A DNA stretch of 64,000 bases, taken from positions 3,752,186-3,816,185 of the forward strand of contig FN649731.1 of the NCBI GenBank assembly GCA_000310025.1. Reading direction: 5' to 3'. The stretch comes from Ectocarpus siliculosus. Taxonomy: Eukaryota > Sar > Phaeophyceae > Ectocarpales > Ectocarpaceae. A program made the translations under genes and the position numbers. Of this stretch, positions 1-64,000 are shown piece by piece; the first letter of the stretch is position 1; each line of letters opens with the position of its first letter. The notes beneath the pieces are model-generated. The model did not search any database. It saw only the letters and a list, made by a program, of their open reading frames with translations, and was not told where the DNA came from.

Positions 1-757
1 GTGCCCGTCCACCTTTCTGATGGCGTCTGCCTCCGCGCACAAAACTGAGATGGACATTGCTGTCTACACCGACGGCCATGAGGCCCGCACATCTGCATTT
101 TACTTGACGCACCAGTGCCGACCTAACTCTACCACTACGCACGCCTCGCGGCGGGTGCGCCGCAGCAAGAAGGTATCGGGCCCTTGAGGGTGAGTCTAGC
201 CATGCTCGCGAGAAAGACCCCCCCCTCGCTGTGGGCTATGCCTAAGCAAAAGCCTTACCGAGGCAGCGAGGGGAAGAAGGAAGTATTACTGCTGTACCAC
301 GATTGCTGTTCTTTCTAAGATGCAGTGCCACAATTGCACCAAGCGGGAGGCTGCCTTTTTTTCTGCCCAAACCTCGAGAGAGCGTACATATGCATATGCA
401 TAGAACGTGTGACGGTCGTTGGAGAAAGTTTGGCAAAAGAATTGAAGATTTGAGCTGACTTGAGAGTCACCCGACCCTTCCCAACCTAGTGAAATAATAA
501 GTCGAAGAAGGTGATTTATTTCACTATTTCTCGTGCGTGGATTCAACCACACCACCACCACCACCACCATCATGTGAAGCGACCATTGGAGGCGTGCCGA
601 CCACGCTCTTTTCTTCTTCCGTGTCATGTAGTATAGCCGTACTGCTGTAAGAAAGTTACGGGTTTGAAGGATTGAGAAAAGTATACCAAATTGTGCGTAC
701 CAGAACTTCGATCTCACCCCCGCACGTAAACAAACCTACTCTATGTACAATGTAACG
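1..757. other. Non-coding sequence, presumed intron or upstream region of copy 1
   Basis: No exon with family similarity was seen. The family's first exon (signal peptide plus first beta-helix block) must lie before the window, because copies 2 and 3 place it 0.6-2.6 kb upstream of the exon that appears here at 1533. An ACC/CAC microsatellite lies at about 547-571. Open frames on either strand are short and without recognisable composition. Confidence 0.5.
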
Positions 758-759
758 TA

Positions 760-969
760 GGTTGCGTAAGATACCACACCCCCTGGAGCGATTTTCAAAG
801 CTCCATTACTCCACGACGAAGAGGATGCTGAAATCAAAGGATACGTTGTCGGATAGCTCTCGACGACGAGACGGTTCCAACGCTACCATTTTCGGAACCG
901 TCACTGCTTTTCCTGCCGAGCAATCGAGCTTTGAAAAACGGGCCAGGGGGTGTGATATCTTACGCAACC
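760..969. mobile_element. 210 bp MITE with TA target duplication
   Basis: The ends are terminal inverted repeats: GGTTGCGTAAGATACCACAC on the left and the complement of GGTTGCGTAAGATATCACAC on the right, flanked by TA at 758-759 and 970-971. The interior (for example GATTTTCAAAGCTC) matches the element at 40541-40758, although the outermost about 15 bases differ. There is no coding capacity. A TA duplication and this size fit a Tc1/mariner/pogo-mobilised MITE. Confidence 0.8.
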
Positions 970-1169
970 TACAGCACGCATACATAGATCCTCTCTGTTG
1001 GTGTCGTCGCCGAGAAAACAAGCCGCGAGTTTGCCCACAACAAGACGCCCTTTGCCGCGTGGTGGTGCTGTGTTAATTACGGGGAAACCGTTGTACATAC
1101 GAGGTGGAGCAAAAGGAGGTTGCCCATGGCGGACACGCACGAGCCAGACTGCTGTGTTAGAATACCATA

Positions 1170-1360
1170 TGTTGGCAGGAGGTACCACAATACCACCCCC
1201 AGGACCGATCTTCGAAGATCGGTTGCTCTTGCACCGACGAAAGAATGTCCGCGTGCCGAAAAATGTCCGCGTTGAACCGTCTGGTCGAGAGCTTTCCGAA
1301 CGTTCGTGGAGTATATGATTGAGCTCGATTGCGATGCCCGGGTTGTTTCCGCAACGGTGG
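1170..1360. mobile_element. Decayed relative of the 760-969 MITE
   Basis: A left-end-like segment (ACCACCCCCAGGACCGAT) is followed by an internal segment reading GAACCGTCTGGTCGAGAGC, similar to the reverse complement of the interior of the 760-969 element. The right end is not clear and no target duplication was found. Called a relic by similarity only. Confidence 0.4.
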
Positions 1361-1532
1361 CTTTGGCTTCCGAAAGCGTGGAAAGCAACGGTGACACTTG
1401 ACATTGCCGTGGCAAATCCTGATTTTTTTCGTTCACGACAATGGCATTGATTCAAAAAAGGGTGTGGAAGTAGACGCCGGTTTCTAAACTCGCGTTGCCG
1501 TTGCCGTTCCCGACTTGTTGGCGGCACGGCAG

Positions 1533-4500
1533 GTGTTTGGGTGGTATTCCGGCGGAGCGGTGGAGATGAACGACGTCACATGCAGCTTGAACGAGGCGGA
1601 GGAGAACGGCGGGTGCTTCTACAGCGCGGGCATCGGCATTGTCAACGACGGGACGGTGATGCTGGATAACTTGGCGGACTCCGGAGGCTGCATATGTGGG
1701 TGCCAAATAGATTGCTCGTTTGGGAGAGTGTTTTGCGCGCTTTGCCTCGTGGTAGCAAGCGCAAGGATAGGAGCTTTGAATCATGTTCGTGATTAAAGCA
1801 ACTGAGACGTTCATCGCCGGGGAATCGTTCTGATGTGCTGATGTGCATGAGTCTGGATGGAGCGTTTTCAGTACCACAGATGCAAAGACCGTGCTGTAGG
1901 CGTTCTGAGGTCGACGAATGGCATGAGGAGAAGGAGGCGGGGTGTGTGCAATAGTGCGGTATTGATCGCTCCCTGCTTGCTGGCTGCGGTGGGACCGCGT
2001 GTGCCAAGCTTGCGAAATTAATTCGGCGCTCCGAGTACCATCCTGCCCAACAAAGCGGACCGTTGGAGCTTGTGTCTCTGCTTGTCAAAAAGTTGACGGC
2101 ATTTTTTGGTGCCTCGGCGGCGCACGCAGCAGAAGCTGTCCGGTCTGTGCATACACCACCCGAAGCAGCAGAACACTCCGTGGGGAAACTACTGTATCTC
2201 GGGAGTTTGACTCACTCTTTTTGAACGTGACGCCCCTGTGACCCAACGTTTCACACACATCACGTTCCGAACGCAGTTTTTTCTCCCGCTGACACACGCC
2301 CTCCGGCACCGATTCGTTCTGTGTGACTGCTCTCCTTGAAATTTCGCGCTGTCTCAGACGCGTCCGCGGACAGCAACGTCAACGTCAACGGCGGGGAGTT
2401 TAGGGGGTGCAGATCGACCGGAAACGGCGGTTTCATGTACGTCTCGGACGGTGGGACCGTGACCATCACGGGAGGGTTGGTGGCAAACAACGTGGCCGAA
2501 CGGAGAGCTGGCGTGGTGAGTCACAAGCTTGAAAAGTTGTGCGCGTGGCAACAAACGCAAGCACCACCGATCATGATTGGTCGCTCATGTGTTTATTTAT
2601 TATTAATTTTCGCCGCTTCTGTTGTTTTCCTACCACATGGAAATAAGATGGCCCCAAACAGCAACAAGTCGCGCGCGCCCCGGTACACGGTCGGCGAGAG
2701 AAGTGCCCATTATCGCGAGGTTGTGCAGCTACTCTTAGTAGAGAGTGGACCAGCTATCTTCTTTGCGACAAGACACGATGTAGGCCCCTTTTTGCAGGCT
2801 CGCATTCACCAAACCTTGTGAATCGCACGAACCTTCGTGGCCTACCCCCGGGACAATAATTACTTCGGTACCCGTCTCATGCCCCCCGCGTCTCCTGGCG
2901 CGGCCCGCGATTGACCACTATTCTCCCTGACCATAGCTGCTGCTCCATGTGAACGCGACAATACAGCCGTCGAGATTATTTTCGGGTCTTCGAACTTGCG
3001 TTTACTGCTGCTGGGGAGGTCTATCCGACCTCAGACTTGTGCATAGTAGGGTTACAACTGTTGCCTGCCCACCTGCAATGTTCGAAACTTAGACCGCACC
3101 CACGGTGGGCGAGTAAAACTGCAACACAACACATGGTGTTTGGTGTGCGGAGGAGATGACGTGAGCGCGGGATGTGCTCTCATGGAAACGCATGCTGTGG
3201 TCGACCTCGCATTCCGGGGGGGGGGGTGATGAAGGCAGAAGCGTCGGAGTGTCGTTGTTCTTCCCTCAACGGTTTCGATCACATCCCTCGACTACTTGCT
3301 TGCTCCCTAGTTTTTCCATCCTTTTCCTTCGTCTCTCGTCGCCGCGTCCGACCAACTCAGGTGTATAGCTCGGGGGATAGCAACGACCTTGGAGGCGCTA
3401 GCGTAACGATCGAGGGAGGCACGTTCAGCGACAACGAAGCGCAGGAGCTTGGCGGGGCGATCGTGGCCTGGGGGGACACCAACGTGGTGACCGTGACAGG
3501 CGGGTATTTCGTCAACAACACCGCCAAGTGAGGAAGCGAGGAAGGACAGCAGTGGCGGTGTGCCCTCCCCTGCTACGATTCTCGGACGCTCCCCAACGTG
3601 GCAAGCCCCCGAGATGTTGGATATCGGGCATGGAGCCGGGGGGGGGGGGGGGGGGGGGGGGGGGGTTTCCCTTAAAAGTTTGCCGGGGGTGGATTTAAAA
3701 GGGGTTGGGGAAAATGGGGGCCCAAACTTATTTTTCCCCCGGAAACCCCCAAGTTTTTTCCCGCCCCCCCCACCCTGGGTTTGAAACCAAAACCCCCCTT
3801 TTTTTTTTGGGGAAACCCCCGAAGTGGTCCTTTTAAAAAAGCCCCGAAGGGACAACCCGGGGTTGCCCTTTTTAAAGGAAAAAAAACCGGGGGGGGGGGG
3901 AACCCACCCCCCCTCAAAAAAATAAAAGGAAAAAGGGTTCCGCCCCTCCCCCCCCCAANNNNNNNNNNNNNNNNNNNNNNNNNNNNNNNNNNNNNNNNNN
4001 NNNNNNNNNNNNNNNNNNNNNNNNNNNNNNNNNNNNNNNNNNNNNNNNNNNNNNNNNNTACTGGCTTGCTCCCTAGTTTTTCCATCTTTTTCTTTGTTTT
4101 TTCGTCGCGGGTTCCGACCAATTCAGGTGTATAGCTGGGGGGATGGCAACGCCTTGGGAGGCGCTAGGGTAACGTTGGAGGGGGGCACGTTCAGGGACAA
4201 GGAGGCCCGGGAGTTGGGGGGGGCATTCGTGCCCGGGGGGGACCCCAAGGGGGGGCCCGGGCCGGGGGGGTATTTCTTCAACAACCCCCCCAAGGGAGGA
4301 AGCGAGAAAGGACACCAGGGGCGGTGTCCCTTCCCTTGTTAGGTTTTTGGGACGTTCCCCAACGGGCCAACCCCCCGAGATTTGGGATTTCGGCCAGGGA
4401 CCCGGGGGGGGGGGGGGGGGCGGGGCGAGGTTTCTCGTTAGATGTATGCATGGGTTGCATTACAACGGGCTTGCAGTACATGCGTGCACAATCGTATTAT

Positions 4501-7500
4501 TCCCGCGTAAGCCGCGATGTTTTCTCGCGCTCCCGCAACGCTGGTCTTGAACCAAACACACCCCTATTATCGTTGTGAGAACCGCTGACGTGTACATTCG
4601 AAAAAGCGCACGAGCGAGCAACCCGGGTCTGCCGTTCATACAGGAAAAGAGCACGGCGTAGGCAGGAACCAACCTCCCTCAGAGGAATCAGAGGGAAAAC
4701 GGTTGCCGTCCATGCCCCCGCAATGACTGGGCTAGGGTTAAGGGTGAACACACCGATGAGTTTGCAGCCGTGGCTCCGTTGTGAGAGGGTGGTGTGGTGT
4801 GTTACTCTTATCCCGAAATATCGGGGTCCTGTATCTTCCAAGGTGCTGCTGCGTGCATCGGAGAAGCGATGGTCATCGGGCTAGAGCATGGAGAGGGCGC
4901 GCAAAGGAGTATGCAAGTTGGTTTTAGCTCACCACCCCAAAAGTGATGAGCACTTGCAAGATGCCGTAAATATATCCTTAGGTAGTATTTTTTACCACAC
5001 AAGCGACCCCTGTATCTCGCAAGCTGTTCGACAAGAGACGAGGTTGTCCGCCGATCCCGGGTTTCGCGTCACCCCCGCCCCCCCCCCCCCCCCCCCCCCC
5101 TTTATTAGGTTCTACGGGGGCTTCATCTTTCTGGAGGAAGAGGCTAGTCTTTCTTGCGAAGGAGCCACGATCAGGGACCACTCTGCCGGGGACCAGGGAG
5201 GAGGCATCTACGGCCGAGACGCCGCTTGGGTGAACTCCAGCTGTGACTTGATCGGCAACGCAGCGCCGCAGGGGGCGGCGGTGTACCTGACCCACACCGT
5301 CATGGCCGCCAACTTTGATAACCACGAAGTCACCGACAACGTGGCGTCGGGGGGCAGCGTGTTCTACGCCACCGACACCGCCCTCTTCGCGACGGGGCTA
5401 AACTTCCAGTCCGGGGTGGGCCTGCAGGAGGACTCTTCGAACCGCGCGATACAGCTGGAGGGCGAGACAACCCTTGTCGCGGAGGGGTGCGTCTTCGGCG
5501 GCTGGATGGGCGACACCGTGATCCGCAACGCCAACACCGCGCCGGGGTCCCTCACGCTGGACAGCTGCGACTTCAGCGAGAGCGCGGCAGTCATGGTGGT
5601 CACCTCGCCCCAGTCCGACACCATCATCCGCAACGCCATCGTCGACCACCTCACCATCGAGAACGCCGCCCTGGTGAACGACTCCCTCGTGCTGGTCGAC
5701 AACGCCTTCGACTGCGGGACCCCGGGCATCTGCGCGGCCGGGGAGTGCGTCGACAGCGTCCTCGGCGTGCTCTGCGAGTGCCTCTCGGAGGGCTACTGCC
5801 TCGACGGCGGGGGCGCGCTCTCCGTCGACGTTCTCACCGCGCCGCCGAACGTTACGTACAGCCCGGACCCCGTGTACTTTGAACTCCTCGTGTCCGCGTC
5901 GGCGGACGGGGTTACGCCCGCCATCTGGAACCTTTCGCACGAGGCCGAAGACCTCGGGCTGCAGGTCCTCCCGTCTAGCGGTATCCTTCCTCCGGGGGAA
6001 AACGTAACGGTCGCCGTTACCGGTAGCCCCCTGCAGGACGACGTCGGGGGCGTGCTGGTCACCCGTTTCGTCGTCACCTCCGCGGGGAGCGGCACCGCGG
6101 AATCATCATCATCATCGACGGGGGTGGAGTTGGAGGTGGAGTCGGCGTTCTACCTGTGTCAGGCCTTCGAGTACGCCATGCCGGTGGACAGCGAAGACGA
6201 CGACGACGACAACGACCCGGACGCGGCCAGCGTCGTGTGCCTGCAGTGCGCGAACTTGGACGGTGCGGAGGGGCTGGACTGCGAGTCCCCGGGGGCGACG
6301 CTGGCTTCGATGCCCGTGCGGGAGGGGTACTGGCGGTCGAGCCAGGAGTCTCTGGTGGTCCACGGGTGCCTCCACTCCGACGCTTGCGCCGGTGCCACGC
6401 AGATCTCGAGCTCGGACGACTACTGCAAGGATTGCTACGAGGGGCCATGTGAGCGCGCGAAGGGAACCGTTGCGGGCCATTTGTGTTCAACGCCGTCGGG
6501 CTTAAGTATTTTGCAGTAGTCTACGCAGGCTTGCCAATGTAAATGTAGGCAAACATGTTGTGTACAGTATAGAATCGGCTAACTTAGGGTCAGGGTCTAC
6601 GTGCCCACTGCCTGGTCGTTTTTCGTAATTACCTTACTCATTAACCTTAAGTCAGTCCGCGTTAAGCCTTGACAGCAGTAGACCGCAGCGCTCCTCTCCT
6701 CCTGGTGTACAGCAAGCACTCACACGAAATGGAACCTGTTGTTTTGCGCATCCCTGGAGATCTCGTTTGCTCTGGTGGACGTATAAAAGTCTACACTAGG
6801 TTTTATCGTAGTCCAGGGTCGGGTTTCAAGGCCTTTTGGTTCGACTAGTTTGAAACGTTCATGTTCTTAGGCCCGGCCCCTTCTGCTGACGTGGTACACA
6901 AAGTTAGCATTTCGTCCGTCGCTGAGTGTTTCCATCTTACTGGAGGCCTGACAGAACAATTTTGATTTCCCTTCTCCCGCCCCGTCCGTCCCTGACGGCT
7001 GCCGACCCTACCGTGCGCCATCACGCTTCCCAGACTGTGCCGTCTGCGCGGAAGGTTGCTGCGAAGGCTCCTCCCACACCTGCCACCGGTGCTCGGGGAT
7101 AAAGTCCCGGCTGCTCATGTTCGCGGGCATCGTCTTCGGGGTGACCATCGTGCTGTTCCTGGGCGTGGCGATCGTGTTCCTCATCGGGGGCCTGGACGCC
7201 GTCGACAGCGTGCGCTTGAGCATGTCGAGGAAGCTCTCCATCTCCGGGAAGCCCCGCGGCGGCATCTCCCGCTCCCACCACGAGGGGACCAGCAGCATCA
7301 GCAGCAAGAGGCCGTCCGGGCGGAGCAACTTCGGGGGGGACGACGACGACGACGATAGCGGTGGTCGCGGTCGTTCCGCTGCCGTGGGCAACGCCGCCGT
7401 CGATGAGGAGAAAACACGCACCGCCGCGGTGGCCGGGCTCGGGCCTGGAGACTACTCGCCGGAGCGGCGACTATCGGCGGCGGCGACGGCGGCCGCCATC

Positions 7501-10500
7501 GACAGAGCGCGGATTCTCGAGGCCGGCGCACGGATGTCGGACGCCGGAGGCGAGAGCGCGCGGACGGGGTGCTGCGGGCTCGGCGGGAGGATCAAGCGCT
7601 GGGTGTCGCTGCTGCCGATGGACAAGCTCAAGATCCTGGTGGTGGTGTGGCAGATCTTGACGGTTTTTCCCAGCATCACCGGGGTGCAATTCCCGCCTTC
7701 TTACTCGCGGTTTCTCTCGTGGATCGACGTCGTGAACCTGGATGTGGGACACGTGTTCACGGCGTCTTGTTTGCTCCCCTCGGTTAGCTTCTACCAGAGG
7801 CTGCTGCTGACGACGCTGACGCCGATTGGACTGGGGTGTGTGCTGGTGCTGACGCACTGGATGGCCAAGGAGAGGGCGGGGATCGGGTCCGCCAGCGTTC
7901 TTGCGAGGAAGGCGGCGTGGTCGAGGCACATGGCGGCCGGGTTGCTCCTCACATTCTTGGTGAGATATGTAGATTTCTCCAAGCGGTGCTACACCTTATG
8001 AGTCCTGCTCTCGCTGGCTGTGCGTGTTTGAGCAGTGGAAAATCTTTCATTTGGCGCTATTTAGCGGAGCATGTTCGCTCAGACTTTGTACCAAACGTGA
8101 AAAAGGGTCTGAGCGATGGAAAATCTCTCATTTGGCTCTGTGTATTTTGTGAACATGTTCGCTTAGAATCGACGAGCTTGTTGGTGGCCGAGCAGGTATG
8201 GTTTACCTTTGGCCTTTTCGATGGGTAACTTGCTTATTAGATGAGTCCCGGCAGAATGCGAAGAAGGAGGCGCTGGGTATAGGCTAGATTGTTTTTTGTG
8301 AACTTACCAGCAGCAACTCCCCGTGCATGTTGGCCGTCGGCCTTTGAAAGTTGGTCGGGATGTTGTTCATGCCCCCGAACACGCTCGAACGAGAAAGGAC
8401 GCAAACAACACATCAGACAACATGAGACCTTAAGCGATGATGAACGTTCAGGTTTTCAAGAATGTCGAAGGCCGTAAGTTTAAGAAACAAATCAGCCCAA
8501 TATCGACAATAGCAGTCCCCAAAGCAGTAAAAATATTCTTCGCAATGCATTGCGTTGTTTTTTCACCAACATCTATATCGCCTTCGAAGAATCATCAACT
8601 GCCAATAACGAGGAACATCTATCTTCCGAAAACCAGCTCGTAGTCTCGTGGTTGCAACAAAGAGTGTTAGACCGGGGCAGTTTTGCACGGTTCCGAAGGT
8701 TTGTACATAAGTGCGCCATGTCTGACGCGCGTGCCACGGAACGAATGGTTTGTTGCCCAGGTGTTCACATCGGCCTCCACGATGGCGTTCAAGACCTTCC
8801 CCTGCGACGATGAAGCCGTGGAAGGAGAGAGCTACCTCAGGGCGGACTACAGCCTATCGTGCAAGACGGACAAGCACATGTACTACAGGATCTACGCTGG
8901 GATCATGATTGTGGTGAGGACCAAGCCGTCGTCACAGCAAGCGTCAAGCCACGCTTGTCTTGGACACTCCAGAAACCGTTTTCCTGCGTGTGAGATCTCT
9001 ATTTAGCAACACCATATACCCATAAAGACCACGGGTTGGACTAAACGGCACTCGTGCTGTGAGCGCTGATTTGAAGTGAAGAACAAAAAATAAAAAAATA
9101 AAAAATAATAAAACGCTGAGAATTATGCCTTCAGTCCTGCTTGTAGACCCCCCTCTAGTTCTAGAACCCTCACCACATACTCCTTCCCCCCCACACGTCG
9201 ATGGCGTCGCACAGGTATACCCCATCGGCATCCCCCTACTGTACGCGTTCATCCTCTGGATAAACCGAGATTCCCTCAATCCGAGGGTTAGAAGTGAAGC
9301 CATCCCGCAGCCGACAGGAGCGGTGGAGAAGAAGGTTTCTCTTGTGCCGGCGAACTACGGAGACGGTCTGCAGGAGAGGCTGGATCAGCGAAGGAGGAAC
9401 CCGGACCTGGTGCCCTCCATGTTCCTGTGGAAAGACTTCGGTGAGCTCTCCGACCTGCCTGCCGCTTAATGAAGCCGAAATCAACCCAAGCAGACTTGTC
9501 AGCGCCTGCTCACTATTTGGTCGGATGGGTTTTGCTCCTGGTTCTTCTATATTTTTATTTTTTGGACCCCGCGACAACTATTGTTGAAGTGGAAATCAAA
9601 TGGCTTTAGATGGGCTTATAAATGTACACGTAAGTTGAACCATTTCGCCTGTTTTCGTGCTTCGGGGCATCTTTCGCTGGCGGAAGCGAATCTTTTCTAA
9701 CGCTTCCTCTCGGGGACACGCAGGGGGTCGTAGGTACATTACCGCGCACGCCCGAGGACCGCCAGCCACCCGTGGCGCTTGTGCTTGACTCCCGATGTTG
9801 AAAAAGCTGGCTCTCTACCCCGGGGACGTGTCCCGCGGAAAGAAAGCGTTAGCCTTCGTAAGAAATACAAAGAAACATGCTTTACACAAACAGGAAGAGT
9901 TTTGTTTTGATTCCTGCGCAACGCTCAAAAGTCCCACAGACTGCTGTGGGCAACACGAATACAGAGTGAATGATTAAACGCTGCGGATCACAGCAGTGGA
10001 CCTGCGTCGAAGACACCCACTAGCCTAAGAGGGCACGCTCCCCCACACGTGAAAAGTCACGGCGAGAAAAACAAAATCATACCCCGCACATGATGCAAGT
10101 TCCAGGCAAGTTCTGCAGGTTGTACGCAAGACCGGCACTACAGTACCGAACGGTATGAACTTGAGATGTAACGACCGCAACGACTATTGGCCATGTCCCG
10201 TTGCGTCCCCCCCGGAATGTGAGCCACCTATCTCCCGAAGGGGAGCGTTGTAGTTACCTACAAATTTCCGAAAAACAGCACCAAAAGTGTGTGTGCGTCG
10301 TGTTTGTGCCGTCACTCATCGTGGGAGGCGTATGTATGTAGAAGTATATCGGGTCACCAAGGTCTTGTTCTCACGGAAAATGTAAACATAAACATATGCA
10401 TACAATCACAGAAGAAGACCACCCGTTCAAGAAGAACCCTAATCGAAGGGATGATGAAGACTTTCCAGCGACAACAATTGTTTTCTTTTTTGCTTGTGCG

Positions 10501-12187
10501 GGATAGGCCCCGACATGTACTACTACGAGGTGATCGAGTGCGGCCGGAGGATCCTCCTTACGGGCGTGCTGATTTTTTTCGCGGCCGGAACGGCCGCCCA
10601 GGCGGCCATGGCCTGCATCTTCGCCTTCGTTAGCCTGCTGGGCTTCGAGCTGTTGAGACCCCACCTCGACCCCGCGGACATGTGGCTCTACCGCCTGGTG
10701 AGCTGCGGCCTCACTCGGGAGAGATGTCGCTTTAGGGCACCCACCCACCCGTCGTGGATTAATGAAAGGCTCGATTCAAAGAGGAAGAGCGTTGGGAAAC
10801 GGATGCCATAACTGTTAGTAATGCATAATTTATAATTTTCCTCGGCAGGTTGTTGTCGAAATGGGGGCGGATGAAGAGTCATGTGCAGTAGCAAAATTCT
10901 CAAGAGGTCGATGTGGGGGGGGGACGGATACAGAGTCATCCCCGGAAGAAGGCACAGGTGGAAGTCGCGTAGTGGGTGAATTTCATGAACATATGTACGC
11001 AACGAAAGGACGCGCGACGTCGGACCTCGCGTGGAAAAACTTTGCTAGGTTTCGACGTGTACAAGAGCGCGATTTACAAGCCACAGCGGCTGATGCCAAT
11101 GCCGAGGGTATCACGACAGACCCAGGCGCATTTCGAGCATCTATCCGTCATGCGCGTGCCACGCCTGTTTCTCCACAAACTCTTGAAACGGAGTTCTATC
11201 AATCGCTCTAACCGCCCCCTTTTCGCCGCTTCACTCGTGCGTGCCTCGCCGTGCTCGTTTTCGTGCCGTTGTCGCTAACTATCACCTCCCTCTCGCAGGG
11301 CTGCGTGATCATCTTCCTGAGCAACTTCTTAGCGTGAGTGTGTGTGTGTTTTAGCATCGACCGCGCCAACCGACTGACCAAAGTGAACATATGTCAGTCT
11401 CAGTGCGTGTTTGTGTTTGTTTGCTTGTGTTCGTCCCGTGTACTCTGGCGCCAACCAGTCTACACGTCTTTCGGTTTATATATTTAACCTATCAGACGGA
11501 GTCACACAAATGGAAGGTCACAAAGAAGCTATTTCGTATTTTTATTTTTTAGGCCCCACATCTCCGCCTGCAGGATTTCCCTTTGAAATACAACACAAAT
11601 TGTGTCTGAACCCTGTGCGCTTTATTCCTGCGCCGATTTCCCTCTTGGTTGATTTTTACGGGTTTTTCGGAACTCAACGTCTTCGTCAGCAATAGGCTTA
11701 ATTTAGCGACTGACGGTTGTTTGGCGCCGAAACTCTTTTCCGTCGCTCCAGGCTTTTGATCAAGGTCGACGCCGCCGGGGAGGGCAACCGCGCCGCCCTC
11801 GGGGGCATCCTGATCGCCGTCAACGTCTTCCTCATCCTGGCGGTACTGTCGACCTCCTGGTTCGCCACGCAGCAGATGGTAGACGACAACCGCAACGAGG
11901 AGAACTCCCTCGCCCTTGCGAAGACCATGCTGACGTTCGAGCAGCGCGTGGCAGACGACGCAAAGGTAGTCCGCGGGAAGAAGCAGATTCCGGAGTCGCC
12001 GCTGTCTAGCGTCGGGGCGGTTTCGGGACGCGGCTCCGTCGGACCGAGGCCGTCTGCGGAGGACCAGCAGCAACGCGGCGTGCTGAGCTCCTTGCGCGGC
12101 GGGAGCGTGAGCGCCGCCACCGTGAACGCGCTGTGGGAGGCGGGGAAGACCGAGAGCTCTTCGAAAGGACAGGAAAGGCCCGTTTAG
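1533..12187 (+). CDS. Beta-helix / EGF / multi-pass membrane protein, copy 1 (5' end outside window)
   Basis: Exons inferred by matching copy 2 and by phase: 1533-1695, 2358-2515, 3361-3527, 5109-6448, 7034-7959, 8761-8913, 9215-9440, 10507-10697, 11299-11333, 11752-12187 (TAG). The exons to 3527 and the first part of the 5109 exon encode Gly/Asn-rich beta-helix rungs (GGxFxxNxAxxxGGA type). Around 5700-5815 lies an EGF-like Cys cluster, then a beta-sandwich-like stretch, then a Cys-rich segment spanning the 6448/7034 junction that resembles ephrin-receptor-like (GCC2/GCC3) repeats. The first TM helix is encoded at about 7115-7200, and further hydrophobic segments continue to the stop. An Asp-rich run (about 6190-6225) is absent from copy 2. 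The likely product is a plasma-membrane protein with a large ectodomain; its ligand and function are unknown. The signal-peptide exon is not in the window. A doubtful extra copy of the third exon lies near the N gap. Confidence 0.8.
3601..3958. other. Low-quality homopolymer-rich sequence before gap
   Basis: Sequence quality collapses into runs of G, C, A and T (a G run of about 30 at 3637-3666) immediately before the N gap. Base order looks homopolymer-expanded, as in read ends, not like natural sequence. No feature should be called here. Confidence 0.7.
3959..4058. other. 100-N assembly gap
   Basis: Exactly 100 N, inside an intron of copy 1, with duplicated exon sequence on both sides. Confidence 0.99.
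4059..4440 (+). repeat. Degraded duplicate of 3290-3650 including the third beta-helix exon
   Basis: This segment repeats the intron end, the exon and the start of the next intron seen at 3290-3650 (the same TTGCTCCCTAG...GTGTATAGC order), but with many substitutions toward G and homopolymer runs. The conceptual product keeps GGA.VTLEGGTF yet loses clean rungs. It is most simply a poor-quality second read of the same locus placed across the gap. A true tandem exon duplication is possible. Confidence 0.6.
8028..8168. repeat. Tandem duplication of about 80 bp in an intron of copy 1
   Basis: Two imperfect copies share the order GGAAAATCT(T/C)TCATTTGGC ... CATGTTCGCT(C/T)AGA, about 80 bases apart, just downstream of the donor at 7960. 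Confidence 0.6.
11299..11333 (+). other. 35 bp micro-exon of copy 1
   Basis: It encodes GCVIIFLSNFL plus two bases of an Ala codon (phase 0 in, phase 2 out). The upstream acceptor is ...TCTCGCAG and the downstream donor is GTGAGTGT. Copy 2 has the same 35 bp exon at 15841-15875. It supplies part of a membrane helix, so it is easily missed by gene predictors. Confidence 0.85.
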
Positions 12188-14004
12188 AGCCGACTTCCTG
12201 ACCCTTGACAAGAAGTTGCACGTTTTGGGTCGTTTTACATGAATCAAGTTGGCTTTTGGGTTGTTCGTGGTTAGGTTGTTTATATGATATTCTGCTATTT
12301 TTACTTGAGATTGTTAGTAGTTTGCACGGTGTTCGTAGAAAATGCTGCTTGGGACAGCGCAAGGCGCAGACGGCGACGGGCTGGCAACGCAAGGCGTTTC
12401 GGGGGGAGTTTTCAGCCCACCCATCTAGATCACACGAGTGTTTTTGTATCATTGTGTCTTTCCTCTGCCTGATGTTTGTGTGGACCGTGTTGCTGCTTTT
12501 CAGGCTTCGCGTGGCGCTGGTCCTCCTGCATGAATGAGTCACTAACGACGTGCTTTGTATTTTGGTGCAGTCTATCTTTGTATCGGCGTTGTCCCTATGT
12601 AGGAGATGCCGCGCCATGATGATATCTGGGGGTGACTGCACGGCAGCTAGTCCAGACAAATTCGGTATCTCGTGTCTGTTAGTTGTGGATGGCCACCGCC
12701 ATGTGGCACGTTTGGGGGTGGGTGTGTGTGTTTGTGTGAAATGGCCATGTTGCAAGTGTGGGGGCGAGTGTGTGTGTGTGGAAATGCTGATGTGTGTGGT
12801 TGTTCCCGGAACGTTTGCGGTCTACAGTACGGCCGGAAACGAGCAGCACTGATTGAATCCAGTGTTGCGCCCATAATGTCCCTTCGATGGCGTATTTCCT
12901 TCGATGATATGTGTGTTGTGCTGATGTTGTGGTAGAATCAAATGGTGCGAGTGTGTTGTGCCGTGTCCATGTGTGTCACAGTAGTTGGCGCTGATTTGAG
13001 ACCCACAAAATTTATGATAGATTTCTTGGTCATCATATGCCGAACAGGGTTTGACCTGTCCCTACGCCGTGTCTGGTAGGGCTTCAATGCCCACCCAAAG
13101 CGATGCCTGTGGGTAAACAACGTTGCGGTTGTCGCAACGAGGAGAATGTACACATGTGGGTAGGGACGAACTTGTAGTTTACCAGTCCTTGCTGGTGTGG
13201 ACAATCCAGCCAAGGCAAAGGCTGGAGGGATCACCTCATGTCCTCACCGAGTTCGTAAACTTTCCATACATTTACACACCCGACCAGCGTAGTGCCCGAA
13301 TCAACATACATTGAAACCATCGCACATGATTCTTCACTATCCATCGCCTTGTACCCCTGCCCTTTGGTCCTACCATGATTTCTTTCACCAGTTTTTTCTG
13401 TTAACGGTCGCAAAACCCAAGCCTCCAAGTACGAAATTCCCAAGCTCTACTGTTACTTGGTCTCTCCAGACAAACAGTCTAGTCAATAACGAAACGTGTC
13501 TTGGAGAGTTGTTTGATCCGTTCCGCACAACTAAAAAACATTGGCTTCTTACTCTAGGAACGGACTCACAATACGGAACGATTGTTTCGCCCACAAAGGA
13601 AAACCATTGAATTCCACCACGGTACGGCGGAGAGATAACGAACGGTAGCCACACGTCCCTCCGGAATCCCGAAAGACCCAAACCAGTCTAATCTTGACAG
13701 GCAAAGGCAGAGGAACATTCGTCGGGCGGACGGATCCCGGTTGGATTTCACCGTTTCCAGGGCGTTAACCACGGTCTTCCTTCATGCACTTCTCCTTCTC
13801 GGGTGCATGCCGAGGGAGCCATCTCGATTCTTGACGGCATTCGTGCCGACTTGTTCTGTAGAGGGTTTAATCAGTTCGCTGCAGAATCGTGCGCCATGCT
13901 GGTAATTCGTGTGCCATTATTTATGTAAGCGTAGACCGGTTTAAGACAACAACAACAACAACGTACTCGACTGTCCATGGCATCGGGAGTGGGAAGTAAA
14001 CATC
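12188..14004. other. Intergenic region after copy 1
   Basis: This begins the spacer between the convergent copies 1 and 2. It contains GT-rich stretches (about 12715-12800), and the presumed 3' UTR of copy 1 lies just after 12187. No conserved coding region or RNA gene was recognised. Confidence 0.5.
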
Positions 14005-14223
14005 GCAAGAGGCGGAGACGTGGCACTCCCCCCAGACCGACCTTCAAAGCTCGATGGCTACACAACCAAGAGCGCGCGGACAGAGTCCGATACGTGTACG
14101 AAAAGCTTGTGACGAGATATTTCAAGAACCACTATTACATTGTTGGAGTTGGAACAATCTTTGTTGTGGATCTATCCAGAATAGCAAAATGGTCTAGGGG
14201 GGGTGCCATCTGTCCACCTCTTA
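14005..14223. mobile_element. Diverged MITE related to 760-969
   Basis: Imperfect inverted ends: AAGAGGCGGAGACGTGGCAC on the left and the complement of AAGAGGTGGACAGATGGCAC on the right, each followed by a C-run and AGACC. The internal GACCTTCAAAGCTCGATGG resembles the core of the other MITEs. A TA follows on the right but the left base pair is altered. Boundaries are uncertain by a few bases. Confidence 0.55.
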
Positions 14224-15384
14224 CTGAACGGTAGTTGAGAGGTGAAAATCCAATGCTGGGGAGCTTAAACCGTGTATCTTGGCAGCGTGTGCTGTGGCCA
14301 GCAAGAATTGGGCCAGCCGACCCCGTACCAGCGCTGCGGCCGCGTTCCCTCCCAAATATTACGGCCAGAGTGCGCTGGTAAATGGATTTCGAGTCCAACA
14401 ATGTTGTTCGTCAAAATATGAAAGTCGAGCTACAGGCCCCCCACAGCAGCTGCCGTGGTACATGTTCCGGGTGTGACGGCGTGCTGAGGACGTCATGCGC
14501 TGGGCAGGCTTCTGTAACCAACGTGTACTACTGCACTCACTCCAGCACCACCACAGCAATACAATCAAACTGTTCATACGCACGCATAGTCTAAACGAAA
14601 CATGTCAAGCCGACGTCCGCTGATTGAGACCCGTAACGATTGTCATGTAGCTCTGCCCTAGTCCCAGTCGCCTCCTCAGCAAGTTCTATTCCTGTTCTGC
14701 TTCAAGTGCGTGGCTTTGGACCCGAAACAAATCCAATTCGAAAAGAAACGCGTATCCGTCAAAAAGAATTGAGTGTTGAAGCGTTTCCACAGAAGAAATC
14801 GATCCCCACGACGAAACACTGACCCTGACCGGCTAGTCGGGGGGGGGGGGAAGCTACACGTCATTGTTGGTGTATTGACTGTTCAGCCCTTTTCCGATGA
14901 GAACGAGAGGGGGGGGACCAACAGACAGACAACGAGGAAGCCTAACCAAAACGTCTCCTCCCGTGAGTACACAACCGGAGCCAAAACCGAAATGTGGTTC
15001 TCGCAACTCCCTTTTCGAAGCACAAAAAATGTCATACACAACACTGATAATTTAAACATGGCCGAATTTGAGGGGTTTCCAAGTTTCGAACTTGCGCCCG
15101 CGTTAAACTGGGAGGTAAGTCTCGTTGCCGAATGGCAATGTTTACATTCGGAGGTTAAGGTACGTATGCACGCCGTGTTTTCCCGCAGCCTGGGGGTGCC
15201 ACCCTGGACGAAACAGCCCCCTTGCGGCTGATGCCACGCGCTTGCCAAATCTCAACATCACCTCCAACCGGAAGGCGCTTGGAACATAACTACACGGGTG
15301 AATTTTGCAAATCTACACCTCCAAAATAGCCCGCATGGATGTCTACATGTATTGAAGATCCTTGCAGCGGGTTGCTCCAGTCAG
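14224..15384. other. Intergenic region between convergent copies 1 and 2
   Basis: No supported gene. Open frames of 60-150 codons occur on both strands but share no family features and lack consistent coding composition. The 3' UTR of copy 2 is expected next to 15385. Confidence 0.5.
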
Positions 15385-16251
15385 TCAGCTTTCCCCGCCG
15401 ACAGCGGCACCGCCGGAAGAGGGGAGCGCGGAGGAGGTCGCTGGAGCCCGCCCCTCTCGAGCGAGCCGGGCGCTTTTCGCGGCCACCTGCTCGAACGTCA
15501 GCATGGTCTTCGCCAAGGCTACAGGGTTCTCGTTGTCGCGGGAGTCGTCCACCGACTGCTGGGTGGCGAACCAGGTTGAGAAGAGGACGGCCAGGATGAG
15601 GAAGATGTTGATCGCCACCATGATTCCCCCCAGGACGGAGCGACTGCCTTCACCCGCCGTATCTGCCTTTATAAGCAGCCTGGACGGAAGGGAAAACACC
15701 GAGTTGATGAGCTCCTTCCCCAATATTCTTCTTGGCCTTTTCTACGTTGGCTGAAGCTGAGCGTGGCGTGAGCAACAAACGGGGACCTAACAACAGAAAT
15801 ATCTGCAACAAAATTAATGTTGTGGTATGGTTATACTCACGCCAAGAAGTTGCTCAGGAAGATGACCACGCAGCCCTGAAAAGCGGTGACGAGTGCCAAT
15901 GCCGAAACGGACCCCGGGAAACGACAAAAGAGAAGCCGGGCACGTACGCGCGTGCAACGGGGAGGGAGAGGTTAGAGCCGGGAACGCTGTGAGTCAGTTA
16001 TTGGCTTCAAGACGAGGCGCTGAGAGGCTGTTTTGCACCGCCAGTCTAGTTCTATGGAGGGTGAGTGCGTGAACAATCACACTAAAGCACCAAAGAAGGA
16101 AAGCATGCGTCCCGCCCGTATGCTCGCCGATGCTCGGGGGTTATGACTGAAATAAAAATCCCGAAAATAACTTTCACGAGCATGATATAAAGAGCAACAT
16201 GAATCCTCCCAGAACATGCCATGCTGTTAACGAAGCTCCCTCCCTCCCTCC

Positions 16252-16298
<47 letters not shown>

Positions 16299-19200
16299 TT
16301 CTCTCTCACCAGGCGGTAGAGCCACGAGTCCGCGGGATCCAGGTGGGGTCTCAACAGCTCGAAGCCCAGCAGGCTCGCGAAGGCGAACATGCAGGCGATG
16401 GCCGCCTGGGCCACCGTGTGCGGGGCGATGAAAATCAGAGCCCCCGTCAGGAGGATCCTCCGGCCGCACTCGATCACCTCGTAGTAGTACATGTCGGGAC
16501 CTGTGCAAGCAAGTACAGAGGGGAGTCAAGAGTGTGGAACCCTGAACGGCATCGATCATCCCATCGGACAACAAGGGCTCGGCGGGAAGAAAAGACCCTG
16601 CTGCACGGAACAGAGCAACGCTCGGTTTGCTTAACACGCGTGTTGATCCATTTCACGTTGAAGAACTCCTTTTTACCAAAGTCTTTCCACAGGAACATGG
16701 AGGGTACCAGGTCCGGATTCTGCCTGCGCTTCTCCAGCCTGTCCTGCAGCTCTTCTTCCGTTTCCCTTGGACCCTCGCTCATTTCCCCATCCAGCTCTAG
16801 ACCGGTGCTATAGTATGCCCGTGGGTTGAGGGAGTCTCGGTTTCTCCAGAGTATGAAGGCGTACAGGAGGGGGATGCCGATCGGATACACCTGAGGGCCG
16901 GTCGTGGTGGTTGGGAGATATCAACGGGAAGACTCCAGCAAGCGAGGAGGTTCATGGCCACGGCTGCGCACACGGTTTTTGCAGAGGAACGACTGCGGCG
17001 GACGGATACCTGAGGGCATGTTGTGGTACAAACCGATGGGATCGCTGCCTCACACCGATCTTTGGGTAAAAAGCCCCAGGCGTTGTACGTGAAGCTTTGA
17101 CCACGGACAGAGCTTTTCTCTGCTGTGTCTCACCGCGATCATGACCCCAGCGTAGACCTCGTACCACGCATGCTTGTTTGTTTTGCACGATATGCCGTAG
17201 TCTGCCCTGAGGAAGCTCTCTCCCTCCACCGCTTCATCGTCGCAGGCGAATGTCTTGAAAACTATCGTAGAAGAGGAGGTGAATACCTGCAAAGAGCAAT
17301 CATAATATCATCACCATGGTGGAGCATACCAAAATGTTTTAGACTCCCGAGGTCCTGGTGTCAAAACGTGCCCAGCCAGCCAAGGGGATGACCGAGAAAG
17401 TTTTGTGTGAAGCCCGCAGAGTATGTTCCTGCTTCAACGCTCGCTCCTTCTGCTCGCGTGTAGTCTGCGTACAACGCGAGTCGCACTCTTCCAGAGAGAA
17501 ACCCATCTCACCAAGAACGTGAGCAGCAATCCTGCCGCCATGTGCCTCGACCACGCCGCCCTCCTGGCAAGAACGCCGGCCGACCCGATTCCTGCCGTTC
17601 GCTTCGCCATCCAGTACGTCACCACTAGCACCCCTCCCAGCCCGATAGGTGCGAGCGTCGTTAGCAGCAGTCTTTCGTAGAACGTCAAGAATGGGAGGGC
17701 GCAGGAGGCCGAGAAGATGTGGCCGACATCGAAGTTGACCACGTCGATCCAAGACAAGAATCGAGAGTATGAGGGGGGGTAGTCTACCCCCGTGATGCTG
17801 GGGAAGACCGTCAGGATCTGCCACACCACCACCAGGATCTTGAGTTTATCCAGCGGCACCCGCGACGCCCAGCCCTTTATCTTTTCGCCAAGCCCGCGAG
17901 ACCCCGACTGTCCTCCCGCCACAGCCTCGGCAGGTGCTGCGTCGGCATCGGCATCAACTGGAGGATGGCTACCGCCACCGCCGCCGACAGAAAATCGTTC
18001 ACAAAATGCTGCGTCCTTTCCTGCGATGGCAAGCGGAAGTACCAAGTTCGCGTCGGAGAAATCAATGGACCCGTCTGATTTGTCCTCGCCGTTGTCGTAC
18101 CCAAACAAATCGTCCGGTGCGTCGAAGCCGCCACCGGTGATCGGCCCTCCGACCTCCCCGGAGTCAAACTCTACCGCGGGGTCATCAACTTGACGACTCG
18201 CGCTGATATTTCTGGCCGACGCGGATCTTTCCGGCAAGGTCGGGCCGGGAGGAGGAAAAGGTTGTTCAGCCCGCGTCGTTGTCTTGCCCGGGACGCGTAG
18301 AGAGCGGGCCACGGATCCGCGGACGCTCGCGACGGCGTCGAGACCCCCGATGAGGAACACGGCCGCGAAGAACAGCAGCAGCAGGGCCACCAGGAAGAAG
18401 ACGGAACCCGCCGCGATGAGGAGTCGGGCCTTAGACCCAGTGCAGGAGTGGCACGTGTTGCCGACGCCCTTGCCGTACCCTTCCGCGCACACGGCGCAAT
18501 CTGCGGGTGGTGGTGGTGGGAGAAAAGGAAGTCAGGCTTTGCTATTGTGGTGAGGCACCTGAAAACCTCCGCGGTGTAGTTTTGTGAGATATGGTGAAGG
18601 TAGGCTACGAGCACGTAGGCGGGAGCGGGTGCAGCGGCGACCGCTCCCAAGGCCAGAGACAAGTAACAAGTGTCAAATTCACCCCGTGTCATGCCATGAA
18701 GGCCGGTATGCTTGCCCGCACTATTTGCGTGAGCCACCACCTGCTGGGTACAACATTTTTTGGCCTTTTTTTAGCTTGGTACTCACATGGACCCTCGTAC
18801 CCCCCGTCGCAGTAATCATCTGAGGTCACAATCTCCGTCGCGCCAACGCAAGCGTCAGAATGAAGGCACCCGTGAATCACCAGAGACTCCTCGCTCGATC
18901 GCCAGTGCCCGGCCCTCACAGGCAAGGAGGTCTGCGTCGCCCCGGGGAGCTCGCAGTCCACCCCCTCCGCGCCGTCGAGTAAGACACACTGCTCGCACGT
19001 GACCTGTTCCTCACCGTCAGGCATGGCGTACTCGAACGCCTCGCAGAGGTAGAAGGCCGTCTCTACCTCTAGCCCCACCCCAGCGGTCGCCGAGTCCGCG
19101 CTGGTGCCGCTACCGACAGTGGCCACCACGAATTGACTGATGAGGCCCCCGCCCACGTCTTGCTCAGTAGACCTCCCTGTGACGGAAATGGTCACGTTTC

Positions 19201-21261
19201 CGCCGGGGGGCAACACTCCGCTAGACGGGAGAGCATTCAGGTCCAGCTTTTCAGCCTCGTACGTCAGGTTCCAGATGGTGGGCGTAGTCCCGTTCGCGGC
19301 TGCGGAGACCGTGAGATCGAACTTAACCCAATCGGGGCGGTACGTCTCGTCCGGCAGATCGCCGCTTACGGTGAGGGTGATCGCCCCGCCGTTGTTTAGA
19401 CACACGCCGTCCTCTAGGCACTCGCACAGCACCCCGAGATCGCTGCCTACGCACTCTCCCGGCCCACAGGCATTAACAGCGCCACAGCCCATGGCTTGAT
19501 CGACGAGAACCAGCGAATCGTTCACCGTCTCGACGTTCTCGATCGTAAGATCGCCGACTAAGGCATTGCGTATCTCGGCATCTGAGTACGGTGAAGTAAC
19601 GGCCATGGTTGTGGAGCTCTCGCTGAAGTCGCAGCTGTTGAGCACAAGAGAGCCAGCGCTGGGGTTTGCGTGGTAGAACACGGTGTCCCCCAGCCACCCG
19701 CCGAAGACGCAGTCCTCGGCAACGAGAGACGCCGTGCTGTCCGTGTGCACCCCGAAGATGCACGTTTCTTCCTGTAGGCCATCGGCCGACTGAAAGTTCA
19801 CCCCTCTCATGACGACCGAGCTACCGCTCACGCCCAGAACGCTGCCCCCTGCGGTCGCAACGTTGTCGGTGACGTTATGGGCTTCGAAGTTAGCGCTGGT
19901 TACCCCAGTGAGGTACGTGGCGGCTCCCTGCGGGGCCCCGTTGCCGATCAAGTCACAGCTGGAGTTGACCCATACGGACGTCTCGGCGTAGATTCCGCCG
20001 CCTTTGTCGCCGGCATTATTGTCTTCGATCGTGGCTCCCTCGCAGGTCAAGCTGGCCTCTTCCTCTAGGTGCACGAACCCGCCATAGAAGCTGTTTTGGT
20101 CATCATCGACAGCAGTTAGATCAAGCAGATGAGGGCGTGGCGCTCGCACGGGCATGAAAAGCAGGCACCGATGTCAGGTACTCATATTCATCAAATGAAC
20201 GCCGTCGGAGGGTCCGAAGCGTACACAATACCAGCCAAGTCTACCAGTAGCCCGCCCCCCGGCCCCCCGAAACGATTGGCCATCGGTGATCGATCCTGTG
20301 GGAACAATGCTCTGTCCTCTCCACGACATGTGGTCAACGATCTAACCGCTAAGGCATGCAAACATGAGTACTCCACCCCGAAACAAAATCGCACGCCAAA
20401 ACCGCGCGCATGACCCGCCGGCAAGCTCACTTGGCGGAGTTGTTCCGAAACACGCCGCCCTTGATAGTCACCACGGTTGGATAGCCCGAAGCCGTGATCA
20501 CCCCCCCCATGGTGAGCCCCTGGTTCTCGCTGAAGGTGCCTCCTTCGATCGCGACGAACGAGCCTCCTAGGCCGGTCGTATCCCCAGAACAGTAGATCTT
20601 GATAATGTAGACAGGCAAAGGGCGAAAACAAGGCTATATGTATTGCATACTCTCGTCGCAGCAAAAAAGGTGCAATAAATATACGCAAAGCATCATGCGC
20701 TTGGTCATGATATCCGTGAAGAATCACACTGGTACAACTTTCTTGAAATCGGTATGAACCGAGTGGCCGTGCGCGGCGATGCCTCCACAAAACCTCGTCG
20801 CACAGCACCATCGACCAGAGGGACACTCAAAAAGTCAGCAGGTGCAAGAATAAACCCGAAAATGGCAACAGCAACAACCATCAGCTGTAAGCGAGTTTCG
20901 CTCGGAGGCAGAGGCTCCGCTGGTGTTCCAAGCCCCGCTCACCACGGCCCCTCTCCCCGCGGCAACGTTTTCCGTGAACGTTCCCCCCGTGATATTGACC
21001 CGCGCGGAGTCGAAAGCGTACAAGACTCCGCCGTTCTTCGCCGCGGTACACATCGCGAACTCCCCCCCATGTACAGTGATGTCGCAGCCCCCCGACCCAT
21101 CTGCGGGCCAAGGGCCGAGAGCGTGTCGGGCAAGCAAGGGGATACGTGTCGATATGGTCTCTTTCCCAGCTGTGGCTGTCATGTGACGTCGGTGCCGTAG
21201 TTCTGGCTCTTGGCATCTGGACTGGTACTGTGGGGTCCCACGGGGTCACTTTTCTCTCTCT

Positions 21262-21333
<72 letters not shown>

Positions 21334-23614
21334 TCTCTCTCCCTCTGCTTCAAGTCGGCCGGACGATACAAAATGCAAGATCTAAAACGCATATGTTATC
21401 TTCTTTTTCCCAGCAATCTGAGCTAAACGGCCTGATACTACAAACAAGATGGTCGAGAAGCGCGCATCGGTTGGCGGAAGACGAGTTTCGTCGCTTGCGA
21501 CCACCTCTCCAGGCCACGGGGAGAGGTGTGGCTTCTGCGGGAATCTCGGCGAGAACACGCTGCGCCATAATGAGCCCTCAGAAACACCGTATGAATTCTT
21601 TCAACAAGCTAGAAGAATCGTGTCTGGGCACATGCCCGACTGTTTCAATGCAATCTTAGGAAATAGGTGCACAACACTTCATCTTAGGAAAATAGTCGCG
21701 GACGAGACTAGAGCTGTGCGTATGCTGCGTAGTTTTCAGATTATCCATCACCGGCTATCTGAGTGTCGCTCCATGCATGGGCCCACGATAAGCACCACTG
21801 GATAACAAGTCCTACGTCGTAACTTACATACGCAGCCCCCGTCGTCTAACGCGCTGTTCCCGCGCATGACCGCCCCATCGTTGACAATGCCCTTGCCAGC
21901 GGCGTAGTAGCAACCGCCGAGCCCTCCTGCGGTGTTGTCGCTGCACACAACGTCGTCGAAGACGACTGTCCCTGTCGGATCCCAACCGAACACCTGCGCA
22001 ACCGGTTTGAGTGCCAACGAGGCAGTGTTAGTCCCAATCCTTCCGCAAATGTCAAAGCTGAACTCGATCGAAAGGAGTCACTTTTTGAGGCGCAAGGAGG
22101 AAAATGAAGACAAAGAAGTGAAGCCAAAACGTGCTAAGTCAGGTGCAGGTAGCACAGCGAGGTTAGAACGGGAATGATGACGTAGAGCCGAATATCTCAT
22201 TTCAGGCGCATGTAGCACAGTAACGTTGTTAATCCATGTAGTCAAAGCTTACGCAGGGAAAGCAACGTACAACACACAATCTACCGTAACCGACGCAACC
22301 GGTTCCCACGCTGGGAAACCAGCCACGTAGCTTGTCTGTGCGCATCGGATAAAATCGCCGAAAACCTCTTGAGACAAAAACGCCTCAAGCGATCACAGAA
22401 TATGGCAGTTAGAACATGAGGGTACAATTTGTAGAACAAAACATATAAACCCGACTCCGTACTAAGACTAATATAGTGGCTATGGCGAACCCCACCGACG
22501 AAACAAGAACTCCAGCATTGCGGCAAGAAAGGGGTTCTTCAGTGGGAAAGCGTACCGTATCAGGGCAACTCACCCCAGCGCCATTCTCCTCGGCAGAATT
22601 GTTCGTCAGCGTTGTGCTTCCTCCGAGTGTGGCGGAGCACGCAGCGACTGCTGCACCGTACCCCAACGTGGTGTTGTTCTCGAACTTGCAGCCATTGATG
22701 GCCATTTCCGTTGAATTCCCCCCGAACACCGCCCCACCCGAGAGCTGAGCGTAGTTCGATCCAAACACCGAGTCCGATATGTTGACCTCGGCATACCAGA
22801 ATGCAGCCGCTCCGCCCCCATCAACTTCATCCGTGGAGACCCAGTATGAAGGATATTGGATCTCTGTCTCCCGGGAGGCGTTATTCGCAATGAACACCGC
22901 CTCACTGAGAGAGCAAGAAGAGGTGGCGTCGTTTGCAAACGCCGTCGTTTCATTCCCTCCGCAATACAGCCCGCCGCCCTCGACTGCCTTGTTGCCCTCG
23001 AACCGGGTGCCGTTTCGGATCACCAGCCCGGCGTCGGTGGTAAGAACGGCACCACCGTTCCCGCTGGCGCTGTTCCCGGAGAACTCCCCCCCGACTATCG
23101 TCAGGTTCCCGCCGTCCGCCCGCACGGCCCCTCCGTCTCCGGCGGTGGCGACATTGCCGTTGAATACGCACGTGTCGAGCGTTACCGATGCCATGCTGGA
23201 TTCAATAGCGCCGCCGCTTGCAGCGCTTCCTCCCGAGAGCCGGAGATCGGTAAGCGTCAGGCCTCCCGACGATGAGACGTAGAACATCCGGGTCTGGCCG
23301 CCGCCCAGCACCTCCGCCGAGTCGTCTTCTCCGGTGATGGACAGAAACGTCCCCGCCCCGACAGAAATAGGAGCCGTGAGAGTAACCGTCCCCGCCCAAA
23401 CGGCCTCCACCGTCCCGCCGTCCGTGCAGTCAACGGCGGCGCCGAGTACACCGGCTTCGGCCACGGTTTCTACTCGGAGCGGCGAGCTGCTGCCACATGT
23501 GGTCGCTACTTGCGCCCATGCTAGTGGCCCTCCCGTCGAGGCTAGCACCAGACATGAGAGCAGGCGGCGGCGGTACCATGCTCGTCGTCGGGTGCCGCGG
23601 GAGCTCCACCCCAT
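15385..23614 (-). CDS. Beta-helix / EGF / multi-pass membrane protein, copy 2 (complete)
   Basis: Exons in transcription order: 23614-22574, 21993-21828, 21100-20943, 20597-20431, 20090-18787, 18500-17512, 17286-17134, 16890-16677, 16500-16310, 15875-15841, 15679-15385. The sum is 4713 nt, exactly 1571 codons, and all phases agree. The start is the ATG before an Arg-rich, hydrophobic leader ending ...LAWA-Q, a good signal peptide. Residues about 60-710 form Gly/Asn-rich parallel beta-helix rungs. An EGF-like module sits near 712-750, a beta-sandwich-like part to about 845, and an ephrin-receptor-like Cys-rich region (Q.F.Y...C..C, GHWR, C....C.G) to about 970. Several TM segments follow, including the family motif YPIGIPLLYAF and a YYYEVIECGRRILLTG block. 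Such fusions are known from stramenopile genomes; the beta-helix part resembles bacterial polymorphic outer-membrane repeats. Function is unknown: cell-surface sensing, adhesion or transport are all possible. Confidence 0.85.
15841..15875 (-). other. 35 bp micro-exon of copy 2
   Basis: It encodes GCVVIFLSNFL plus two bases and is flanked by an AG acceptor and GTGAGTAT donor. The length and phase are identical to copy 1's exon at 11299-11333. Confidence 0.85.
16249..16309. repeat. (CT)n microsatellite at the 5' splice site of copy 2
   Basis: About 60 bases of CT repeats on + (GA on the transcribed strand) follow directly on the donor of the 16500-16310 exon, so the intron begins GTGAGAGAGA and continues as a purine run. 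Confidence 0.9.
21246..21352. repeat. (CT)n microsatellite in an intron of copy 2
   Basis: About 100 bases of almost pure CT dinucleotide repeat lie in the intron between exons 21993-21828 and 21100-20943. Open frames reading Ser-Leu or Arg-Glu repeats here are artefacts of the repeat. Confidence 0.95.
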
Positions 23615-24050
23615 GCCCTCTCTGCTGTGAACGTACCTCAGTTTTGCGAAGGTGGTTCGAACTGTGGAGTTGGTTTTCTCCTGTTTGGCGAACCGGGTCA
23701 TGGAAACCTGAGATACAACCGTAAAAATGAAAAAAACGCACAAGATTCTGCATGTGTGGGGATAGATATGGTGGGCGGCGTTACCTAGACACAGGCGAAG
23801 TCGCATCAAGTAAGTTTATCCAAATAAACACTACAGCATGTTTTGTTCTTGAGTTCGTACTCGTGCAAGTCGCGACTACGCCCGCACACTTTCGGGCTGG
23901 CGTAGATACCAGTATGACGGTAGTCGCTACAGGTGATCTGCATGGTGTCGGCAACCTCGGTCGAAGACGTACACTACTACCTTTTGTCCGGCGAAAAATA
24001 AAACGATGCTACTCAATAAAAGCGGCTAAATGTTAGCGACGATACACTAG
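23615..24050. other. Presumed promoter and 5' UTR region of copy 2
   Basis: Upstream of the copy 2 start codon. No recognisable core-promoter element or gene was seen. Confidence 0.4.
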
Positions 24051-24147
24051 CAAGGACACAGACGCACGGACACGAGCGCAGCGACAGTGCCGGGCCACTC
24101 GCAAGAGACATCCTCACAGGGAAATCGAGGCTCAGAAAGTTTTGAAA

Positions 24148-24176
24148 CGGACAGAGGTGGGTATAATGCCCACCTC
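24148..24176. repeat. Perfect hairpin next to the LINE fragment
   Basis: ACAGAGGTGGG and its complement are separated by 7 bases (TATAATG). It lies just before the LINE-derived open frame. Possible origins are a small terminal repeat or a retroelement secondary structure; no role can be assigned. Confidence 0.6.
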
Positions 24177-24199
24177 TGTTGTTGGTAGTAACACCAGAG

Positions 24200-24990
24200 C
24201 AGAACAGCGTGGGTGTGCGTCAGGAGATATGATGGCCGGGAGCTTTTCGACAGGCCGAGAGCACCGTTCCGGCTCAAGACTCGCTTGCTCCAGGTGGAGG
24301 CGATGGAGACACTGCTGTACGGTTGCATGACATTGGCCCCACGTCGCGAACACTACCGGCTGTTGCGGTCGATGTATCACCGGCTGCTCCTGCGCGTTAT
24401 CGGTTACCAACGCAAGAAGGGCACCTACCGGAAGCGTTCCTACGCCCAGACCCTGAAGAGGGTAAGGTGCCAAAGCGTGGAAGCCATTGTTCGGCAACGG
24501 CGCCTGCTGTTCGCGGGAGCATTGGCAACGCAGCCAGACGGGCGACTCCCGAAACGGTTGATGTTTGGCGAGCTGGTTGCGGGTGGAGGGCCCAGGCAGC
24601 GGGAAGCCGGAGCAAAAAAACTGGCACATGTGCCTGAAGGACGACCTCACGATGTTCAAGGCAAAGCACGGATCTACGGAGGCCGAGCCATGTTTCTCGG
24701 AGTTCCGCAAACCATTTGGACGGGAGCAGCAAAGATGGAGCGGGGTATACCGTGGCATGCGGGGGTAATGCAGGGAACTACGAGGTTCATGATCGCCTGG
24801 CACAAGGATGAAGAGGAGGCTAGCCGGCAAAGAGCGCTCAAACTTAACAACAAGCCCGCAACAGCACGGGCATGGCAACAACCAATAAGGCGGGAGGGGG
24901 GCAGCAGACGGAAGAGACGGCGAGGGAAGAAAGCAAACGAGAAGAGGCGGACCGAGTGGCGCGACATGTTGTGCCGGATTGAACCCCTTG
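24200..24990 (+). pseudogene. LINE-type retrotransposon 3' fragment with frameshifts
   Basis: The conceptual translation carries the block that follows the reverse transcriptase in non-LTR elements: a DGRELFDR..F.LKTRLLQVEAMETLLYGC start, then HRLLLRVIGYQRK, then a S.E..VRQRRLLFAGAL helix and RLPKRLMFGEL. At about 24590 the reading moves to the next frame (NWHMCLKDDLTMF...GSTE) and returns near 24735 for IPWHAGVMQG..RFMIAWHKDEEEAS, ending in a basic Arg/Lys-rich tail. The RT catalytic region itself is absent upstream. It is therefore a 5'-truncated, frameshifted copy that cannot be functional. The continuous 332-codon frame is not a host gene. Family assignment (LINE, clade not determined) rests on remembered features of such proteins. 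Confidence 0.7.
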
Positions 24991-26244
24991 ATTTACTTAT
25001 CCCCTACCCCCCCATCACTGCTCCATTGAACGAACCCTCCACGAGCGATGGCGTGCCTTTGCTGTCTCGGATAGTCCCTTGTTATTTTGTCCTGTTTTGT
25101 CATGTGTTGTTTGTCTCTTGTCGCTACGGTGGTAGTGGTTCTGGCGTGTGTCTTTCTCTTTTATCCCTCTCTATCTGCTTTTCTTTTTCATACAGTTTCG
25201 TTTCCAGATGATGACCATCTCCCTTTTGTTCTATGAAGTATCAAGATGTTGACTTCCAGTCTATGTTTACCTCGTCCTAGCGTGTAGAGGCGAGCGGAGG
25301 GTTCTTTATCTATCTGCCACTGATTTCTATCGACTTGCGGATCCTTCTGGTCCAATTTTATTTAAGGGTACCTTTTTGGGGAGTTAGCCTGTAAATCGAC
25401 CGCGTCAACTGTTAGACTAGTACGGACAGATGGAGGTACTGGGTAGAGAGATCGGAACGGGATGTAATGTGAAGATAACAAGATAACAACAACAACAACA
25501 ACAACAACAACAACTCGAAAATTGCTTTGTGGAGACCACTCGTGATAGGGCCGAACCACTCAAAATCTCATTCCGATGATGCCTGGACAACATGGTCAGG
25601 GCCCATGCACAGCATGAACAACATCAACGGACTTTCGGGCACGCGCCTTCATCCTACAGCAGACCGCCGCGACGCACAAGGCATCAACGGGTTGCCCGAT
25701 TTTGTCCGATTCCTGGGGGTATAACTGACTGTAATCATTCGCATGTGTACACACTCTGTTACCAACGCAGATTGCAGAGACAGAGAGAGGCGTTGAAATC
25801 TGAGTTTTGTGAGGAGCGGAAGATGAAATATTTGTTGGCCAATCAGAGGGCAGCAGCACGGAGTCAGCGTGAAGTGTCTGAAACCTGACTAGAAGAGTAG
25901 ACGTGGGTGCACTTGTTGGTCTGTCCCAAATAAGCAAGATAGCGGGAGGCTGCTGCAGCCAAGAGGTATTTTGGATGTCTATTTCTTTTCAGGTATATAT
26001 GCATACTTCTGTGTTGTCGGTTATACCAACTTTTATCCCGCCGTTGTTGTCATTTTTTTTCTGTAGAAAAGTTCCCCCGTGTGGTGAACTGGACGCCGAT
26101 TTCCCAACGAAAAATATCGACAACAGCAGCAGTGGGCACATTTCGGACAAACGTGGGTCACCAGAAGACAAAAGTGAGTATGCATACAAGAAAATAGTAG
26201 TAATTTTCGGTGGGTATTCCACTGAACCGAAATCGGGTATGTAC
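24991..26244. other. Intergenic sequence after the LINE fragment
   Basis: Probably includes the LINE 3' UTR. An (AAC)n microsatellite lies at about 25484-25513. No supported gene. Confidence 0.45.
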
Positions 26245-26847
26245 CCGTATATGACACAAGATAACACACCTACATAAGAAGCACACCCCCCACAGAATAC
26301 GACACCCCGGTGATAGTTTTGGGCGCTTCTGACAAACCATCGATTTATCACCGGGGGTACATAAGATAACACACCCCAGTGATATTTTTAGTTACGCCGC
26401 ATATAGTCACGGGGCCCCTCCTTCTTTATCACCGGGGTGACAGCATCTGCCCTGGGCAATCACACACACAACCACGTCAGCTGTGTGCGGGAAACACCCC
26501 GCATGGAGACCCCCAACAACATGAACGTGCAGGCAGAGCAGACTGCAGCCGCAACTTCCTCCGCTCCTTCGACAACTGCTTCGACTGCAGCAGCGCAGGC
26601 GCCACAGCAGATCACCTCCTTCTTTGGGCCCGCGCACACCTCTACGCCGCCAAACACACGCTGTGGGTGTTCGGACGCGCTATCACACACCCTGTTTTAT
26701 CACACCCCCTTAGGGGCCCCTGCGAGCTGCACTTTATCACCCGGGGTACACAAGATAACACACACCCCACAGGATACCACACCCGGTGATAAATTTTCAA
26801 ACTCCAAAATGTTATCACCGGGGTGTGTTATCTTGTGTCATATACGG
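26245..26847 (+). mobile_element. 603 bp internally deleted derivative of the pogo-like transposon
   Basis: Both ends carry the family TIR (CCGTATATGACACAAGATAA and its complement). From the left it matches the 5' end of the element at 33713-39155 (read on its minus strand), through the transposase start METPNNMNVQAEQ to QQITSFFG at about 26628. It then jumps directly to the 3' terminal region with its GTGATAAA-type repeats. About 4.8 kb is missing. The flanking dinucleotides are no longer a clean TA pair (TAC on the left, TGTA on the right), which suggests an old insertion. It encodes only a truncated N-terminal peptide and would need transposase in trans. Confidence 0.85.
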
Positions 26848-29800
26848 TGTATAACCCGGCCATGTGTTCCGCGGGGAATGGATGAATGTGGGGTGAAGAC
26901 GCAAGAAGTACGTCCGTGAAAGTTGATGTTTATGCTGCTGTGCTGGTATGAGACCAACTAACTACATGAAACCGTCCAGCGGTCAAAGCTTTGTAATACA
27001 TAGAGACCTCCTGTAGATTATTTGTTCGCGTCCGTTTCTCACAGTTTCTCACGCTGCTCGCCTGTATCGTAAATTTTTTGTGCGTAGGTAGGTCTACATT
27101 TAGAAAGAGAGTCGTTGGCTGTGTGCAGTGCTCCCTAGACAAATTAAAACGCAACCTCTTCTCATGAAGCAGTGCAGTAGTGTAGGGCAGATGGGTAGTA
27201 GGGGGACCTCAGGGAGAGGAGCCCTTTCCCATGTTGCCACGGAGCGCTCCTACCGGGCAGATATGCATGTAATTATGCATACAAATGACACCAAAAAAAT
27301 AAAAGTGGTTTACATGTCAGTCGTTCGTGAGAGTACGACGTGAATGGGCAACCAGTAAATACTGCAGATACACTCGTGTGATACACCACATACGCCATGG
27401 TTAGGTTGTGTTGGCGGCGTTGTGGTTATCATTCTATACAGACGGTGGTCTGAACTGGCAGAGCACAACAATGGCGGCACAGCAGTTGTGATAGCCCCAA
27501 CGGAACAAGAAAAAATGCATTATTATTATTATTATTAGCAGCAGCAGCAGCAGGGCGTTTCAGTTTTGGAGGAAGCCTGCTGGTCTGCTGGTGCGCGCAC
27601 ACACACACGCCGAGGCACACACACTTATTTATTACTGGGCTGGGTGGTTGGATCAGATCGTATGCTCCATCGCAAAAATGCAACTCCTCACCGTTCTATG
27701 TTGGTTGTCAGACTGCGCGGCCGGCTTCCACACAACGCCGGCCTCCCCGCCTCCATGTGAGTCGGGATAATAGGAGTATATCTGCAACTTCCGTCTCTCG
27801 CGACACGCACAGGCAGGTAGGAGGTGGCTCGTGGTTCTCCTGCCTGAGCAACAGGCAGCGACCTCAATCCTCAAACCTATCTCTCTGCAGGGGGCAGTAG
27901 GTTGTCCGGCGTGCGGCAGTGTGTATCTAAAGCTGCTGTGTATGTATGCCGTTGTGGTGTCAGAACACCAGGCGGTAAAATCGTGGGGGGCTTCAAAGCG
28001 GAAAAAAAAAAAACTATGCCAGAGAGCTGTCCGAACGAAAATGCTGGAAACTGGAAACAAGCAATGGTTGACACGACGGGCACGCGTGGGTCGGTGGCAT
28101 CAGAACAATAATTAAGGAATAATAAAAACACACACAGAAAGACTACCCATTCGAGATATACCCACAGTCGAACGGGATGTGGTGGAATCGGTTATTTGTA
28201 GATTTGTAGCAGGTTTCGTCCGACCTGTCATGAATAAGGTGATCTGTGCACGCACACGTCCGGGAAGTGCGAGAGCGTACCCAAATTGGAAAACTTTTCA
28301 TCTTCCTGTTGGTAGAGTGGCTGGGGCACCTCTGGATGTTTGGTCCGGCGTTCGCGATGTCGGACGTTTTTGACGGTTGAGGTACCGTTTCGGGATGGAA
28401 TGCGGTGGGTTTACTTTGGGGACGGGTTCGGACTTCGGACTCGCCGCTCGCCACTCGACAACTCGCCATTTTTTTTTTCCGGCAGCGTGGGCTTGTTGTT
28501 AGCTTATATGCATACCCTGTAGTAGGGTCTTCCGGGGGGGGAATAAGGGCGGGACCTACTACATAACCCTCCTTCTGAAAAGATAAGGGACATGTGGAAA
28601 GGTAGTCGGCATCCTCGATTGATTAATTGGTTGATTTTGCCCATCACGCATGCACCACGGTCAAAAAAAAATCCTGGAAAGATCTGATGCCACCGGGGTC
28701 CCACGTTACGGTGCTCCGGCTTCGGCTCCGGGTCCGGGTCCGGCTCCGGCCCCGGGAAAAGATGAGGATATCATTTATTGATGCCAACCTCAGGCTCGTC
28801 TGTGGAACAGACCACCAAGGTGCGTGAAAGTGTTCTGATGCAAATTTGATTGTGGTGTGATGTTTGTGATCCGTTCGGGTATGCATGCCGCTGCCACAGG
28901 ATGCACATCCCTCTGCTACCATTCATGCGATATCGGTGCATACAGTACCAGGTGCCTACCCTCAATACACGTGTCTCGGGTGCAAAAAGGCATGGCAGCA
29001 CGGATGCCCGTGATGCCGTTGTTTTGGGGAGCAAATAATAGTGTCAAGGGGACTGGTACAGACAGCAGTAGGGGCTCCTGTTGACCGCAAAAGATCAACC
29101 ATTACTTTGTGAGCGCTCTCAGGGTGGGGATTGCCCGACAGCAAGGCCTCCTCCAACTGATTAATGTACCTATACAGCAGTAGTTTCTTGCTATGTGCGC
29201 TCGAAATTTTCCAGCAAAACCTGAACCTACCCTACCTACACTTTCCTTTCTTCTCTGCTGTTCGTATGTACTGCCCCGGAGTCCCTGGGGACCGATCGGG
29301 CGCTGAAGCATTCCGTACTCCATGTCTGAGTAGACTACTCATGTTGCGTTTGGTGTTTAGACTACAGATTGTGGCAGATGAGGCACATCGGCTGGAACAA
29401 GGAACAGGGGATCGCGAATCCCTGTTCTCTGCTACTGTCTGGCAGTTTAATTGTTGGGGATATATATGTCCGCTATTCCCTATTCCCTAACCTATGGTAG
29501 CCTACAGCATGCCGCAGCAGAAATAAATGCGGTAGAACTGGAGAGGGTTGTTGTGTTGATGAGGTTTGCATTGTAACTCTCTCCCGGAGTATTGGTTCTC
29601 GTGAAGTTGTGGATTGCAAAGTTCTCTTCTTGTGAATTCAAATGTCTCATCGCGGGCTCCGATTCGAAATGCGCACACCGGCTCGCAATCGATTCTCACA
29701 CTCACGCCAGGACTCAATCTAATCTGCCAACACAACAAGCTTATAACCCCCCCACGATACTGCTCACCGGACTAATCTCCCGCTCTTGTATGCTTTCGAT

Positions 29801-30495
29801 CCCGTGCCAAGGCGCTTCTTTTCTGATCACATTGGGGCCTTGCAAACAATTAAAGAAAATAGTGAAAATTGGATATAGAGACCCCGGGAACAGGGGAACC
29901 ATATTTGTCTTGGCCCGGGGTTGTTGATGTTGTTGTTGTCGTCTTCACGTAAAAAAAACGTTCCGATCTGTCCCTGCTCAGCGCCTTCTAAAATATGTAC
30001 CGGTCCAACTGGTGAAATACGAAGGCCCCACATCAATACAAAAGGAAAGAGATATCATTACTTCCGCTCCGTGAGCGATACCAAGCAAATCATGATCAAA
30101 ACACCGTGAAGAATAAAGGTTGTCAATCAGGACAAACGAATAGTGGGCATCCCCTAATTCTACTGCTAGGGCGGGGCCGAGGTTACATCGCCCATAGCCA
30201 TTCCCCACATCACACGTACACACAAAAAAAATAGGACGTGCGTGGCTGTACGATCACTCCACCGGCGATACCTGCATGCCCCGCTTCCCCTCGGGAAACA
30301 AACAAGAAAGCGAGAAATTGACCACCCTCCATCCCATACTTGAACGCCGGGATACTCCAGGTTAGAGGTTCTCGCCAGCCAGGCTCTTATCCCCACCGTA
30401 CACAGGGGAATGCATGCGAACCGGACAAACATTCCAGCTACACGCAGCATGACATCGGGGGCACTGAGCGGGAGGGGTTGGCGAGAGAAGCATTA
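26848..30495. other. 3.6 kb without recognisable genes
   Basis: Contains an (ATT)n-(GCA)n compound microsatellite (about 27519-27555) and a GGCTCCGG-type minisatellite (about 28711-28760). Small hairpins occur at about 28519-28563 and about 29401-29432. No coding region, tRNA or rRNA was recognised. Confidence 0.45.
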
Positions 30496-31956
30496 CAGTA
30501 GGTGTCCCGGTATACTGCCGGTATGTGTCCAGGTGGGTGGACCGGCACTACACCGGCCACCGGCACTGTTCAGAATTGTGCCTGTATAGTGCCAAGCCGG
30601 CACTATTAAGGAAAAAATTCCTAAATAGTGCCGGCTTGGCACTAGTGAGGAGTCTTCGACTTCAGGGTGCAGCACTTACGTTTTGCGGGGCTGACAGAGT
30701 ACCAAACGAACGGTATTCGGATCAATTGCGAGGTGGGCGACGTGGGCGGGCTTCTTAAAGTTTCGTGAGGCTGCTAGCCTATCGAAAACACGGCTTTGTT
30801 CACATTCGACTTAACTTGACCAGATACATTTGTTGCACCATGTTTCTCTTCTCACCTCAGCGCACACCCTAGGGTAGTGAACGTCGCCGCTGTCTTGAAA
30901 CCGTAGACCGTGCTGCCCGATCAAAAGGCACCTCGCATCAAATGATGTATTGTTGTGGCAAGGAGACCGTAGTACAATCCAGGCAACCTCAAAGGCACTC
31001 CTCGACAGCGAAAGAAAGACGCCCATGCACGCACCCAATTTACACCTGGAGGTACAGCATGGATGTAGTGATCCTTACATGAGCACAACAAAAGAAGATG
31101 CAACCGGAAGGGGTGAAGAAGATAAAAAAACTCCCCTGTTCCTTCGATAAAAAGCTACAAGACCCAAAGCTTTCAGAAGAAGCAAGAAAAGCGACTGGCG
31201 AACCAAAAGGCGTCAGTCTGAACGCGGTTGAAAACAGAAAATATATATTTCTCAAGGCCCTGATCTGGGACCCCGTGAGAGCGTGTAGGAGGCTGAGCCA
31301 TTCTCCGGGTAAAAGACAGAAATGGTAACAACAGAGGAGAACTGCACTTGTCTACCAAGGCTACTATGTTCTTTGAACACACGTTCGTTTTCGGGGTGTT
31401 TTCATCACTTATCCTTGCATTTTCACCACTAATATTTCGAGTATTTTCGGGCGTTATCTCTAGACCCTGTTGTGAGTAAGGTCATCTGGCTCGAAACTCT
31501 AGTTCCCATCAACGCCATATTTTCCTCCTCCATCATCACTGTTATCCTTCGATATTCTTTCCACACCCTTCGTCACTACCACCATCTTCCTTTCGCCCGC
31601 CTCACTACTGAAATCCCGACATGTTGGCTGAAGTTGCTGTGGTGGAATTTTGGTCGATCGTTAAACCATGGCATTTGAAGACGCCACGCGTACTAACAGA
31701 ACCCAAGCTCTTACTTGTAGCTCGAAGGCAAACGAATCATGTTGGTGTGGAAGGCTTGAGGCGACAAAAGGCTGTGTGGGGGGTGTGAACCGGCACTATT
31801 GAGGGGTTCGATAGTGCCTGAACCGGCACTATAGCGGGCAGCCCTCAATAGTGCCGGTCTGGCACTATTCAGGCCTGTGTCTGTGTCAAGAAAAATTACC
31901 GGCACTATACCGGACTTTGGCACTATTCGTCCGGCGCTATACCGGGACACCTACTG
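30496..31956. mobile_element. 1461 bp non-autonomous TIR element with TA duplication
   Basis: Inverted ends CAGTAGGTGTCCCGGTATA are perfect for 19 bases and continue imperfectly (CTGCCGG versus GCGCCGG). They are flanked by TA at 30494-30495 and 31957-31958. Each subterminal region (about 30538-30650 and 31783-31905) is packed with inverted copies of CCGGCACTAT, able to fold into long hairpins. The interior has only short frames with no transposase similarity. A TA target and CAGT start suggest Tc1/mariner-type mobilisation. Confidence 0.85.
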
Positions 31957-33667
31957 TAGAGGGAAACACATAGCTGGTATTCTTGCCATATTCAATCCAT
32001 TTAGTCCGGCATGTGTCTCGCTACATGTTCTGCCATCTCTGTCCTGCTCTCCTCAGCTACAGTCGTATCCTCTAGCTGGGTATTTAGTAGCTTATTTGTA
32101 CTCTAGAAACCCCCGGAAATGGCTGACTTTCACTTTCTCCACTGACCGCTTGTTGGCCGGGGTTCTGCCCCAACATAACTGAAGGATCCACGAATGTTCG
32201 CCGAAGTTTGGCCTCAAGTTTTCTCGAAGTTAACACGAAGAAGACCCGCCGGTCGCATAGTACTCCAGAGTATCTCCATGCAGACAAGAATAGAAACATT
32301 TCTTGAGTTCACATCCTATCACAATCACTGTTGTTGTTTCTTCGGGGGAGACTGCACGCCTCTTTTGCCGAACCCCCTTTTTGGCCTGCCACTTTGAAAG
32401 AGGCACAACCTCTTGAACGCGAACCAGTGACAGAACAAGGGGAAGCCCGGCCATCGGGCCAAAACCTCTTCATACTTGTGGAGCATACAGTGAACGATAT
32501 AGTCCTGGTGTGCCACTCAGACAGAGAGAGAGTGACGGACACAACAGCCGCACCTCCCAGATGCGAGAATCGAGGGATCCGCCTCGCCCGCGCTGTGCAA
32601 CAACTAAACCCAAAGAACCAACAAATTGCAAAACGAACGTTACACATCTATAGTCCATAAGAAAAACGTTGGGAAAAAAGCTCTGACTTCGCAAGGCTTA
32701 GTAGACATGGTCTGCTCCATGTGACCCCCCGACCGCCGCCGCCGCCGCCGAACAAACGCGACGAGGAGCCCGAAAACGCCAGGGAAGATGGGGTGGACCT
32801 TCGGTGACGTCGAGGGAAAGTTTCAGGTCCTAACTCAGACAACGCGCGTACAACTATCAACGATGATCCGGAAAAAGCTGTGCACAGAGGAATAACTAGT
32901 ATCTAGCCCGAAACAGGACTACCGACCCCTTACCATAGGTCCCCTCACGACACATATACTTACGGATTTACGCCCTACGGCGGCGTGTGGAACTCGCGTG
33001 TCCTATTTTTATTCCACAGGCGACGCAAGACGCAAGTTTAGAAGATGGAGGCAACACACTCACAGATATGGCACGAGACACCTCATCGCAGCACACTAGT
33101 AGAGGAATAGTGGTGCGGAGTTTGCGCCATAGTATGGAATAGCACATTGGAACCGGTCATTCCGAAGGCATCACAAGCAAAACCAGCGACCATGCAAGGC
33201 GAAGCGATAGGACAGCAACGATGGGCGAGGCGGGGGGGACAACACCTCCTCCGGCAACGAACAAGGGAACGCCAAGATTCGTCGATCGAATAATGATTGA
33301 AAAAAACTCCACATTGCGGTGCTCGCGTTCGACGGACACGCAGGAAGACAGACCAAGCCCAAGAAGAGTACGGCCCCGCTAGCGTTTGAACCATTCGTGG
33401 AGGAAGCCCCATAGGAAGAAACCTTTTCTGGCGCCGCCAGCTTCACGGTCTTGTTCACAAGGAGACACCAGCAGAAAAGGGTGGTGCCTGCATGCGGGGA
33501 CAACGCCGCCTAAGGCCAACACGTAGTACCTATGGTTAGAGGGTTCGGATAGCACAGAACGCGCCACCTGCTACTGTGCGCGTACCTCGCTCATTTTTCG
33601 ATCGGTGAGGAAACCAACCGGGAATAGTAATGGCTGTGGCTTAGGGCTTGTCGTCGCTCCGGCGGAC
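31957..33667. other. Intergenic sequence between two TIR elements
   Basis: No supported gene. A (CCG)n tract lies at about 32732-32751. Many short overlapping frames on both strands have no recognisable motif. Confidence 0.45.
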
Positions 33668-33712
33668 TATAGAAGCCGAAATCAAACCATTAGACTAGTC
33701 AGCGCTGACTAC
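33668..33712. repeat. Left part of a 74 bp palindrome split by the pogo-like element
   Basis: These 45 bases plus 39158-39186, joined after removal of the transposon and one TA, form a perfect 74 bp palindrome with 37-base arms centred on GTCAGCGCTGAC. This marks the pre-insertion target. Confidence 0.85.
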
Positions 33713-33872
33713 CGTATATGACACAAGATACCACACCCCGGTGATAACATTTTAGAGTTCAGAATTATTATCACCGGGTGTGGTATCCTGTGGGGGGTGT
33801 GGTATCTTGTGTACCCCCGGTGATAAAGTGCAGCTCGCAGGGGCTCCTATGGGGGTGTGATAAACCAGGGGG

Positions 33873-34787
33873 TGTGATAGCGCGTCCGAACACCCGCAGG
33901 GTCTGTTTGGGGGTGTGATAAATGAGGGGGTGTGATAGCACGTCAGAACAGCCACAGCGTGTGCTTTGGGGTGTGATAAATGAGGGTGTGATACACTGCT
34001 GCCACACAAGTGAGGGGTGTAGTATTACGGGGGAGTGATAGCAACGCCTGCCCAAACACGTGCAGCTACCCCGCACTGCTGTAAGGACCTACCTCAAGTG
34101 CTGCGGGGCGTGGAAAAATAAAGGCGCCGAGGTGAAGAAACTCCTGAGCACACGACCTCGGCGATACCTCAACCCCCTCAACGCCAAAGAACACCATAAA
34201 GCAAAATACTGGCTTGAATGTAGCATTAAAAAAAACTACAGATCGAAGGAACCTCGCCCGATACAATCATTNNNNNNNNNNNNNNNNNNNNNNNNNNNNN
34301 NNNNNNNNNNNNNNNNNNNNNNNNNNNNNNNNNNNNNNNNNNNNNNNNNNNNNNNNNNNNNNNNNNNNNNNTGTGATAGCTTCGTCCGAACACCCGCAGG
34401 GTCTGTTTGGGGGGGTGATAAATGAGGGGGTGTGATAAAAGGGGGTGTGATAGCACGTCAGAACAGCCACAGCGTGTGCTTTGGGGTGTGATAAATGAGG
34501 GTGTGATACACTGCTGCCACACAAGTGAGGGGTGTAGTATTACGGGGGAGTGATAGCAACGCCTGCCCAAACACGTGCAGCTACCCCGCACTGCTGTAAG
34601 GACCTACCTCAAGTGCTGCGGGGCGTGGAAAAATAAAGGCGCCGAGGTGAAGAAACTCCTGAGCACACGACCTCGGCGATACCTCAACCCCCTCAACGCC
34701 AAAGAACACCATAAAGCAAAATACTGGCTTGAATGTAGCATTAAAAAAAACTACAGATCGAAGGAACCTCGCCCGATACAATCATTG
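33873..34787. repeat. About 0.4 kb duplication on both sides of an N gap
   Basis: 33873-34271 and about 34378-34787 are almost identical. The right copy has an extra GTGATAAAAGGGG block near 34431 and then continues into unique sequence. Duplicated ends around an N gap usually mean unmerged contig ends or two alleles, but a tandem duplication inside the transposon 3' region cannot be excluded. Confidence 0.85.
34272..34371. other. 100-N assembly gap
   Basis: Exactly 100 N, inside the 3' non-coding part of the pogo-like transposon. Confidence 0.99.
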
Positions 34788-35106
34788 ACGGTGGCCACAT
34801 AGTGCGCCATCCGTCCTGCCCCCGTCACAAAAAAAGTTGGCTGCTACATGCCTTGATTTGAGTACGACCAAGGAGAGTTCCACAAAGACACCACCCCCAA
34901 AAGTCGAAGACACACAAACCCACAAATCTACACTACGAAACGCAACCACGTTGCACTCCACGCGGCGAAGAACACAGCCGACAGTTTCTCCACACTCGTA
35001 CGAAGACGCCCAAGGAAGAGAAACGCACGCCAGGAAATGTATGTGAGGAAAAACATAAGAAGGACGCCACAAGTCATTTATCAAAACCGGCATCGCTGCC
35101 GATGCC

Positions 35107-38100
35107 TCACAGCTCCACGCCCTCGTCGTCGCTCACGTCCACCACCACCACGCCCGTGTCGTCGTCATCTTCGATGTCAAACACCTCCAGCAAGTTCTCG
35201 GCTTCCGAGGGCGAGTCAGCCTTGTCCGCAGCGGCCAATGGCCCGCCGATAGGCTCCCCCTGGGCGTTGGAGCCGAGCTCCTTGTTGGCCCAGGCCTCGT
35301 CTTCCGACCCGTCGAAGGGAAGGAGCAGGCCGGCCTTCCTCCAGCTCGAGCGGATTTCATCCGGGGTCAAGGCATCCCACGCCTTCTTGACCCACTGTGC
35401 GACCAACCCCCGCGAAGGGGGCTCCGGGTAGCCCCTGTCGTTGCGCGTGACGTTGTTGGAAGCCATGTGGTCGTCGTAGAGCCTGGACATGTTGGCCTTG
35501 AAGATCTTGTTGACCAGGCCATCGCACGGCTGGAGCTTTGGAGTCAGACCTCCGGGGATGTTGAACAGCGTGGTGTTGGACTCCGTCATCTTCTTGACAG
35601 ACGCGTCCTTCTTGTGGACGGTGTAGTCGTCCCACGCCAGAAGCGTGTCAGGCTGACGGTAGCCGCCGAGGCGGCCCAGCCGCCTCGGGCGCCGGTTCCA
35701 CACCTGCGGCACCCACACGTCGTCGAACACTCGTTGGGAGTGCCATCCCTTCGGGTCCACGGCGTAGACCATACCTCGGGGGTACGCGATGCCCTTCTTG
35801 TCCTTGTAGTCCTTGAACTCGCGCTCGATGCTGTTGGGGGCGGGGGACTTCCCGTTCGGAGTGGGCTGGCCCTTGAAGATGAGGAGGGGCTGGAGCTTGC
35901 TGCCGTCGGCGAACACCGTCAGGACCGAAGTGATGCGCATCTTCTCCTTGCCGCCGGTTTTGACGGCAATCTCCTTGTCGCCCACGGCCTGCGAGATTTC
36001 GTGGAGCAGCGAAAACCGACGGCAACGTGGGGTGAGTAGTCGTATCAATTTTTAAGATTCTGAGAGAGGCGTCCGTGGTCGCAAAAAATATCACCACAAG
36101 CAGAGAACAGAAAAATAAGGAAAATACGCAAACTACACTTTTTATGTAGATGGCTAATCACAAAAAAAAGGGGTAGTCCAATAGAATCGTTGACGGAGGC
36201 AAGGACAGGATTGGTACATCCAACGTAGTACGAGCGAAAACTAGGGCAAAACAAATACTCACGTTCACGGTGTTTTTCCCCGGGCTCTCGAACCACGTAG
36301 GGGTTTCATCCATGTTGCCGATCTGCGCCAAGGCGAACTTGAGACGCGGCCCCGAAGGAACTCCAGCGCCACTCCCACCCCCACCGCCGCTTGCGCTGCC
36401 TCCCGCCCCTGCCGCAACCCCCAGGCATTCGACCCCGTCCGCAAGTTCGAGCGCAGAAGGCACGTCGTATTTCAGCCTCCTCCACTCCTTGATCGACTGC
36501 ATGGCGATCAAGGGCCAGCCGGACGGAAGCTTCTGGCCTTGCCGGGTGACAGCTCGCACAGAAAAGCGGTAGACCCTGAGAAACCTTCTGCACCACTGGT
36601 TCTGCCTGTTCTTGTACTTGAGGCAGCCCTGGAGGTCGGATGGCGCCGGCCTCTCCCCGAAGAAGTTCGGGTTGAGTTCGATGGCCTTGTTCTTGATCAT
36701 ATTCGTCGAAACGCGGGCGGAGATGCCGTCAGAACGCAGCTCATTGATCCAGTCCACGACCTCACGCTCGGCCGCCGTGTGCGTCCTGGCCCGTCCGACG
36801 TTCAGCGACATGCGGTTCTTGGTTTTCTTCTTGCGCTTGGCTCCTCCCTTGTACGTTTCCGCTTCCGCAAGCGCGGCTTCGTACTTGCCGACCTTCTTGA
36901 CCCACTCCGCCAACGTCGCCTTGTCGGGAATGTTGAGGATCCTGCTGGCGTAGGTTATCCCAACAGTCCCGTTCGGCCCTCGCGCCCCCTTGATCCTTCT
37001 CTGTGAGTACCTCACCGCGTCCACCTTGAACTGCAGAGGATAGCGCTTCCTTTGGCTTCCACCACCAAGCTCGGGGATCGGGAAGTTCGGCGGCTCCAAC
37101 TCCAGCTGCCCTTTCTTCCTCTTGCCCTTGTTCTGTGCCGGTGTATCGAAGAGAACGCCGCCCAACCCATCTCCCCATTCTGTCTCTCCGGGAAACATCA
37201 TGTCGCCGGATGCACCATCGTTGGCCACCGGCGCTCCTCCCGCTGCCGGCGTTGCTGCTGCCTTTGCTCCTTCTCCTTCTGGTGCTGGCGCCGGTGCTGG
37301 AGCGGGCGCCGTTGCTGGAGCTGGCGCCGGTGTTGGAGCTGGCGCCGGTGTTGGAGCGGGCGCCGATGCTGGAGCGGGCCCCGGTGCTGGAGCGGGCGCC
37401 GTTGCTGGGGCTGGCGCCGATGCTGGAGCAGGCCCCGGTGCTGGAGCGGGCGCCGATGCTGGAGCTGGCGCCGGTGCTGGAGCTGGCGCCGGTGCTGGGG
37501 CTCCGCTCACCCTAGAGAAGACAAACGGAAAAAATCATGTGCGGGATGGCACGAAGCGGTCAATGTTGGGACGCACCGAAACATGTGTGGGCAGAAACAT
37601 AGAGGGGTGAAAAAAAAATGTGCAAAGCAGGCACCATTGAATTTCCTGTGTGGTATGGATGACAGCTGCAACACAAGCTGCTGCCTTTCCGCGACACACA
37701 CCGCCATGCAGGAAAAAAACTCACACAAAATACAACTGAAAATGTATACAATGCCGCGAACGTATGGCTAAAACTATACTCCGTACAAGTACTACACGCG
37801 TCACAAGTCACAACACGGGCACATAAATTAACACAAACATTTACCGGGGACGTGTGGGGGAAAGCTACGCGCATGCACCCAAAAAATATCTTGCAAAAAA
37901 TGTGGGGTGCAAACAAAAAAACACCTATTTAGGTAAATTACACAGGCCTACCACAGAACAGTTTACAAATTAATTTACAAAATGTATACTTGTACCGAAC
38001 GTGTGGCGGGCGCCATTTTTTTTTTGAAAAAATGTGAAAAAATTACACGAACCCTGGAGTGTGCGGGTGGCGTAAAAGCCAAGCCCACTGCACGCTTCGA

Positions 38101-38548
38101 GACCACACGCGGACTGATACTAAGCCAAATTCACGAAGCGCATTTACACTCACTTGGATCGTTCTTCCGTGCCGACGGAGGTGCTGGGCTCCTCGTCCAC
38201 CATGTCCACCACCACCTGAGATGCTTGGCTGGTGCGCGTTGACTCGTCTGCTGCGGTGCTCGTACGTGCTGCTGAGAGCGAGCCCGCAACTGGCTGCTGC
38301 TGAGGCGATGCAGGGTGTGACATGTTGGCGTTTGCTGCTGCGCCAGCTGCTCCTGCTGCTGTTAGATCAACAGCAGCAGGCGCAGGAGCAGCAGCCTCTT
38401 GCGCAGAAGAAGTGTGCGCGCGTCCAAAGAAGGAGGTGATCTGCTGAGGCGCCTGTGCTGCTGCAGTCGAAGCAGTTGTCGAAGGAGCGGAGGCACTTGC
38501 GGCTGCATTCTGTTCTGCCTGCACGTTCATGTTGTTGGGGGTCTCCAT
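35107..38548 (-). CDS. Pogo/CENP-B-like DDD transposase (three exons)
   Basis: Exons 38548-38154, 37511-36263 and 35988-35107 sum to 2526 nt, giving 841 residues plus stop, and phases match (2, then 0). Exon 1 encodes a low-complexity Ala/Ser/Gln region containing QQITSFFG. Exon 2 begins with a long Ala-Pro repeat encoded by 18 bp repeats (37268-37500). It continues with two helix-turn-helix regions of pogo/CENP-B type: one around RYPLQFKVDAVRYS...ATLAEWVKK, one ending WCRRFLRVYRFSVRAVTRQGQKLP. The DDE_1 catalytic core starts at GNMDETPTWFESPGKNTVN. Exon 3 supplies the second and third acidic residues (AWDDYTVH, LQPCDGLVNKIFK) and an acidic tail. The triad is D-D-D, as in pogo relatives. Start choice: the METPNN Met, which is shared with the 26 kb derivative; a Met seven codons upstream is possible. 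No disruption was seen. Confidence 0.9.
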
Positions 38549-38608
38549 GCGGGGTGTTTCCCCGCACACAGATGCCGTGGCTGTGTGTGTGAGAGGTCTA
38601 TTTACACT

Positions 38609-38904
38609 CTGTTAGTGACTCTTTAGGACTAACCGATGTTGCACTTTGCAAGGCTAGGTTCCTCACGCGAGCAAGGCTAGGTTCCTCACCCCACATCTAC
38701 CCTAACCCTAACCCTAACCCTAACCCTAACCCTCACCCACGGCCAAAGCACGGCCTAGCGGCCGCGAACTGGTCGAGAACGCGGCGCAGCCGCGTTCTCG
38801 GAATGCGGAACGGCGAGAGGGCGCTGGAGAGGGTCAAGGCTAGGAACCAACGCCGGACCAATCAGAGGGCGTAAAAGCCGTTAGATAGGAAGAGTCACTA
38901 ACAG
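38609..38904. mobile_element. 296 bp nested TIR element carrying telomere-type repeats
   Basis: The 15-base inverted ends CTGTTAGTGACTCTT are perfect and flanked by ACT on both sides (38606-38608, 38905-38907). The 26 kb derivative of the host transposon lacks this block at the corresponding point, which supports an insertion. Inside are a direct repeat of GCAAGGCTAGGTTCCTCAC and about 34 bases of CCCTAA repeats (38699-38732). A 3 bp duplication hints at PIF/Harbinger-like mobilisation, but the superfamily is not certain. Confidence 0.75.
38699..38732. repeat. Interstitial (CCCTAA)n tract
   Basis: Five to six tandem CCCTAA units, the complement of TTAGGG, lie inside the nested TIR element. 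Confidence 0.95.
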
Positions 38905-39157
38905 ACTGCAAAAACTACTGGTGTGTGATGCCCAGGGGCAGATGCTGTATCACCCGGGTGATGGGTGATAAGAAGGGAGGGCCCCCGTGAATGTATGCGG
39001 CGCAACCAAAATATCACCGGGGTGTGTTATCTTATGTACCCCCGGTGATAAATCGATGGTTTGTCAGAAACGCCCAAAATTACCACCGGGGTGTGGTATT
39101 CTGTGGGGGGTGTGGTATCTTATTATGTACCGGTGGTATCTTGTGTCATATACGGTA

Positions 39158-39186
39158 GTCTAATGGTTTGATTTCGGCTTCTATAG
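39158..39186. repeat. Right part of the split 74 bp palindrome
   Basis: Exact complement of 33668-33696. See the left part at 33668-33712. Confidence 0.85.
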
Positions 39187-40540
39187 GACCCTCTGGCGAG
39201 AAGTTTTCCTCGCTTTCCACACACCGAGACATGATGATTATCCGTATCAGCTCTTCCGTAAAACGAATCGGCGCCACATCAACCATGCTCTCTCTGATAA
39301 CATGTGGCTTCTCCGCCCACGTAGACATCTACACGCAGCGCCACGATGGATGGTTTCATATTCTTCGATGGTGATTAAAGCGAAGGCGTTTGGTACATGT
39401 CGACACCGCCGCGCCGAGGGAGAACGAAGCAGTTTCGCTGTAACGAGTGAGCGCTGGTGGAAGGAATTTCAGCTGATCGGTATGACATAGCTGCCTTGAG
39501 AAGACATACAGCGGTAACGGTTGGGTTGTCGACTTACCTGCCCTCCACGAGCTGTCAGTCAGCGGCGCAGTTCTCCTCAAACTGTTGTTCCCTCAAATCT
39601 AGGGTCGCCGGTCAGCACAGCGCAACTTTCCCTCCAGGGCTACGTCAAGAAAAGGCTTTAGTCCCCCAGGACCCAAGGCACAGTTTTCTACACACGCGCG
39701 CGGGGCAGTTCGCTGTCAGTTCACTGCTGTAGTAGGTGTCTCTCTGTATCCACCTCCCGGTTTGCTTGATTTCACTCGCTTGTTCTGAGGACAACGAAAG
39801 ACAGCAACAAGACGCGGAGGGGGAGGGTTGAAAGAAAATATTGCTGTGGCTCGATGATGAAAGCTCCATTCCTGGAACAGAAGGCGTTTGTGTGTAGGGG
39901 TATTTTCTCAGCGAACTCGGGCGTACACTCCTGACAAGAGGGTTGCAAACCGCTTCGTCTCATCGCTTGGTTTGTTTCTGTTCCGGTTGATCTGATGTGA
40001 AACGAGAGGGAATCGTGCTCGACGGGCGTTGGGGAGATGGGATCCTTATCGTGGACTCTCGACGACGGGTACCCGATGACTCTTGCCTTGGCTCGAGCTA
40101 CAGCACATCTTTCGGACTACAAAAGTCCGCTTTCAGGATAAACCGTCGTGAACACGATTGTGCTCAGCAGTGCGGCGAGTTTCATCGACGGCGGGACAGA
40201 GAGACCAGAGTGGCGGGGGCGGGTCACGCTCGATGGACGTACCCTTTCGATCGGGTTGAAACGCCCCTTGAATCAAGCTGTTGGGGGAAGGTTTGCGAAC
40301 GGTGGCCCCCTGCTGCTTCGTCAGAAGATGTAGAGTCGCCATCGACGGGGACGGCTGTGCCGTTTGGGCAGAGCAAGGAGAACCGAAGAGCAAAGAGAAC
40401 CGACGCGCTCGTCGGGGGGGATGCTGCTGCTGAAGCACACACATCGGGCGGGTACTATTGTTCACACGAGACAATGATTGATGAGTCCCTTCCTTCGAGA
40501 GTCCCGTCCGGCTGATTTAACGAAGAGTATCTCCAACATA
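39187..40540. other. Sequence between the transposon and the UIM gene
   Basis: A 172-codon frame at 39997-40515 (+) has no recognisable motif and may be part of the UIM gene 5' region. Otherwise no feature is supported. Confidence 0.4.
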
Positions 40541-40758
40541 CCGTATATGACACAAGATAACACACCCCCTGGACCGATTTTCAAAGCTCGATTACTCCAC
40601 GACGAAGAGGATGCATAAATGAAACAATACGTTTTCGAACAGCTCTCGACGAGACGGTTCCAACGCCGCCGTTTTGGGCGCTGTGACTCTTCCTGCTGTG
40701 GAGAAATCTGAGTTTTGAAAATCGGCCAGGGGGGTGTGTTTTTTTGTTTCATATACGG
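40541..40758. mobile_element. 218 bp MITE with pogo-family termini, TA flanked
   Basis: Left end CCGTATATGACACAAGATAA is the TIR of the 5.4 kb transposon; the right end is its imperfect complement (GTTTCATATACGG). TA lies at 40539-40540 and 40759-40760. Inverted similarity extends about 50 bases inward through CACACCCCC and CCGATTTTCAAA. The core matches the 760-969 MITE. It lies about 300 bp before the UIM gene's first ATG. Confidence 0.85.
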
Positions 40759-41061
40759 TATCATTTTTGCTGCTGTTGCTGCTGCTGTTGTGAACCTGAT
40801 GTCTCAGATAAAAGATATCGAACCCCTGCCTGTGTGCAGGAAGATACTCCGGTAGAGTCGGTGGGCGCCAGTTCTGAGAACAGTTATTTTCTATTGAATT
40901 TGGAGTGGGGGGGGGGGGGCAACGGCGGAGCCCCCGTTCAGAGGGCTGGCTGCTGGCTGGCTGGCTGCTGGCTGGTGCAATCAGTCAGCGTCCCAGACAA
41001 AGCGACCCGCATTGATGTTGAGGCGGTGCCGCGAACCTGGTGGTTTCCGCTAGACTCCTTC

Positions 41062-44000
41062 ATGGATCACGACACCGCTGCAGAGCACAGCGCGAGAGAA
41101 ACAAGGGGCACGGGCAGCTCGAGTTCTCCGGCAGAAGACAACAGCGACGACGGGACCTCCCGCCCCGACCAGCAGGCGCGCCGGGAGAGACATGACATGA
41201 ACCAGGCAGCCCCCGCCGCTACCGTGCCGCCAGTCCTACCGAATCATGAGCTACCGGGCACTGCAGTGGGAACCCTACCGCCGCAAGGCTCCGAGGTAGC
41301 GCTGCAGGCGTCTGCGGGTAGCGGAGGCGAAGCACCCACCGAACCCAAGGTGACCAGTCTCGAGGGCTTGTTTCTACCCAGGGGCGAGGAGGTGGGGTGT
41401 GACTCGGTTAGCGATGATGATCGTTCGCAGTCGGAAGCTACCACGGGTTCGATAAGTCCAGCGCCGGCCGCGTGCTTCTCCTCCGACGCGACCCCCGCGG
41501 GAGGAGGGCCCCCGTCCCCGCCCGCATCGGTGGCAGAAGCAGCAGCAGCGAAGGAGACCCAATCACGCATGTTTCCTCAAATCGGGCCTCCTGACAAGAC
41601 GCCAGCAGTCACCCTCTTCCCAAGCTCAACAAGCAGCGTGACGTCGTTCCAGCAGCAGCAAGAGGGGCATCATCACCCTCCTGCTGAACCAACATACTCC
41701 CGGTCGCTGGCGGCTAGTGCCGCCGTGCTGCACGGTGGGCCGGCGGCAGGCGCTGCTGCTGCAGCAGCAGAGGAGGGCGAGAAAAATGCGAGGATGATGT
41801 CGAGTCCGTCAGCAAAGGAGCCCCCCAGCAGCGGCAGCGGCCCCACCGCCGAGCGGCGTGATAACTCGCTACCGCCGTCTCCTCCACCGGAGCACGAGAA
41901 CCAAAACATAGGGCAGCGGGAAGCGGCTACCGCTGCTTCGGCAGCAACAACAATAACAACACTCGAGGAGGGTTGTGATTATGACACGAATATACATGCT
42001 GATGATGCTCAACAACAACATCATCCGGCGCAGCGGCAGGGCGGAGTATTGGTTGGGGGTGCCCAAGATGACCGGCCAATATCCGACAATCCGGCGTCGA
42101 CACTATCGGCGTCGACACCATCATACGAATCGCATCACCGCCTTGTGCAGCACACCCGACGGCATGTAAACGAACCACATCAGCCGCCAGCGGTGCTCCA
42201 CCCGGGGGCCGCCGCGACCGACTTGGTAGCAGCCGCCGCTACGACGTCAACGCCCGGCCAATTCCACGCGGGGCGGCTGCAGCCGGCCTTCGGCAACCAT
42301 AACGCCTACGCGCAACCGCCGGCGGCTACGGCGGCAGCGTATTACGGTCACCACCAACCTTTACATTATTCTGCAGGAGGACCAACGCCACCGCCACCGC
42401 CCGGCACGATGCTCGGCGGCGCTGGCTTACCCTATCACTCACATCAATCCGGATTTGTTTTGCCCAATACCGGAAGGGCGCCGTTGCTTTCTGCCCCACC
42501 CCCCCGGGGAGGGGGCGATAGATATGATTTGGTGCCTCCAGGAGCGGCCTATGACCCTCATCATGGGCATCAGCATGTTCATCAACCTCAACATGCGTTG
42601 TATCCTCGGCAGCAGCAGTTTGAATTAGGAAGACCGGACGCCCTCGCCTCAGCGGCAACGGCGACACCAGCAGAGCACGCTCGCCCCGATGCCATCGCCG
42701 GTGCTCCCCAAACCCTCACGGAGGGCGTGCTGACAATGCTCCAAAGCAGCAGCGGCGGTGCCGCGAGTGGGGGTGTACGGGGAGGAGCGCCGGCAGCGGC
42801 GCCGGCGGCGGTGCTAGGGACGGCCGCGGGCGTCATGGCGGCGGCGGCGGCGGCGGGCGGGCGGGCGGACGGGGACGCGGTTCAGAACAACGCGTACAAC
42901 GACATCGGGCTGGTCGTGACGCGCACCAAGGAGCTGGAGAAAATCATGAGGGACTCGTTCCACGCAACGGGTGAGAAGAGAATGTACTGTAGAAGGAGCA
43001 TTGGTGGCTGCAAACACCAGGCAGCGAAGTGTTGCATGTCGTGAAAGTATACACACTCGCAGAAAATGTCATGGCCCATTCGAAGGAGTGTGTTGAAGTC
43101 GTTGCAGCGGTGAATGTTGAGAAAACGTGCTGGGTGCTGCGCTTGTTTGGGTCTGTTAAAGCCTGTGTTTATGCACGCCACCCTCTCCTAGTGACTTATG
43201 CGGTGAGCGGGCTAGCCCGCGCGACGCTGGTGCTTGTCTTGTGCTCCTTTGGCGGTGAGGCACGACGCCGCGTAGTATTAGTGTCTCTTTTTCGTCTGCT
43301 GTGGCTGCGTCTCCTCCGTCTGAACACGACCGGTGTGGTATTGTTGCTGTTACAGATGCTGTCGCTGCTGCTGCTGCTGTCTCGTCGCGTGTGAGCTTTC
43401 CATCGAACATCCCGCTTACAGCTTCGCGCAAATTCGGGCTTGATGGGTTGTGGTCCTCTCCGGCCCCCTGTCCCTCCTACTTCACACGTGCCTACGCCTT
43501 ACGCTACCGGCCGATGTCGTGTTTGTGGTCCTTTCTTACTTTCCCAGGGAACGGGCTGAACGAGTTGCTATCTTCGTTGAGAACGGACCGCAGGATCGAC
43601 CCTCGCACGCAGCAGCGCATACGCTCCATCGCCGCCATGCGCAACAAACTCGTCCACAGCGTGGACGCCAACAATTTGACGATGTCAAACACGTTCGGAG
43701 CCTCGGCTCGCAAGTGAGGCCACCGCGATTATTTTGTATTCCCGTTGTGATTGGATCGACGCGTAGTGTAGTGAGTTGTTGTGTTGTCCTCACACTAGAA
43801 GAAACCGTTCCGATCTCTCTATCCAGTACCTTTAATGTGTCCGTACTGGTCTAACACTCGACGCGGTCGATTCCCGTGGTCGCAGGCTAACTTACCCTAA
43901 AAAAGGTACACTCAATTACAATGGGTCCGCCAATGATGAGTGCGGTGCTGTGCGTAAAACTGACGTGTGTGTTCTGCGTGCGTGCTATTACTGTTCTTGT

Positions 44001-44974
44001 TTTGGTTTGGGATAAGAAACATGTGTACGTCGATTTTTATGACACGATTTTGGTATGGTTTGGAGACGCAGGTCACACAGCAGACGGCCACACGGGCGGC
44101 CATGGTTGTTTTTATGCCGCATATCACGCCTACGAAGCACCCTGGACATTCCCTAAGCATCTCGCCGCCAAGGAGATGTCTGGGTACCGCTGCTGCGTTT
44201 GTCAGTGCTCATTTTCTCAGCGATATTGAGAGCTCCGCGCATGAATTCTTTCAAGGCATACCGCAAGTTGACTGCCACGTCTCGTTTGATTGGTGACACG
44301 TGAGCTCACATACCCATTGCTGTAGCACGCAGGAGAGTTGCATAAGAGTCAACTAAGGGTGGTTTGTCGCTGGCACCATGGACCATCTCTCGCGGGCCGG
44401 TGGCGCTGCATGGGCGGGAGCCGCCGCCGATGCAGCCACTCCGTGGAAAATCTCGAGCGGCAACAGCGATCCCGCCCTTGCAGCGCCACGGGGTGGCAAG
44501 AGAAGGGCCATGGTGCCAGCGACAAACTACCTTCCTTTGACTCTTACGCAACTTTCCTGCGATGCTACAGCGGCGGGTGTGCGGCCTCACGTGTCACCAA
44601 TCAAATGAGACCGGGCGGCGGGCCTGCGGCGTTTTTTTTTTTCCTTGTCTTCACTTCGAATCAGCGACGTCAGCGTGCTTTGAATTGATTCTTGCGCGGA
44701 CCCCCCAATCTCGCCGCGAATATGAGCAATTCGACAAACGCAGCAGCAGTACCCAGACCTCTCCTTGGCGATGAGATACTTGTATGTTATAGTAGAGCAA
44801 TGTCAAGGGTACTTGGTCGGAATATCCTGTGGCACTACTCCAGCGTTGCTCTACTACTCCAGCGTTGGCGTTGCTCGCGAGGGATGGCGCGGCTTCCGAG
44901 GCAGCTGCCGAGCCAGCGTCTTCAAAGTCTTCCCCCAGTTCGTCTTGGTTTTGGACTACCCAGAACCGCGTGTA

Positions 44975-45005
<31 letters not shown>

Positions 45006-48000
45006 TTTTCAAAAANNNNNNNNNNNNNNNNNNNNNNNNNNNNNNNNNNNNNNNNNNNNNNNNNNNNNNNNNNNNNNNNNNNNNNNNNNNNNNNNNNNNN
45101 NNNNNNNNNNNNNNNCTTCTTTTTTTTTTTAGACAATTTCCTGGGGGGTCACAGGGGGGGGGGGGGGGCCCCCCGGTCCCCCCAAAAAAAGGGGCGGGGG
45201 GGGGGGCCCGGGGGGTTTTTTTTTTTCCTTTTTTTCCCTTAAAAAAGGGGGGGGCCGGGGGTTTTAAAATTTTTTTGGGGGGGGCCCCCCCATTCCCCCG
45301 GGAAATGGGGAAATTTGCCAAACGCCGGCGCGGGCCCCCCCCCCTCCCTTGGGGGGGGGAATTTTTTTTTTTTTTAGAGGGAAAATCCAAGGGGTTTTGG
45401 GGGGAAATTCCGGGGGCCCTTCCCCCGGGGTTTTTTTTTTCCCCCGGGGGGGGGTTCCCCCGGGGGGGGGGGGGGGCTTCCGGGGGGGGGGCCGGCCCCG
45501 GGTTTTAAAATTTTTCCCCCCTTTTTTTTTGGTTTTGGAAACCCCAAAACCGGGGGGCCCCCCCCCCCCCCCCCCCCCCCCGTGAGGCGATTTCCAATAA
45601 TTGCGGCATAGTTGCCTTAGACCAAGTGGGGAGCTCATACGCACCCCCGTCCCTTGAACATCGACCTCAACTACAGGGCCTTCAAGGTGATGTGCGACGA
45701 CTTGGAGCTGGGCCTTCGAGAGTGTGCCGCCAAGGTGGTCGAAGAGCCCTTCGAGCAGGCGGCCCGTCCCGCCGACGCCTTCCGGCTGGGAAACCACCCG
45801 GCCTTTCGCGGGATAGGCGGCACCGGCGCCGGCGGGGCCGGGGAAGACGGGGACTACAACGAGGCAGCGGGGATAGCGGAGGCCGAGGCTGCGGAGGTCG
45901 CCCGGCGAGAGCAAGAAGCGCTCATCGTCAAGGTGTGCAATATTCACCAACTCAGTTACCCACACCCTCTCGTTCGGACCCGCGTACCGGGGCGTGTGCA
46001 TGAAACTGTTGGTAGAGAGTATCTGCTGTACTACCCATGTTCCGTCTCGAAAGAGTTTTGTGGTCACCTGCTGTTGACCGACGAAGGAAAGCGACACGAA
46101 GAAGTATGCCCCCCCTCCCCCCCCTCTCCCTTCGATCAATCATCTCAATTCACCCATCCGCGTGGCCCCAAAACTCATCAACCACAATCCCAATGCCTTT
46201 CTTACTCCCTTGCAATAATGTATGTCCTCTGGCCGCCACTCAATACATACATGACGCCGTAATTTGCCACGTAAGGACTAAGCGCGGTTCCCCCACCACC
46301 TCCGTTTTTTCCCCTCTCGTCATGTATGACGCCGACATGCCAGGACAACGCACGGTTCCCACACAACCTCATCACGGCCAAGCGGAAGAACCGGCGCACC
46401 CAAGGTTCCGCCGCGCCCCCCGCTCCCGACGTCAACGATGAGGGCGCCTTCCCGGACATCAACTTCGCCTCCAGCGCCGCCGTGCAGCAGCAGTCCAGGA
46501 GGGCGGCAAAGGGGGGAGGGCGCAGCTGGGGGTGGGGGGGGTCAGGTACCACCGGGCCCTTCCCAAGGAGGCGGGCGGGCTGATGGGGGGGGGGGGGAGC
46601 ACCCCGGGGGGGGGAGCGATGAGGGTGGTTGGGATGGACAGGGGCGCATCGAGGAGGCTCAGATTGTTAGTGGAAGGTGAGAGGAGGACGGGCGTGCAGG
46701 CGGGTGTGGGGGTGTGTGGGGGGGTGTACTCATAGTCGTGCATGCCGTAGTCGTTAGACCATTGACCTCGCATCCCTACAAAGCCGGGACGGAGCACGCC
46801 GGGTTCTCACCGGACCATGCTCTCACATCACCAAGCGCGAAGCACCGTGAGGTATTCGGCGAGTCGCATGAAGGGTGAGCTGCATCCTGCTAAGGGTGTT
46901 CGGCATCTTGTGCTTACTTCCTTGCGTACGGATGGCAGCTGCGTATTACTTAATTTATTTTCTGGTGCTTTCACTTCCAGAGACAGTTGTAAGCACTGTG
47001 TAACTGCCTCGAGGGTGCTTGACCAATTTAACACGACGTGGTGCGATCATCCCCCTTGCGCGGAGTGAGGTTTCTCCACCCGCTCAACATGATCTACTCG
47101 ACCACCATTATGGTTACCGCCAAAAAAAAAAACAGAGGTAAAAAAAACGTGAACCTGGTTGCCGAGTTCACGAAGTGAATTGGTTTTTTTTACAACGTCG
47201 TTGCCAAGGGAGGAAAACCCAATCCCGATGGCAAACACCGGGAGTGTGTGGGGGGGGGGGGGGGGTATGTTGTTGTTCTTCCAAGGCTGCTAGACTGATG
47301 GCATGTATCACCAGGGCAGTTAGTTTGATGTGCTCATGTGTGATTGTTGACATTTTTTGCTGGCCGTCCTACCGCAAAGCTTGACCTAACCTGGCTGGCG
47401 TGTGTGGTGTTCACTTCTCGAGTCTTTTTTCGCCGGGGGGCAGCTGAGACTTGTCTATTTTTATTCTATATATTTGTTATCGTATTGGCCGGGTTCCGTG
47501 GACACGTTCCTTGTGCTACATCCGTTTCTGAAGGCACTGCTTGCGAATACTTGCGTTGCTCGGTTTTTGCCCCCTCTTCTTTCGCTGCCGCTTTTTGCCG
47601 CCATTAGCCGTCAGCATGTTGAGCAACATGTTCCTCTGTTACCAAGTGACCACCGCCACCATTGCCCCCTCCTTTCGTACCCATCGTCATCATTCATGTT
47701 TCTCCTGTTGTGTTTGCCGCTGTATTCCACGCGCTTCTCCTGCACCAGAGGCGTATGCCGGAAGCTCGGGCAGGGAGAGGTGGGCTACGTGGCCACCACC
47801 CACACCATGTCAGGCGTTTACCGGAAGTGGGACTGTCAGAGGCGGAATCCCGTGGATACCACGTGGAAAACCACCCCGAAGAACAAAGAAATGGATGAAG
47901 ATTTAACCAACCGGGTCGTTCCAGGGGCGTCCAAAGGGCAGGTATTTACGACTTCTACGATCGCGTCTGTTCCAACGATATGAATACTGTGAAAAAACGT

Positions 48001-51000
48001 TCGTTTTTGCAAGCGAAACACGCTTTTGTAAAAATCGCTTTTATAACACGCTTTTCTTTTGTGAAACAAAAGGCATCGGCTCTTCAGGAAATAGAAATTG
48101 AGGGATTCTACTTCACGAAATGTTAATGTTGGAAGTTGAACCCCAACCATCCTATACCTATGTTCGAGCATTCCTACACTAAAAAGTGGTCGCGGATTCT
48201 GTTGCCTGCTTGCAATCCCGGCACGATCATCCTTGTTGTTTTGCCAAGCTGTTTTGCTGCCGTTTCAGAAATATCTTATGCGCTCTCTTGAAGTTGACTC
48301 CGACCCTGGGTAGGCCAGGGTCGGGTAGGTCACTAAAGGGGCCCCTTGTCCGCATCGTCTCCTGCTGCACTTCCTCCTTAGTCTACAAGCGTACTTGGTG
48401 TCCACTACTGTTTTCCCCAAAAGCCCTCGTAATTTCCTTCCCTCCCAACAAAAAAAAAAAAATACGTTAATAATTAAATAACATCATACGCACCACACCG
48501 ATATTGCTTCCGATATGGTATGACGCAACGCAGGTTCCCTGCTGCTCACATTCTGTCGTTCGTCCACGCTCAAGTCAACGAATGACTAGACCGATAAAGT
48601 TTTATTTAAAGTAGAAGACAAAAGAACACCTTCTGTTTGTTCATTTCTAACCCCTATTTTAAGCCCGCCTCTTTCAACTTGAACTTTTTCAGGTGGCTTT
48701 CCAAGCTCGAGGTTTGGAACTAAACTCGAACAAGGCATCGGCGCGCGCGAAGCCCCGCGGCCGTCGCAAGGCCGGGGGTGGCGGCGGCGGCGGGCTGAGG
48801 ACTGTTAAGGAGGAAAAGGAGGAGGCGTGGGAAGCGGCCTCTCGGAAGAGACGGGGGCAGAAGGAGACGAGGGTTGCGCCGCATTCGTACGTGGTGAGTA
48901 CAGAAAAAAACAATGGTCGGGCCGCACTCATACTTGGTGAGTACAGAAGGAATCATGGGTTGGGCCGCACTCATACTTGGTGAGTACAGAAGGAAACATG
49001 GGTAGGACCGCACTCGTACGTGGTGAGTACAGAAGGAAACGAGGGTTGCGCCGCAGTCGTACGTGCTGAGTACGGCATTGCTCGGGCTGGATCTCTTTGC
49101 GTGATGGCTTAAAACAGTCTCAAACATGTTCGAGATACAGCCGTGATCCCTCAACTGTACCTGAAAAAAAACTTGAATACATGCCTGCGAACGGGGTACT
49201 ACGTCGAACGGGTAAGTAGTCTTTCTACCATTTTCGAAGGAGGAACCAAGGGCTGCGTCGCACTCATATGTGGCAAGTGTGTGCCTGGTTCTTGAGTAAG
49301 GCACACGTATACCTAAAGGTGGGTATCCCCCAACATGGTAGTCCATTTTATTGGCCTTTGTGTTTCGCTGTTGTGGATCTAGTGCTGCTATGTACATGTC
49401 TTTCTAACAGGCAAATATTCTCATGAAAAGAAAGACTGCCCGTTGAAGATGATACCCCGTTCGGAGCGATGTGTTGGGAGTCTTGACGGGATGTGACCGG
49501 GCCTATTTTGTTTGTTTTTCAACAAAAAAACTGCCTGTGTTGCTTCTCTGTCGTTTGTTTTGCATCAACAACACTGCCTGTGTTGTTTTCTCTGCTTTTT
49601 TTTTCGTGCTTTTTCAGGTGAGAAAAACAGCTGCGGCGCCGTTCTGGCTGTCGCCCGGGGTGCAATTCGGCCGTTCTAATTGCAGAGGCTGGTTTCCCAC
49701 CCGCCAGGACTGGTCCGCTCGCGGCATCCCGCAGTGCATCTATGTTCCTCTTGAGGTAAGCTCGGAGCTTTGGCCTGTTGCTGTTGCTGATGATATCGTG
49801 GCTGGCGTTGTTGTTTTGGTGGTGGTGGTGGTGGTCGTGGTGGTCGTGGTGGTGCCGGCAGCACGAGCTTGATCTTCATGTTTTGTGGGTTGCTTTTGGG
49901 TAGGGCGGCCGCTGCTGTTCCTGTTGCCGTTGTTGTGTTTTTTTATGAAGATGGGGGTGGTTGTGGTGATGGTGATGCTCCCGCCATCTCGATCTCCGTG
50001 TGTTGCGGGATTGCTTTCGGAGTAGGGACGTACCGCTGCTGCCAAGCACCGTTCGTTGCGTTGTTTCTGAGCAGTACGCGCACCCCCACGTGTTGTGGAA
50101 CCCCAGCTCACCTCGCCCTGCTGGTCTCCCAAGCACACACAAAATTTCGCCGACGGAGACCCAGGGTGCGTTTTCGCCTCTACCGCCGCATGGCAGATGA
50201 AGTGCTGTAATATTACTGCTGGCTTTTCGTTGTTTATTCGGATGCACACCGACCCCTCGTCGTCTCTAGACCAGCTCTGATCGCTGATGCCACTGCTGTG
50301 CGCTCCCAGAACATAACGTTTTTAGTCTTGGACTAGAATGCCACGAACGAGATGTATGTGTTTGTTTGGGTGGTGGAACAGCTGCACAGCAGTCAATCTA
50401 ACGTGCGTGGTCTTTCTGCTGTGCGTTTGCGAGCACGAAGATGGGTTTCATCTGTTGGTGATTGAGCAAGTCGAATCGGCTTTCTATTTCGTGTTTGCAT
50501 CAATTCTGTGTACCGTGTGCAATAAAACCGTCCTGCAGCATTCGATGTAGAAGATGTGTTAAAGTAGCGATCGAATAAGGTACACGGGCTTTCAAATTTT
50601 TGCGTTTGCATCAAACTTGTGTATGATACATGCCATCGAAAACGTACGGCCGTGCTACAGCCTTCGACCGAAGATCGAGTCGAAGCGATGCGGTTGGGGC
50701 ACGAGCGCGTGGTCGGGTTGACCTTAGAGGAGGACGAAGAACGCCTCATGAGGATTGCCATCAGGGAGTCTGCCGCGGAGTCTAGACGAGGTACCATGTC
50801 TATTTTACACTTTGTACTACATGTGTTGATAGATAGGTAAAAGGTTGTGGTCTAGACGAGGTAACATGCCTATTTGATCATTTCTACTATGTTTTGATGG
50901 GATGAAGGTTGTGGTCTAAACGAGGCACCATGTCTATTTTATCGTCTCTACTACATGATTGCAGGGTGAGGTTCATTGTGTGATAGCAACTGGAACAACG

Positions 51001-53075
51001 ACCTACGTTGTGTTTTTTCACTAGCGCTCGCTGTTCTCCTTCCATGTGTGTCTTTGGAAACCGAAATCGTGGATTACTAGTGAAGTGGTTTGATGTGGGC
51101 TTATGAATGTCACAACAGCTTGTGAAAGCGCGGACTAAGTCTATCGGTTTGATCTTGCTCGTGTTGTAATGGCACAACAGTTTACGACAGCGCACACTAG
51201 CCTATTGGCTTGATCGCAGCTCCCATTGCAAACGTCACAACAGCTTACGAAAAGAAGTACGGTACGGAGGCCGAACGCGAGAAGAGGCGGGAGGCTCAGG
51301 CCAAGGCGAAGGTCAAGGCGATGGCGGAGCGCGAGAGCCTGCAGCGCGACGAGGAGAAGCAGCTCATGGAGGTCATCAAGGCTTCCCTTGTAGAGGTGCG
51401 GCGGGTTCATCGTCGCGTTGTCGCCCGCTCGCCTGTGTGCTCTGCCCGGGGGCGGGCGTGTCGATGCCGTAGGAATGTGATGCCCGATACCTGTGCAGGA
51501 GTGCTGTAGGCGCCCCGCCGTGCTGTAGAGGGGGTCCCGTGGATTGCCCCGCTGTGGAGGGGTGGTCCGTCGTGGAGGGGGTTTCGTGAATTGCCCGCAT
51601 GCACAGTGGCATCCTATGCAAGCTACGGTACACGAGCATAACGGCCCGATTTGAGGGTTCCGGCCATTCTTGTTGCGGTACCGCTGTGCTTGGTTTGTGG
51701 GATCGCGCGTGAAATTGCCCGTGGAAGCTGCTGTCACTGCGCCTGTGTTGCTAAACTATTAGCGGTGTTTGTTGCCGTCTCTGTCACGACTGTTTAGTTG
51801 AAGCACTTTCGTCTTCACAATATACGTACTGCTGTGCGTACAACACGAAGTTGTCTTTTTTTTCGCAAGGCAACGAAAGAGTAGATCTCCTTGTATCCAA
51901 GCAACATTTTGTTGCTGTCGTTGGGTGGTCGCAGTCGTTGGGCGCTGGCGAGAAGGACGATCGTGACGTCATCGCCGCCCTCGAAGCCTCCAAGAGGGAT
52001 AGCGAAAACAACGCCAGGGAAGAGGGAGAGGATCCGCACGTGTTGAAGGTCATGGCCGAGTCTAGGTGGGTAGGTTTTGAAGCTTTAGATGGAAGGGGTT
52101 CTGGGCCAGTTGATGGATGTACCACCTCCGGTGTCGGTGCCGCGCGCGGAGAGATAAGAGATCTCCCATCCGCTTTGCTGCCCACCACCGGCGGCAATGC
52201 GCCATCGTGACCAACGGACAAAGAATAAAAAAACAATCTCTTATTCCTAACCTGCCACTTATGGCACGTGTGGCCCATCTCCCCGTGTGTTTATTTTTTC
52301 TATTTTCCTTGTTTTCGTTCGCGCACGAGGCGGCGCTGGGCGATATCTACATGGTAGTACCGCCGTCATTGGGTTTCCAAGTTTTAATAGTCTTCTGGAG
52401 GCAATTCTTCTTTGGTTTCGGCACCCACGCCTGCTGTCGGGCATTTACGTTTCATCCTTTCCCTCATTGCGAACCCCTCACCCCCCCCCCCCCCCGCGGG
52501 GCTTCCCCTTTCCGGAGGGAACACCAAACGATGCCAGAACTGCGGGGAATTTACGGGGACCTGTCTAATGTTTGGGCCCAATTTCCAAACGCAACGGAAA
52601 ACAATACCAAAACAATTTGGTAACCCAGAAAACAGGGCAATCACCACCCCCCTCCCAACCAAACCCCGGGGGCACCCCCTGTAATAAAAAAACAATCTGT
52701 TTCCAACACGATATCCGCAGCGCCCCCGCCTCCACCCCCGCCTCCACCCCCGCCGCCGCCACCGACTGCTGTACCGATGGCACCGGATTGGCTAGTGTCG
52801 GAGTTGCCCGTGCCGGCTCCGGCCGGCGCAGGAGGGTTCGTGCAAGCTCCGCGGAAGGGGTACCAAGGGCAAGCATATTCTGCTGGGATGGATCGAGGGC
52901 ATGCTGCAATGCCGCCAACACCACGTCCCCCCCCGCCGCCGCCGCCGCCACCACCACCACCGCCAACACCGCCCGTGTATGCGCCGCACGCCACCGGCGG
53001 CGGCGGCGGAGGCGTCCATATGGGGACTACCCACCCCGGTCTTGAACCGACGATGGCGCAACACGCCTACAGCGT

Positions 53076-53114
<39 letters not shown>

Positions 53115-55543
53115 GATGAGGATACCAGCCAGGTTCGACGACGGCAACGTGGGCGTGCCTCCACCCCCACCCCCGCCCGTGCCGGTTGGCGTGCCCCCCT
53201 CGCCCTCGGTCCAGGGGCCACCCGCGCCGCCGCCGCCGCCAACTCTGGACCACCGGACGGAAGCGACGCCGGGCGCCTTGACTGGGCGGCAGCCCGCCTC
53301 CTCGCAACAGGCGATTCTCCACCATGGCACCCCTCCGCTTACCGCCCAACAGCAGCCATGGCCAGAGGGTGGCGGCGCAAAGCTAAGCGGGCACACGATG
53401 ATGAATGGAGCACCGCCTCCACCCGACGACAATGAGCGGGACGGCTTGGCTGCTGCGGGGGGGGCGGCGCAGTTGGCCGGGTGGGCAGTGCGCGGTTCTG
53501 CCACCTGCGGAGCCCCGGGGGGGGGCGGCGTGTTGCCGCCGGCGCCGCCTGTCCAGAAAGCGGCGTGGGGTGCGGCGGGGCAGGCGAGCGACGGACTGTC
53601 GGCGGAAGAGCGGGAACTGAAGGCCGTGCTTGAGGCGTCAAGGATAGCGGAAGAGACCAGGCAGCGGGAGGACGCGGAATCCAAGATAGCCATGGATGTG
53701 AGCTCGGGTCCGTTTTTTATCTGTAGTTGTTTTTTTGGACGAGGCACATGTGTTAGCCTAGGCTAGTCTTTGTTGCATTTTGACTGTTAGTACAATGTGT
53801 CTGGCTGTCATCTGTACAGGCCTTCGAAGGTTAAGGGATTCACGGACGGGCGACCTCGATAAAGTCGTGTGTTTGCCCCCCTTTTGACCACGCGCCGCCC
53901 TTGCTTGCAGTGCCCCTCCCTCTCAGGTTCGCTTCCTCGGTGTCGCTCAGACGCATTCATGTACACAGCGGAAGTGCTGATTAGATAACACGCCTCCCTG
54001 TATGTGAAACCTGCCTGTGAAGTAAACTCCCGCCCGATCCCACCCCTGGTCCCGCACTGTCGCAGATGGCCTTGAAAATGTCCATGATGGAGACACCAGC
54101 AGCCCCTTCCAGCGGAGAGCGTTACGGGCACGGTCGCGGCAATTACTACCAACAACCGGCGGCTACGACGGGCTACCCTGCCCAGCCGCCCCCCTTGTCA
54201 ACGTCAGCAACGGCTAACGGGTTTCGACCTAAAGGAGGCGGGTGGCAAGGACAGCAACAGCCCCCCCGCCCAGCCCCGAATGCGGGCTACTCTCCCATGG
54301 CCACAGCAGCAGCAGCAGCCCCGCCGCCGGTGGCGTCGACCGCGGTGTCGCCAAGGGCCCCGGGAGCGTACTCGGCGGCAGGCCGGCCGCTCTCGCCGCG
54401 GCAGCAGGGGGCCCCGTCGCAAGTGGTACCCACCCGGCCGCCGCCGGCGGATGGAAGTGTGGGGGGCGGTGGCGGGGAGAGCGCGGAGGGGGACGAAGAA
54501 GAGGATGGGGCTGCGCGGGAGCTGCGAATCGCCCTGGAGGAGGAGGAGCAGTACTACGGGGCCAAGGACGCGGCCGGGGCGGGAGGGCAGTCGCCGCCTT
54601 CGAAGGCTGGCGCGAGCACCGGAGGAGGCAGGCAGCAGGAGGACGAGCTGGCTTGGGTGCTGGAGCAGTCGCGGCTGGAGGCGGAGATTCAGAAGTCTCG
54701 GATGGCGATCGCCGAGGAGGGGGAGGAGGAGATGATGGCCAAGGTGCTGGAGGAGTCGCGGCTGGAGCAGGAGAAGAGGAACGCCGAGCAGCTGGAGTTC
54801 CAGAGGGTAAGCCCAGCGCGCGGTGTTGTACCGTAGTAGCCTTTGACGTTTCCTGCAGACGTTTGCGTGGACGATGGCATTTGTTGCCGAGAGCTTTGGA
54901 GTCGTGCTCGCACAGAACGTGAGGAGAGGGATTGGGGAAATGATAAAGCGTCCTTTCATGAAGTAGAGGTCCCTATTCAGTGCCGTTTGAATAGTGCCGG
55001 TGATTTCTGGCACTAAACAGGGAACTTCCGCTTTATACAGTTTTTTAGCCAAGTAGACACGTGTCTAATGTGTACAAGGCTTGCATATCGGTGCTGTTAT
55101 AGTTCTAATGGTATGTTGTCGTGCCTCATGTATGCTCTCACCGATACGTGTGTCGAGAGAGGCTTTTGTGGTGCAGATGTGCACGCTGGATGCCGCGAAG
55201 GAAGGACGAAGAATCCTGTCTACCGGACCTTCTTGTTTTTGGTGTTTCGCCGCCTATCGGTTGCGTGTTGCGTGCTGTTGGAACACACCCACCGACGTGT
55301 TGGGCGGCTCAGGGAGCGTTCCTCGCTTCTCCGGCTGCGGCCGCGGCCCATGTGGGGCTGTTTTGTCAGCTCGACGACGTCCAGTCTGCAAGCATGGGCA
55401 AGAACTCTCCACGACTCCTCTCCTTGAGTCATCTCGTCTCGCCCCGTCATCTCGTCTTGCCCGAAAGCTCACACGCACGCACGTCTTCTCTTTTTTGGCC
55501 GCGTGCGGGTTTCCAGGCTATGCAGGCGTCCCTCGGTTCGTGA
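41062..55543 (+). CDS. Large protein with HEPN-like helical segment and multi-UIM C-terminus
   Basis: Proposed exons: 41062-42970, 43548-43713, 45677-45932, 46344-46531, 47749-47941, 48693-48893, 49618-49755, 50661-50790, 51220-51395, 51935-52065, about 52721-53697, 54066-54806, 55517-55543. Phases agree at every junction except 52065/52721, where the sequence is poor. The N-terminal about 600 residues are low complexity (Ala, Pro, Gln, His). The 42970/43548/45677 exons encode a helical segment containing MRNKLVH, an R-N-x3-H motif as in HEPN domains. The middle exons (47749-49755) encode conserved-looking but unrecognised sequence. From 50661 on come UIM-like helices: ERLMRIAIRES, KQLMEVIKASL, DVIAALEASK, ELKAVLEASR, IAMDMALKMS, ELAWVLEQSR, MMAKVLEESR and LEFQRAMQASL. 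They are separated by Pro/Gln-rich linkers. A role in ubiquitin recognition is inferred. Exon 46344-46531 to 47749 is the least certain join. Confidence 0.65.
44279..44611. mobile_element. Foldback (long inverted-repeat) element in an intron of the UIM gene
   Basis: Two arms of about 150 bases are imperfect complements, starting TTTGATTGGTGACACGTGAG on each side and including TTTGTCGCTGGCACCATGG, with a short centre near 44440-44460. There is no coding capacity and no clear target duplication. It could fold into a long hairpin in the pre-mRNA. Confidence 0.8.
45016..45115. other. 100-N assembly gap
   Basis: Exactly 100 N in the intron between the second and third exons of the UIM gene. Confidence 0.99.
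45116..45582. other. Low-quality homopolymer-rich sequence after gap
   Basis: Runs of G, C, T and A with almost no other structure, as at 3601-3958. Long Pro/Gly/Phe frames here are artefacts. Confidence 0.75.
48867..49081. repeat. 43 bp minisatellite across the donor of exon 48693-48893
   Basis: Five units with an exact 43 base period. The GGTGAG (or GCTGAG) core starts at 48893, 48936, 48979, 49022 and 49065. Each unit contains the exon end (CCGCACTC.TAC.TG) and the splice donor GTGAGTACAG; only the last has lost GT. One further decayed unit may lie near 49250. Confidence 0.9.
50781..50965. repeat. 64-70 bp tandem repeat across the donor of exon 50661-50790
   Basis: Three units start with TCTAGACGAGGTACCATG, TCTAGACGAGGTAACATG and TCTAAACGAGGCACCATG at 50781, 50851 and 50915. 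The first two keep the GT donor and the third has GC. Confidence 0.9.
51070..51255. repeat. 62-63 bp tandem repeat across the acceptor of exon 51220-51395
   Basis: Three units are anchored on CACAACAG at 51111, 51173 and 51236. The third contains the acceptor (GATCGCAG) and the first codons of the exon; the corresponding AG is missing from the first two. Confidence 0.85.
52470..52720. other. Poor-quality stretch before the proline-rich exon
   Basis: A C run followed by sequence with read-end-like character, which coincides with the only phase mismatch of the UIM gene. The exon start at 52721 is therefore provisional. Confidence 0.5.
53071..53114 (+). repeat. CAG repeat encoding polyglutamine
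   Basis: About 14 CAG codons give a Gln run within the Pro/Gly-rich exon of the UIM gene. CAG/CTG runs recur elsewhere in the gene and in copy 3. Confidence 0.95.
54963..55028. mobile_element. Very short palindromic MITE-like sequence in the last intron of the UIM gene
   Basis: About 20-base imperfect inverted ends (AGGTCCCTATTCAGTGCC versus AAGTTCCCTGTTTAGTGCC) enclose a core that includes AATAGTGCCGG, a motif also used in the subterminal repeats of 30496-31956. Confidence 0.5.
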
Positions 55544-58500
55544 TTGTGGCGTGATGTCTGACGGTTGGTGGGTGTGGCTAGCCGCAGCTGAGATGCTCGC
55601 CCGGCGTGGATCTGGGCCATGGAGACTAGTGGCGAGGCCGGCGAGGTAGCTCGAACAGGAAGCTTTAGATGCACGCAACAGGCTCACGGCGACGGGGGGG
55701 TGGCCGGGATCAACGAGCTTGTCCGGCGAGGTCACAACAACAAACACAATCTGACTGTAAGGCAGTTTTTCTACCCCATGTAGTTGAGCTTTCTTCGTTT
55801 TTGGGAGAATGGTTTTGTTCCTTCGGCTGGAGTGCTGTCAAATGGCAGCTCGAGACTGTGGGGCGAGGGCCAGAGGGAGTTTGCTGGGAAGGGAGGGGTA
55901 AGCACAAAAGATGCACTATTTAGAACTGTACCTGCTCTTTCTGTTTAGTCTGAAACGATCGCGCACCACGCGCTCGCCCTCTTTTCTATGAGTCCTGTTC
56001 GGAGTCGTTCGTTTATTTGTTGACAGGGGCGATGTGTGTGTGCGTGTTTGCAAATGAGTTTGGATCACCACCGTATGTCGATGATGCGTACCTACCTGCC
56101 TGTTGTGGTTGTCCCGCAAGGGAAATATCGGTGTAGTCAGAAGTTTTCTGCGGCGGTGCGGATGTTAGGTTCGACCGGCGGGGATAGTGAGTGTCATTTT
56201 TGTTCGTTTGTTTGGGAGGAGGTCGCGTGCTGCCTTGGGAGAGATACGGTTTCTCGCGTATACCCCGCGTCTTGTCTGTCTCTCTTGGTATTTAGCACCC
56301 TCGTCATCCCCGGCGTTAGTTAGCGTGATGGCTGTTTTTTCCTTGCACCCCCAACGAAGGGAACGCGACCCGTTTCCCACGGCACGCGTGTGCCGCAAGC
56401 GTATTACAACCGACCAGGGACTGTTCATGTCGGCCCGTTGTGTAGTTCGATTCTTCTTGCTCGTCGTCTTCCCTACGGTGTGATTGTTAGTTCATGAGCA
56501 AGCATGGTACCTCGTAGTAGTTCCTGGAATTTGCCGGGCCCCCGCTGACCACTTCCGACGATGTTATGAGTCTGAACACCGGCACGGGTAGGGTGGTGTC
56601 GGGGACGCAGGCGTTCTCGCTGTTTAGCACCAGTGGATGGGGGACGTCCAGATTATCAACGCTAGGCTACGCCGTTAGTGGTCCTTTCGAGTTTGGCGTT
56701 CCCGTGTGACGGTGCCCCTCTTGCTTGAAGCGGAAGGGATTGTGTGTAGAGTATATAGCCGTTTCCAGCAACGATATAGTCGTCTGCTGGGCTGTTTGGT
56801 GGCCAGTGTCGTTCTGCTCTCTACCGTCAACAGACGGGGTGCTTACTCATTGCTGGTCGACTTTGCAGTTGCCAAGTCGTGCAGTAGATGCGTGTGCCTT
56901 TGGATTTTGATAGATCGTGTTTTGACAACTTATGTACACGATGCATATATATGTCAATAGCAGCTGTGCGTGTTTTGAGGCTATGTCAAATCGTTGCGTG
57001 GGTTGCATGTAGTCCTTTCGTCAGCATTTTTTTTGCGGCTCTGCCGGCAGGGTACCAGTAGCATGCATGTACCATCATCAGATCGGTACGATAGGGGGAG
57101 TTTGGGTATACTGCAATAGCGCGCAGCAAACGTGTGTGTACAATGCGTGCGCGCTTTATTTACTCTTTGTTTCGGTGTCCCTGACGTGTGGGTTTGTCCT
57201 TATTGATTAGTGCCTCTTTTGTGTGCCGGCGGTACGGGATGGAGTACGCCCGTATGTGACTCACGATTGATTTTGCACGCTCTTCCCGCTTGACAGCGAA
57301 CGAACAAGCGAGAGGTCATCGATCGATGGTCTTCTTGGCGTTAAAAGCAAACCCAATATAATGGATAATGGATGTCAGCTGCCAGGGACTGAAAAAATCA
57401 CCTCCATCTTCTATCTTCTACTATTATATTATTGTTGCCTTTCCTGCACAGAAATACACCTCTTCGAGCCACATGAAAAGTAAGCGCCTCTCATCATGTA
57501 CTCCTTTCTATGAAACTCCTACGTAGGGTACCGACAACAACGTAGTCTACGTAGACTACAAGTTTTTTAGCTGTGGCAGCAGCATACAACAGACACAAAA
57601 ATTCGACGAACTTCTTTCGTTTTCAGTCGCATACACGCTTAGTGCTTAGCAGCAGTGACGCGTGAATGACGGCCTTCATTGGCACACTTGTACCTGCTGT
57701 TGCCGACTACCAGGTACACATACATTGTACGCATCGACTCGAGGGGACCGGGTGGTAGACTACTACCAGACGTACATGTCGACTCAAGGAGAAGACTCTT
57801 ATTTCAATAGATGCAAGCACTTCGAATTATAACATTACTTCTACCTCTTCGTTCCTATTTTCCTCTCTATTCGAACCCCGCCCACACCCTCCGTCCGTTG
57901 CGCACAGCGCACTACAGACACACGCATATAGGAACAACCCATGGTTGAGCTTTTGTTCTCCGGCCACACCGGGGGTTGAGCCACAGCCACGATGCGTACA
58001 CATCTCAGATGTTTCTTCCGATGGTGCGCCGCTCTGTTTCGAATCTTTGTCGAATATAAATCCGCTCCCGAATGACCCAGCTGGTCGCTACCAGATGGTT
58101 GAAAAGCCGAAAACACCAAACTGGCCGTTGTCTTGTATATATGGCCTGTTTCTGGTTTCCCGCAGGGGAGATATCGCTGTATTACATTGAATACTGCTGT
58201 GGGAATCAGAGAAACGCAGATAAGTCTGTCGTCCACTTATATATATGGGTCAACTGCAAATTTGTCCTGCGGACTCTCGCGAGAGCTCCGTTGGAAAAGA
58301 TGAATCCGATGTGTTGGGGTTGGGCACGAAAAAAAGAACCCGAAACGGCTCGGACATTATATAAAAAAGAAGCGGGCAGGACAGCGGCACAACATTGTAC
58401 TTGAGATTACTTGCGCCCTGACGTCGGGAGGTCGGGACGAAACAAAAGAAGGCTCTTTATTTGTGTCACTTTGTGTATGTATCGGTTATTGCTGTGGGCT

Positions 58501-59597
58501 TTGCCGCACACACCCCCCACACAACTCTTTCTCGTATAAATCGGCAGGGTGTGCCGCTGCCGCCGCCGGAATAGCGCGAAGAACGGCGCGACGACACCGA
58601 GAAAGAGATCCCTGACGTCGTGGCGTGGCAGAGGGATCCTCGCACATTGTGTGCAGCTGGCTAAGGAACCTGCGGACGACCAAGCTGTGAGTGAGCTGTG
58701 AGTACCAAAGGTAGCTGTCCTCTGTATAGGTTGGATGGCCGGTGCCTGCCTGTGTGTGTGTCTGTGCCTTGCACGCTTATAACATTTTATTTCGGTGGCG
58801 GAAGCAAGGACATGCCAGGAGGGTAACTTGGCGCATGATGAGGGATGCACGGGCACACAGCAGCAGTAGCGTCGGCAGGGATGTGTGACACTCAAAGCCG
58901 AGAGGCCGAGAAACGAGTGTGGCATGTTGCAGGGTCCATCCAGAAGGCGGTGTGACACTGCGTGACTTTTACAGAGTCACTGGCCTCCCCTTTCGCGGCT
59001 GTTTTACCGTCTACAGCAGTACCAGTTCATCGAGAGAGAGAGAAACTTGTGCTTGAGGGGATGATAGGTTACCCAGTACCCGCTACCGGGTGACCAGCAG
59101 ACGTCGTGTGTGTGCTCCTACTACAGCAGTACCTTCTTTTCTCCTCTGAAAAACTGCTGTCTGCGCAGAGTGCGGGCGGTAGCGGTAGCGGCAGCGGCAT
59201 GTTTTTGTCTTTCTTGCTCTTTTGTATACACAGAACTTTAGAATTGCTCTGCTGTCGTTGCAGCTGCTTCTGCTTCTGCCTGCCTGCCCCGTGGCCATGT
59301 GCATTTTGCTGCCGTGCCACAAAAAAAATCCCCCCGGATTCCCTGCGCCAATACGCGCTCAACTCCCTGTACCATCGGTATTTGTGTTGTTTGTTTTCTC
59401 TTCTTCCGATGTCTCCCACGAGACCCACGTCAATGTATTTACTCTGGCTCCACCGCACCCCGCCGCTGTTGCTGTCAGGTTTATTAAAAACCACAGGGCG
59501 AAGCCGTTGGGTGTACAGATCCAAACAACGCAGGCAGCAAGTACAGTGAGGGCGACAGAAGTTTTTGTGGCTGACGAGGAGGGGAGGGGGGGCGGGC
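55544..59597. other. Intergenic region between the UIM gene and copy 3
   Basis: The 3' UTR of the UIM gene and the promoter of copy 3 are expected here. Open frames on both strands show no recognisable motif or consistent coding character. No RNA gene was identified by eye. Confidence 0.45.
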
Positions 59598-62500
59598 ATG
59601 GGGTGGAGCTCCTGCGGCACCCAATGGAGGGCGCGGTACCGCCGCCGCTTCCTGCTCTCATGCCTGGCGCTGTTAGCCCCGGCGGTGGTGCCACCGGCGG
59701 GGGCCCAAGTATCGACGACAACATGCGGCAGCACCTCGCCGCTCCGAGTAGAAACCGTGGCAGAAGCCGGTGTACTCGGCGCCGCCGTTGACTGCACGGA
59801 CGGCGGGACGGTGGAGGCCGTTTGGGCGGGGACGGTTACTCTCACCGCTCCAATTTCCGTCGGGGCGGGGACGTTCCTGTCCATCACCGGAGAAGACGAC
59901 TCGGCGGAGGTGCTGGGCGGCGGCCAGACCCAGATGTTCTACGTCTCATCATCGGGAGGCCTGACGCTGACCGATCTCAGGCTCTCGGGAGGAAGCGCTG
60001 CAAGCGGCGGGGCTGTCTACGCCAGCGCGGCATCGGTCGCCCTCAACAATTGTGTCTTCGACGGCAACTTCGCGACCGCCGGGGACGGCGGCGCCGTGGC
60101 GGTGGAGGGCGGGGACCTGACAATAGTCGGGGGGGAGTTCTCCGGGAACAGCGCAAGCGGTAACGGTGGCGCCGTTCTCGCCACCGACGCTGCGGTGGTC
60201 ATCCAGGACGGCGCCCGGTTCGAGGGCAATAAGGCCGTCGAGGGAGGAGGGCTGTACTGCGGAGGGGCGGAGAACTCGACGACGACGACAGTCCCGTCAT
60301 CATCGTCCGCCGCTGCCGCCACCTGCTCCCTAAGCGGAGCGGTCTTCGGGGCCAATAACGCCTCCAGCGAGACCATCGTCGACTACGACCTGATCGAGGC
60401 GCCGTGGGTCACCCTATACGGCGGTGGCGCGGCCGCCTTCTACCGGGGGGTGGTTGACATCACGGGGTCGGAATTCCTGGGGAACTACGCGCAGGTCTCT
60501 GGCGGGGCTGTGTACGGCGGCACCGATTCCGTCCTGACCATCGACGGCTCCAGCTTCGAGGAGAACACCACGCCGGGGTACGGGGGGGGGCTAGCGGCGT
60601 CTTCGGCTGTCCTCGGGGGAGACACGCTGCTGAGGAACAACTCAGCCACGTCGAACGGGGCCGGGGTGAGTTTCGTTGTTTGGTTTGTTACAAACAATAT
60701 ACTTATGTACAGCAGTAGTCTCAGGGTTGTACTTGTAGTTGTGTTGTTTTTATGCTGTTTGTCTTGTCTTTACTTGGGTGTTGTTTTGTTCTTCCGCAAG
60801 AACGGCAGCAGCAGAGCATGGAAACACGCTGCTGCTGCTGCTGCTGCTGTTGCTGCTGTGGTTAGAGTTTTTCGGCACTTTTCTCTCGCGGAGGTTCTGA
60901 TGAAAGCCGTCGCGTGTTGGTTATTATTGCTGTCATCCCCCTGAGCCAGCCGCTGCCGACACAGACGGTCGCGAGTCGAAGAAAAGACGAGGGGGGCAAA
61001 CGCCCTTCGAAACCGGAACCAACCATGTATATTTCGCCCCTTCGCGCCTTCTCACTCCACGTGTTTGGTCGGTCGCACATTGTTGTTTCATTTTTTCCAT
61101 GCATACTTAAAAACGAAAAACACAACAATTCCATCTCATCTATCCACGGGCAGGAAGGAGTGCGGAAAAGGTGACCAAGACCAATGACTATGTCATTGTT
61201 CATTGTTCTGTCGTTAACAGTAAGTTCCATGCGTGTTCGGCTCGGCATTTTCTTACCCGGAGAAAAAGGGAAAAAAATCCTCTTTCCCTTTTTTTTTTCT
61301 CCGCGAGAGCTGATCCTCGGACTGACGCGCACTCAGACCGCGGGCATGTGTATTATCCAGGGGTGTTCAAGGAGTAGAACCGCTCCACAGAGCGTTTTTT
61401 TTTTTTGTGCTTGAAGTTCCACGGAGCGGAGCGTTTTTTTTGCGTTTGAAAATATCACAGAGCAGGGCGGAGCGGTTTATCTGAGGGTAGAAGTCTCACG
61501 GAGCGGAGCGTTTTTTTTTTCCGTGTCATGGAGCGGGTTTGTCCGTATCACGGTTCTTACGGAGCGGTTTAGTTTACTCGTTAGCATAAACCGCGCGAAA
61601 ATTGTGTGGCCTTGAGGACGGTGCACCGTCAGAGAACATGGAACACTTGCAATTTCGTAGCAAACGTTGGGCTCGGTACACCGAAAACCGATTTTCCTGT
61701 ACGGTGTGCTGTGCGTAGAGGCCGCCTTTGACACCGTACGCGTCCTCGCCGCCAGGACAGCCCTCGAACAAACCAAAAGGCTTTCAATTCATCGGTTCTT
61801 CAGGGAAAGTCACATTCCCCGCATCGATACAAATACCTCCTCGACTCATATGTCCCTGCAACACGTGCAACAGCTGCAGATGATTCCTCACTTGCCTCCT
61901 GTTGAAACCTTTGCCATTGCTACGTATTAAGTACTTTGGTATCACATTTATGTTCTTACAACACGTGCAACAGCAGCAGTTTATTCCTCACCTCTACGTG
62001 TCAGTACTAATAGTTTGGTAGCACACGTTCCTGCAACACGTGCAACAGCAGCAGATGATTCCCCACTTTGCGTCCCGTTGAAACCTTTGCCATTTACTAG
62101 GACGTAACGCTGGGCAACGCTACGCATTTCTTGGGTTGAACCAAAATAGGTGGCTCTCAGTCGACCTAGACAACCAGTCGCTCTCCCCCACGAGCAGCTT
62201 GGACAGATGCAGCTTTAGCCTCCCCAATAGACTGAGCTGCAAGCAGCAGCTCCCCCAACTCGTGGCCAACTTCTTGATGTATCTCCGGGAAAAGAACGGG
62301 GTTAGACCTGAGGAACATGACGATATCTCGACACGGTCGGGCGTCATTGACTGCGGAAGATTGTTGTATATACACGAGTTCCGAGGGTAAGATCTCACGG
62401 AGCGGAGCGGTTTTTTCGTTCATGTCACGTATCGGAGCGGTTTCCCTCCTAGGGAAGATCTCACGGAGCGGAACCGGACGGTTTAACCACTCCGCTCCGT

Positions 62501-63472
62501 GAACACCCCTGGTATTTTCATGTCCGGCCGGCCCCCCAGGGGCGGCCTCTATCGAAGCACAGCTTATTTTGCTGTTGCGCAGGAGACAGAATCACTTCTG
62601 TTCGGACGGTGACAGCAGTAGTCCCGTCACGATACCACGTGGCACGGCGATGAATGGTCGTTCCGACTGTCTCCCGATGCGCGACAGCAGCAGTGGGTGT
62701 CCCACAACTTTAAGGGGCTCTTTCGAGGTTAAAGCGTGCCCGCACGTGCCCGTGCAGCACGCCGTCGGATGCGCGCCTAAGGACAAGCTAAACCCTTTCT
62801 TCGCCATAACTGGACGAAAATGACGTCAGGTCCTGTACACTTCTGCTGTGAAATCATCCCTGTTTTTTAGCCTGGCCTGCTGTTTTATCTGTGGGTATGT
62901 ATTATATATTTGTTGTTGTTTTTGTCGTTGTGCGTAATTTAAAGAAGATTTGCTCTTGTTTGTTCATCACTTTAATCGGCGCTGACAACTTTTCTGCTGG
63001 GTAGGAGCTGCTCCATTCCGTGGTCACACCGACGGGTTGCCCTCCCTGAGCCCCCCCCCTCCTGCAATGCTTGTGTAGCATAAATCGCTTCTTGCAATCG
63101 ATCTGTTGTTGATCCTATGATCTGGGTTATACACCGATGGCAGAGATGCAAAATGACGTGTTAGTCTCCCTCGTCTTTTTATTCTACTGTACCTCTCGTG
63201 ATTGAATGGACAACGCCTGCTGTGGATGATTTGAGAAACAGAGAAAAAGACAAGTAGACAACAACAATATTGAAGCGCCACATGTCCCTGATACATTCGT
63301 TCCTGGCAGGTGTTCGGATGGGATGAGGACGGGGAGATCGAGCTGCACGATATACTCTGCACCGAAAACACGGCCACCGGGCACGGTGGCTGCCTGTACG
63401 TCGCCGGCGTAGGGGTAGTCAACAACGGAACTGTCATGATCACAAACGAGGGCAAATACGGCGGCTGCATCT
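59598..63472 (+). CDS. Beta-helix membrane protein family, copy 3 (3' part outside window)
   Basis: Two exons are in the window: 59598-60665 (phase 0 out) and 63310-63472 (phase 1 out), matching exons 1 and 2 of copy 2. The start ATG precedes an Arg-rich n-region and a hydrophobic stretch ending PPAGA-Q, a likely signal peptide. Beta-helix rungs follow (GGAVYASAASVALNNCVFDGN, GGAVLATDAAVV, SGGAVYGGTDSVLTIDGSSF). The second exon carries the family sequence VFGWDEDGEIELHDILCTENTATGHGGCLYVAGVGVVNNGTVMITN. The remaining ectodomain and membrane part should follow after 64000. A hAT-like element and CTG repeats lie in the intron. Confidence 0.8.
60827..60858. repeat. (CTG)n microsatellite in intron 1 of copy 3
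   Basis: About ten CTG units with one interruption. The open frame extending from exon 1 across this region is intronic read-through. Confidence 0.9.
61358..62511. mobile_element. 1154 bp non-autonomous hAT-like element in intron 1 of copy 3
   Basis: Ends CAGGGGTGTTCAAGGAG and the complement of CAGGGGTGTTCACGGAG are typical of hAT TIRs. Flanking octamers GTATTATC (61350-61357) and GTATTTTC (62512-62519) match at 7 of 8 positions, fitting the 8 bp hAT target duplication. Subterminal regions carry repeated CACGGAGCGGAGCG-type motifs followed by T runs. The interior has no transposase similarity but holds three copies of GCAACACGTGCAACAGC. Confidence 0.85.
62520..63309. other. Remainder of intron 1 of copy 3
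   Basis: No coding or repeat structure recognised. It ends in the acceptor CCTGGCAG before 63310. Confidence 0.5.
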
Positions 63473-64000
63473 GTGAGTCGGGGGGCGGGGCAGGTGTTCG
63501 CGTGCCTGTGGTGTTGCGAGTCTAGACGCGTTGCGATTTGTGTGGTATATAGTGTTGCCTACCACGGGCTGTGCTAGATGTATGCAGCGAACGGGGTGTT
63601 ACATTTCTTCCGGAGAGCGACGAAACAGACTTGTGCCGTTGGTTCTTGCGAGATTTTGCCATCGGGTCGTGTACACGTAGGAGTGGTCGATCCAATTGCA
63701 AGGGCAACATGTGCTACTCGAATCTCCCTTGAGCAATTCCAGAGAAGAGCGCCGGTGGCGATGCACCGGTTCACCGTCCTCCCTCCCACGGTGGTCACTG
63801 GCACTTGAGAGTTGAGGGGGAGTGTCGATGCATGCATACATGCCCCCCCCCCCCCCCGACATGCCCTGGCGTTGTGCCGTACTACCCATGCCGTGCTATA
63901 CAATATACCCCTCCGCCCTATCTAAACCTTCAATGTGTGTTGGCACTGCTATTGCTGACTTTGTGTCCCTGGGTCACTACCACCGCCCTTAAACGGGGTG
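63473..64000. other. Start of intron 2 of copy 3
   Basis: Begins with donor GTGAGTCG after exon 2. The family's next exon is not reached before the window ends. Confidence 0.6.

Follow-up and report, generated by a model that had tools for sequence, protein, structure and literature searches.

Minisatellites spanning predicted exon-intron junctions of one Ectocarpus siliculosus gene probably arose by local tandem duplication

Introduction

By its title, a 1995 report describes an interferon-induced transcript for which a minisatellite supplies several splice donors. In the potato RdRp gene, a tandem genomic duplication that crosses an intron-exon boundary made a new intron (PMC4974935). Two further papers describe minisatellites, with units of 30 bp on average, that alter exons and introns of human duplicated genes (PMC2812944) and a minisatellite linked to alternative splicing regions in worms (PMC4039745). 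A limited literature search found no genome-wide survey of minisatellites that span splice junctions.

The window analysed here is a stretch of 64,000 nucleotides of the Ectocarpus siliculosus genome (GCA_000310025.1, contig FN649731.1, positions 3,752,186 to 3,816,185 of the forward strand). A sequence-only reading of this DNA had pointed to minisatellites lying on splice sites in three introns of one gene, and had taken three such cases in one gene as a sign of a special mechanism or of selection. Multiple-donor minisatellites are already known, and the present case is a sound observation with an ordinary best explanation: at a probability of roughly 0.76, local tandem duplications crossed the exon-intron junctions, the exon-proximal site is the one used, and the extra copies became intron and decay. 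The order of events, the site used and the neutrality of the extra copies are what we infer from the DNA.

Results

Gene model of the host gene

Genes were predicted with a hidden-Markov gene finder self-trained on 254 kb, consisting of the window and 19 random 10-kb stretches (20 were drawn, and L006 was dropped because it was all N). Across this sample the trained finder called 214 exons with a median length of 149, and the median intron was 561 bp. Since the training set included the window, the model of the host gene is not independent of it; the exons called there match a hand reading by frame, and exon 48693-48893 has a coding log-odds of 0.093 per base, as against a 95th percentile of -0.011 for random introns. 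Open frames result both when 48693-48893 is joined to 49618-49755 and when 50661-50790 is joined to 51244-51395. The gene model has two introns with junction-spanning arrays, 48894-49617 and 50791-51243, and not the three that had been read, because arrays 2 and 3 flank one and the same intron (Table 1).

A Pfam search with the host gene returned nothing above cut-off. Two exons carry stretches that resemble the UIM consensus by eye; the UIM_2 profile gave 10.4 bits, against a cut-off of 21, in one of four pieces searched.

Elsewhere in the window, positions 44975-45590 contain about 100 N between long C, G and T runs that look like poor sequence, and the exon calls there are not trustworthy. 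An 18-bp repeat of 12.4 copies (37279-37502) lies mostly inside a predicted exon, and a short run of the telomere-like hexamer ACCCTA is found at 38699-38738, internal to the contig.

Table 1. Arrays and predicted exons of the host gene, in window coordinates.
Feature	Position	Strand	Description
Exon	48693-48893	+	unit 1 of array 1 forms the final 36 nt; phase 0 end between GTG and GTGAGT
Array 1	48858-49072	+	five 43-bp units, each 36 nt exon-like plus GTGAGTA; spans predicted donor 48894
Decayed sixth copy of array 1 unit	49238-49278	+	165 bp downstream, in intron 48894-49617
Second array, 2 x 43 bp	49503-49588	+	also in intron 48894-49617
Exon	49618-49755	+	open frame kept with donor 48894; array 1 unit 3 cassette also frame-neutral
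Exon	50661-50790	+	gene finder; UIM-like motif by eye
Array 2	50780-50957	+	70- and 64-bp units plus partial third; spans predicted donor 50791
Array 3	51106-51262	+	three copies, 62 and 63 bp apart, around CACAACAG
Exon	51244-51395	+	UIM-like motif by eye; start may be 51220 instead

Three arrays at predicted splice sites

The three arrays described earlier, of 43 bp in five units, of 64-70 bp, and of 62-63 bp in three copies, are all present, and all consist of head-to-tail units in the minisatellite range of roughly 10-100 bp. Array 1 was detected with Tandem Repeats Finder and a repeat finder; arrays 2 and 3 are absent from Tandem Repeats Finder output at score 40 and were detected by the repeat finder and a lag-based detector. 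Repetition of this kind exceeds chance: at a detector score of at least 14, the 254-kb sample holds 194 copy pairs and first-order shuffled sequence holds 1. The sample contains 69 array clusters, 11 of which touch both exon and intron, and the abundance of such repeats fits the tandem-duplication account.

The multiplication of splice signals was also read correctly, with four intact GT donors among the five units of array 1 and two among the three of array 2. In array 1, GTGAGT stands at 48894, which is the predicted exon end, and again at 48937, 48980 and 49023, while the fifth copy is broken to CTGAGT; in array 2 the three donor places read GT, GT and GC. Among predicted donors, the inner ones of array 1 rank between the 69th and 88th percentile and its first one at the 88th, and the persistence of four good donors out of five counts somewhat against neutral decay. 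The array 2 donors are weak, at the 25th and 42nd percentile.

Array 1 units differ from one another at 3 to 10 of 43 bases, exon-like parts included, a point for the neutral account; units 1 and 5 are the closest pair (3 differences) and the remaining pairs differ at 5 to 10. The sixth copy has 76% identity to the reference copy and carries GCAAGT at the donor place, and the second 43-bp array in this intron stops 29 bp short of the predicted exon and does not span the acceptor. Each 36-nt part of the five units reads as a 12-residue peptide similar to the true exon end, and 7 of the 13 variable exon-like columns fall on third codon positions, a weak tilt; both observations speak against neutrality.

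What is repeated at the exon side of array 2 is GTCTAGACGAG, the last 11 nt of exon 50661-50790. At the other end of this intron, the last CACAACAG copy of array 3 contains the acceptor chosen by the finder (51243; exon start 51244). An alternative AG at 51218-51219 scores 1.37, compared with 1.05 for 51243, is in frame and would add 8 codons, so that 51216-51246, at the end of array 3, contains a pair of acceptors that both keep the frame and lie 24 bases apart, with the exon starting at 51220 or at 51244. The acceptor thus appears to be 51243 or 51219, with uncertainty between the two; if 51219 is used, the last CACAACAG copy would be coding, inside the exon. The earlier claim that two donors and one acceptor are overlapped therefore stands for the predicted donors 48894 and 50791 and is uncertain for the acceptor.

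Frame consequences and the preferred reading

It had been pointed out that 43 is not a multiple of 3, so that donor choice in array 1 would alter the frame, and the inner donors tested do give a frameshift or a stop. Used as exon extensions, donor 2 shifts the frame into a stop in the next exon, and donors 3 and 4 each run into a stop. Stops also follow from use of the two inner donor places of array 2 (the second and the third) and of both inner CACAACAG acceptors of array 3. From the gene model, the exon-proximal donors 48894 and 50791 and an exon-proximal acceptor are most likely the sites used. All inner copies lie inside single introns in this model, and a new intron is not evident.

Under local tandem duplication, a duplicated short segment of the intron edge would have happened to include the junction and grown into a minisatellite. 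The outer site would remain beside the coding sequence and keep working, while inner copies would be absorbed into the intron and decay, some retaining an intact, unproductive site, and each event would lengthen the intron by the added copies. Because the exon-proximal site is still usable, a duplication across the junction would be tolerated and selection need not remove it. The spare inner splice sites are thus probably harmless by-products, although the second acceptor in array 3 weighs slightly against this explanation, as do the exon calls at one further array (L038) described below.

Arrays at junctions compared with intron interiors

An alternative is that donor-like motifs are mutational hot spots that seed slippage, so that arrays would preferentially start at splice sites across the genome. 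We counted a junction as covered when an array copy has at least 5 aligned bases on either side of it. In the unbiased 254-kb sample, array copies cover 5 of 188 donors and 3 of 188 acceptors, while 4033 of 133608 intron-interior positions (3.0%) lie under such copies. There is accordingly no array excess at junctions in this sample (8/376 against 3.0%), a count in which array 3 is assumed to use acceptor 51243 and may not count with 51219. Of the five covered junctions outside the host gene, L003:3181 just reaches the score threshold, L009:1594 is in a 22-nt exon and that at window position 37491 is in a doubtful exon. With 47000-55000 of the window excluded, the interior figure is 2.8% and the covered junctions are 3 of 179 donors and 2 of 179 acceptors (5/358). 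The sample is small, and the 95% interval of 0.9-4.2% for 8/376 makes a several-fold junction excess unlikely.

Within the host gene, three of six intron arrays span a junction (P = 0.028 for random placement), and the three covered junctions out of 16 exceed background rates (P = 0.0013 to 0.0096), the latter being a point against the neutral account; both P values are post hoc, the case having been chosen because it is conspicuous.

Similar arrays elsewhere in the genome

Searching genome-wide for three GTRAGT motifs spaced by 31-61 bases gave 142 matches, compared with 430 for the reversed control pattern. As an enrichment test we set this count aside: it speaks against an excess, and it is hard to interpret because GTGA-type microsatellites are common among the matches listed. 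From about 50 distinct places among the matches listed, 34 were picked by eye for follow-up; 15 GTGA microsatellites or dispersed repeats were left out, as was array 1 itself. We sorted the 34 by eye into 20 tandem-looking and 14 irregular clusters. The first GTRAGT coincides with a predicted donor in 9 of the 20 and in 5 of the 14; in the sample, 22 of the 168 GTRAGT motifs outside low-complexity sequence are predicted donors. The difference between 9/20 and 22/168 (Fisher p = 0.0014; 6/20 and p = 0.09 under a stricter coding cut) is an imperfect comparison, because within an array the finder can choose among several good donors.

Among the nine tandem cases, coding support is weaker in L026, L030 and L033, and L028, L030 and L041 have little or no exon-side identity between copies. 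By copy alignment the exon tail lies within the repeat in L025, L026, L033, L037, L038 and L049, and less clearly in L035. In L025, for example, which has 45-bp units, 30 of 36 bases of the exon tail are shared by three copies. Little or no exon-side identity was seen in L028, L030, L041, L051, L052, L053 and L055, and of the five irregular clusters that start at a predicted donor only L049 has it clearly. Comparable donor-spanning arrays are thus found at six other predicted exon ends among the 34 places.

In L038 (1430-1602), an array of 32-bp units lies at a predicted donor. The unit resembles intron edges put together, with GTGAGT, a stretch rich in pyrimidines that ends in GCAG, and AAGATG as six exon-like bases. 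Two 6-nt exons that end at later copies are called there by the finder; no other cluster has later motifs called as donors.

The scan for arrays at exon ends therefore yielded further cases but no excess in the sample, and the idea that three cases in one gene imply a special mechanism or selection draws some support from 9/20 against 22/168 and none from 8/376 against 3.0%. The 9/20 figure favours a hot spot and weighs against the neutral account, and on this comparison arrays with intact donors may be somewhat enriched. A hot spot is nevertheless unlikely, since the junction excess is absent, 11 of the 20 clusters are not at donors, the stricter cut removes significance at p = 0.09, and array 3 involves an acceptor.

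Inner donors as decoys

A further alternative is that intact inner donors act as decoy or poison sites, competing with the true donor to give truncated transcripts that are degraded, so that the array tunes expression. The high percentiles of the array 1 inner donors would suit this, as would the stops and frameshifts produced by the inner sites tested as exon extensions. In a frame test of eight arrays, array 1 included, six have no open, frame-neutral inner donor, in line with the preferred reading. The other two go against decoys: in L026 (1487-1641) and L033 (1485-1650) the GTRAGT spacings are multiples of three and no stop precedes the last listed donor, so a switch of donor there could insert whole codons, which is not the case in the arrays of the host gene. 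These open, in-frame inner donors, with the 6-nt exons of L038, are also a difficulty for the neutral account.

The array 1 donor columns are not significantly better conserved than the others (permutation p = 0.19; hypergeometric 0.08), and purifying selection on them is not supported. This result, the broken fifth copy and the weakness of the array 2 donors make decoys an improbable explanation. RNA structure that hides the inner donors was rejected as well, as the predicted folding of array 1 RNA does not exceed that of shuffled sequence (z = +1.77). We also considered whether decoy donors are avoided close to true ones: across 179 sample introns, GTRAGT has 1 match in the +10 to +60 interval and five control motifs have 1, 1, 3, 5 and 5, and nothing follows from this, two of the five controls being equally rare.

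On a broader version, junction-spanning minisatellites would form a recurrent class that keeps intact donors as decoys or as boosters of U1 binding, with copy number as a tunable dial; we consider this, too, a long shot.

Cassette use and dispersed origin

Since the 36-nt part reads as a 12-residue peptide, a single array 1 unit spliced in could keep the frame, and a 33 to 36-nt unit (e.g. 48947-48979) might sometimes serve as a microexon adding about 12 residues. Such use is very improbable: the unit copies do read as QKETRVAPHSYV-like peptides, the 33-nt piece joins in frame and was called by the untrained finder in its first pass, and 6-nt exons at later copies are among the trained finder's calls in L038, but training made the finder drop the 33-nt piece, the intron before it would measure 53 nt, compared with the sample median of 561, and a pyrimidine tract is absent before the CAG.

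Whole-genome DNA searches (189 Mb, 492 contigs), with array 1 as one query and arrays 2 and 3 together as another, matched only each query's own place, a result that falls short of proof of uniqueness since the search skips very common words. An introner, mobile-element or dispersed-repeat origin is not supported by these self-matches, which point to local duplications and not to insertions of dispersed elements.

Discussion

If local tandem duplication across the junctions is the right reading, introns can expand outward at their edges without harm to the protein. The arrays also offer several natural loci at which to measure how serially arranged, near-identical splice sites compete, and if inner sites are used, the number of repeats would set splicing in a heritable way.

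The multiple-donor minisatellite of the Turri type reportedly belongs to human 6-16/IFI6. Arrays 1 and 2 share its structure in that they span a predicted boundary and their units carry a donor, so that here, as there, the units supply splice donors and the donor is multiplied. The two cases differ in that the extra donors serve the transcript in the 1995 example, to go by its title, whereas the inner sites tested here break the frame, and in that an acceptor region is involved here as well. As in the potato RdRp case (PMC4974935), a tandem duplication across a junction copies the splice signals; in that gene a new intron resulted, whereas here the inner copies lie inside one intron and a new intron is not evident. 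The human duplicated genes (PMC2812944) resemble the present gene in having minisatellites at exons and introns, and they were studied by comparing paralogs with transcripts, whereas the arrays described here were read from DNA sequence.
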